Assembly: GCA_025062375.1 (NCBI GenBank)
Contig: JANXAG010000019.1
Location: 1 to 35,600, forward strand
Direction: 5' to 3'
DNA length: 35,600 bases
DNA from: Anaerolineae bacterium
Lineage (GTDB): Bacteria > Chloroflexota > Anaerolineae > SpSt-600
How positions within the stretch are numbered: the stretch's first letter is position 1; the number at the start of each line of letters is the position of its first letter. Under the pieces are notes generated by a model that saw only the letters and a list, made by a program, of their open reading frames with translations, had not been told where the DNA came from and did not search any database. Made by a program: the position numbers and the translations under genes. Below, one piece after another: positions 1 through 35,600 of the stretch.

Positions 1-17
1 AAGCTTTTCAAAGGAGT

Positions 18-143
18 ATGGAAACGAGGCTTGACCTTATTCAGGAGAGGATGCTGGCTCAGTCTCGCTGGCTGATTGGCTCCATAGCGGTTCTGGGCAC
101 AGTCATAAGCATCCTTCTGGCCATTGGTCAGTTTGTGAGGTGA
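18..143 (+). CDS. Small single-pass membrane protein, or C-terminal end of a larger gene
   Basis: An ATG at 18 has a good ribosome binding site (GGAG, 13-16) and opens a 41-codon frame ending TGA at 141-143. The product has a short charged helix (METRLDLIQERML) and then one hydrophobic segment (about residues 18-39) ending FVR. The same frame is open to the left edge of the window, so this could equally be the tail of a longer gene; many short coiled-coil proteins end with a similar 'RWLIG' plus membrane helix. It lies 9 bases upstream of the GtrA gene and is probably cotranscribed. No function can be assigned. Confidence 0.4.
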   Translation: METRLDLIQERMLAQSRWLIGSIAVLGTVISILLAIGQFVR

Positions 144-152
144 CCAGAACCG

Positions 153-605
153 ATGGACTTAATGGAAAAATTAAACCATTTCCCCAATATTCTTGTGAAG
201 GGAGGGAAAGAAGCGAAAAGATTTTTAAAGTTTGCTATCGTGGGAGCGAGTGGGACTTTGGTGGATTTTAGCCTCTTAAATTTGGGAATCCTCGTGCTGG
301 GTTTGCCTAAGCCTTTAGCCAACACTATTTCCTTTTCGGCCGCTGTCGTGAACAACTTTGTCTGGAACCGGCTCTGGACTTTCCCAGAGAGTCGTTTTTC
401 GCCTTTCCTGACCAGATTCTGGAAGTTTGCCTTTGTTTGTGTGGTTGGTTATTTCTTAAACCAGACGATATTCCTCGGCCTTGACTTCTTGTTTTTTCAC
501 CAATTGGGAACTCTTGGGTACAACCTTTCCAAAGCCATTGCTACGGGTGTGGTCCTTTTCTGGAACTTCGGGATGAACAGGATCTGGACTTTCAAAGAGG
601 TTTAA
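153..605 (+). CDS. GtrA-like membrane protein
   Basis: The 150-residue product has the GtrA-family pattern: an N-terminal 'FLKFAIVGASGTLVDFSLLNLG' type helix (about 25-47), then three further hydrophobic segments, with the family-typical 'NNFVWNRLWTF' near residue 67 and a repeat of it, 'FGMNRIWTFKE', at the C-terminus. GtrA proteins are four-helix membrane proteins thought to move lipid-linked sugars across the membrane or assist glycosyltransferases. The ATG at 153 is preceded by GAGGTGA (137-143). The next gene begins one base after its stop, which suggests an envelope glycan operon. The family call is firm; the lipid-sugar substrate is unknown. Confidence 0.88.
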   Translation: MDLMEKLNHFPNILVKGGKEAKRFLKFAIVGASGTLVDFSLLNLGILVLGLPKPLANTISFSAAVVNNFVWNRLWTFPESRFSPFLTRFWKFAFVCVVGYFLNQTIFLGLDFLFFHQLGTLGYNLSKAIATGVVLFWNFGMNRIWTFKEV

Positions 606-606
606 A

Positions 607-1728
607 ATGCGCATCGGGGTTGATTACACCGCTGCCGTAAAACAGAAGGCTGGTATAGGAAGATATGCTCGCGAGCTTTTCAAGCATCTGGGTAAAATTG
701 ACCAGCAAAATTTCTATATCCTTATGGTCCCCAGAGACGCAGCTCTTCATCCGCTCCCTTCCAATTTCCGTTACCTTAAGCTTCCTTTTTCCGAACGCCT
801 AATGTATATTTTTTGGCAAAGGCTAAGGGTTCCAATCCCTGCTGAGATTTTTACTGGCCCTTTAAGGCTCTTCCACTCTCCTGATTTCGTCCTTCCTCCC
901 CTGGCCTTAACCCCTTCTATCCTTACGATCCATGACCTTTCTTTCCTGCGACTTCCAGAGTGTTTCACATCAAATCTTCTTCGGTATCTTTCCCAGGCTG
1001 TGCCTCGTTCTATAAAAGAAGCTGATTTTATCTTGGCGGATTCAGGCAACACCCGGGAAGACCTTTTGGAGCTAATGGGGGTGCCTTCAGACAAGATAGA
1101 AATTTTGTATGCTGGGGTTGGAGAAAACTTCAAGCCATCAAATGGGGAAAGAGCTCGCACACGTTACGGTTTACCTCAGAGGTTTATACTTAGCCTGGGG
1201 ACTTTAGAACCTCGTAAAAATTTCCCCAGGTTAATCCGAGCTTTTGCTATTCTCAAGGAAAATTTAGAACCCGGGAATGATCTTAAACTGGTCATCGCCG
1301 GGCGTAAAGGCTGGCTTTTTGAAGCTATCTTCAGGGCGGTCGAGGAATGTGGGCTTGAGGGGGAGGTGATTTTCCCGGGTTATGTAGAAGAAGAGGATCT
1401 CCCTTCCCTCTACTCAGCGGCAGAGCTTTTCGTTTATCCATCTCTATATGAGGGTTTTGGGCTTCCTCCCCTGGAAGCCATGGCCTGTGGAGTTCCTGTG
1501 GTGGCTTCTGAAGCTCCTCCTCTGCCCGAAATCCTCGGGGATGCCGCACTTTTCTTTTCGCCTTACGATGTGGAAGCTATGGCTTCAGCTATGGAAAAGG
1601 CATTGCTGGATAAAGAGCTGCGCCGGAAGTTGCGGGAAAAAGGGTTCACCCAAAGCTCAATTTTTTCCTGGGATAAATCGGCCCGAAAACTTTTGGAAAT
1701 TTACCAGCGCTTAGGAGAAAATCCATGA
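607..1728 (+). CDS. Glycosyltransferase family 4 protein
   Basis: The 373-residue protein is a GT-B fold glycosyltransferase of the GT4 type. The N-terminal Rossmann half starts MRIGVDYTA and contains the glycine-rich acceptor loop 'KAGIGRYARE' (14-23). The C-terminal nucleotide-sugar half has 'SLGTLEPRKNFPRLI' (196-210) and the EX7E donor-binding motif, E282 and E290 in YEGFGLPPLE, followed by AMACGVPVVAS. Such retaining enzymes transfer a sugar, often mannose or glucose, from a nucleotide donor to a glycan or lipid acceptor on the cytoplasmic face. It follows gtrA by one base and overlaps the MurJ gene by four (ATGA), so it is translationally coupled to both. Donor and acceptor are not predictable. 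Confidence 0.92.
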   Translation: MRIGVDYTAAVKQKAGIGRYARELFKHLGKIDQQNFYILMVPRDAALHPLPSNFRYLKLPFSERLMYIFWQRLRVPIPAEIFTGPLRLFHSPDFVLPPLALTPSILTIHDLSFLRLPECFTSNLLRYLSQAVPRSIKEADFILADSGNTREDLLELMGVPSDKIEILYAGVGENFKPSNGERARTRYGLPQRFILSLGTLEPRKNFPRLIRAFAILKENLEPGNDLKLVIAGRKGWLFEAIFRAVEECGLEGEVIFPGYVEEEDLPSLYSAAELFVYPSLYEGFGLPPLEAMACGVPVVASEAPPLPEILGDAALFFSPYDVEAMASAMEKALLDKELRRKLREKGFTQSSIFSWDKSARKLLEIYQRLGENP

Positions 1729-3917
1729 AAAAGTGGTTCTTTCTCCTGGCTCTGGCAGCGGCTTTGGCCGGTTATTGGGCTCCATGGGTCCATCACAAAG
1801 CGTCCGCTTTAGTCCTTACTGGGTTAGATATGGGCGAGTTTGTCAAGTTTCTGCCCCAGTTTCGCTCCGGAGAGTTAAGGTTCCTGCGAGAAGTATTTTA
1901 CCTCCCCCTTCTGCTCTCTTCGTTGTCCTTCATTCTTATGGCCTCCTCTCCAGCCCTCAGTTATCCGAGGTGGGCCAGGGGCTTACTGTTGATGTTAGCC
2001 TGGGCTATGGCCTTATCCATGCTTCCTCCGGCGTGGTCGCCTCCGATTCTACTTAAGTCGGAGTTCATACGTCAGACGATTGCCATCGTTTTTTGCTTGA
2101 CTTTGCCTCTTGCCTGGCCGATTTTAAAGAGAATTCCATCTTCTGCACTTTATTCCTTCCTCTTATTAGCCAGCCTCCTTGGCAGCATTTTGCCTTCCGT
2201 CTACTTTGAAAAGACTCGCCCTTTCATCGTTATGCTTTACACCCAGCCGATAGGTTGGGGTTGGGGGATTTACCTTATGCTGGCAGGGTTTGCCTTTCTG
2301 GCGGGGCTTTCGCTTTCAGAGCTGGTGAGGAGAAAGGGCCAGAAGGTCACGGATGGGGGTTCACCAGAGGCACTCGTCCAGCCAGGTTCTATAGCCAGAG
2401 CAGCGGGGATTTTAGCGGCCGGTAACATCGCCAGCCGAGTAATGGGTCTGGGACGGGAAACGATAATAGCCCATTACTTTGGGGCTACGGGGGAGGTGAG
2501 CGCTTTCCGGGTAGCCTCCATAATCCCCACCATGGTTTATGAGCTTTTGATTGGAGGGATGCTCAGCGCCGCTCTCGTTCCAGTCTTAAGTGAGTATGCC
2601 TCATCGGAAAGGAAAGAAGAACTGGGCAGGGTAGTGGGAATTGTGCTGGGGGTTTTCGGCTTGGGCCTGGGGGTTGTTGTGCTTATGATTGAACTATTCG
2701 CCCCCCTGGTGGCTTGGCTTCTGGGAGGAGGTTTTTCTGTAGAGCTCCGGAGAATAACCACTAACCTTATCCGGATCATAATACCGGCTCTCCTTATCTT
2801 TGGCAGCAGTGGAATATTGACGGGCCTCCTCTATTCTCTTAAGCGATTTTCAGCCCCGGCCTTCGGGGCTGCCGTGTATAATTTGGGGATAATTTTGGCA
2901 GCTCCTCTTTTTTCCCGTTTCCTTGATATTTACAGCCTCGCCCTGGGGATCGTCATGGGGGCTTTACTTCAGTTTCTCATCCTTATCCCTTCTCTTAGGG
3001 ATATACCCATCAAGCTCTCTTTCAACCTGAGGCACCCTGCTCTAAAGCGCATATTTATGCTTTATCTTCCCATTGCTGCGGGGCTGATCATAAGCGAGAT
3101 ACAGGTGGCTATAGACCGGAACCTTGCTTCCAGGACGGGCCCCAGCAGCATTGCTTGGATGGCCAATGCCACTACTCTGATTCAGTTCCCTCATGGCCTT
3201 ATCTCCATTGCCATATCTACAGCTATCCTACCGACCTTAGCTAGGATCGCCCTTTCCCGTGAGAAGAACGAGGAATTCTTGGCGACTCTGGCTTCTGGAA
3301 TAAAAATGGTATTGGCAGCAGCTATACCTGCCACTGTCGGTCTTTTCATTCTCTCCTATCCGATCATCGCTACGATATTTGAGCATGGCCGTTTCACCCC
3401 TTATGATACTCAATACACTGTGCTGGCTCTCAGGCTTTACCTTATCGGGTTGGTGTTTGCTTCAGTAGATTGGCCTCTCAATTATGCCTTCTACGCCCGT
3501 AAAGACACCTTTACTCCCGCAGCGGTGGGAGTGTTATCGGTTTTGGTCTATTTGGGAGTTGCTTTAACTCTGATGAAGCCTATGGGGATGGCAGGCCTCG
3601 TCCTGGCCGATTCTGCCAAGCATTTAAGTCATTGTATCACGATGCTTCTTATGCTTCACCGCAAAGTCGGTAGCTTGAAGGGGTACGGTATTTCCAGCAC
3701 CATCCTTAAAGGAGCACTGGCCTCTTTAGCTATGGCTTTCGCCGTGGGTGAAGTGTTGCAGGTTATACCCATGGGTTCTTTCCAGGGAAAGCTAACAGCG
3801 GTAATAGCCGGAGGTTTTGTGGGCGCAGGGATTTATTTGGCTATGGCTATGATTATGAGGATGGAGGAAATCCTGCTTATCAAAGAAGCTGTCCTTTCCC
3901 GTTTGCGCCGGATTTAA
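1725..3917 (+). CDS. murJ: MurJ/MviN lipid II flippase with extra N-terminal membrane domain
   Basis: The 730-residue protein has two parts. Residues from about 220 to the end match MurJ: 'SIARAAGILAAGNIASRVMGLGRETIIAHYFG' marks helix 1 of the MOP-superfamily fold, 'LLIGGMLSAALVPVLSEY' follows, and about 14 membrane segments run to the C-terminus. MurJ moves the peptidoglycan precursor lipid II across the membrane. Residues 1-200 are an additional domain of about six hydrophobic segments beginning 'GYWAPWVHHKASALVLTG', joined by a polar linker (201-218). Stand-alone MurJ is normally 450-550 residues, so the extension is notable. Translation is coupled to the glycosyltransferase through the overlapping ATGA. 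The gene converges with priA and shares its last four bases with it. Confidence 0.9.
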   Translation: MKKWFFLLALAAALAGYWAPWVHHKASALVLTGLDMGEFVKFLPQFRSGELRFLREVFYLPLLLSSLSFILMASSPALSYPRWARGLLLMLAWAMALSMLPPAWSPPILLKSEFIRQTIAIVFCLTLPLAWPILKRIPSSALYSFLLLASLLGSILPSVYFEKTRPFIVMLYTQPIGWGWGIYLMLAGFAFLAGLSLSELVRRKGQKVTDGGSPEALVQPGSIARAAGILAAGNIASRVMGLGRETIIAHYFGATGEVSAFRVASIIPTMVYELLIGGMLSAALVPVLSEYASSERKEELGRVVGIVLGVFGLGLGVVVLMIELFAPLVAWLLGGGFSVELRRITTNLIRIIIPALLIFGSSGILTGLLYSLKRFSAPAFGAAVYNLGIILAAPLFSRFLDIYSLALGIVMGALLQFLILIPSLRDIPIKLSFNLRHPALKRIFMLYLPIAAGLIISEIQVAIDRNLASRTGPSSIAWMANATTLIQFPHGLISIAISTAILPTLARIALSREKNEEFLATLASGIKMVLAAAIPATVGLFILSYPIIATIFEHGRFTPYDTQYTVLALRLYLIGLVFASVDWPLNYAFYARKDTFTPAAVGVLSVLVYLGVALTLMKPMGMAGLVLADSAKHLSHCITMLLMLHRKVGSLKGYGISSTILKGALASLAMAFAVGEVLQVIPMGSFQGKLTAVIAGGFVGAGIYLAMAMIMRMEEILLIKEAVLSRLRRI

Positions 3918-6823
3918 AGCAAACTAACGGGGTCCACTTCGATTTTCCAACCTCCAGGCAGGATAATTTCTTCCAGAAGAGCTTGGGGATTCGGAGCCAG
4001 GAGGATTATTTGCCAGCGGTATCGGCCCCTGAGGCGGGAGAAAAAGCAAGGAACAGGTCCTATAAGGTGGACTTCTTCCCTCTGGCCGATCAAATGGATG
4101 AGATTGCGATACAAATTCTCCGCCTTTTCCCGGCAGCTTTTTTCGCTGGAATGCTGGTAGAGGAGCCGAATTATTCCTCTCAGGGGTGGGTAATTATGGA
4201 GGTGTCTGAATTCCATTTCCTTTTTGAAGAACCCCTCATAGTCATGACGAGCGGCAAGTTCAATTGCGTAATGGTTTGGAGTGTAAGTTTGGATTATGAC
4301 TCGTCCGCCCAGGGGGCTGCGGCCCGCTCTACCCGCTACCTGCATTAGGAGCTGAAAAGTCCTCTCAGCTGCCCAGAGATCCGGAAGATGCAGGGCGGTG
4401 TCAGCCGAAATTACTCCTACCAGGGTTACATAGGGGAGATCAAGCCCCTTAGCTATCATCTGAGTTCCCACCAAAATGTCAGCCTGGCGAGAAGCAAATT
4501 TCTCTAAAATCACTTGGTGAGCATGTTTCCACACCACAGTATCCCGATCAAGCCTCAGAGTGCGAGCGCTGGGGAAGAGACGTATCACTTCATCTTCTAC
4601 TTTTTCTGTTCCTAAGCCAAAGTAGCGGATGTGAGGACTTCCGCAGGCAGGGCAGTTGGCAGGGATCTGGTAATGGCGGCCGCAATGGTGGCAGAGGAAA
4701 GAGGGAGCTCTGGTTTTGTTCCCCCTGTGATAGGTCAGAGGGACATCGCACCGTTTACATTTGGCCACATATCCACAATTTGAACAGATTATGAAAGTCG
4801 CGGTTCCACGGCGGTTCAGAAAGAGTATCGCCTGTTCTCCTGCGTTGAGGGTCTTTTCCAGGGCTTTTATCAATGTGCGGCTGAATATTCCCCTATGCCC
4901 GGCTTTAAATTCTTCCCTCATGTCTACAATTTCTACGGGAGGAAGGCCTGAGGAATAAAGATCATCCCTCTCTTTTAGGATAAAAGGCTTTTTGCCCTTG
5001 AGGTCATGGGGTTTCCAGAGGATGCGTTTGGGAAGCTCCAGAAGATGAATTTCACCCTTTCTGGCTCTATAAAAGGTACCCAGGTCAGGAGTGGCGCTTC
5101 CCAGGATAACTACTGAACCGGTGATTCGGCCCAGCTCCATGGCTACATCTCTGGCGTGGTAATAGGGCCTTTTCTGGCTCTTGTAAGAGCGATCGTGTTC
5201 TTCGTCCACCACGATAAGGCCTGGGTTAGGTAAAGGAACAAAAAGGGCTGAGCGTGGTCCTATCACTATACTTACTTGCCCCCGCCTGATCCGCCACCAG
5301 GTGTCGTAACGCTCTCCTAGGGAAAGTTTGCTGTGGATTACCGCTATCTTACCTGGGAACCGGGAGCCGAAGCGATGGACTGTCTGAGGAGTGAGGGAGA
5401 TTTCCGGGATCAGGACTATAGCCTGACGGCCCCGGCGCAAGGTTTCTTCTATTGCTCTGAGGTAGATCTCGGTTTTGCCGCTTCCAGTAACGCCGAAGAG
5501 AAGGTACGAGCAAAAAACCCCTTTTTCAATCCCTATCTTTATCTTTTCCCAGGCTTTTTCCTGATCAGAGGTTAAGTCCGGAGGGATTGTCTCCTCAAAG
5601 ACCAAACCGGAAAGAGGGTCTCTTGCCACTTCTTCCCTTACGAGCCTTATGAGTCCTGTCTCTTCTAACTCCCGAAGATGCCTGAAAGTGCATCCTGTTT
5701 CGGCGTAGAGGTCTCCGGCTGAAACCGGCTTTTTCTCGCGATAAAGGACTTCCAGGATTTCAAGATAAAGGGATAAACCCTGCTCTTTCCGGGCCAGAAC
5801 GATGGCTTCTTCCGGAGGCAAAGTAAGAAGAACTTGTTCCTCTTCCTCTACAGTTCTTACCAGGCCTTTATCCTCCAGAGCCTTTATAGCCCTTTTGGCA
5901 TCCCCGAACTCTTCAACAGGCACGGGTTCGCGAGCTGAAAGGAGCTTCTCAAGGATCGGAAGCTGGGCTCTGGCTCGCTTCTTGAGGTTTTCCACAGCCT
6001 TGGCGAGCTCTTCCTCTGTAACGGCGGGGATTAAGAATTGCCGGGAAGGTAGGATTTGAACCAATCCCTTTTCCTCAAGCTGGCGGATATCCTGGCGAGT
6101 CGAACCAGTGGCGTTCATTACATCCTTTAGAGAAGGGATGGGGCCAGCGCGCACCAGGTATTCCAGGATTTCCGCTTTCCGGGATCTCTTCCGCAGCGGT
6201 TCAAGGAGACGAAGCCATTCTTTTCTGGGGGCTACGAGGAAAGCATAGACCAGCCTTTTGGGAGCTACAATGGGAGGGGTGAGGATGGGCTGGCGGATCA
6301 CAATCCCCTTCTTCAGTAGGTTTCTCAAAGCCTTGTGCCAGCCTTTTGGCCCCAGGAATTCCTCAAGCCTTTCAGCTCTAATTTCGCCCTTTTTTCGCAA
6401 CAGGTTTAAAATAGCTTCTTCCCATTTACTGGTTGGTGCAAAGGAACTGGCTTCGGGGCTGAGGCGGAGGACACTTCTGGCTTTGCCACCTATGCCTGGA
6501 GGGGTCATGAGAGCCACACATTCGCTTATAGGTGCAAGGTAGTGTTTGCTCATCCATTCAGCAAGGCGGAGCTGATAGTGAGGCAGAGAGAATTCCAGGA
6601 GTGCAGCGATGGGCTTAACTCCTTCTACGGGGGAATGATCGCTAAGGGAGAAAATGACCCCCTGCACAAGTCTCGGCCCAAAGGGTATCAGGACACCGCG
6701 GCCTACAAAAGCCTGGGAGCGTAAGTCTTCGGGGATAAAATAATGAAAGCCAGGGAAAGGCTCGCCCCTGCGAGGCCTAAGGGGCAGGTTTACCACCACC
6801 TCGGCATAGGTCTTTTCGCTCAT
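3914..6823 (-). CDS. priA: Primosomal replication-restart helicase PriA
   Basis: The 969-residue protein restarts stalled replication forks by unwinding and loading the replicative helicase. Order: 3'-DNA-binding domain (about 8-115), an expanded winged-helix region (about 130-405), superfamily 2 helicase with Walker A GVTGSGKT (444-451), DEEH box (540-543) and GSATPD (575-580), a zinc region with eight cysteines between about 680 and 727 (CSNC, CKRC, CHHC, CPAC), then lobe 2 with QVAGRAGR (828-835). E. coli PriA is about 730 residues; the excess lies in the winged-helix region, which appears to contain four repeats. The start codon shares one base with the stop of the upstream TPR gene (TAATG), so the two are coupled. 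Confidence 0.96.
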   Translation of the reverse strand: MSEKTYAEVVVNLPLRPRRGEPFPGFHYFIPEDLRSQAFVGRGVLIPFGPRLVQGVIFSLSDHSPVEGVKPIAALLEFSLPHYQLRLAEWMSKHYLAPISECVALMTPPGIGGKARSVLRLSPEASSFAPTSKWEEAILNLLRKKGEIRAERLEEFLGPKGWHKALRNLLKKGIVIRQPILTPPIVAPKRLVYAFLVAPRKEWLRLLEPLRKRSRKAEILEYLVRAGPIPSLKDVMNATGSTRQDIRQLEEKGLVQILPSRQFLIPAVTEEELAKAVENLKKRARAQLPILEKLLSAREPVPVEEFGDAKRAIKALEDKGLVRTVEEEEQVLLTLPPEEAIVLARKEQGLSLYLEILEVLYREKKPVSAGDLYAETGCTFRHLRELEETGLIRLVREEVARDPLSGLVFEETIPPDLTSDQEKAWEKIKIGIEKGVFCSYLLFGVTGSGKTEIYLRAIEETLRRGRQAIVLIPEISLTPQTVHRFGSRFPGKIAVIHSKLSLGERYDTWWRIRRGQVSIVIGPRSALFVPLPNPGLIVVDEEHDRSYKSQKRPYYHARDVAMELGRITGSVVILGSATPDLGTFYRARKGEIHLLELPKRILWKPHDLKGKKPFILKERDDLYSSGLPPVEIVDMREEFKAGHRGIFSRTLIKALEKTLNAGEQAILFLNRRGTATFIICSNCGYVAKCKRCDVPLTYHRGNKTRAPSFLCHHCGRHYQIPANCPACGSPHIRYFGLGTEKVEDEVIRLFPSARTLRLDRDTVVWKHAHQVILEKFASRQADILVGTQMIAKGLDLPYVTLVGVISADTALHLPDLWAAERTFQLLMQVAGRAGRSPLGGRVIIQTYTPNHYAIELAARHDYEGFFKKEMEFRHLHNYPPLRGIIRLLYQHSSEKSCREKAENLYRNLIHLIGQREEVHLIGPVPCFFSRLRGRYRWQIILLAPNPQALLEEIILPGGWKIEVDPVSLL

Positions 6824-7431
6824 TACTGTTCTTCTGAGCTCCGGCCTAACTCTTTAAGGAGCTCCTTGGCTCTTCGGCCGTAAAGGCTATCGGGGGAAAG
6901 CTCCACTGCTTCCTTCAAACAATGGATAGCTTTATCTTTCTGGCCTGCTTTCCGGTAAGCAAGGCCCAGGTTAAAAAGACAAGCTGCCTCGTTCCTGAAA
7001 CCTATCACTTCTTTGTGTTTTTCCAGCACTTCTTCCAGGATAGCGATAGCTTCTTTCATTGCCCCGCTTCGGATCTTGGCCACAGCTATGTTTATTTTGG
7101 CAATGCATCGGCTGGGGGAGTCGGGCCAGAGCTTAAGGGCGAGTTTGTAGAGGGATATAGCTGCAGGAATGTTACCAGCATTCAAAAAGAAATTGCCGGC
7201 ATCCAGCAGAATCCTGGCGCGCATTGAAACAAGGTAGAGGATGATAAGGAACATGATGGGATTGAGAGAAACGTTAGCTACCCACGCCAGCAAGGCAAAA
7301 AAGGCAGTTATAGCCAGGCCTTCCGCAGCTAATTGCCCTGAGAGGCCATGGCCCTTTAAATAGCCCAGACCTCCAAAGGCCAGGATAAAAACAAGCCCGG
7401 TAACTAAAATTACAAGGGCTGGATGATACAT
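6823..7431 (-). CDS. Membrane-anchored TPR protein
   Basis: The 202-residue product starts with a hydrophobic region (about 4-70) holding two to three membrane helices with a glycine-rich turn. A soluble part follows with tetratricopeptide repeats: 'DAGNFFLNAGNIPAAISLYKLALKLWP' (about 78-103), a second repeat around 109-140, and a canonical one, 'ACLFNLGLAYRKAGQKDKAIHCLKEAVELSPD'. TPRs are protein-protein interaction scaffolds, here presumably facing the cytoplasm. The ATG at 7431 has a strong GGAGG seven bases upstream. It is coupled to priA by a TAATG overlap. No specific partner can be inferred. Confidence 0.75.
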   Translation of the reverse strand: MYHPALVILVTGLVFILAFGGLGYLKGHGLSGQLAAEGLAITAFFALLAWVANVSLNPIMFLIILYLVSMRARILLDAGNFFLNAGNIPAAISLYKLALKLWPDSPSRCIAKINIAVAKIRSGAMKEAIAILEEVLEKHKEVIGFRNEAACLFNLGLAYRKAGQKDKAIHCLKEAVELSPDSLYGRRAKELLKELGRSSEEQ

Positions 7432-7454
7432 TGGGCAACCTCCATATCACAAGT

Positions 7455-7492
7455 TTTACTCGTGGGTGGGATGCAGGCGATTTGACCGCTCT
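7455..7492. repeat. Degenerate copy of the dispersed intergenic repeat (copy A)
   Basis: The text ACTCGTGGGTGGGATGCAG, followed by a gap and GACCGCTC, resembles the start of the module seen twice more in the window (ACTCGTGGGCGGGATGCAAG and TGATCGCTCC at 16503-16540). A TTGCCACGGGCC near 7529-7540 recalls the GCCACGGTT part of the second module. The 7432-7670 spacer otherwise holds no convincing gene. The match is imperfect and was aligned by eye. Confidence 0.4.
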
Positions 7493-7670
7493 TCAATTTC
7501 TCATTTTTACATCCGCGGGCTCAGGACTTGCCACGGGCCATCGGACCATTCGTAAAAATCTTCCGCAAGTGCACCCACTCAAGCCCGGGATTTACGCGAT
7601 TCTGGTAACTAGCTCCAGCGCCTTTTTAAGACTTCAGGCAGAGGATTACGTATGACACTCCCTCCGCTTC

Positions 7671-8507
7671 TCAAGTAGCCTCACGGTAAAAGGCAGCAGC
7701 CATATAGCCCACTACACTTCCAAAGTCTCCAGTTACATCACCAGAGTTAGCATACTTAAGCACTTTAGCCCTATCGGCCCCAAGCTCTTTAGAGGCGAGC
7801 ATCACAGCCACAATGGGGCCTCCTCCGCAAGCCTCGGCTTTACCTGAGGTTATGGCTCTGGCCAGCCCTTCCGGATCATAACTCTCTACATGGTTTAACA
7901 CTACTTTGTCAAGTGAAACGGCAATTCGGTAAGAGTAAAAGTGAGAAAGGTCAGAGCTTGCCACCAATAGGGCTTGTTTGCCTTTCAACACTTTAACCAG
8001 AGCCGAGGCCAGCTTCTGACACCGATCCCAGGATTGATCTCCCATCATCACTGGAACGAGTTTGAAGTTTCCCAGTACATACTGAAGGAACGGGAGCTGT
8101 ATTTCAAGGGAGTGCTCCTGATCTGAGCGCAAGAAAGTGAACTTAAGTTCTTCGTCCAGTTCGGCGATAACCTCTCCATCCAGTGGGATCTGGCCTAAAG
8201 GGGTTTCGTAGAAAGCAGCAGCTGTGAGAGCATAACCATCCAGGTAAAGCCTGTGGCTGGGATGGACTACTACTACGGTCTCAAAGGAGCGGCCTTCAAT
8301 TTGCTTGTACGCATAAGCTGCCACCTGGCCTGAGTAGATGTACCCGGCGTGAGGGGCCACAAGGCCCACCAGTTCCCCCGGGACAGGCTCAATTTCAACC
8401 TTCGCCAGAAAACTGGAAATCATTCGGTTTAGCTCCTCAGGCCTTCCCGGGTACCACGTGCCAGCTATAACCGGCTTTCTTACCCCTTTAAGTTCAAGGC
8501 TGGCCAT
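7671..8507 (-). CDS. MEMO1-family protein (AmmeMemoRadiSam system protein B)
   Basis: The 278-residue protein matches the MEMO family, which shares the fold of class III non-heme iron dioxygenases. Seen: 'KPVIAGTWYPG' near the start, 'VAPHAGYIYSGQVAAYAY' (H53), 'VVHPSHR' (H82, H85), 'SLEIQLPFLQY', 'SSDLSHF' (184-190) and 'ACGGGPIVAV' with C227, so the metal-type histidines and the late cysteine are present. Its bacterial role is unresolved; it is often encoded with an AMMECR1-domain protein and a radical SAM enzyme, neither of which is seen here. A longer frame begins at a GTG (8522), but the ATG at 8507 has GGAGG eight bases upstream and is preferred. A promoter lies at 8537-8565. Confidence 0.88.
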   Translation of the reverse strand: MASLELKGVRKPVIAGTWYPGRPEELNRMISSFLAKVEIEPVPGELVGLVAPHAGYIYSGQVAAYAYKQIEGRSFETVVVVHPSHRLYLDGYALTAAAFYETPLGQIPLDGEVIAELDEELKFTFLRSDQEHSLEIQLPFLQYVLGNFKLVPVMMGDQSWDRCQKLASALVKVLKGKQALLVASSDLSHFYSYRIAVSLDKVVLNHVESYDPEGLARAITSGKAEACGGGPIVAVMLASKELGADRAKVLKYANSGDVTGDFGSVVGYMAAAFYREAT

Positions 8508-8536
8508 TACTGAAGCCTCCACATTTTCTCAAGAAC

Positions 8537-8565
8537 ATAATACCCCAAAAGACAGCAACAGGCAA
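8537..8565 (-). promoter_or_regulatory. Promoter for the MEMO-family gene
   Basis: On the minus strand, TTGCCT (8560-8565) and TATTAT (8537-8542) are separated by 17 bases. They sit about 30 bases ahead of the preferred ATG at 8507. The -10 matches consensus at five of six positions and the -35 at four of six. The same TTGCCT hexamer recurs in two other promoter candidates of the window. Confidence 0.5.
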
Positions 8566-8894
8566 GAGGGAAAAAGCCTATGCCTTTAGCCGCATCTGAA
8601 AGGACATCTGGAGGTGGGGAAAGGATTTCGGACTACCCTGGAAAATTAAGCTGGCAAAGGAAGTTTTAGGACATGGGTCTGGGGGTAATGAGCCAGCGGT
8701 TTAAGCATTTGGCAAGGGGAAAAGTTAGCATCAGGGCCGCGGTGGAACGCTGGTGGTGATAACTCCCAATGGCCCGGAAAAACAGCGGAAGCTGGTCCAG
8801 TTAAGCTGGGAAATAAAAAGCCCAGGGTAGCCTTTTTGGCCAAGCACTCGCGGAAAATGTGGGTAAAATCAAGCAACAGGGGAGTGGTGTAAAT
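8566..8894. other. Intergenic spacer between divergent genes, no gene recognised
   Basis: This stretch of about 330 bases separates the MEMO-gene promoter from the livK promoter. Short frames exist on both strands but have no start with a ribosome binding site and no recognisable protein motifs. I see no tRNA, riboswitch or repeat in it. Confidence 0.4.
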
Positions 8895-8923
8895 TTGCCT
8901 TGGGGAGAAAGTGATGGTATAAT
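8895..8923 (+). promoter_or_regulatory. Sigma70-type promoter of the liv operon
   Basis: TTGCCT (8895-8900) and a perfect TATAAT (8918-8923) are separated by exactly 17 bases. Transcription would begin near 8930, giving a leader of about 40 bases before livK. That leader carries a 7-bp hairpin (8935-8954). Confidence 0.72.
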
Positions 8924-8934
8924 TTTATAAACAA

Positions 8935-8954
8935 TGAGCCCGAGGAAGGGCTCA
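8935..8954 (+). promoter_or_regulatory. Leader hairpin just upstream of the livK ribosome binding site
   Basis: TGAGCCC (8935-8941) and GGGCTCA (8948-8954) form a perfect 7-bp stem with a 6-base loop. It lies at the expected 5' end of the transcript and ends a few bases before the AGGAGGGG ribosome binding site. A 5' hairpin here would protect mRNA from 5' end decay; a regulatory role is possible. No T-run follows, so it is not a terminator. Confidence 0.45.
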
Positions 8955-8970
8955 CCAAAGGAGGGGGGAT

Positions 8971-10131
8971 ATGAGAAAGTTGGCTTTGCTCTCAGGTTTG
9001 CTCATCGTTCTGAGCATTATAGCTGCATCGTGCGCCCCCAGGCCTGGTGTCATCAAGATAGGACTCAACGTTGAGCTCACTGGAGGAATTCCTGTAGTAG
9101 GTCAGTCCTGCAAAAATGCTGCAGAGCTCTTCGTTGAAGAGGTAAACAAGGCGGGGGGGATTGAAGTAGGAGGCCGCAAGTATACCATTCAACTTCTGAT
9201 TGAGGACAACGAAGACAAAGCAGAATCTGCCGCCGCTGCTGCCCTTAAGCTCCACACCGAAGGTGTTCTCCTCATGATTGGTCCTAACGCCAGCCGCAAT
9301 GCTATTCCCGCCTCGGAAGTGGCCGAAGCCAACAAGATGCCCATGATTACCCCATGGTCTACCAACCCCAAGACTACTCTCGACCCCAAGACCGGAGCAC
9401 CCAAGAAGTACGTCTTCAGAGCCTGTTTCATTGACGATTTCCAGGGAGCTGTGGCGGCTAAGCTGGCTGTGGATTTGGGTGTGAAGAAGCCGGCCGTCCT
9501 CTTTGACGTAGCCTCCGAATACAACAAGGGGATCGCTGAGTTCTTCAAGAAGACGATAGAGCAGCTGGGTTACCCTGTGGTTGCTTACGAAACCTACACC
9601 AAGGGTGATAAAGACTTCTCAGCTCAGCTCACCAAGATCATAAACTCAGGCGCTGATGGCCTCTTCCTCCCCAACTACTACACCGAAGTGCCCCTCCAGG
9701 TCCAGCAGGCCAGGAAACTGGGCTTCAAGGGCATAATCTTTGGAAGCGACTCCTGGGGTAACCTGGAGCTCATTGACCTCTGCGGTCCCGATTGTGACGG
9801 CCTGTTCTTCACTACTCACTATGCCCCGGACATCGCCACCCCGAAAGCTCAGGCCTTTATTAAGGCCTACGAAGCTAAGTATGGCAAGACCCCCGATGAT
9901 GTGGCTGCCCTGACCTATGACGCTTTCGGCCTTGCGGTTACGGCTATCAAGCAGGCTGGAAAAATTGACCGGGAGGCCGTAGTGGCTGCTCTCAGGGGCA
10001 TCACTCAATACGAAGGAGTGACGGGCGTCATGGAGTACAGGGGCACCGGAGACCCCATCAAGAGCGCCGTTGTCCTTAAAGTAGATGTTCCGGGTAGGAA
10101 GTTCACCTACTACACTACGGCCAAGCCGTAA
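8971..10131 (+). CDS. livK: Branched-chain amino acid ABC transporter, substrate-binding lipoprotein
   Basis: The 386-residue protein is a periplasmic-type binding protein of the Leu/Ile/Val family. It has a lipoprotein signal peptide (MRKLALLSGLLIVLSIIAASC; lipobox AASC, lipidated C21), then 'IKIGLNVELTGGIPVVGQSCKNAAELFVEEVNKAGGI', the hallmark first lobe, and 'ALTYDAFGLAVTAIKQAG' near the C-terminus. It captures the ligand outside the cell and delivers it to the LivHM channel. AGGAGGGG precedes the ATG. It is the first gene after a strong promoter and is separated from livH by a stable hairpin, consistent with higher expression than the permeases. The actual ligand could be a branched-chain amino acid, another amino acid, an amide or urea. 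Confidence 0.93.
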   Translation: MRKLALLSGLLIVLSIIAASCAPRPGVIKIGLNVELTGGIPVVGQSCKNAAELFVEEVNKAGGIEVGGRKYTIQLLIEDNEDKAESAAAAALKLHTEGVLLMIGPNASRNAIPASEVAEANKMPMITPWSTNPKTTLDPKTGAPKKYVFRACFIDDFQGAVAAKLAVDLGVKKPAVLFDVASEYNKGIAEFFKKTIEQLGYPVVAYETYTKGDKDFSAQLTKIINSGADGLFLPNYYTEVPLQVQQARKLGFKGIIFGSDSWGNLELIDLCGPDCDGLFFTTHYAPDIATPKAQAFIKAYEAKYGKTPDDVAALTYDAFGLAVTAIKQAGKIDREAVVAALRGITQYEGVTGVMEYRGTGDPIKSAVVLKVDVPGRKFTYYTTAKP

Positions 10132-10154
10132 AGACTAATTTTCCAAACCAAAAT

Positions 10155-10190
10155 AAGGGCGGGGGTAAGCTCAAGGCTTACTCCCGCCTT
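10155..10190 (+). promoter_or_regulatory. Stable intercistronic hairpin between livK and livH
   Basis: GCGGGGGTAAGC (10159-10170) pairs with GCTTACTCCCGC (10176-10187) around the loop TCAAG, and the stem continues outward through AAGG and CCTT, giving about 13-15 bp with one bulge and one G-U. No U-tract follows; the livH ribosome binding site begins within ten bases. Such structures typically stabilise the 3' end of the processed livK mRNA or partially attenuate transcription, so that binding protein exceeds permease. Confidence 0.65.
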
Positions 10191-10204
10191 ATAATGGAGG
10201 AGCT

Positions 10205-11110
10205 ATGCAAGCCTTCCTGCAACAGATTCTTAATGCCTTACAGCTGGGAAGTGTCTATGCCCTTATCGCCCTTGGATACTCAATGGTTTACGGCATCATT
10301 ACCCTTATAAACTTCGCCCACGGCGACATCTTTATGGTCAGCACCTATGTGGCTTTCTTTGTGGGTTCTGCTCTGATGGCCTATGCCCTCAAACTTCCAG
10401 GCCTCATCACTTTCCTTCTTACCATGTTTGCTTCCATGATGTTTACCGCTTTTTTGGCAGTGGTAATTGAGCGCTTTGCTTATAGGCCATTGCGAAAAGC
10501 CCCAAGAGTATCGGCGGTAATAACGGCTCTGGGAGTAGGACTTTTCCTGGAAAACTTCACCCTGGCCACCATTGGACCTCACCCTCGCTTCCTTCCTCCC
10601 ATAATTCCAGTCCAGCGTTTTACAATTGGTGGCATAGCTACTTCCAATATCCAGCTCATCATAATTTTTGTCTCAGCTATTGTTATGTTCCTTCTGGATA
10701 CTATCGTCCGACGCACCATGGTGGGGATGGCGATGCGAGCTATCTCGTGGGATAAATTTACCGTTCCCCTTATGGGGGTCCCAATGGACCGTATAATTTC
10801 TATAACTTTTGCTCTGGGGGCTTCTATTGCTGCCGTTGGGGGGACTTTGTACGGCTTTGTTTACACTATTGACCCCTACATGGGGATAAGGATAGGGTGG
10901 TGGGCTTTCATTTCGGCGGTAGTAGGGGGGATAGGCAATATCAGGGGAGCTATGTTGGGAGGTTATTTGCTGGGGCTCGTGGAAATCTTCACCCCTGTCA
11001 TTTTGCCTTCCTCCACTTACAGGGACTTTGTGGCTTTCTCTATGCTATTGCTTCTGCTGGTCTTCCGGCCTTATGGCCTCTTGGGTCGACCCGTAACTCA
11101 GAAAGTGTGA
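10205..11110 (+). CDS. livH: Branched-chain amino acid ABC transporter permease LivH
   Basis: The 301-residue polytopic protein begins 'LQQILNALQLGSVYALIALGYSMVYGIITLINFAHGDI', the signature N-terminus of LivH, with about eight hydrophobic segments and the conserved EAA-like cytoplasmic loop region 'GMAMRAISWDKFTVPLMGV' (about 177-195). It ends 'LLLLLVFRPYGLLG'. It forms the transmembrane channel with LivM. GGAGG lies just ahead of the ATG. The order K-H-M-G-F is the classic operon order. Confidence 0.95.
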   Translation: MQAFLQQILNALQLGSVYALIALGYSMVYGIITLINFAHGDIFMVSTYVAFFVGSALMAYALKLPGLITFLLTMFASMMFTAFLAVVIERFAYRPLRKAPRVSAVITALGVGLFLENFTLATIGPHPRFLPPIIPVQRFTIGGIATSNIQLIIIFVSAIVMFLLDTIVRRTMVGMAMRAISWDKFTVPLMGVPMDRIISITFALGASIAAVGGTLYGFVYTIDPYMGIRIGWWAFISAVVGGIGNIRGAMLGGYLLGLVEIFTPVILPSSTYRDFVAFSMLLLLLVFRPYGLLGRPVTQKV

Positions 11111-11119
11111 GGGAAACAC

Positions 11120-12214
11120 ATGGAAAAAGTTAGCGGCTTACTTTCCCCCGTAAGAAATTTCTGGAATTCTTTTTACTCCGCATGGCCGGATCCTGTTAAG
11201 AAAGCCTTTACCCCTGGGCTCGTAGGGTTGCTTTTCTTCATTATGTTGGTCTTTCCGGCACTGGGGTTAATTAACCTTTACTGGCAACAAGTGCTCATAT
11301 ACGTGGGAATTAACATCATCCTCACCCTGAGCCTGAACCTGGTCAACGGTTACATGGGGGAGTTCTCGGTGGGCCATGCAGGTTTCATGGCCGTTGGGGC
11401 CTATGTATCCTCTATCCTTACGGTATGGGTTTTGCCTAAATTGGGCCTCTCGGCTTATGCCCCTTATCTCTTCCCCCTGGTTCTTATCATTGGGGGATTG
11501 GCTGCGGGGCTTAGCGGGCTGATAATCGCTTTCCCCTCCTTCCGTACAAGGGGTGACTACCTGGCTATCGTTACTCTATCTTGGAACATGATAGTAAAAA
11601 GCATATTGGAAAACATAGAGGCCGTAGGTGGGCCGAGAGGCTTTATGGGCATGCCCAAGCTTACAAACCTGGCTTGGGTTTACGTGTGGGTGGTCATAAC
11701 TATATGGTTCATCCGTAATCTGGTTTACTCCAACTACGGAAGGGGAGCTCTTTCCATAAGAGAAGACGAGATAGCCGCTTCTTTGGTGAGCGTTGATACC
11801 CGTAAGGTTAAAATTGTTATCTTCGTTATCGCTTCTTTCTTTGCTGGGATCGCTGGTGGGCTTTACGCTCACGTTCTCCTCTTCATTAACCCCAGGGCCT
11901 TCAGTATTCTCAAATCCACCGATATTTTGGTCATGGTATACCTGGGAGGAATAGGAAGCATAGGGGGGTCCATCCTTGGCGCTACAATCTACACCGTTCT
12001 TCTGGAACTTTTAAGGCCCCTCCAGGTTTGGCGCTGGGTTATTGGTCCGCTCCTTCTGGTCCTTTTGATGATTTTCAGGCCAAGAGGGATAATGGGAATG
12101 AGGGAGTGGGGGTTCCTGGTCCCTCCAGAAGAGAGGCCGGAAACCTGGCGTAAGGAGAGGGAAACCATCATTCTGCCCAGGCTGGCTTCCACTCGAGCAA
12201 ATCCTGAAAGGTGA
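11120..12214 (+). CDS. livM: Branched-chain amino acid ABC transporter permease LivM
   Basis: The 364-residue protein has the LivM core 'YWQQVLIYVGINIILTLSLNLVNGYMGEFSVGHAGFMAVGAYVSSIL' (about 55-102) and the coupling-helix region 'YGRGALSIREDEIAASLVSVDT'. It ends with 'RPRGIMGMREWG' followed by a hydrophilic tail of about 30 residues. It pairs with LivH to make the membrane channel. It starts nine bases after livH. About 40 residues precede the first membrane helix, a common LivM feature. Confidence 0.95.
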   Translation: MEKVSGLLSPVRNFWNSFYSAWPDPVKKAFTPGLVGLLFFIMLVFPALGLINLYWQQVLIYVGINIILTLSLNLVNGYMGEFSVGHAGFMAVGAYVSSILTVWVLPKLGLSAYAPYLFPLVLIIGGLAAGLSGLIIAFPSFRTRGDYLAIVTLSWNMIVKSILENIEAVGGPRGFMGMPKLTNLAWVYVWVVITIWFIRNLVYSNYGRGALSIREDEIAASLVSVDTRKVKIVIFVIASFFAGIAGGLYAHVLLFINPRAFSILKSTDILVMVYLGGIGSIGGSILGATIYTVLLELLRPLQVWRWVIGPLLLVLLMIFRPRGIMGMREWGFLVPPEERPETWRKERETIILPRLASTRANPER

Positions 12215-12224
12215 GGGGTTAAAT

Positions 12225-12998
12225 ATGCCTATCCTTAAGATAAGAGGTCTAACTCATTATTTTGGGGGGTTACGAGCAGTCTACGATTTTAATCTGGACC
12301 TGGAAGAGGGAGAGCTTATCGGGATAATAGGACCAAATGGGGCCGGGAAAACCACCGTTTTTAACCTCATAACGGGTGTCTACCGTCCAACGGCTGGAGA
12401 AATTATTTTCAATGGGCATAGCCTGGTTGGTAAGAGGCCAGAACAGATTATCGCTCTTGGAATTGCACGCACCTTCCAGACTCTGCGCCTGTTTAAGAAC
12501 CTGACGGTCCTGGACAACGTGCGCATTGCCAGGTTCTCAAGGATAAAATATTCTCCCCTGGAAGCTATGTTTAAAGTCGGGAAAAGGGCGAGGGAAAGCG
12601 AAAGAGAAGCGAGACTTAAGTCGATGGAGCTTCTGGAAATAATGGGCCTTGCTGATAAGGCCGATTGGTTGGCCTCAAGCTTGCCCTACGGGCTCCAGAA
12701 GAGATTGGAAATAGCTCGGGCGCTGGCCAGCGAGCCACGCCTTCTCCTCCTGGATGAACCAGCCACAGGGATGAACCCTGCAGAAGTTTCGGAGCTTATG
12801 GAGCTTATCAAGTGGATCCGGCGCGAATTTGGCCTTACCATAATCCTTATAGAGCACCAGATGAAAGTAGTAATGGGAATTTGCGAAAGGATAAAGGTTC
12901 TGGACTTTGGCGAGACTATAGCCGAGGGGTCACCGGTTGAAATCCAGAATAACCCCAGGGTTATAGAGGCCTATCTTGGGGAGGAGGCCATAATATGA
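12225..12998 (+). CDS. livG: Branched-chain amino acid ABC transporter ATPase LivG
   Basis: The 257-residue ATPase has Walker A GPNGAGKTT (about 36-44), the family-specific 'ARTFQTLRLFKNLTVLDNV', an ABC signature read as LPYGLQKRLEIARAL, and Walker B LLLLDEPATGMNP. The signature begins LPYG rather than LSGG, which is normal for LivG. C-terminal 'PRVIEAYLGEE' is the LivG/LptB-type tail. It powers import with LivF and its ATG-overlapping stop (ATGA, 12995-12998) couples the two. Confidence 0.95.
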   Translation: MPILKIRGLTHYFGGLRAVYDFNLDLEEGELIGIIGPNGAGKTTVFNLITGVYRPTAGEIIFNGHSLVGKRPEQIIALGIARTFQTLRLFKNLTVLDNVRIARFSRIKYSPLEAMFKVGKRARESEREARLKSMELLEIMGLADKADWLASSLPYGLQKRLEIARALASEPRLLLLDEPATGMNPAEVSELMELIKWIRREFGLTIILIEHQMKVVMGICERIKVLDFGETIAEGSPVEIQNNPRVIEAYLGEEAII

Positions 12999-13714
12999 AA
13001 GGGGACGTCTTGCTTCGGGTGGAGGACCTGCACGTCTCCTACGGGGTGATCAAAGCCCTTAGGGGCATTTCCTTCGAGGTCAGGGAAGGGGAAATCGTTA
13101 CTCTTATCGGGGCCAATGGGGCTGGCAAATCCACAACCCTCAGAGCTATTTCCCGCCTTATCCCCATAGATAAAGGCACGATTGTATTCAATGGGGTGGA
13201 TCTCAGGAACGTTCCTCCCCACAAAGTAGTGGAACTGGGGATATCCCATGTGCCGGAGGGAAGAGGGATTTTTGCCAACCTTACTGTTATGGAGAACCTG
13301 AAGCTGGCTACCTGGGCAAGGAAAGACCATAAAGAAATAAAGAAGGATTATGAACGAGTATTTGCCCTGTTTCCGCGATTAGTGGAAAGGAAAAACCAGC
13401 TGGCTGGAACCCTTTCCGGTGGGGAACAGCAGATGTTAGCTGTGGCTCGGGCTTTGATGAGCCGGGGCCGCTTAATGCTTCTGGATGAGCCCTCTATGGG
13501 CCTCGCGCCAGTTCTGGTAAGGGAATTCTTCAATACCCTAAAGGAGATAAATGCTCAAGGTACCACAATCCTCCTGGTAGAACAGAACGCCCGCCAGGCT
13601 TTAAAGCTTGCCCATAAAGGGTATGTTCTGGAAACGGGCGTGATTGTCCTTTCGGGGACGGCCGAAGAACTTATTAATAATCCAGAGGTTAAGAAGGCTT
13701 ACCTCGGAGGATAA
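12995..13714 (+). CDS. livF: Branched-chain amino acid ABC transporter ATPase LivF
   Basis: The 239-residue ATPase has Walker A GANGAGKST (about 34-42), signature LSGGEQQMLAVARAL, Walker B LMLLDEPSMGLAP and the H-loop-equivalent region 'LLVEQNARQALKLA', all diagnostic of LivF, which replaces the H-loop histidine by the EQN sequence. It starts inside the end of livG and its stop codon touches the start of alr, so five transport genes and alr are one translational train. Confidence 0.95.
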   Translation: MKGDVLLRVEDLHVSYGVIKALRGISFEVREGEIVTLIGANGAGKSTTLRAISRLIPIDKGTIVFNGVDLRNVPPHKVVELGISHVPEGRGIFANLTVMENLKLATWARKDHKEIKKDYERVFALFPRLVERKNQLAGTLSGGEQQMLAVARALMSRGRLMLLDEPSMGLAPVLVREFFNTLKEINAQGTTILLVEQNARQALKLAHKGYVLETGVIVLSGTAEELINNPEVKKAYLGG

Positions 13715-14887
13715 ATGCCCGCAGGATGCCCTTCATGCCCCTCCTGGGCTGAGATAAGCCTTGACGCCATTGAAGCTAATGTAAGGAATATAAAGTCTTT
13801 CATTGGTGAAAAATGTGAACTCATAGCGGTAGTAAAAGCTAATGCTTATGGCCATGGAGCCGTTCCTGTAGCTCAAATTGCCCTTGAAGCTGGTGCTTCC
13901 AGGCTGGCAGTGGCTCGCGCATCCGAAGGGATCAGGCTACGTCAGGCGGGAATAGAGGCGCCAATTTTAGTGATGAATTATATCCCTTTAGCTGAAATAC
14001 CCCAGGCAGTTCGCTACAACCTTACCCCTACCCTCATGACTTTAGAGCAAGCCAGAGCTTTCTCCCAGGAAGCTATTAAAGCTGGCAGGAATTGGCCTGT
14101 TCACATTAAAGTGGACACTGGCCTGGGGCGATTCGGCCTTCTACCAGAAGAGGTGATGGATTTCGTAAAGGCAGTGGCTTCTTTACCAGGTTTAACTCTT
14201 GAAGGTTTCTACACCCATTTCTCTGTGGCGGACGAGTTAAACCAGGATTCCACTAATTACACGTTCCGGCAATTTGAGATCTTTATGGGGCTCTCGGAGA
14301 AGTTGGAAAGGGCTGGATTTCATTTCCCCCTCCGACATGTCTGCAACAGTGCAGCCACTATGCGCTTCCCCTCAATGCATCTGGAGGCTGTCAGGGTTGG
14401 AATCATCCTTTACGGGCTTCGTCCTTCAGAGGAAATTGAACCTCCTTTTCTCCTCAGCCCAGCCCTCTCCCTCAAGGCCCGAGTGGCAAGAGTGAGAGTT
14501 CTTCCCGCTAATTTTCCAGTAAGTTACGGGCGCACTTATGTAACCACCCGCCCCACCCCTGTTGCGCTGGTCCCTGTGGGCTACGGAGATGGCTATCATC
14601 GGCTTATCTCCAACAGGGGTTTTGTTTTGATAAAAGGTGTAAGGGTGCCAATAATAGGCAGGATTTGCATGGACCAGTTCGTAGTGGATGTAAGCGGAGT
14701 GGATGGAGTTCGCGAAGAGGACGAAGTGGTGCTGATCGGAGAACAAGGGGGAGAACGAATTAGCGCAGAAGAAGTTGCACGCTGGGCTGAAACCATCAAT
14801 TACGAAGTTGTAGCCTCTCTAACCTCTCGCCTTCCAAGGGTTTACATCAGGCGAGGGGAAATTTTAGCTCACCATTCCGACTTTTAA
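13715..14887 (+). CDS. alr: Alanine racemase
   Basis: The 390-residue enzyme interconverts L- and D-alanine with pyridoxal phosphate, supplying D-alanine for peptidoglycan. PLP-binding lysine K41 lies in VVKANAYGHGA; the opposing catalytic tyrosine is Y271 in VSYGRTYVT; 'VDTGLGRFG' (133-141), 'CNSAATMR' and 'GRICMDQFVVDVS' are the other family motifs. The ATG begins the base after the livF stop, and GGAGG overlaps the livF end. An extra N-terminal 'PAGCPSCPS' with two cysteines precedes the usual WAEISLDAIEAN start. Placement behind livF is unusual and suggests shared expression rather than a transport role. Confidence 0.96.
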   Translation: MPAGCPSCPSWAEISLDAIEANVRNIKSFIGEKCELIAVVKANAYGHGAVPVAQIALEAGASRLAVARASEGIRLRQAGIEAPILVMNYIPLAEIPQAVRYNLTPTLMTLEQARAFSQEAIKAGRNWPVHIKVDTGLGRFGLLPEEVMDFVKAVASLPGLTLEGFYTHFSVADELNQDSTNYTFRQFEIFMGLSEKLERAGFHFPLRHVCNSAATMRFPSMHLEAVRVGIILYGLRPSEEIEPPFLLSPALSLKARVARVRVLPANFPVSYGRTYVTTRPTPVALVPVGYGDGYHRLISNRGFVLIKGVRVPIIGRICMDQFVVDVSGVDGVREEDEVVLIGEQGGERISAEEVARWAETINYEVVASLTSRLPRVYIRRGEILAHHSDF

Positions 14888-14897
14888 CCTCCACATT

Positions 14898-14927
14898 TTG
14901 GCCCCAGATTTGAAAACCCTGTATAAT
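14898..14927 (+). promoter_or_regulatory. Promoter of the histidine kinase gene
   Basis: A perfect TATAAT (14922-14927) is preceded 18 bases upstream by TTGGCC (14898-14903, four of six consensus positions). Transcription would begin near 14934, about 27 bases before the GTG start of the kinase. Confidence 0.5.
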
Positions 14928-14960
14928 TTTCTTGAAAGAGTCTGAGGAGGGCTGGACAAA

Positions 14961-16436
14961 GTGGTCTACCCGGATGTTATGGTCAGAGAAGAGGATGCAG
15001 AAATTTTGAAGAAAGTGATAGCGGGGCTTAACTTCATTGCGGACTTAACCAAAGCTGATGCATTCGTCTATTACCCGGTGCCGGTTAAGGATGCTGTGGC
15101 TATTCTGGCTCATGCCAGACCCCGTTCCATTTCCCCACTTTACCAAGAAGAATTGAAAGGCCGCTATGTCTACAGAGTTGAAAGGCCTCTGGTCTTTCGG
15201 GCCTTAAGGCGCCTGGGCTATTGGAAAAGCCAGGGTTTTCTGCTGGCCGGTGATGCCCCTATGGTAGAGGAAACTTTTTCCATAATCGAGAGAAAGGGCC
15301 GTATAGCTGGAGTCTTAAGCTTTGAATCAAACCTCCTGGAGTATGAAAGGCGCCGTCGCCGCAGCCAGGTTTTCCAGATAGCTCTCCATTACCTTCACCA
15401 TATGGCGCGCCGCGGACTTCTGGATAAAACCCAGTCCTTCCATCCTGTGACCGAACAGGATGGCATAATCGTGGTGGATGATCAGGGGATTATCCGTTAC
15501 ATAAGTGGGGTTGCTGCTAACCTTTACCGTAAACGTGGCATCATGCGGGACCTCAGGGATGTTTCTATCTCACGCCTTCCTTCTGCTGACCGCCAAATGT
15601 TTCGCATCGCTCTGGAGGAAAGGGATTTCTACCAGGAAGAAGAAAAGTTAGAGGATAACATGGTCTGGATAAAGCGAGTTTTGCCCATCTATGAGCCCCC
15701 ATCTCGCCTCAGGGAATTTTTCATCCCCTTCCTGGGGGACCCGCCCATGCCTTTGGCTGGAGCTATGCTCATAATTTACGATGCCACAGAAGAACGCCGC
15801 AAGGAACAGGAACTCAAAGTTAAAACAGCTATTATTAAAGAGATTCACCACCGCATTAAGAACAACCTTCAGACGGTAGCGGCTCTTTTGCGCCTTCAGG
15901 CCCGTCGCATTTCCCACGAGGAGGCCAGGGCTGCTTTGAGCGATAGCATCAACCGAATTCTCAGCATAGCTATAATCCATGAGTTCCTTTCGGAATATGA
16001 TTCCGGGTTAATAAACCTGCGAGAGCTCTGCCGAAAGATAATGAAGCAGGCGAAAGAGGGCATGTTAACTCCAGAAAAGCGCATTTCCATGGAGCTTCAA
16101 GGGCCTGAGATATTCCTCCCTTCAGAGCAAGCCACTGCCTGTGCCCTGATCATTAATGAACTACTGCAGAATGCTCTGGAGCATGGCTATAAGGACCGCA
16201 CTTTTGGCCACATCCTGGTTAGGATTGAGGATCTGGAAAACAAGGTGAAAATTACAGTGCACGATGACGGAAGAGGCCTCCCCGAGGGGTTTGATCCTTT
16301 TCAAACGGAAAGTCTTGGGCTTAGGATCGTAAAAACCTTAGCAGAAGAAGAATTGCACGGGAGTTTCAGTCTGGAAGGAGCAGATGGAAGCGGAGTCATC
16401 GCTACAGTAATTTTCCCCAAGAAGCTCAAATTTTAG
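14961..16436 (+). CDS. PdtaS-like sensor histidine kinase (HisKA_2 type)
   Basis: The 491-residue soluble kinase has no membrane segment. An N-terminal GAF-like sensory domain (about 1-145) is followed by a PAS-like domain (about 155-280), the HisKA_2 phosphoacceptor region EIHHRIKNNLQTVAALLRLQAR with H297 the probable phosphorylated residue, and a HATPase domain with 'ALIINELLQNALEHGY' (N box), 'VHDDGRGLPEGFD' (G1) and 'SLGLRIVKTL'. This is the layout of PdtaS, a cytosolic sensor that signals to an ANTAR-domain antiterminator. No response regulator lies next to it. The start is a GTG with GGAGG ten bases upstream. The signal it senses is unknown. Confidence 0.88.
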   Translation: MVYPDVMVREEDAEILKKVIAGLNFIADLTKADAFVYYPVPVKDAVAILAHARPRSISPLYQEELKGRYVYRVERPLVFRALRRLGYWKSQGFLLAGDAPMVEETFSIIERKGRIAGVLSFESNLLEYERRRRRSQVFQIALHYLHHMARRGLLDKTQSFHPVTEQDGIIVVDDQGIIRYISGVAANLYRKRGIMRDLRDVSISRLPSADRQMFRIALEERDFYQEEEKLEDNMVWIKRVLPIYEPPSRLREFFIPFLGDPPMPLAGAMLIIYDATEERRKEQELKVKTAIIKEIHHRIKNNLQTVAALLRLQARRISHEEARAALSDSINRILSIAIIHEFLSEYDSGLINLRELCRKIMKQAKEGMLTPEKRISMELQGPEIFLPSEQATACALIINELLQNALEHGYKDRTFGHILVRIEDLENKVKITVHDDGRGLPEGFDPFQTESLGLRIVKTLAEEELHGSFSLEGADGSGVIATVIFPKKLKF

Positions 16437-16461
16437 TTTTTATTCTGCGATGAAGTTTTTT

Positions 16462-16616
16462 CCCACCCTCGTGGGTTTAGGGTTCGCCACGGTTTTGGGT
16501 CCCACTCGTGGGCGGGATGCAAGAGGCGGCTGATCGCTCCCTTTTTGAGGTTTTGGGGGCACATCCCCCAGACCCCCTGCCAGGGGGCTTTCGCCCCCTG
16601 GACCCCTGATTTTCCC
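16462..16616. repeat. Dispersed GC-rich intergenic repeat, copy B (modules b-a)
   Basis: Module b (16462-16500: CCCTCGTGGG, GCCACGG, GGGT) runs into module a (16501-16616), which starts with the palindrome CCCACTCGTGGG and contains CTCCCTTTTTGAGG. Within module a, CCAGGGGGC (16580-16588) and GCCCCCTGG (16593-16601) form a perfect 9-bp hairpin with loop TTTC. The same modules recur at 20582-20768. The copy lies between two convergent gene ends and could act as a bidirectional terminator. The rest of the 16437-16763 spacer shows no gene. Confidence 0.78.
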
Positions 16617-16763
16617 CACCCTAATAGGCCGCTATTTGTCCTTTTTAAGGTTCTTGGGGAGTTATTCTTGAGTTCCCTCCACTAACGGTTGTAGTGCAGG
16701 CAGTGGGTTGTTAGCTTAGCTAGCAGTGATGTGTTGCTTTGTTTGCACTGATGCGGCAGTTAA

Positions 16764-17720
16764 TCATGGCTTTTTGAAACGAACTCCCAGAAAGGTTTCC
16801 AGCACTCCCGGCGTCCTCGGAGGCTCCGGGATTTCTTCCCACAGACCTGAGGTTTTGTCTTTAAGCCACCGGGCTCTTTCGTCTACTGCTCTGCTGAAGT
16901 AAACGTTAAGGGTTTCTTCATCCTTGTCTTTGAGGCTTTGTTTCAGCATTTCCAGTTGAGAAATGTATCCATCAATCCAACGGATTACATTGTCAGCATT
17001 TTCCAGAAAAGCTCTGGCCCACAGCAAGGAACCTTCCCAGAGAGAGGCTGTGCCCTGGTTGAAAGCAGAGCTCCCAAATCTTCTCATCTCTTTCCACGGG
17101 GGTGATTGACACAGAGTTCCCATCAGGGCGGCTGCGGCTACGAGGGGCAATTGTTCTATTCCAGCCAGGAGACCATCATGCTCCGCCGGATCTACAAAGT
17201 AAGGGCTGGCACCCATGGCTTTTACAAGGGCCACCGCCAGTTCTATAGCTTCACCACTTGCCTCAGGAGAAGGGGTGAGACAGTATAGGGCTCCTTTTAA
17301 AACCTCCGCTGAGGCCGCCTTGACCCCGCCTGCTTCCCCTTGAGGGCTTATGATAGGATTGCCCCCCACAAAATTTACATGGTCGGGAAGCAGTTCTTCA
17401 GCCCACTTTATCACCGGCCTCTTGAGAGTAGCAGTATCTGTCACAAGGCATCCTGGTTTGAGGTAAGGGCCTATGACTTTCATGGTGTCCTGAATTGCCT
17501 GGAGGGGAAGCGCCAGAATAACTATATCAGCCTTTTCACATGCATTTATGAGGTTCCAATCAGTTCGGTCTACAGCTTTAATTTTGAGAGCTTCGCGAGC
17601 TATACCTGGTTCCTTATCGTGGCCTGTTATGGAGATATCAGCCCCTGATTTTTTGAGGGCAAGACCTATGGAACTTCCCACAAACCCTAACCCTACTATG
17701 GTTACGTTAGCTTTTGCCAT
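16764..17720 (-). CDS. TyrA-fold (prephenate/arogenate dehydrogenase-like) NAD(P)-dependent dehydrogenase lacking hallmark histidines
   Basis: The 318-residue protein has an N-terminal Rossmann domain with VGLGFVGSSIG (9-19) and 'ADIVILALPLQAI' (64-76), and a helical C-terminal dimer domain, as in prephenate dehydrogenase TyrA. Two TyrA signatures are altered. The SHPxxG loop that carries the catalytic histidine reads GGNPII, with N121 in the histidine's place, and the later SHLPH reads EQLPL (189-193). It may therefore act on a substrate other than prephenate. Its start lies 19 bases inside the end of the molybdenum hydroxylase gene, so the two are cotranscribed. Fold call is firm; substrate is open. 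Confidence 0.75.
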   Translation of the reverse strand: MAKANVTIVGLGFVGSSIGLALKKSGADISITGHDKEPGIAREALKIKAVDRTDWNLINACEKADIVILALPLQAIQDTMKVIGPYLKPGCLVTDTATLKRPVIKWAEELLPDHVNFVGGNPIISPQGEAGGVKAASAEVLKGALYCLTPSPEASGEAIELAVALVKAMGASPYFVDPAEHDGLLAGIEQLPLVAAAALMGTLCQSPPWKEMRRFGSSAFNQGTASLWEGSLLWARAFLENADNVIRWIDGYISQLEMLKQSLKDKDEETLNVYFSRAVDERARWLKDKTSGLWEEIPEPPRTPGVLETFLGVRFKKP

Positions 17721-20467
17721 AGTTTCTCCCTAAGTTCCTGACTTTTCACAGGCAGATGGTAAAAGCGAACCCCACACGCTTTATATATGGCATTGACGAT
17801 GGCTGGAGACGTAGGGATGGAGGGGATTTCACCTATGCCCTTGGCCCCGAAAGGTCCTGCAGAGGAGGGTGCTTCAACGATTACAGGCACAATTTCGGGC
17901 ATGTCCTTCGCTCTAGGGATCTGGTAGTCTTTAAACCCCCGAACCATAGGGATCCCATCTCTGAGGACAAATTCTTCTTTCAGGGTAAGCCCGATCCCCA
18001 TCATGACTCCGCCCTCTATCTGCCCTACGACCCCCAGCGGGCTAATGGCTTTTCCCACATCGTGGGCAGCTATAACTTTGAGTACACGCACTTCACCTGT
18101 TTCCATATCCACTTCCACAAGAGCCCCCTGCGTGGCAAATCCAAAAGCAAAGTGGTGAGGCCCTTCTTGGCTTATCGGCACAGTAGTCGGAGCTTCATAG
18201 AAGTAAGAAGCTCTTGCTTCCTGCCCCTGCTTTTTTGCTATGGAGACAAGTTCCCCCAGGGATAGGGCTTTATCACCCGCTCTGGCAAACCCTCCTTCAA
18301 ATACGATTTCCATCGGGTGGACGTTCATTTCTTCAGCGGCGATACGAGATAAGAAGTCCTTAACCCGGCGGGTAGCAAAGCGCACCGCATTCCCCGTTAT
18401 AAAGGATTGCCTTGAAGCGGTGGTAGGTCCGCCCTCTGGAGTGCAACCCGTATCGGCTAATATGACCTTCACAGGTGGAATATCCTGGGCTTGCCAGCCA
18501 GGTAGTCCAAACTCTTCGGCAACAATAGCTGCTATCACGCCCGATAGGCCTCCTCCCAGGTCGGCAGCTCCTGCTCGGACTATTATCGTGCCTTCTTCGG
18601 TTACTTCTACTTCGGCGCCAGCTTTGTCGGAAACTCCACCGCCCAGGCCCACATTTTTAAAGGCGCAGGCGATACCCCACGCCCTTCTTTTGGTGCCCTC
18701 TATTGGGGTGAAAGGAGTACGCTTCATTTCTTCCTCAACCCGGTCCAAGGTCTCCAGAAGGCCAACACTTTCCTCAAGGAGCTGTCCCAGAGGTGTTTTA
18801 GTTCCCGCTCGAAGGGCGTTTATCTTTCGGATTTCCAGGGGGGAGAGGCCTAGCTCTTCGGCCATTATATCCATCTGGCTTTCTATAGCGAAGGCTGCCT
18901 GGGGCACTCCAAAACCTCGGAAGGCGCCCGAAGGCGGATTATTGGTGTAAACGGCATAGCAATCTACCTTCAAGTTGGGAATTTGATAGGGGCCAGATAT
19001 GTGGGTGGCGGTGCGGGTCATGACGTGCTCACTGAGGGAAGCATAAGCCCCTGCATCCCCGTAAATTTCTGCCTCCAGGGCCAGAAGTTTCCCCTCTTTG
19101 GTAGCACCGGTCTTCAGACGGATTGTGGTGGCATGGCGTTTGGGGTGAACTTTCATGGATTCCTCGCGGGAAAAGACCAGTTTAACAGGTCGGCCCGTTT
19201 TGAAAGCGGCCAAAGCTACGTGTATTTGAACGGATATATCCTCTTTACCTCCGAAAGCTCCCCCAATGAAGGTCCCTACCACCCTGACTTTTTCCTCGGG
19301 GATAGCTAAACTTTCAGCTATCTGGCGCCGGTCCAGGAACGGGATCTGGGAGCCCACGTACACGGTTATGTTCCCATCAGGATCCACTGTGGCCACCCCC
19401 GCTTCGGGCTCTAAAAAGGCGTGCTCGTAGGTTGGGGTGCGGTAAACTCTCTCCACTATTAGGTCGGCCCGGGTGAAGGCTTCATCCACATTCCCGCGAC
19501 GGATGGATATATGTTTGAGGAGGTTGCCGCCTTCGTGGATTTTCGGGGCATCGGGTTTCAGAGCTTCCTGAGGGGATGTGACGACCGGCAAGGGTTCATA
19601 GTCTACTTCTATAAGTTTTAAGGCTTCAGAAGCAATTTCCTCTCTTTCAGCTACCACCATAGCGATGGCATCGCCAATGTATCGGACTTTATCCATAGCA
19701 AAGACGGGCCAGTCTTTACGCACAACTCCATGGGTTTTATCTCCGGGCACATCCTCAGCCGTGAGGACGGCTACTACGCCGGGCAAATTTCTGGCACGGG
19801 TGGTATCTATCCTGAGGATGCGGGCATGGGGATATGAGCTTCTCAGGACTTTGGCATAGAGCATGCCTTCAAAGTACAGGTCGGCAGCATAGAGGGCTTT
19901 GCCGGTGGCCTTTAGGATAGCATCGGGTTTGGGGATGATGTTCCCCACCACTTTTAAAGGGGCGACCAGGCTGGGTATAGTGGGAGGAATGTACCCTTCG
20001 CCACGAATTTCAGAGGCAGCGGCTTTTATCGCTCTTACAATGGAGGAATAGCCGGTGCACCGGCACAGGTTTGGCTGTATTGCTTTTATGATTTCCTCAT
20101 CGGAGGGAGAAGGGTTTTGGTCCAACAAAGCTTTAGCGCTCATAATCATTCCGGGGGTGCAGAATCCACACTGGATTGCTCCATAATCAATGAAAGCTTT
20201 TTGAAGGGGATGAAGTTTTCCCTCTCTGGCCAGGCTTTCGATGGTTTCCACTGAGGCGCCTTCAGCATTCACGGCTTTGTAGGTACAGGAGCGGACAGCT
20301 TTGCCGTTTACGATTACAGTGCAGGAGCCGCATAGGCCTTCCCCACACCCTTTCTTTGTACCAGTTAGGTGCAGGTGGTCTCGCAGAACTTCAAGAAGGG
20401 AGGTGTCTTTGTCTACATCTACCTGGAAGTTTTCGCCATTTATCTTCAACGAGATGAATTTTCTCAT
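17702..20467 (-). CDS. Fused Fe-S / molybdopterin hydroxylase, xanthine-dehydrogenase family (possibly selenium-dependent)
   Basis: The 921-residue protein joins the small and large subunits of the xanthine oxidase family. An N-terminal plant-type [2Fe-2S] domain (C41, C46, C49, C61) and a second [2Fe-2S] domain (C100, C103, C135, C137 in QCGFC and CRC) come first. The molybdopterin part begins near 'KATGKALYAADLYFEGMLYAKV' (about 186-207) and includes GGAFGGKED, GAFRGFGVPQ and the C-terminal GAKGIGEIPS with the probable catalytic glutamate. There is no FAD domain, so electrons leave through another partner. The fused, FAD-less layout is that of selenium-dependent xanthine dehydrogenase-like proteins, and selD lies in this window. 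An upstream in-frame TTG (20500) exists; the ATG at 20467 with GGGAG is preferred. Substrate may be a purine, but aldehydes or other heterocycles are possible. Confidence 0.88.
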   Translation of the reverse strand: MRKFISLKINGENFQVDVDKDTSLLEVLRDHLHLTGTKKGCGEGLCGSCTVIVNGKAVRSCTYKAVNAEGASVETIESLAREGKLHPLQKAFIDYGAIQCGFCTPGMIMSAKALLDQNPSPSDEEIIKAIQPNLCRCTGYSSIVRAIKAAASEIRGEGYIPPTIPSLVAPLKVVGNIIPKPDAILKATGKALYAADLYFEGMLYAKVLRSSYPHARILRIDTTRARNLPGVVAVLTAEDVPGDKTHGVVRKDWPVFAMDKVRYIGDAIAMVVAEREEIASEALKLIEVDYEPLPVVTSPQEALKPDAPKIHEGGNLLKHISIRRGNVDEAFTRADLIVERVYRTPTYEHAFLEPEAGVATVDPDGNITVYVGSQIPFLDRRQIAESLAIPEEKVRVVGTFIGGAFGGKEDISVQIHVALAAFKTGRPVKLVFSREESMKVHPKRHATTIRLKTGATKEGKLLALEAEIYGDAGAYASLSEHVMTRTATHISGPYQIPNLKVDCYAVYTNNPPSGAFRGFGVPQAAFAIESQMDIMAEELGLSPLEIRKINALRAGTKTPLGQLLEESVGLLETLDRVEEEMKRTPFTPIEGTKRRAWGIACAFKNVGLGGGVSDKAGAEVEVTEEGTIIVRAGAADLGGGLSGVIAAIVAEEFGLPGWQAQDIPPVKVILADTGCTPEGGPTTASRQSFITGNAVRFATRRVKDFLSRIAAEEMNVHPMEIVFEGGFARAGDKALSLGELVSIAKKQGQEARASYFYEAPTTVPISQEGPHHFAFGFATQGALVEVDMETGEVRVLKVIAAHDVGKAISPLGVVGQIEGGVMMGIGLTLKEEFVLRDGIPMVRGFKDYQIPRAKDMPEIVPVIVEAPSSAGPFGAKGIGEIPSIPTSPAIVNAIYKACGVRFYHLPVKSQELREKLWQKLT

Positions 20468-20581
20468 AGTGCAAAGCTCCCTCGGAGGTGAATGCATCAA
20501 AGATTATATCACAAGTCTGGAATAGAGCAATCTGGGATTATTCCACTATTTTGGGAAGCGTTTGGGTCGGGGGGTTAGAGG

Positions 20582-20768
20582 CCCACTCGTGGGCGGGGTG
20601 CAGGGGGTGGCTAATCGCGGGCACATCCCCCAGGCCCCCTGCCATGGGGCTAAAGCCCCTGGACCCCTGATTTTTCCCGCCCTCGTGGGCTGAAGGTTTG
20701 CCACGGTTCTGGGTCCCACTCGTGGGCGGGGTGCAAGAGTTGGTCGATTGCTCCCTTTTTGAGGCTTT
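20582..20768. repeat. Dispersed GC-rich intergenic repeat, copy C (modules a-b-a')
   Basis: Module a (20582-20675) opens with CCCACTCGTGGGCGGGGTGCA and contains CACATCCCCCAG and GGACCCCTGATTTTT, as in copy B, but lacks the TCCCTTTTTGAGG part. Module b (20678-20714) follows, then a second module a start (20715-20768) that does contain CTCCCTTTTTGAGG. The hairpin of copy B is kept in altered form (CATGGGGC and GCCCCTG around TAAA), with one base lost from both arms, so pairing is retained. It lies between divergently transcribed genes. No transposase or terminal target-site duplication is evident. Confidence 0.78.
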
Positions 20769-20861
20769 GTGGTGGCATCCTCAAAGTTTCTACGGTAAAA
20801 CGATGGGAAAGGGCAATTTGGCGCCGTCCCCGAGTAAATAGAGACAGGACATGTCCAGGCT

Positions 20862-20890
20862 TTGCTCTGCTTCGCTTTTTGTGTTAAACT
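20862..20890 (+). promoter_or_regulatory. Possible weak promoter for the pgeF operon
   Basis: TTGCTC (20862-20867) and TAAACT (20885-20890) are separated by 17 bases and end about 36 bases before the pgeF start. Each hexamer matches consensus only at four positions. A perfect 10-base palindrome, GGACATGTCC (20847-20856), lies just upstream and could be an operator. Confidence 0.3.
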
Positions 20891-20926
20891 ATAAAAGCCA
20901 TTAAAGTCCAGCAGGCGGGGGATAAG

Positions 20927-21703
20927 TTGCTTCGCTTTAGCGTGAATGGCCTTGTTTTCTATAGTTTCCCCTCCTTTCGAAACCTTACCTGCGCTTTCTT
21001 CACGCGCCTGGGAGGGGTAAGCAAGCCCCCCTTTGATTCCCTGAATGTGGGTCATACCGTTGGGGATGACTTGAAGGCAGTAGAAGAGAATCATCGCCGC
21101 ATCTTTGAAGTTCTCGGTATCTCCAAAGGTCAAATTGTCACTGCCCGCCAGGTTCATGGCCTTCAGGTGGCTGTGGTGAATGAGGAATACCTGGGAAAGG
21201 TCATCCCCAATACCGATGGCTTAATCACTTCAGCCCCGGGTGTTTTCCTTATGCTCCGCTTCGCCGATTGCGTCCCAGTAGTCCTTTACGACCCCATAAG
21301 GAGAGTTGTGGGACTCCTTCACGCCGGGTGGAAGGGAAGCATAATGGGTATAGCCTTCAGGACTATCAAGCTTATGGAAGAGGTTTTCGGCTCAAAGCCG
21401 AAGGATATCGCGGCAGGGTTGGGCCCTTCCATAGGCCCGTGCTGTTATACGGTTGGGGACGATGTGGTCACGCTTGCCAGGGAATTCTGGCCTGATCCCC
21501 CTATAGTCTATACCCGGCAAGGAAAATTGCACCTGGATTTGTGGGAGCTCAACAGACGCTGGCTCCTAAGGGCGGGAGTTACACACGTTGAAGTAGCAGG
21601 GTTGTGCACTTCTTGCCGGAAGGATGAGTTTTTCTCTCACCGGGCTTCGGGGGGATTAACAGGCCGCTTTGCAGCGGTGGTAGGTTTAAATGGAAGAGCT
21701 TGA
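20927..21703 (+). CDS. pgeF: Laccase-domain protein PgeF/YfiH (peptidoglycan editing factor / purine nucleosidase-like)
   Basis: The 258-residue protein has the Zn-binding triad of the family: H77 (RQVHG), C115 (RFADCVPV) and H132 (LHAGWKGS). The early 'FFTRLGGVSKPPFDSLNVG' is also diagnostic, as is 'GPSIGPCCYTVGDDV'. Members were once called multicopper oxidases; they are now linked to removal of misincorporated residues from cell-wall precursors in E. coli and to purine nucleoside cleavage. The frame starts with TTG at 20927 with a GGGGG-type ribosome binding site. It overlaps yggS by 14 bases and heads a conserved cell-division-type cluster. Confidence 0.92.
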   Translation: MLRFSVNGLVFYSFPSFRNLTCAFFTRLGGVSKPPFDSLNVGHTVGDDLKAVEENHRRIFEVLGISKGQIVTARQVHGLQVAVVNEEYLGKVIPNTDGLITSAPGVFLMLRFADCVPVVLYDPIRRVVGLLHAGWKGSIMGIAFRTIKLMEEVFGSKPKDIAAGLGPSIGPCCYTVGDDVVTLAREFWPDPPIVYTRQGKLHLDLWELNRRWLLRAGVTHVEVAGLCTSCRKDEFFSHRASGGLTGRFAAVVGLNGRA

Positions 21704-22388
21704 AATCAGGATAAAAAGGGTTAAGGAGAGAATTGCCGAAGCCGCCCTCAGAAAGGGCAGAAACCCAGATGGTGTAATTTTAGTGGCTGTCACCAAAACC
21801 GTGGAGCCGGAGCGCATTATGGCCGCCGCCGAACTGGGAATTGAACACTTTGGCGAAAACAGGGTCCAGGAAGCCCTGGAAAAAATTCCCAGGATAAATT
21901 TCCTTCTGAAGAAACCCGTGACCTGGCACATGGTGGGCCACCTCCAGACCAACAAGGTGCCTAAAGCCGTCAGGCTCTTTGATTTTATCCACTCCGTTGA
22001 CAGCGTAAGGCTGGCCGTAGAACTCAGTAAGAGGGCTTCCTCCCAGGGGAAAACCATACCCATCCTTCTGGAGGTCAATATCTCTGGGGAGACCACAAAA
22101 TTCGGCTTTCCCCCTGAAGAAGTTGAAAGGGCAGTCCCCGATATCCTGGCCCTCCCTGGCCTTTCTCTCCAGGGCCTTATGACTATAGCCCCCATCGTTG
22201 AAGACCCCGAGGATGCCAGGCCTTACTTCAGAAGGCTGCGAGAGTTGCGGGATAGTCTGGCCGAAAAATTCCCCCAGGCTTCCTGGAAGCATCTCTCCAT
22301 GGGCATGACGGACGACTTTGAGGTGGCGGTGGAAGAAGGAGCCACCATGGTTCGGATAGGGAGGGCTATCTTCGGCGAAAGGAGGTAA
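21690..22388 (+). CDS. yggS: PLP homeostasis protein YggS/YlmE (PLPBP)
   Basis: The 232-residue single-domain alanine-racemase-like barrel binds pyridoxal phosphate on K36 (LVAVTKTV). It shows 'FGENRVQEALEKI', 'WHMVGHLQTNKV' and 'LSMGMTDDFEVAVEEGATMVRIGRAIFG', all hallmark segments of the YggS family, which buffers free PLP and affects amino acid metabolism. It starts 14 bases inside pgeF, and its GGAGG-containing end serves the next gene. Confidence 0.96.
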   Translation: MEELEIRIKRVKERIAEAALRKGRNPDGVILVAVTKTVEPERIMAAAELGIEHFGENRVQEALEKIPRINFLLKKPVTWHMVGHLQTNKVPKAVRLFDFIHSVDSVRLAVELSKRASSQGKTIPILLEVNISGETTKFGFPPEEVERAVPDILALPGLSLQGLMTIAPIVEDPEDARPYFRRLRELRDSLAEKFPQASWKHLSMGMTDDFEVAVEEGATMVRIGRAIFGERR

Positions 22389-22389
22389 A

Positions 22390-22659
22390 TTGTCGCCCGA
22401 ATGGATTGTTTACAACACTGTTGACCTTTTCTTCAACCTGTGGAGCCTTGCCATTCTGGTGAGGGTGTTCCTTTCATGGTTTGGGGTTAGCTACTATCAC
22501 CCTGTCGCTCGCCTTATCTTCCGCATAACTGAGCCAATCCTCGCACCTTTGCGCAGGGTTGTCCCTCCGATCGGGATGTTGGATATAACCCCAGCAGTAG
22601 CAATAGTAGCCCTCCAGATAATAAAGGGAGTGCTTCTGGAAATCCTCGGGAGGATGTAG
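22390..22659 (+). CDS. YggT family membrane protein
   Basis: The 89-residue protein has two membrane helices separated by the conserved YggT motif 'RVFLSWFGVSYYHPVARLIFRITEPILAPLRRVVPPIGMLDITPAVAIV'. The start is TTG (22390) with GGAGG eight bases upstream inside the yggS end. YggT proteins sit beside yggS and DUF167 genes in many bacteria and have been linked to division or osmotic resistance; the molecular function is not established. Confidence 0.9.
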   Translation: MSPEWIVYNTVDLFFNLWSLAILVRVFLSWFGVSYYHPVARLIFRITEPILAPLRRVVPPIGMLDITPAVAIVALQIIKGVLLEILGRM

Positions 22660-22958
22660 TGAGGAAGATAAGGTTCCGCATTACTAAGGCTGAAAAGGGG
22701 GCTGCCTTTGCTGTCACTGTGGTTCCCAAAGCCAAAAGGAACGAAATCGTAGGCCGCTACGGAGATGCTATAAAAGTCAAAATAGCCGCCCCTCCAGAGG
22801 AGGGCAGGGCCAATGAGGAACTCCTCTCCTTTTTAGCCGAAAAGCTCGGGGTAAAAAGGGAGCAGCTGGAAATAGTGGCTGGAGCTTCCTCTCGCAACAA
22901 AATTATTTCGGTCACAGGAATGGAGCCAGCCGAGGTGGAGAAAAAGCTGCTCCTCTGA
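22659..22958 (+). CDS. DUF167 (YggU-like) protein
   Basis: The 99-residue protein shows the DUF167 pattern 'FAVTVVPKAKRNEIVGRYGDAIKVKIAAPPEEGRANEELLSFLAEKLGVKREQLEIVAGASSRNKII'. It is a small basic alpha/beta fold of unknown function. The GTG start shares its first base with the yggT stop (TAGTG), so translation is coupled. The yggS-yggT-DUF167 order is widely conserved. Confidence 0.92.
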   Translation: MRKIRFRITKAEKGAAFAVTVVPKAKRNEIVGRYGDAIKVKIAAPPEEGRANEELLSFLAEKLGVKREQLEIVAGASSRNKIISVTGMEPAEVEKKLLL

Positions 22959-22980
22959 AATCCTTCCAAGGAGGCAAGCC

Positions 22981-23832
22981 ATGGAAATCAAAAAGGTTGG
23001 CGTCGTGGGATGCGGCGTAATGGGCTCAGGCATAACCGAAGTATGCGCCCGGGCCGGCTATGAAGTAGTGGTCCGCGAGATCAACGATGAGCTCCTTCAA
23101 AAGGGTCTGGCCCGAGTAAAGGAATCCATGAGCAAGGCTGTCTCCAGAGGAAAGCTCACCCAGGGGGAAATGGATGACGCCTGGGCCAGGATAAAGGGTA
23201 CCACCTCCATGGAGGACTTCGCTGATTGCGATATAGTCATTGAGGCAGTTATTGAAAACCTTGAACTCAAAAAACGGGTCTTTGCCGAACTGGACCGCAT
23301 AACCCCGCCCCATGCTATCCTGGCTTCCAATACCTCTTCTCTCTGCATAACAGCTATGGCTGCTGTCACGAAGCGTCCGGATAAAGTTCTGGGCCTCCAT
23401 TTCTTTAACCCTGTCCCGGTTATGCCCCTCCTGGAAATTGTCAGGACCATCCTTACTTCTGAGGAGACTCTGGATATAGCCCGCAAGTTCGGAGAATCCC
23501 TGGGCAAGACCATAGTTTTAGCCAAAGATTACCCCGGTTTTATCGTTAACACCCTCCTCATCCCCTTCCTTCTGGACGCCGTCAGGATGCTGGAATCGGG
23601 CTACGCCACGAAAGAAGACATAGATACGGCCATAAGGCTTGGTCTCAATCACCCTATGGGCCCCTTCGCTCTTCTGGACCTGGTGGGACTCGATACCACC
23701 CTTTACATCGCTGATGCCATGTATGAGGAGCTAAAGGATCCGAGGTTCGTAGCTCCTCCCCTTCTGCGAAGGATGGTTCTAGCCGGGAAGCTCGGCCGAA
23801 AGAGCGGCGAAGGTTTCTACAAGTATTCCTGA
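22981..23832 (+). CDS. hbd: 3-hydroxybutyryl/3-hydroxyacyl-CoA dehydrogenase
   Basis: The 283-residue enzyme oxidises 3-hydroxyacyl-CoA with NAD(P) or reduces acetoacetyl-CoA. It has the Rossmann glycine motif GCGVMGSG (10-17), the catalytic H140 in LGLHFFNPVPVMPLLEIV, 'SNTSSLCIT' (116-124), 'KDYPGFIVNTLLIPFL' and the C-terminal domain 'GLNHPMGPFALLDLVGLD'. The 283-residue length is that of single-function Hbd/PaaH. GGAGG precedes the ATG. Its stop overlaps the start region of the acyl-CoA dehydrogenase frame, forming a fatty-acid or butyrate-type oxidation pair. Confidence 0.95.
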   Translation: MEIKKVGVVGCGVMGSGITEVCARAGYEVVVREINDELLQKGLARVKESMSKAVSRGKLTQGEMDDAWARIKGTTSMEDFADCDIVIEAVIENLELKKRVFAELDRITPPHAILASNTSSLCITAMAAVTKRPDKVLGLHFFNPVPVMPLLEIVRTILTSEETLDIARKFGESLGKTIVLAKDYPGFIVNTLLIPFLLDAVRMLESGYATKEDIDTAIRLGLNHPMGPFALLDLVGLDTTLYIADAMYEELKDPRFVAPPLLRRMVLAGKLGRKSGEGFYKYS

Positions 23833-23849
23833 TGGGCGGGGGTGCTCTT

Positions 23850-25001
23850 ATGGACCTCAATCTTACCGAAGAACATAAGCTTATTCAGAAGAGGGTTAAG
23901 GAATTTGCCTGCAATGAACTGGAACCCATAGCTTCAAAGTTGGATGAGCTGGGCAAGCCTCCTTTAGAGCAATTCCGGAAGCTTGGGGAGCTTGGTTTTC
24001 TGGGCCTCATGGTCCCCCCGGAATATGGAGGAACTAAAGCCGATACCGTAAGCTACGTTCTGGTGGTGGAAGAGCTTTCAAGGGTTTGTGCTTCTACTGG
24101 AATAATGGTGGCTATACAGAATTCCCTTGTTTGCCAGCCCATTGCCCTCTTCGGGACTGAAGACCAGAAGAAACGTTACCTTCCAGACCTGGCCTCGGGC
24201 AGAGCTATCGGGGCCTTTGCCCTGACTGAACCTGAGGCCGGCAGCGACGCTGCCTCTATCCGGACAAGAGCGGTAAAGGACGGAGATTATTATGTGATTT
24301 CGGGCCTCAAGCATTTCATAACCAACGGAACCATAGCCGATGTGGTGATAGTTTTTGCCACAATAGATCCGGCCCTCCGCCACAAAGGGATAACGGCTTT
24401 CATCGTGGAGAAAGGCACGCCCGGTTTCAAAGTCGGCCGTGAAGACGATAAGATGGGGATAAGGGGCACCAATACTTCGGAGCTCATCTTTGAAGATTGC
24501 CGGATCCCCGTTTCCAACAGACTGGGGCAGGAAGGAGAGGGTTTCAAAATTGCCTTAATGATGCTGGATTCAGGCAGAATAGGAGTAGCCGCCCAGGCAG
24601 TAGGGATAGCCCGCAGAGCCTATGAGGAAGCTCTGAAATACGCTAAAACCCGGCAGCAGTTTGGCCAACCCATCGCTCAATTCCAGGCTATCCAGTGGAT
24701 GCTGGTGGACATGGCTACCCGGATAGAGGCGGCGAGGCTTCTGACTTTAAAGGCTGCCTTAAAGAAGGATGCGGGAGAGCGCTACACCAAAGAGGCAGCT
24801 ATGGCCAAACTCTTCGCTTCCGAAACCGCTGTCTGGGTTACCAACAAAGCCGTTCAAATCCATGGGGGCTACGGCTACATGAAAGAGTACGTGGTGGAGC
24901 GCCTCTACCGCGATGCGAAGATAACGGAAATCTACGAAGGCACCAACGAAATCCAGCGCCTGGTCATAGCTAACCAGCTCCTGCAGGAAAGTCTCCCTTA
25001 A
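23850..25001 (+). CDS. Acyl-CoA dehydrogenase
   Basis: The 383-residue flavoenzyme introduces a trans-2 double bond into acyl-CoA, passing electrons to ETF. It shows 'FALTEPEAGSDAASIRT' (FAD and substrate loop), 'YVISGLKHFITNG', 'QAVGIARRAYEEALKYAKTRQQFGQPIAQFQAIQ' and the C-terminal 'YEGTNEIQRLVIANQLL' with the catalytic glutamate of short-chain enzymes. The frame can start at 23832 overlapping hbd, but the ATG at 23850 has GGGGGT six bases upstream and gives the family-typical MDLNLTEEHKLIQ start. Pairing with hbd suggests short-chain or branched-chain acyl-CoA oxidation, fitting the nearby amino acid importer. Confidence 0.94.
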   Translation: MDLNLTEEHKLIQKRVKEFACNELEPIASKLDELGKPPLEQFRKLGELGFLGLMVPPEYGGTKADTVSYVLVVEELSRVCASTGIMVAIQNSLVCQPIALFGTEDQKKRYLPDLASGRAIGAFALTEPEAGSDAASIRTRAVKDGDYYVISGLKHFITNGTIADVVIVFATIDPALRHKGITAFIVEKGTPGFKVGREDDKMGIRGTNTSELIFEDCRIPVSNRLGQEGEGFKIALMMLDSGRIGVAAQAVGIARRAYEEALKYAKTRQQFGQPIAQFQAIQWMLVDMATRIEAARLLTLKAALKKDAGERYTKEAAMAKLFASETAVWVTNKAVQIHGGYGYMKEYVVERLYRDAKITEIYEGTNEIQRLVIANQLLQESLP

Positions 25002-25007
25002 AGTGAG

Positions 25008-25054
25008 GGGGCTCCCGGCCTTTCTGGCGGGGTTTCCATTCGGCTGGGAGCCCC
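25008..25054 (+). promoter_or_regulatory. Intercistronic inverted repeat between acyl-CoA dehydrogenase and yifB
   Basis: GGGGCTCCC (25008-25016) and GGGAGCCCC (25046-25054) are a perfect 9-bp pair, extended inward by GGC and GCT, around a loop of about 25 bases. No U-tract follows and yifB begins 16 bases later. It may stabilise or attenuate the transcript between the metabolic pair and yifB. Confidence 0.55.
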
Positions 25055-25070
25055 GGGGGAGTGGTGAGAA

Positions 25071-26591
25071 ATGCTTTCCACAGTTACAAGCTGTGCTATC
25101 ATAGGCCTGGACGGCGCCATAGTCCAGGTGGAGGTGGACGTCTCTGCGGGTTCTCCGGGTTTTATAATCGTTGGCCTGCCGGATACCGCTGTCCAGGAAT
25201 CAAGGGAGAGGGTTCGCTCTGCCCTTAAAAACGCTGGCTTCCATTTCCCTGGCGGAAGGATAACCGTAAACCTTGCCCCCGCTGACCTCCACAAAGAAGG
25301 TTCAGCCTATGATCTTCCCATTGCCCTCGGAATTCTATGCGCTTCTGGGCAGGTCTCGGCTGAACTTTCGGGTATGGCTTTTGTGGGAGAGCTCTCTCTG
25401 GAAGGAGCAGTCCGTCATGTGCGGGGCATCCTCCCGATGGCCGGTTTCCTCAAAGAAAAGGGCTTTAAGACGTTCTTCGTCCCCTCCATGGATGCCCCGG
25501 AAGCCGCTCTGGTGCCAGGCCTTGAGATCATCCCTGTCTCAGACCTCATAAGCCTCGCTCGGCACTTAAATGGGAGGGAAGAGCTCAAACCCTATAAGCC
25601 CGATCCATCCCTGACAGGGGAAGTGGAACCTCACTACGAAGTGGACATGGCCGATATAAAAGGGCAGGAACACGTCAAGAGGGCACTGGAAATAGCCGCG
25701 GCTGGAGGGCACAACGTCCTTATGGTTGGTCCCCCGGGGGCTGGGAAAACCCTTCTGGCAAGGGCCCTACCCTCCATACTGCCCACTCTTACTATGGAAG
25801 AGGCGCTGGAAATAACTCGCATTTACAGTGTAGCTAACATGCTTCCTCCTGGTACCCCTTTAATCCGTCAGAGACCATTCCGGTCACCTCACCATACCAT
25901 AAGCCATGCAGGTTTAGTAGGAGGCGGGAGACTCCCGCGGCCAGGAGAGGTAAGCCTGGCGCACCGAGGAGTCCTGTTTCTGGATGAACTGCCGGAGTTC
26001 GGCCAGAGGACTCTTGAAGTGCTGCGCCAGCCTTTAGAAGACCATGTGGTAACGATAAGCAGGGCTCATGGCTCCCTCACTTTCCCGGCCAACTTTATGT
26101 TAGTGGCGGCTATGAATCCCTGCCCATGCGGCTACTATGGGGATCCGACTCGCGCCTGCACCTGTTCCCCTTCAACGGTAAGCCGTTACCAGAAACGCAT
26201 TTCCGGTCCGCTTCTGGATCGGATTGATATCTACGTGGAAGTGCCGAGGGTTGAGTATGAAAAGCTGGTTTCTGACCAGCCCGCCGAGCCTTCGGCCAGA
26301 ATAAGGGAAAGGGTGGAAAGAGCCAGGAACATCCAGCGGAAGCGGTTTGAAGGGACAAAGCTTCTGTGTAATGCCGACATGGGTCCGGCAGAGATCCGGG
26401 AATTCTGTCAGATCAACGAGAGTGGAAAAAGCCTCCTGCGGGCAGCCATGACCCAGCTTGGGATGACTGCCAGAGCCTATCATCGGGTCCTCAAGCTGGC
26501 CCGCACCATAGCGGATCTGGAAGGCTCCCACGAAATCTTACCCCACCACATTGCCGAAGCCCTTCAATACAGGCCAAGAAGGGTGGCATAG
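25071..26591 (+). CDS. YifB/ComM family Mg-chelatase-like AAA+ ATPase
   Basis: The 506-residue protein has the N-terminal ChlI/Lon-like domain (1-165), then AAA+ ATPase with Walker A GPPGAGKT (220-227), Walker B VLFLDELPEF (301-310), the zinc-like cysteine cluster 'CPCGYYGDPTRACTC' (351-365) and a C-terminal lid domain ending 'YHRVLKLARTIADLEG'. In naturally competent bacteria ComM is a branch-migration helicase for transformation; elsewhere the role is unclear. The motif set and length match the family well. It converges with the antiporter gene. Confidence 0.95.
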   Translation: MLSTVTSCAIIGLDGAIVQVEVDVSAGSPGFIIVGLPDTAVQESRERVRSALKNAGFHFPGGRITVNLAPADLHKEGSAYDLPIALGILCASGQVSAELSGMAFVGELSLEGAVRHVRGILPMAGFLKEKGFKTFFVPSMDAPEAALVPGLEIIPVSDLISLARHLNGREELKPYKPDPSLTGEVEPHYEVDMADIKGQEHVKRALEIAAAGGHNVLMVGPPGAGKTLLARALPSILPTLTMEEALEITRIYSVANMLPPGTPLIRQRPFRSPHHTISHAGLVGGGRLPRPGEVSLAHRGVLFLDELPEFGQRTLEVLRQPLEDHVVTISRAHGSLTFPANFMLVAAMNPCPCGYYGDPTRACTCSPSTVSRYQKRISGPLLDRIDIYVEVPRVEYEKLVSDQPAEPSARIRERVERARNIQRKRFEGTKLLCNADMGPAEIREFCQINESGKSLLRAAMTQLGMTARAYHRVLKLARTIADLEGSHEILPHHIAEALQYRPRRVA

Positions 26592-26592
26592 C

Positions 26593-27630
26593 TCAGGCAG
26601 GGAAGAAGAAGAAAGCCAGCCCCAAGATAATGTAGACCGCTAAAAGTTGAACTCCCTCCAGCCAATTGGCTTCCCCATCCAGGGAAATGAGGGAGGCGAT
26701 AAGGACCGCTGCCCCCAGTGAAATAAGTTCAAGGGTAGTGAACACAAGGGTGAAATGGTAACCGAGACCGAGACTGACAAAGACGAACGATGGCACTATG
26801 AGCAGGGCTATCTGAAGGCTTGATTCCAAACTGATAGTTACAGATAGTTCAGATTTCCCCTTCCAGGCCACTACAACCGCTCCGAAGTGCTCCGCCACGT
26901 TCCCCACGAGAGGGATTATGAAGATGCCCAGGAAAAACTCCGTAATCCCGAGGCTCTCTATAAGGGGCTCGGTGGATTTAACCAACAATTCGCTCAAGAT
27001 AGCAACACCAGCTACAGTGGATGCAAGCATTATGATGGGGCCCGTTGCAGAACTTTGTTCCTTGAGGGGCGGAGGTTTATGGCCTTTCGGAGCTGACAGG
27101 AAAAACAAGCCGAGCAAAATATAAAGAAGCACCATTATTGTGGCCACACTGTAACTCAGGTAATCAATAGGCGGGGAATGGCTTTGCTTTGTGGCATAAC
27201 TGAAAAAGGAAGGTATCCCAACGGCAATGAGGATGATGGCCAGCATGGAAGCCCGCATTCCCGCTCCGACCCGGTCAAACCTCAAAACCCCGTGGGATAA
27301 TCCTCCCAGAAGGAAGCTTAATCCCATGATCACGAGGAGGTTGCCCAGAATGGAGCCGGTTATGGAGGCCTTGACCATATCCAGGAGCCCTTCTTTTATA
27401 GCGAACACGCCGATAATAAGTTCCGCAGCGTTGCCCAGGGCGGCGCTCAGAAGGCCTCCTATGTAAGGATTAACACGTTCGGCTAATTCCTCGGTGGCTT
27501 TGCCCATGAGATAAGCCAGCGGTATTATCCCCAAACCTGAAAGGGCAAAAACTAACCAGGGAGGCCATTTAAGAAAGTAGGCTACAATCGCCAGAAGAAC
27601 GATGAAGGTTACCCCATAGAGATATTTCAT
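26593..27630 (-). CDS. Calcium/proton exchanger (CaCA superfamily)
   Basis: The 345-residue protein has about 11 hydrophobic segments and the two inverted alpha repeats of cation/Ca2+ exchangers: GNAAELIIG (66-74) and GNVAEHFGA (243-251), each with the ion-binding glutamate. An acidic-poor central loop near 180-195 separates the halves. It exports Ca2+ (or another cation) in exchange for H+. It starts 16 bases after selD ends, so it is probably carried on the selenium operon transcript, although no functional link is evident. Confidence 0.92.
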   Translation of the reverse strand: MKYLYGVTFIVLLAIVAYFLKWPPWLVFALSGLGIIPLAYLMGKATEELAERVNPYIGGLLSAALGNAAELIIGVFAIKEGLLDMVKASITGSILGNLLVIMGLSFLLGGLSHGVLRFDRVGAGMRASMLAIILIAVGIPSFFSYATKQSHSPPIDYLSYSVATIMVLLYILLGLFFLSAPKGHKPPPLKEQSSATGPIIMLASTVAGVAILSELLVKSTEPLIESLGITEFFLGIFIIPLVGNVAEHFGAVVVAWKGKSELSVTISLESSLQIALLIVPSFVFVSLGLGYHFTLVFTTLELISLGAAVLIASLISLDGEANWLEGVQLLAVYIILGLAFFFFPA

Positions 27631-27646
27631 CTTTTGGCCTCCTGTC

Positions 27647-28699
27647 TCAAATTACTTCTATTATACCGTCTCCCTCCAAGACCTCCCCTACAATCCAGCA
27701 CCTTTCCCCTTTCTCCCGCAGACTTTCCTCAAAGAGAGGAGCTCGTTCCGGCGGCACTGCTACAAGAAGCCCTCCCGAAGTCTGCGCATCAAATAGGAGA
27801 AGCTGTTCTTCTTCCCTCAGGCTGGCCAGGAAACGTACCCAGGGATGGAAAAAGCGCTCGTTGGAGTGAGTGCCGCCAGGGAAAAGCCATTGTTCAGCGT
27901 ACTCCCTCGCCCCCGGGATGAAGGGAATGCGCTCGTAATGAAAGCGCAGGTTTACCTCACTCATAACTGCTATATCCCTGGCATGGCCCAGTAAACCAAA
28001 CCCAGTAATATCAGTAGCAGCTGAAACACCTGTCTCCTGCATTGCTCTTGCAGCATTGCGGTTGAGGCGAAGCATTACTTCTACCGCTGCCCTGACGTGT
28101 TCTTCTTCAGCTAACCCCGCCTTCAGGGCCGTGGTTATCACCCCTGTCCCGAGAGGTTTGGTTAAGAAGAGAAAGTCCCCGGGTTTAGCCCCAGCTTTGG
28201 TAATTACCTTCTGGGGGTGAACGGTACCCACCACCGCTAAGCCGTACTTGGGCTCCTTATCGTCCATGGTATGTCCCCCCACCAGTATTCCCCCGGCTTC
28301 GGCCACTTTATCGGCCCCGCCTCTGAGGATAGCGCCGGCTACTTCCGGAGGCATATCGGGGGGAAGACAGGTTATGTTTAAAGCCAGGAGAACTTCGCCC
28401 CCCATAGCGTAGACATCGCTCATGGAGTTGGCGGCAGCTATAGCCCCGTATGTGTAAGGGTCATCTACCACCGGGGCGAAAAAGTCAGCGGTGAAAATGA
28501 TGGCCAATTCTTCGTTGAGCTTGTAAACGGCGGCATCATCCCCCTCGCCAAGGCCTACCAGAAGGTTGGCGTAAGCTTCTCTTGGAAACCGGTCAATTAT
28601 GTGGCGCAGGACCTGCGCCAGGGCCTCAGGGCCTGTTTTCCCGGCTCAGCCTGCACAGGTAGCGAGGGTTGTCAGGCGAGAGAAGTCCCTCCCATTCAT
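27647..28699 (-). CDS. selD: Selenophosphate synthase SelD, itself a selenoprotein (in-frame UGA = Sec18)
   Basis: The 350-residue enzyme makes selenophosphate from selenide and ATP, the donor for Sec-tRNA and other selenium uses. Reading from ATG 28699 (GGAGG eight bases upstream), the protein runs MNGRDFSRLTTLATCAG, then UGA at 28646-28648, then AGKTGPEALAQVL, continuing without a stop through GLGEGDDAAVY. UGA falls at the catalytic Cys/Sec position, three residues before the essential lysine (K21). Without readthrough only the C-terminal 286 residues remain open. Further motifs: GGHTMDDKEPKYGLAVVG, FLTKPLGTGV and DITGFGLLGHA. A SECIS-like hairpin lies downstream of the UGA. Its neighbours yedF and DUF3343 are classic selenium genes. 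An in-frame GTG at 28714 has no ribosome binding site. Confidence 0.95.
28602..28620 (-). promoter_or_regulatory. Bacterial SECIS element of selD
   Basis: The minus-strand RNA UGGCGCA-GGUCC-UGCGCCA has a 7-bp stem and a GGUCC apical region. It begins 25 bases after the UGA, placing the apical loop about 32 bases downstream. The core GCAGGUC-UGC closely resembles the apex of the E. coli fdhF SECIS (GCAGGUCUGC), where the loop G and U contact SelB. Sequence and placement are seen directly; SelB binding is inferred. Confidence 0.8.
28646..28648 (-). other. selD: In-frame UGA selenocysteine codon of selD
   Basis: The codon encodes residue 18, in the context TCAG-U-AGK, at the catalytic position occupied by Cys or Sec in all SelD proteins. 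Flanking sequence on both sides is in one frame and SelD-like, so a stop is not plausible. It implies that SelA, SelB and tRNA-Sec are encoded elsewhere in the genome. Confidence 0.93.
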
Positions 28700-28721
28700 T
28701 TCCCTTACCTCCACAGCCCGG

Positions 28722-28958
28722 TCAACAGTTGCCGCTTTTGTCTAATTTATAAACCCCTTCAACCCTGACCCCTTTGCTTTCCAGAAGGGCCAGAAGGGCC
28801 TCCCTATCTTCCCACCGGAACCTCAGAGCCATCCCGCAATCAGAACTTATGTGGCGCGGAGTGGGTATTAGCTTGACCTCAAACCTCCCCTCTTTAGCCA
28901 CTTTTTCAGCCCTCAAAGCCCAGTTTGTAGAATGGAAGACCATTACCCCGTACTCCAC
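28722..28958 (-). CDS. DUF3343 putative Se/S carrier protein
   Basis: The 78-residue protein has the DUF3343 pattern 'MVFHSTNWALRAEKVAKEGRFEVKLIPTPRHISSDCGMALRFRW', with the conserved cysteine C41 and a second C78 at the very C-terminus (SGNC). The family occurs with selD, yedF and cysteine desulfurase genes and is proposed to carry persulfide or selenide. The start is GTG, with GGAGAGG upstream. It lies 13 bases after yedF and its stop lies only 22 bases before the selD ATG. Confidence 0.85.
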   Translation of the reverse strand: MEYGVMVFHSTNWALRAEKVAKEGRFEVKLIPTPRHISSDCGMALRFRWEDREALLALLESKGVRVEGVYKLDKSGNC

Positions 28959-28971
28959 AGCTTCCCTCTCC

Positions 28972-29553
28972 TCAAAGGCTCAGGACTTTCCCAGCTCCCA
29001 TAAGTTTCTCAGCAATAGAGTACATGTTGGAAATTGATCCCACTGCCACTTTATCTGTAAGGCCGAAATAGTTCAGGCATGTTCCACAAATGAGGATCTC
29101 CACCCCTTTCTCCTCCAGCGCCTTTAAATCCTCTATGACCGGCGACCCTTCCACGGTAAGTTTCACCCCGGTATTAATGAAAATGATGGCCTCGGGCAAT
29201 GGGTCCACCTCGTTCAAAACGTGCAGGAAACTTCGGATGAGGACTTCCTGTAGCTCCTCAGGTCCTCTTCCTATCCCGGAAGCAGGAATTAGAATAACCG
29301 CAGGGCCTGCTGGAGGGGTGCCGGCAGAAGCTCGCTCTGGCTCTACCTCCCGACGCAAATGGATATAAATCCCATCGCTTTTCTCATCCACTGTTACAGT
29401 AAAACCCTGTTTGCGCGCAAGGTGCGAGATGTTCTCTCTGGCTGTAACGTTGTCCACGATAACTATCAATTCGCCGGCTTCAGCCATGGCTTTGCGGGTG
29501 AGTAGAACTGGCTGAGGGCAGGATAGACCCCTTGCGTCAATTACCTTTGCCAT
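28972..29553 (-). CDS. yedF: Selenium-associated sulfurtransferase-like protein YedF (TusA-DsrE fusion)
   Basis: The 193-residue protein fuses a TusA-like domain (1-70, C12 in SCPQP, the persulfide or selenide carrying cysteine) to a DsrE-like domain (about 85-193) with 'ICGTCLNYFGLTDKV' (C156, C159). This is the architecture of the selenium-metabolism YedF proteins. The ATG at 29553 has a strong AAGGAGGTGA ribosome binding site lying in the end of the desulfurase gene. It probably takes selenium from the upstream desulfurase and passes it toward SelD. Confidence 0.93.
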   Translation of the reverse strand: MAKVIDARGLSCPQPVLLTRKAMAEAGELIVIVDNVTARENISHLARKQGFTVTVDEKSDGIYIHLRREVEPERASAGTPPAGPAVILIPASGIGRGPEELQEVLIRSFLHVLNEVDPLPEAIIFINTGVKLTVEGSPVIEDLKALEEKGVEILICGTCLNYFGLTDKVAVGSISNMYSIAEKLMGAGKVLSL

Positions 29554-29556
29554 AGC

Positions 29557-30711
29557 TCACCTCCTTGCGATTTTCTTTATGGCTTCTATAGCTTTTTCCA
29601 CTTCTTCTACCGTATTGAAAAAGCCTATGGAGAAGCGCACTGTGCCCTTCGGAAAAGTACCCATGGTCCTGTGGGCAGACGGGGCACAATGAAGGCCAGG
29701 CCTGCACATTATCCCGAATTCTTCATCTAAGGCAAAAGCTACATCAGATGGTTCTAATCCTTCCACGTTGAAGGAAACGATTCCTATCCTCAGGGAAAGA
29801 TCTGAAGGGCCATAGAGCCTGACCCTTTCAATGGAAGAGAGGCCTTCCAGCAGGAGAGCGGTGAGCCGCAATTCGTGGCAGCGGATTTCTTCAACCCCTC
29901 TTTCCAGTATAAACCGGACCCCCGCTCCTAAGCCTGCAAGGCCTGCTGCGTTTAAAGTCCCGCTTTCGTATTTATCGGGCAGGAAATCAGGCTGCTCTTC
30001 CAACTCGCTCCGGGAACCAGTACCACCTCGTTTTAGAGGTTTTAACTCCTCCAGAGGAACCCTTGGCCCGATGTAGAGGCCTCCAGTTCCGGTGGGGCCG
30101 AGAAGGCTCTTGTGGCCGGTAAAAGCTAGAAAATCTATGCCATCGGCTTCTACATCAATGGGATGGGCTCCGGCTGTCTGAGCGGCATCCACCAGAAGGT
30201 ATGCCCCATACTGGCGAGCGAGTTTCCCGGCTTCCCTTACCGGCAAAATCGTCCCGGTGACGTTGGAGGCATGGTTCAGAACTATAAGGCGAGTGCTGGG
30301 ACGTATGGCTCTTTCCAGATCCACTGGGTCAAGCAAGCCCTCAGGGGAACACTTGAGCACTGAGATTTCAACCCCATTCTTCTCCAGGGCCCGCAGGGGC
30401 CGCATCACTGAATTGTGCTCCATGGAGCTGGTTATTACGTGATCCCCTGGGCGGAGGAAACCCGTAAGGACCAGGTTCAGCATCTCGGTAGCATTGTGAC
30501 CGAAGACTATGCGGAGAGGATCGGATATGCCGAAGAGTTCAGCCAGGGCTTCTCTCGTTTCGTAGACAATTCGGCCGGCCTCTACTGATAGGCGGTGCCC
30601 GGAACGACCAGGATTAGCTCCAACTCTGGTGAGAAAACGAACTATTGCTTCTACCACCTGAGGTGGTTTAGGGAAAGAAGTGGCGGCGTTATCAAGGTAA
30701 ATAATGCTCAT
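29557..30711 (-). CDS. Cysteine desulfurase / selenocysteine lyase-like enzyme (selenium cluster type)
   Basis: The 384-residue class V aminotransferase-fold enzyme has the PLP lysine K201 (AFTGHKSLLGP), the PLP-ring contact 'SSMEHNSVMRPL' (95-106), 'VDAAQTAG' (174-181) and the catalytic cysteine C342 in RPGLHCAPSAH. It belongs to the EGP-1-like desulfurase group encoded near selD, and probably mobilises Se (or S) from Sec (or Cys). The longer frame from 30741 lacks a ribosome binding site; ATG 30711 has GGAGGAG immediately upstream. That ribosome binding site lies in a 13-bp hairpin of a structured leader, so translation is likely controlled. Confidence 0.92.
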   Translation of the reverse strand: MSIIYLDNAATSFPKPPQVVEAIVRFLTRVGANPGRSGHRLSVEAGRIVYETREALAELFGISDPLRIVFGHNATEMLNLVLTGFLRPGDHVITSSMEHNSVMRPLRALEKNGVEISVLKCSPEGLLDPVDLERAIRPSTRLIVLNHASNVTGTILPVREAGKLARQYGAYLLVDAAQTAGAHPIDVEADGIDFLAFTGHKSLLGPTGTGGLYIGPRVPLEELKPLKRGGTGSRSELEEQPDFLPDKYESGTLNAAGLAGLGAGVRFILERGVEEIRCHELRLTALLLEGLSSIERVRLYGPSDLSLRIGIVSFNVEGLEPSDVAFALDEEFGIMCRPGLHCAPSAHRTMGTFPKGTVRFSIGFFNTVEEVEKAIEAIKKIARR

Positions 30712-30880
30712 TTCTCCTCCCCAAGCCCTGGCGTCTCCCACCCTTCAGGCCTGGGGAGGCTTTGAGGAGCTAAAGGGGGGAACCACCTCCCCGGCTCGCA
30801 GAGCCGTCCGGGTGGGTTAAAATATAAAGCCGGGAATCCCGGCGCATCACGTGCGCCTGCCTTTCATCCCGGCCTCAAAG
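30712..30880 (-). ncRNA. Candidate structured leader (riboswitch-like) upstream of the selenium operon
   Basis: Minus-strand RNA, in order. Stem P1 pairs CUUUGAGG (30873-30880) with CCUCAAAG (30760-30767). P1 encloses arm P2, CCGGGA/UCCCGG (30867-30872 and 30830-30835) topped by GGCGCA-CGUGA-UGCGCC (30841-30857), and arm P3, AACC(C)ACC/GGUGGUU (30781-30818) topped by CGGCUC-UGC-GAGCCG. Immediately after P1, CCUCCCCAGGCCU (30747-30759) pairs with GGGCUUGGGGAGG (30716-30728), 13 bp with two G-U, hiding the SD. P3 contains a second GGGGAGG (30786-30792), a competing partner for CCUCCCC. I recognise no known class. Structure is predicted by eye. Confidence 0.6.
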
Positions 30881-30932
30881 GGTTCAAAAAATTATAAACT
30901 TAAGGATCATCTGAACTCTCCCTCGGGGGCTA

Positions 30933-30960
30933 ATTATATCCAACCCCTCAGGCAAGTCAA
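30933..30960 (-). promoter_or_regulatory. Promoter of the selenium operon
   Basis: On the minus strand, TTGACT (30955-30960) and a perfect TATAAT (30933-30938) are separated by 16 bases. Transcription would start near 30926, giving a leader of about 215 bases before the desulfurase ATG, long enough to hold the structured element. A second TATAAT (30891-30896) has no good -35. Confidence 0.65.
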
Positions 30961-31132
30961 ATCCAGCTTTCTCCACCCTACAGCCTAGCGAAACATGGTG
31001 GAAAATTCCTGCCTGAAGCTGGCAATTTCACTTCAGGGAATTCCATAGCTTTTCAGCCCGGCCCTTATGAGCCACGATCCTCTGCTTAGCAGTTACTTTG
31101 AAAGCTTCGTAGGCCTGTTCGGAGTAAACCCC
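30961..31132. other. Intergenic spacer with small inverted repeats
   Basis: It holds CCTGAAG (31010-31016) and CTTCAGG (31031-31037) around a 14-base loop, and TCCACC/GGTGGA (near 30972-31000). Neither is followed by a T-run. On the minus strand a reading frame continues in frame after the DUF951 stop to a TGA near 31030. No RNA gene is recognised. Confidence 0.4.
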
Positions 31133-31366
31133 TCAGGTTTTCCGGGCAAGTCCTGTGGCTATATCATCCAAAGTGGGTCGGCTGCGCTTTATAAAGGATT
31201 TGAAGCGCTTTTCAAAGACCGAACGAGGCACAAGGATTTTCCGGCCACACTTCATGCACTTAAGGCCAATATCGGCCCCCACCCTGACCACGAGCCAGTG
31301 GTTGGCCCCGCATGGATGAGGTTTTCGCAGCTTTACCTCGTCATCAAGGTGCACATCTAACGGCAT
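31133..31366 (-). CDS. DUF951 family protein
   Basis: The 77-residue protein begins MPLDVHLDDEVKLRKPHPCG and contains HPCGANHW and CMKCGRKI, so three cysteines and a histidine could bind zinc, as in the small DUF951 proteins of unknown function, usually about 60-70 residues. The longer frame to 31435 runs into the GH57 gene; ATG 31366 follows the GH57 stop by seven bases and is preferred. An extra tail (about residues 62-77) goes beyond the family core. It is the last gene of the TPR-GH57 operon. Confidence 0.85.
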   Translation of the reverse strand: MPLDVHLDDEVKLRKPHPCGANHWLVVRVGADIGLKCMKCGRKILVPRSVFEKRFKSFIKRSRPTLDDIATGLARKT

Positions 31367-31373
31367 AGCCCTT

Positions 31374-33569
31374 TTAGAATTTATCCTTGATGGTGAAAAG
31401 CAGAGGCCCAGAATACGGGATCTTTTCCAGAACACCCTCTTTTTCCCCCACCACTATTAACCCAAGGGTATCTCCAGTTTTAAGGCCAAGATAGCTCAGG
31501 GGTATGGCCAGTTCCAGGACTTTCTCAGAGCGCGCTAAGTTCACTATTTCCCTGGCTAAGCGCCAAACCTCTTGGCCTTCGGCTTTGAAAAGGAAAGCTC
31601 TTGGTTCATAGGGCACTATCTCTAAGGCCCATGCCAGCCCAACACCGTCCATGGCCTCAACTTTTTCGTCAAGGCGGCGGAACTGCCAGTTCATTTTCTC
31701 TGCAGAGGGGCATATGAAATAGAGGGAAAGGGATAAAGAGTCCACCGGTTCGCCTGTTTCTATTCGCAAGTAAAGGGTTCCTGGATCATAACCATAATAG
31801 AGCCCGCTCAGGAGGTGGCTTGAAGGGCGCATGGCCCCTCCCGTTGCCACCCCTTTCACGTAGCCGGCTCTGGCCCAGTCTGAAGAGGCTTGAGGTGAGG
31901 CTTCCAGCCTGGGTGAAACAAAGTAAGAAGGAATCCGCTCCGGCACCACTTTCGGTCTCGTAATGGGGGAAGAAAGCCATTCGGGGACAGGAAGGCCAAG
32001 GTTTGTGTAAACTCCGGCCAGGTGTCCTCTGAAGGCTTGGTCAAATATTTGCTCCTGCTCCGAAACATTCTGGCTGTAATACCACCAGAACCAATCGCTA
32101 CCTTCGGCTCTGTAAAGGCATTCCCATCCTTTCTCTAAAGTTTCCAGGTCAGCCAGAGGGTAATTTTTCTGCCAGTTTATCAAATCTTCTCGAACCCGAG
32201 CTAAAGCTTCCCAGGCCCTATTCTGAGCCTCTTCCCCAATCCATGTCTCCAGATTGCCCTCTATCCAGGAACCTGTAGCCAGATCAGTTAGGGTATCCTG
32301 CGGAGGAAACATTTCCAGAAAATCTTTAACCCTCACACACTCAATTTCCGGCTCTTCCGAAAGCATTCGGTAGAGATTGTGGAGGAAAACGTCTCCATTG
32401 TGCTCGTAGTGTTCCCAGCAGTTTTCCCCATCCAGGATAATGGTGACAAGGGAAGGTCTTTCCCGGGGCAGGCGATCCTTTGCTGCTTTGAGCCTTCCCA
32501 CCAGATCCTGCGCTGCCTCATATCCATCCATGTGCTGGTAGACAAAACCGATGCGGTCTGACAGAAATCGGTCTCGGAAAAGAACAGCGAGGCTTTTCCC
32601 GTCAACCTGGATGCGGTAGGGTTTGTAGAGAATCTCAGGTCTTTTGAGGTGGCCGTTGGAGTCCCTTTCCAGGCTCAGTTGGAGGGTGCGAGCCAGAATA
32701 GCCTCATCAGTAGCAAACCATGCGAATCCCTTTTGGGCTAAAATTGGGACGAGCTCTGGACATACTGCTCCTTCAGGAGGCCAAAATCCTGCCGGCTCAT
32801 GGCCGAAAAGGTTCCGGTGGAATTCTATAGCCTTGCGGATTTGTTCTTCGGCATCTTCAGGGTGAGAAAAAGCTACAGAGGGCAAGGGAAGATGTGGGCT
32901 CGCCCGGCGGGCATTTTCAATATTTATGAGCAGGGGAAGTATGGGGTGGTAGAAGGGTGAAGTCGCGAGTTCTACTTGCCCTTTCGCCTCCAGCTCCCGG
33001 TATAGGGGAATTATCCCCGCCATTATTTCCCTATGCTTCTCCAGGAGTCCAGCAAACTCTTCTCTGGAAAAGTTGACTCCTTTTTCAGCCAAGCTCTTTA
33101 GGAAGGCATCTCCTTTAACTTTGTTGGGGTCAGTCCAGGCCAGATTGAACCAGGTTATAAGGTCGCGGAAGTAGGCGGAGGAGAAGAGGTGAGGGGCCTG
33201 GCGGACGTAAGGGCTGAGTTCCAGGAGCAAGCGGTAGGGGGGATATAGGTTCAGCAGGCGCTCGCGGTTTATGCTGAAGAAATGCGAAAGGATATACTCT
33301 TTTTCCTCCTGTGACCATTCATCCTTAAAGCCCAGCTCCATAGCGGGGTCAATTGCTTCTCCCTTAAGATACTCCAGAAGTTGCAGGAGGAGGGATGGCA
33401 CAAGGTTTATGGTAACCTTTACGCGGGGATACTGGCTCAGAACCTCTACCATATGTAGGTAATCCTTTACCGCATGCAGGCGAAGCCAGGGCAAAACGTA
33501 TTTGCCCGAGATGGGGTCTTTGTAGTATGGTTGATGCATGTGCCAGACAAACGCCACGTATAGAGGCAT
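31374..33569 (-). CDS. Glycoside hydrolase family 57 protein with C-terminal beta domain
   Basis: The 731-residue enzyme shows the GH57 conserved regions: HMHQPY (10-15), GQVELATSPFYHP (197-209), GFWPPEGAVCPE with the probable nucleophile E266, and IILDGENCWEHYEHNGD with the probable acid/base D380. Region five may be 'SDWFWWYYSQ' (491-500). The catalytic barrel and helical part cover about 1-530; residues 545-731 form a separate beta-rich domain like those of amylopullulanase or glucodextranase. No signal peptide is seen, so it acts in the cytoplasm, on alpha-glucans such as glycogen. It lies one base after the TPR/PD40 gene stop. Amylase, pullulanase and transferase activity cannot be separated by eye. 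Confidence 0.93.
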   Translation of the reverse strand: MPLYVAFVWHMHQPYYKDPISGKYVLPWLRLHAVKDYLHMVEVLSQYPRVKVTINLVPSLLLQLLEYLKGEAIDPAMELGFKDEWSQEEKEYILSHFFSINRERLLNLYPPYRLLLELSPYVRQAPHLFSSAYFRDLITWFNLAWTDPNKVKGDAFLKSLAEKGVNFSREEFAGLLEKHREIMAGIIPLYRELEAKGQVELATSPFYHPILPLLINIENARRASPHLPLPSVAFSHPEDAEEQIRKAIEFHRNLFGHEPAGFWPPEGAVCPELVPILAQKGFAWFATDEAILARTLQLSLERDSNGHLKRPEILYKPYRIQVDGKSLAVLFRDRFLSDRIGFVYQHMDGYEAAQDLVGRLKAAKDRLPRERPSLVTIILDGENCWEHYEHNGDVFLHNLYRMLSEEPEIECVRVKDFLEMFPPQDTLTDLATGSWIEGNLETWIGEEAQNRAWEALARVREDLINWQKNYPLADLETLEKGWECLYRAEGSDWFWWYYSQNVSEQEQIFDQAFRGHLAGVYTNLGLPVPEWLSSPITRPKVVPERIPSYFVSPRLEASPQASSDWARAGYVKGVATGGAMRPSSHLLSGLYYGYDPGTLYLRIETGEPVDSLSLSLYFICPSAEKMNWQFRRLDEKVEAMDGVGLAWALEIVPYEPRAFLFKAEGQEVWRLAREIVNLARSEKVLELAIPLSYLGLKTGDTLGLIVVGEKEGVLEKIPYSGPLLFTIKDKF

Positions 33570-33570
33570 T

Positions 33571-35307
33571 CTACGGCCCCCAGGAAAGGTTATGGTCCAT
33601 CCAATCTCCTAAAGAGCTGGAGAGAGTGGTAAGAAGGCGAACATTTGAGCCATCAGCCCGCATCAAGTAAAGGCCCCATTTTCCATCGCGGTGGGAAAGG
33701 AAAGCCAAGCAGCGTCCATCAGGCGACCAGACGGGCAAACCATCCACTTCGGGACTGCTGGTGAGGCGGCTTATCCTGCCGGTCTTTATTTCCAGAACAT
33801 AAATTTCCCAGTTCCCGTCCCTCTCAGCGGACATGAAGGCCAGCTTTGTGCCGTCAGGCGAGAAAGCGGGGGCAGTATCACCCGGGAAGGGGGTCAGAAG
33901 GCGCTGGTTTGAGCCATCTACCCCGATAGAAACAAGACCGCATTGGGTTGCAGAGGGAGCACAGCCCTGGAACACTATGCTTTTGCCATCGGGAGACCAG
34001 GTGGGTCTTGTGCCGTAAGCCAACTCCCGGACTGCTTCCAGACCTGTTGCCCATCCGATGTAAATCCTCCATTTTCTATCGCCTTCCCGGCGTGAGGCAA
34101 AAGCTATCTGTTTGCCATCAGGAGCCCAGGAGGGGAAAGTGTCCTCAGCATAAGTGGTCACTCTTATTTTTTCACCTCCTGGGTAGAGCGTTCGGGCCAA
34201 GCCTATCATATCTCCTTGAAGGGAGCGAAAGAGAACGGATTTTCCATCGGGGGAAAGGGCCGGATTAGCGGCTTTCTCAGCGATCTTTAACACTTGGCCT
34301 TTGTCCAAATCCATAGAGTAAAGGACAAACTCAAATTTAACGGAGTCGTAATCGGCCCAGGCAATCTGGCCCGAGCACATTCCTGAGGCTGCAATGGGTG
34401 TTGCGGGTATTAAAGTGCCAGTTGGGGAAGGAACCAGTGAGGGGGTTGGAGTCCTTACGTAACATAGAGTATAGGCTTTGTAAAGCTCAGATTTAATTCT
34501 GGAATCAGGCTCAGGGATGAGTCTTAATTGAGCTTCGGCCCTGCACCAGTCGCCTTTCTGAGCCAGAGCCCGCGCATATTCAAATCGGGCCTCTTTGAGT
34601 TTGACCCTGGAATCTTTGTAGTCAGGGTATTTCTGGGCCAGAGTTTCCAATGCTTTCAAAGCTCTTTCCCAATCGGCGCCCCAGAAAGTGAGAGCTTCAA
34701 GATAAAGGGCTGCTTTTTCCCTATCTTCCTTCAAGTTAGGGTCCTCGGGGTTTAGGGCGAGAGCTTTATCGAAATACTGGATGGCGATTTCTAATTCGTC
34801 CTCCTGAACCTTGGTGAGCCCTGCCCTGTACAGGGCTGAAATCATAAGATCTACAACGGCAGTTTTACGGTAATCGGGTGCGAGAAGCCGGAGATTTTCC
34901 AGGGCCTGAGCGGCTTCCTCCCATTTCCCTTCCCGGTAGAGATTCTGGGCTTCCTGAAAGGAGCTATCCAGGATGCTTTCGGTTAATTGCTGGGGTGGGG
35001 TAACTTCAATGTTTTGAAGGAGGGGTTTCAATTCGGAAATTTTTCGGAGGGCTTCCTCGTTCCTGGGGTATAGACGCAGGGCTTCTTCAAATTCAGCTAA
35101 AGCCAATTCCAGGTTGCCTTCCCGAAGGTAGGCTTCTCCTTTGTTGTAATGCTCCCAAGAGCGCTGCTGAAGGGAACGGTGGAGCCTCTCAGCCCCTTCC
35201 TTTAAGCCAAAGTATCCTGCTGTTAAGAAAAGGCACGCTCCCGCTATCAATATGAAGGCCAGGGCCGCAAACTGAAATTTCCTGTGGGTTAGTCTGGAAA
35301 AGAGCAT
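33571..35307 (-). CDS. Membrane-anchored TPR protein with C-terminal PD40/TolB-like propeller
   Basis: The 578-residue protein has one membrane helix (about 12-34), then TPR units (about 45-310), for example 'HYNKGEAYLREGNLELALAEFEEALRLYPRNEEAL', a Pro/Thr-rich linker (TPTPSLVPSPTGTLIPATP), and a TolB-like beta-propeller with at least five PD40 blades marked ALSPDGK, SWAPDGK, TWSPDGK, AFSPDGT and VWSPDGR. It likely displays the propeller outside the membrane; the ligand is unknown. A longer frame to 35424 exists, but ATG 35307 has GGAGG eight bases upstream and lies just after a promoter. It leads a GH57-DUF951 operon. Confidence 0.85.
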   Translation of the reverse strand: MLFSRLTHRKFQFAALAFILIAGACLFLTAGYFGLKEGAERLHRSLQQRSWEHYNKGEAYLREGNLELALAEFEEALRLYPRNEEALRKISELKPLLQNIEVTPPQQLTESILDSSFQEAQNLYREGKWEEAAQALENLRLLAPDYRKTAVVDLMISALYRAGLTKVQEDELEIAIQYFDKALALNPEDPNLKEDREKAALYLEALTFWGADWERALKALETLAQKYPDYKDSRVKLKEARFEYARALAQKGDWCRAEAQLRLIPEPDSRIKSELYKAYTLCYVRTPTPSLVPSPTGTLIPATPIAASGMCSGQIAWADYDSVKFEFVLYSMDLDKGQVLKIAEKAANPALSPDGKSVLFRSLQGDMIGLARTLYPGGEKIRVTTYAEDTFPSWAPDGKQIAFASRREGDRKWRIYIGWATGLEAVRELAYGTRPTWSPDGKSIVFQGCAPSATQCGLVSIGVDGSNQRLLTPFPGDTAPAFSPDGTKLAFMSAERDGNWEIYVLEIKTGRISRLTSSPEVDGLPVWSPDGRCLAFLSHRDGKWGLYLMRADGSNVRLLTTLSSSLGDWMDHNLSWGP

Positions 35308-35329
35308 ATTTTGATCCTCCAGGGATTTA

Positions 35330-35357
35330 ATTATACCGCCCCGTGGAGAAAAGGCAA
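35330..35357 (-). promoter_or_regulatory. Promoter of the TPR/PD40-GH57-DUF951 operon
   Basis: On the minus strand, TTGCCT (35352-35357) and a perfect TATAAT (35330-35335) are 16 bases apart. The start point would be near 35323, only about 16 bases before the preferred ATG, which supports that shorter start over the one at 35424. Confidence 0.62.
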
Positions 35358-35467
35358 ACTGCTCCGGTCCTGACGAAAAGATGTTCGCTGGGGCCAGCGG
35401 AATTATTACATTGGGATAGCCCATCCATTGCTTCGGGGTGGAGCTCCCTGAATCCGGGCAAGGCGGC

Positions 35468-35496
35468 TTGACATTAGAACAAATGTTCTATATAAT
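35468..35496 (+). promoter_or_regulatory. Consensus sigma70 promoter with SOS/LexA-like operator in its spacer
   Basis: TTGACA (35468-35473) and TATAAT (35491-35496), both perfect, are separated by 17 bases. The spacer contains TAGAACA-AA-TGTTCTA (35475-35490), a perfect 7-bp inverted repeat with the GAAC-N4-GTTC core of the Gram-positive type LexA/DinR box. A bound repressor would block RNA polymerase. LexA is inferred; a different repressor is possible. Confidence 0.72.
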
Positions 35497-35536
35497 AGGG
35501 ATCTGTGAGCACCCTCAGTCATAAGGGATATGAGCT

Positions 35537-35600
35537 ATGAGGGGAAACCTTGAGCTTCAGGCCCGGAAGATAGAGATGGTCCTTGCTTCCCACAGGATAA
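35537..35600 (+). CDS. Truncated gene at the right edge, possibly FtsK-like or SOS-regulated
   Basis: An ATG at 35537 opens a frame to the window end encoding MRGNLELQARKIEMVLASHR and one more residue. AAGGG (35523-35527) is a loose ribosome binding site about ten bases upstream. It lies about 40 bases downstream of a consensus promoter with an SOS-like operator. The helix 'QARKIEMVLASHR' recalls the start of the FtsK/SpoIIIE alpha domain, but 21 residues are too few to be sure. Confidence 0.45.
   Translation, partial: MRGNLELQARKIEMVLASHRI

Follow-up and report, generated by a model that had tools for sequence, protein, structure and literature searches.

The desulfurase operon and its leader

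The window, that is, the whole stretch of 35,600 nucleotides of Anaerolineae DNA that was analyzed, carries on its minus strand an operon in which profile matches give the order desulfurase, YedF, DUF3343, SelD. Reading from 30960, the operon is preceded by a promoter and then by a leader RNA of about 215 nt that separates the promoter from the desulfurase gene. The features are the following:

30933 to 30960, minus strand: promoter TTGACT-16-TATAAT (11 of 12 consensus positions matched; 1 found versus 0.2 expected in shuffled sequences)
29557 to 30711, minus strand: cysteine desulfurase/selenocysteine lyase-like gene (TIGR01977; related to SclA NF040779, with a score below the NF040779 cut-off)
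28972 to 29553, minus strand: yedF (TIGR03527)
28722 to 28958, minus strand: DUF3343 gene, Se/S carrier-like (PF11823)
27647 to 28699, minus strand: selD (TIGR00476), a selenoprotein gene whose in-frame UGA lies at 28648-28646 and whose SECIS has its loop, GGUCC, at +32

Promoter, leader length, and gene content had all been read in the same way in the original prediction, which took the leader for a metabolite-binding riboswitch of no known class. The leader of the window folds at -96.1 kcal/mol versus a shuffle mean of -81.6 kcal/mol (z = -2.68). A scan of the window with Rfam gave no match at the gathering score, more permissive scans being at chance level or empty, which upholds the part of that prediction concerning known classes; likewise, 0 of 20 related loci matched Rfam at the gathering score. 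The UGA of the window's selD lies in the context ATCAGUAGKTGP, and the mechanical ORF call begins downstream, at TTG 28507, giving a truncated protein.

A leader reading frame with two in-frame UGA codons

Two features of the leader had escaped the original prediction: its strand is a reading frame, and the arm at 30857-30841 is a SECIS-like hairpin. In the following list, types A and B denote families of leaders that are described further below:

30916 to 30924, minus strand: Shine-Dalgarno (SD)-like GAGGGAGAG ahead of the leader ORF, read from the sequence
30770 to 30910, minus strand: leader ORF, 46 codons followed by a UAG, with two in-frame UGAs, MILKFIIF-U-TL-U-GRDERQAHVMRRDSRLYILTHPDGSASRGGGSPL*
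30884 to 30886, minus strand: UGA 1, proposed selenocysteine codon (UGA throughout type A and type B leaders)
30875 to 30877, minus strand: UGA 2, likewise proposed to encode selenocysteine (replaced by UGC in L095, a leader of type B)
30841 to 30857, minus strand: SECIS-like hairpin GGCGCA-CGUGA-UGCGCC (predicted fold; loop 32 nt past UGA 1; compensatory change in G002)
30829 to 30873, minus strand: outer arm GCCGGGA/UUCCCGGC around the SECIS-like hairpin (predicted fold and relatives)

The frame runs from the ATG at 30910 to the UAG at 30772-30770 (ATG ATC CTT AAG TTT ATA ATT TTT TGA ACC CTT TGA GGC CGG ... CTT TAG, 30910-30770), and its minus-strand translation reads MILKFIIF-UGA-TL-UGA-GRDERQAHVMRR...SPL-UAG. 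As expected of a leader-peptide attenuator, it is a short ORF with an SD and a start codon of its own. The pattern that defines a SECIS, namely, an in-frame UGA, a loop 16 to 37 nt downstream, and a G as the first or second base of the loop, is present in the window as well as in the terminator-bearing family described below. The hairpin of the window's own selD, GGCGCA-GGUCC-UGCGCC, has a stem identical to that of the leader hairpin, and its loop likewise lies at +32. The type A loop, CGUGA, differs from the GGU type of the terminator leaders, in which the loop is located at +17 to +19 from the UGA and mostly reads GGUY.

SelB and a tRNA-Sec with the anticodon UCA are encoded in the window's genome. 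Each was found above the cut-off in 8 of 9 genomes, including that of the window; in the relative G002, whose genome is incomplete, SelB is represented by a fragment only. Since SelB is common across the class (254 of 317 genomes, 80%), its presence is necessary but not discriminating. Selenocysteine insertion at the leader UGAs is predicted.

Related leaders upstream of the same desulfurase gene

Type A consists of four leaders (the window, G001, G002, and G144), each located 5' of the same desulfurase gene. The start codon, both UGAs, and the UAG are retained in G001, from the same genus (81% identical DNA), and in G002, from the same family (73%). The frame and both UGAs are also retained in G144, and the SECIS-like hairpin persists in these three relatives. 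From the start codon to the UAG, all gaps in the type A alignment measure 3 nt; just past the UAG, they measure 1 to 2 nt. The leader of G144, which belongs to a different family, was matched by the covariance model at E 7.5e-11 and reads YRLLI-UGA-KA-UGA-SRDIGEAHVMRR. The same gene follows, there not adjacent to selD or yedF, thus indicating that the association is with the desulfurase leader itself. No amino acid constraint was seen in type A (pN/pS of 1.46 from three close sequences, a size at which the test is uninformative), and the coding status of these leaders therefore rests on the frame, the gaps, and the UGAs.

With covariance model R1, no fifth clear type A leader was found in 396 genomes, and weak matches in G024, G074, and G114 were judged to be chance. 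A G144-order search added no type A leader, and where short pieces of the leader matched other parts of G000, the matches lay within or beside unrelated genes. The original prediction had built the leader around a junction closed by a helix, P1 (CUUUGAGG/CCUCAAAG). P1 can pair in the window, G001, and G002, but it is absent from the minimum-energy fold and displays no two-sided changes, and we did not retain it as the main architecture. A compensatory change did appear in the SECIS-like hairpin of G002.

A hairpin predicted to hide the desulfurase Shine-Dalgarno sequence

Downstream of the SECIS-like hairpin, three segments could compete for pairing:

30786 to 30792, minus strand: segment 2, GGGGAGG within the leader ORF, an SD duplicate complementary to the anti-SD (duplex versus shuffles, P = 0.068 in the window and P = 0.014 in G144)
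30748 to 30760, minus strand: segment 3, anti-SD arm GCCUCCCCAGGCC, starting 9 nt past the UAG
30716 to 30728, minus strand: segment 4, desulfurase SD arm GGGCUUGGGGAGG (predicted fold)

In the predicted fold, the anti-SD arm and the SD arm form a 13-bp hairpin that sequesters the desulfurase SD, and the anti-SD CCUCCCC (30759-30753) can alternatively pair with the second GGGGAGG (30792-30786). Both the stem and the duplicate motif had been noted in the original prediction and were recovered here. The duplex of segments 2 and 3 barely exceeds shuffles in the window; that of G144 does better. What remains of the switch proposed earlier is a cis-acting competition for the anti-SD, tied to selenium and belonging to no Rfam class, but not its metabolite ligand. 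Judging from the sequence, the window variant most likely has a translational output in which segment 2 is the GGGGAGG in the ORF, segment 3 the anti-SD, and segment 4 the SD.

Folding with a ribosome-sized mask, a crude test of how the position of the ribosome affects pairing, left the SD hairpin of the window closed in all states. G002 and G144 shifted the opposite way, their SD hairpins opening. At the G002 locus (L052, about 3960-4000), the SD freed from the hairpin starts an extra 14-codon ORF, MFPQVSAPYVEVAL, which overlaps the desulfurase start (ATGA).

Leaders with an intrinsic terminator

The loci compared were 80 around close desulfurase relatives, plus upstream regions from 79 genomes of the class; because they were sampled around one gene family, distribution figures apply to that set. 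Most genomes are metagenome assemblies, all results are computed, and P values are indicative, since rows are related. In nine of these leaders (L059, L077, L102, L104, L118, L119, L157, L160, and L178), an intrinsic terminator lies between the leader ORF and the operon. The UGA is located nine codons past the start in 9/9, the next in-frame stop follows 63 to 81 nt past the UGA, and the terminator lies 25 to 48 nt further. In all nine, the ORF ends in a segment that can pair with the 5' arm and loop of the terminator (single P values of 0.002 to 0.013), and the combined P value for this antiterminator duplex is 3e-13, which overstates its strength, the rows being related. The 2:3 and 3:4 helices of this family are mutually exclusive. 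In the nine-leader alignment, two-sided changes were found at 5/7 pairs of the SECIS, 7/11 of the antiterminator, and 6/11 of the terminator, compared to at most two such pairs in any slid control.

Moving the mask from the UGA to the stop raised the terminator probability from 0.32 to 0.99 in L077, from 0.17 to 1.00 in L104, from 0.00 to 1.00 in L119, and from 0.00 to 0.99 in L157. The remaining 5/9 did not switch, the probability staying high in L059, L102, L118, and L178 and low in L160; masking lowered the terminator in none of the nine (0/9). Codons past the UGA showed little amino acid constraint in this group (pN/pS of about 0.85). Two additional terminator-type leaders, L239 and L243 (in G105 and G081), contain two UGAs one codon apart (HHR-UGA-I-UGA versus HRRT-UGA).

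Type B and Deltaproteobacterial leaders

A separate family, type B (L067, L072, L074, and L095), reads MTWNRYHSIPFT-UGA-AG-UGA-SR.... In L095, the second UGA is UGC, a Sec-to-Cys change, which is the usual exchange, and in L072 the frame shifts past the UGAs. Applied to type A, the type B model gave weak matches at the corresponding place (L053 at E 0.001, L051 and the window at E 0.07 to 0.17). A search with this model (R2) gave no match in 400 genomes of the phylum, a set that apparently contained no type B genomes. At the L072 locus (6103) and in L170, a second short ORF, MKHHYYMLFGLLQRMD-UGA-MT-UGA, with a SECIS-like hairpin downstream, is found at the same locus ahead of a gene.

We also scanned mechanically for short intergenic ORFs that carry an SD and have a SECIS-like hairpin between them and the gene downstream. 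The stop codon was UGA in 44 cases, UAA in 2, and UAG in 3. About 17 of the 44 UGA cases are selD N termini and about 5 look spurious in our judgment; the others are leaders of yedE, desulfurase, or selD genes. Among the leaders is a Deltaproteobacterial family, MGKLQTPLSLxU (L084, L087, L088, L090, and L098), in which pN/pS is 0.24 before the UGA (>1 in the other frames) and 0.85 after it. Constraint before the UGA and none after it is the pattern expected of a leader rather than of a working selenoprotein. These leaders are apparently of the SD-hairpin (translational) type. Written more generally, the same five loci read MGK(L/P)(Q/P)TP(L/F)S..U, the UGA being followed by purine-rich repeats that resemble an SD, and lie 5' of yedE or other selenium genes.

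Survey of the class with the terminator-type model

Covariance model R3, derived from the nine terminator-bearing leaders, gave about 39 matches at E <1e-6 in 396 genomes of the class, some of them being the training loci or their species. In 40 R3 loci, the first in-frame stop was UGA in 37, UAA in 0, and UAG in 1, with no call in 2. Since UAA and UAG would be common were any stop enough, these counts argue that UGA itself matters. No in-frame UGA is present in L249. The gene 3' of the leader is yedE in most cases (for G001, YedE was identified by a TIGR04112 match) and otherwise a desulfurase gene, selD, or yedF. R3 does not detect type A leaders, and we therefore group the terminator family with types A and B by design rather than by proven descent.

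A few R3 leaders precede other genes. L260 (G050:C169) lies 5' of a relative of a putative selenate ABC transporter binding protein (TIGR04553, 242.7 bits versus a cut-off of 250), and L230 (G086:C68) lies 5' of a gene for a TIM-barrel protein weakly similar to CbiR. Downstream of L259 (G367:C323) are a PPC-domain-like gene and one for an ECF transporter S component; the latter resembles the CD3073 family, below the family cut-off, and is a candidate new selenium transporter.

A putative selenocysteine attenuator

We consider it highly probable that the leader of the window is a selenocysteine attenuator, that is, a ribosome-mediated device that would sense Sec-tRNA(Sec). A ribosome would initiate on the short leader ORF and meet a UGA within 8 codons and a second one 6 nt on. 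With SelB and Sec-tRNA(Sec) available, the UGA would be decoded as selenocysteine, and the ribosome would cross the 3' half of the ORF to the stop before the regulatory hairpin; when they are lacking, it would terminate or stall at the UGA. The outcome would set the pairing among segment 2 (the 3' half of the ORF), segment 3 (the middle), and segment 4 (the output). In many relatives, 3:4 would be the intrinsic terminator and 2:3 the antiterminator, while in the window 3:4 would hide the SD. Comparison of the leaders supports an ORF that contains UGA, the SECIS-like hairpin, all three helices, and the association with selenium genes; actual readthrough and the direction and size of the effect are inferred. 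More broadly, such attenuators probably form a widespread class in Chloroflexota and Deltaproteobacteria. Its members would sense selenocysteine by attempting to recode a UGA within a leader peptide, would act on either transcription or translation, and would govern the uptake and trafficking of selenium and the synthesis of selenophosphate.

Other explanations start from the same features. The conserved structured leader, the buried SD, and the competing pairing would also suit a riboswitch binding a selenium, sulfur, or cofactor ligand, as originally predicted. However, what is conserved is a start codon, in-frame UGAs within an ORF whose gaps measure 3 nt, a SECIS-like hairpin at the spacing of selD, and a stop codon, and the leader families share no aptamer core, Rfam being blank even at permissive thresholds; we thus rejected this reading as very improbable. 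Since what is conserved is typical of a translated leader, and since the helices expected of an attenuator covary in the related terminator-type leaders, we take charged Sec-tRNA(Sec)/SelB, read via the ribosome, and not an aptamer ligand, to be the most likely signal. If SelB, which is encoded in the genome, regulated directly by binding the SECIS-like hairpin of an untranslated sel-operon leader, as reported for E. coli selAB, there would be no need for a start codon, a UGA in frame, an ORF left open over segment 2, or a fixed position of the stop, yet all of these are kept, and we regard this as unlikely. It is equally unlikely that the leader ORF encodes a genuine small selenoprotein with a UxxU/UxxC redox motif, the hairpin being incidental or a modest control element. 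UxxU does occur in both type A and type B, with C in place of the second U in L095, but codons after the UGA are nearly unconstrained (pN/pS of about 0.85 for both the Deltaproteobacterial and the terminator group), leaders of the terminator group mostly contain a single U without a partner Cys, and in 9/9 terminator leaders the frame stops next to the antiterminator.

For the selenocysteine attenuator that we favor, the direction of the output has to be considered separately. In terminator-type leaders, the anatomy implies that readthrough would occlude the antiterminator, turning the operon off, so that plentiful selenocysteine would mean off and scarcity on. For the window, we lean toward the same sign, plentiful selenocysteine turning the operon off, in line with these leaders and with the hairpin remaining closed in the calculation. 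The opposite output, in which a ribosome reaching the UAG opens the SD hairpin and selenocysteine turns the operon on, is the less likely of the two but a real possibility. Only 9 nt separate the UAG from the anti-SD arm, compared to 25 to 48 nt from stop to terminator in the terminator leaders, and a terminating ribosome, which would also contact the base of the SD hairpin, might therefore open it; moreover, masked folding opened the hairpins of G002 and G144. As masked folding keeps the hairpin of the window closed and moves those of G002 and G144 oppositely, it does not fix the direction. A selenocysteine-reading leader in the window is thus better supported than the sign of its effect.

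Comparison with known systems

How bacteria sense their selenium status is poorly known. A comparative genomic study (PMC5322559) found the selenium regulatory network to be not fully understood and named a LysR-type factor as a candidate; the term "leader" is absent from it. In a review (PMC9312934), the terms "attenuat" and "riboswitch" are absent, and PMC8124441 concerns a different selB-selC overlap. Our search of the open-licence literature, in which a subscription paper could be missed, turned up nothing of this kind, whether among selenium riboswitches, selenocysteine leader peptides or attenuation, selAB leaders with a SECIS, or SelB-linked upstream ORFs. If our reading is correct, a leader that uses trial translation to gauge Sec-tRNA(Sec) would sense the end product directly, with no dedicated regulatory protein. 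It would also provide a genome-search tool for new selenium genes, R3 already pointing to genes related to a putative selenate transporter and to an ECF S component, and annotation pipelines, which halt at UGA, would be overlooking a whole class of leader peptides.

Riboswitches that sequester an SD (Rfam cis-regulatory families) have a buried SD and an alternative pairing in common with the window leader; here, however, there is no Rfam match and no evidence of an aptamer, and a translated leader is found instead. With bacterial selenoprotein genes, including selD of the same operon, the leader shares the UGA, the loop at +32, and the stem GGCGCA/UGCGCC, but its product would be a peptide 30 to 50 residues long, with little constraint after the UGA. 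The E. coli selAB leader, in which a SECIS-like element is controlled by SelB, likewise places a SECIS-type hairpin ahead of selenium genes. It differs in that here the hairpin comes after an in-frame UGA; to our knowledge, selAB has neither a leader ORF with a UGA nor an attenuator. Close parallels are the ribosome-mediated trp and his attenuators of amino acid operons and the translational ermC attenuator, which, as here, combine a short leader ORF with informative codons, a choice between 2:3 and 3:4 pairing, and a terminator or SD-sequestering output. We know of no earlier attenuator in which the informative codon is a recoded stop, and the leader described here would be the first. In the trp, his, and ermC systems, the alternatives are fast and slow decoding of sense codons, whereas here the informative codon would be a stop recoded by SelB and a SECIS, and the alternatives would be readthrough and termination.
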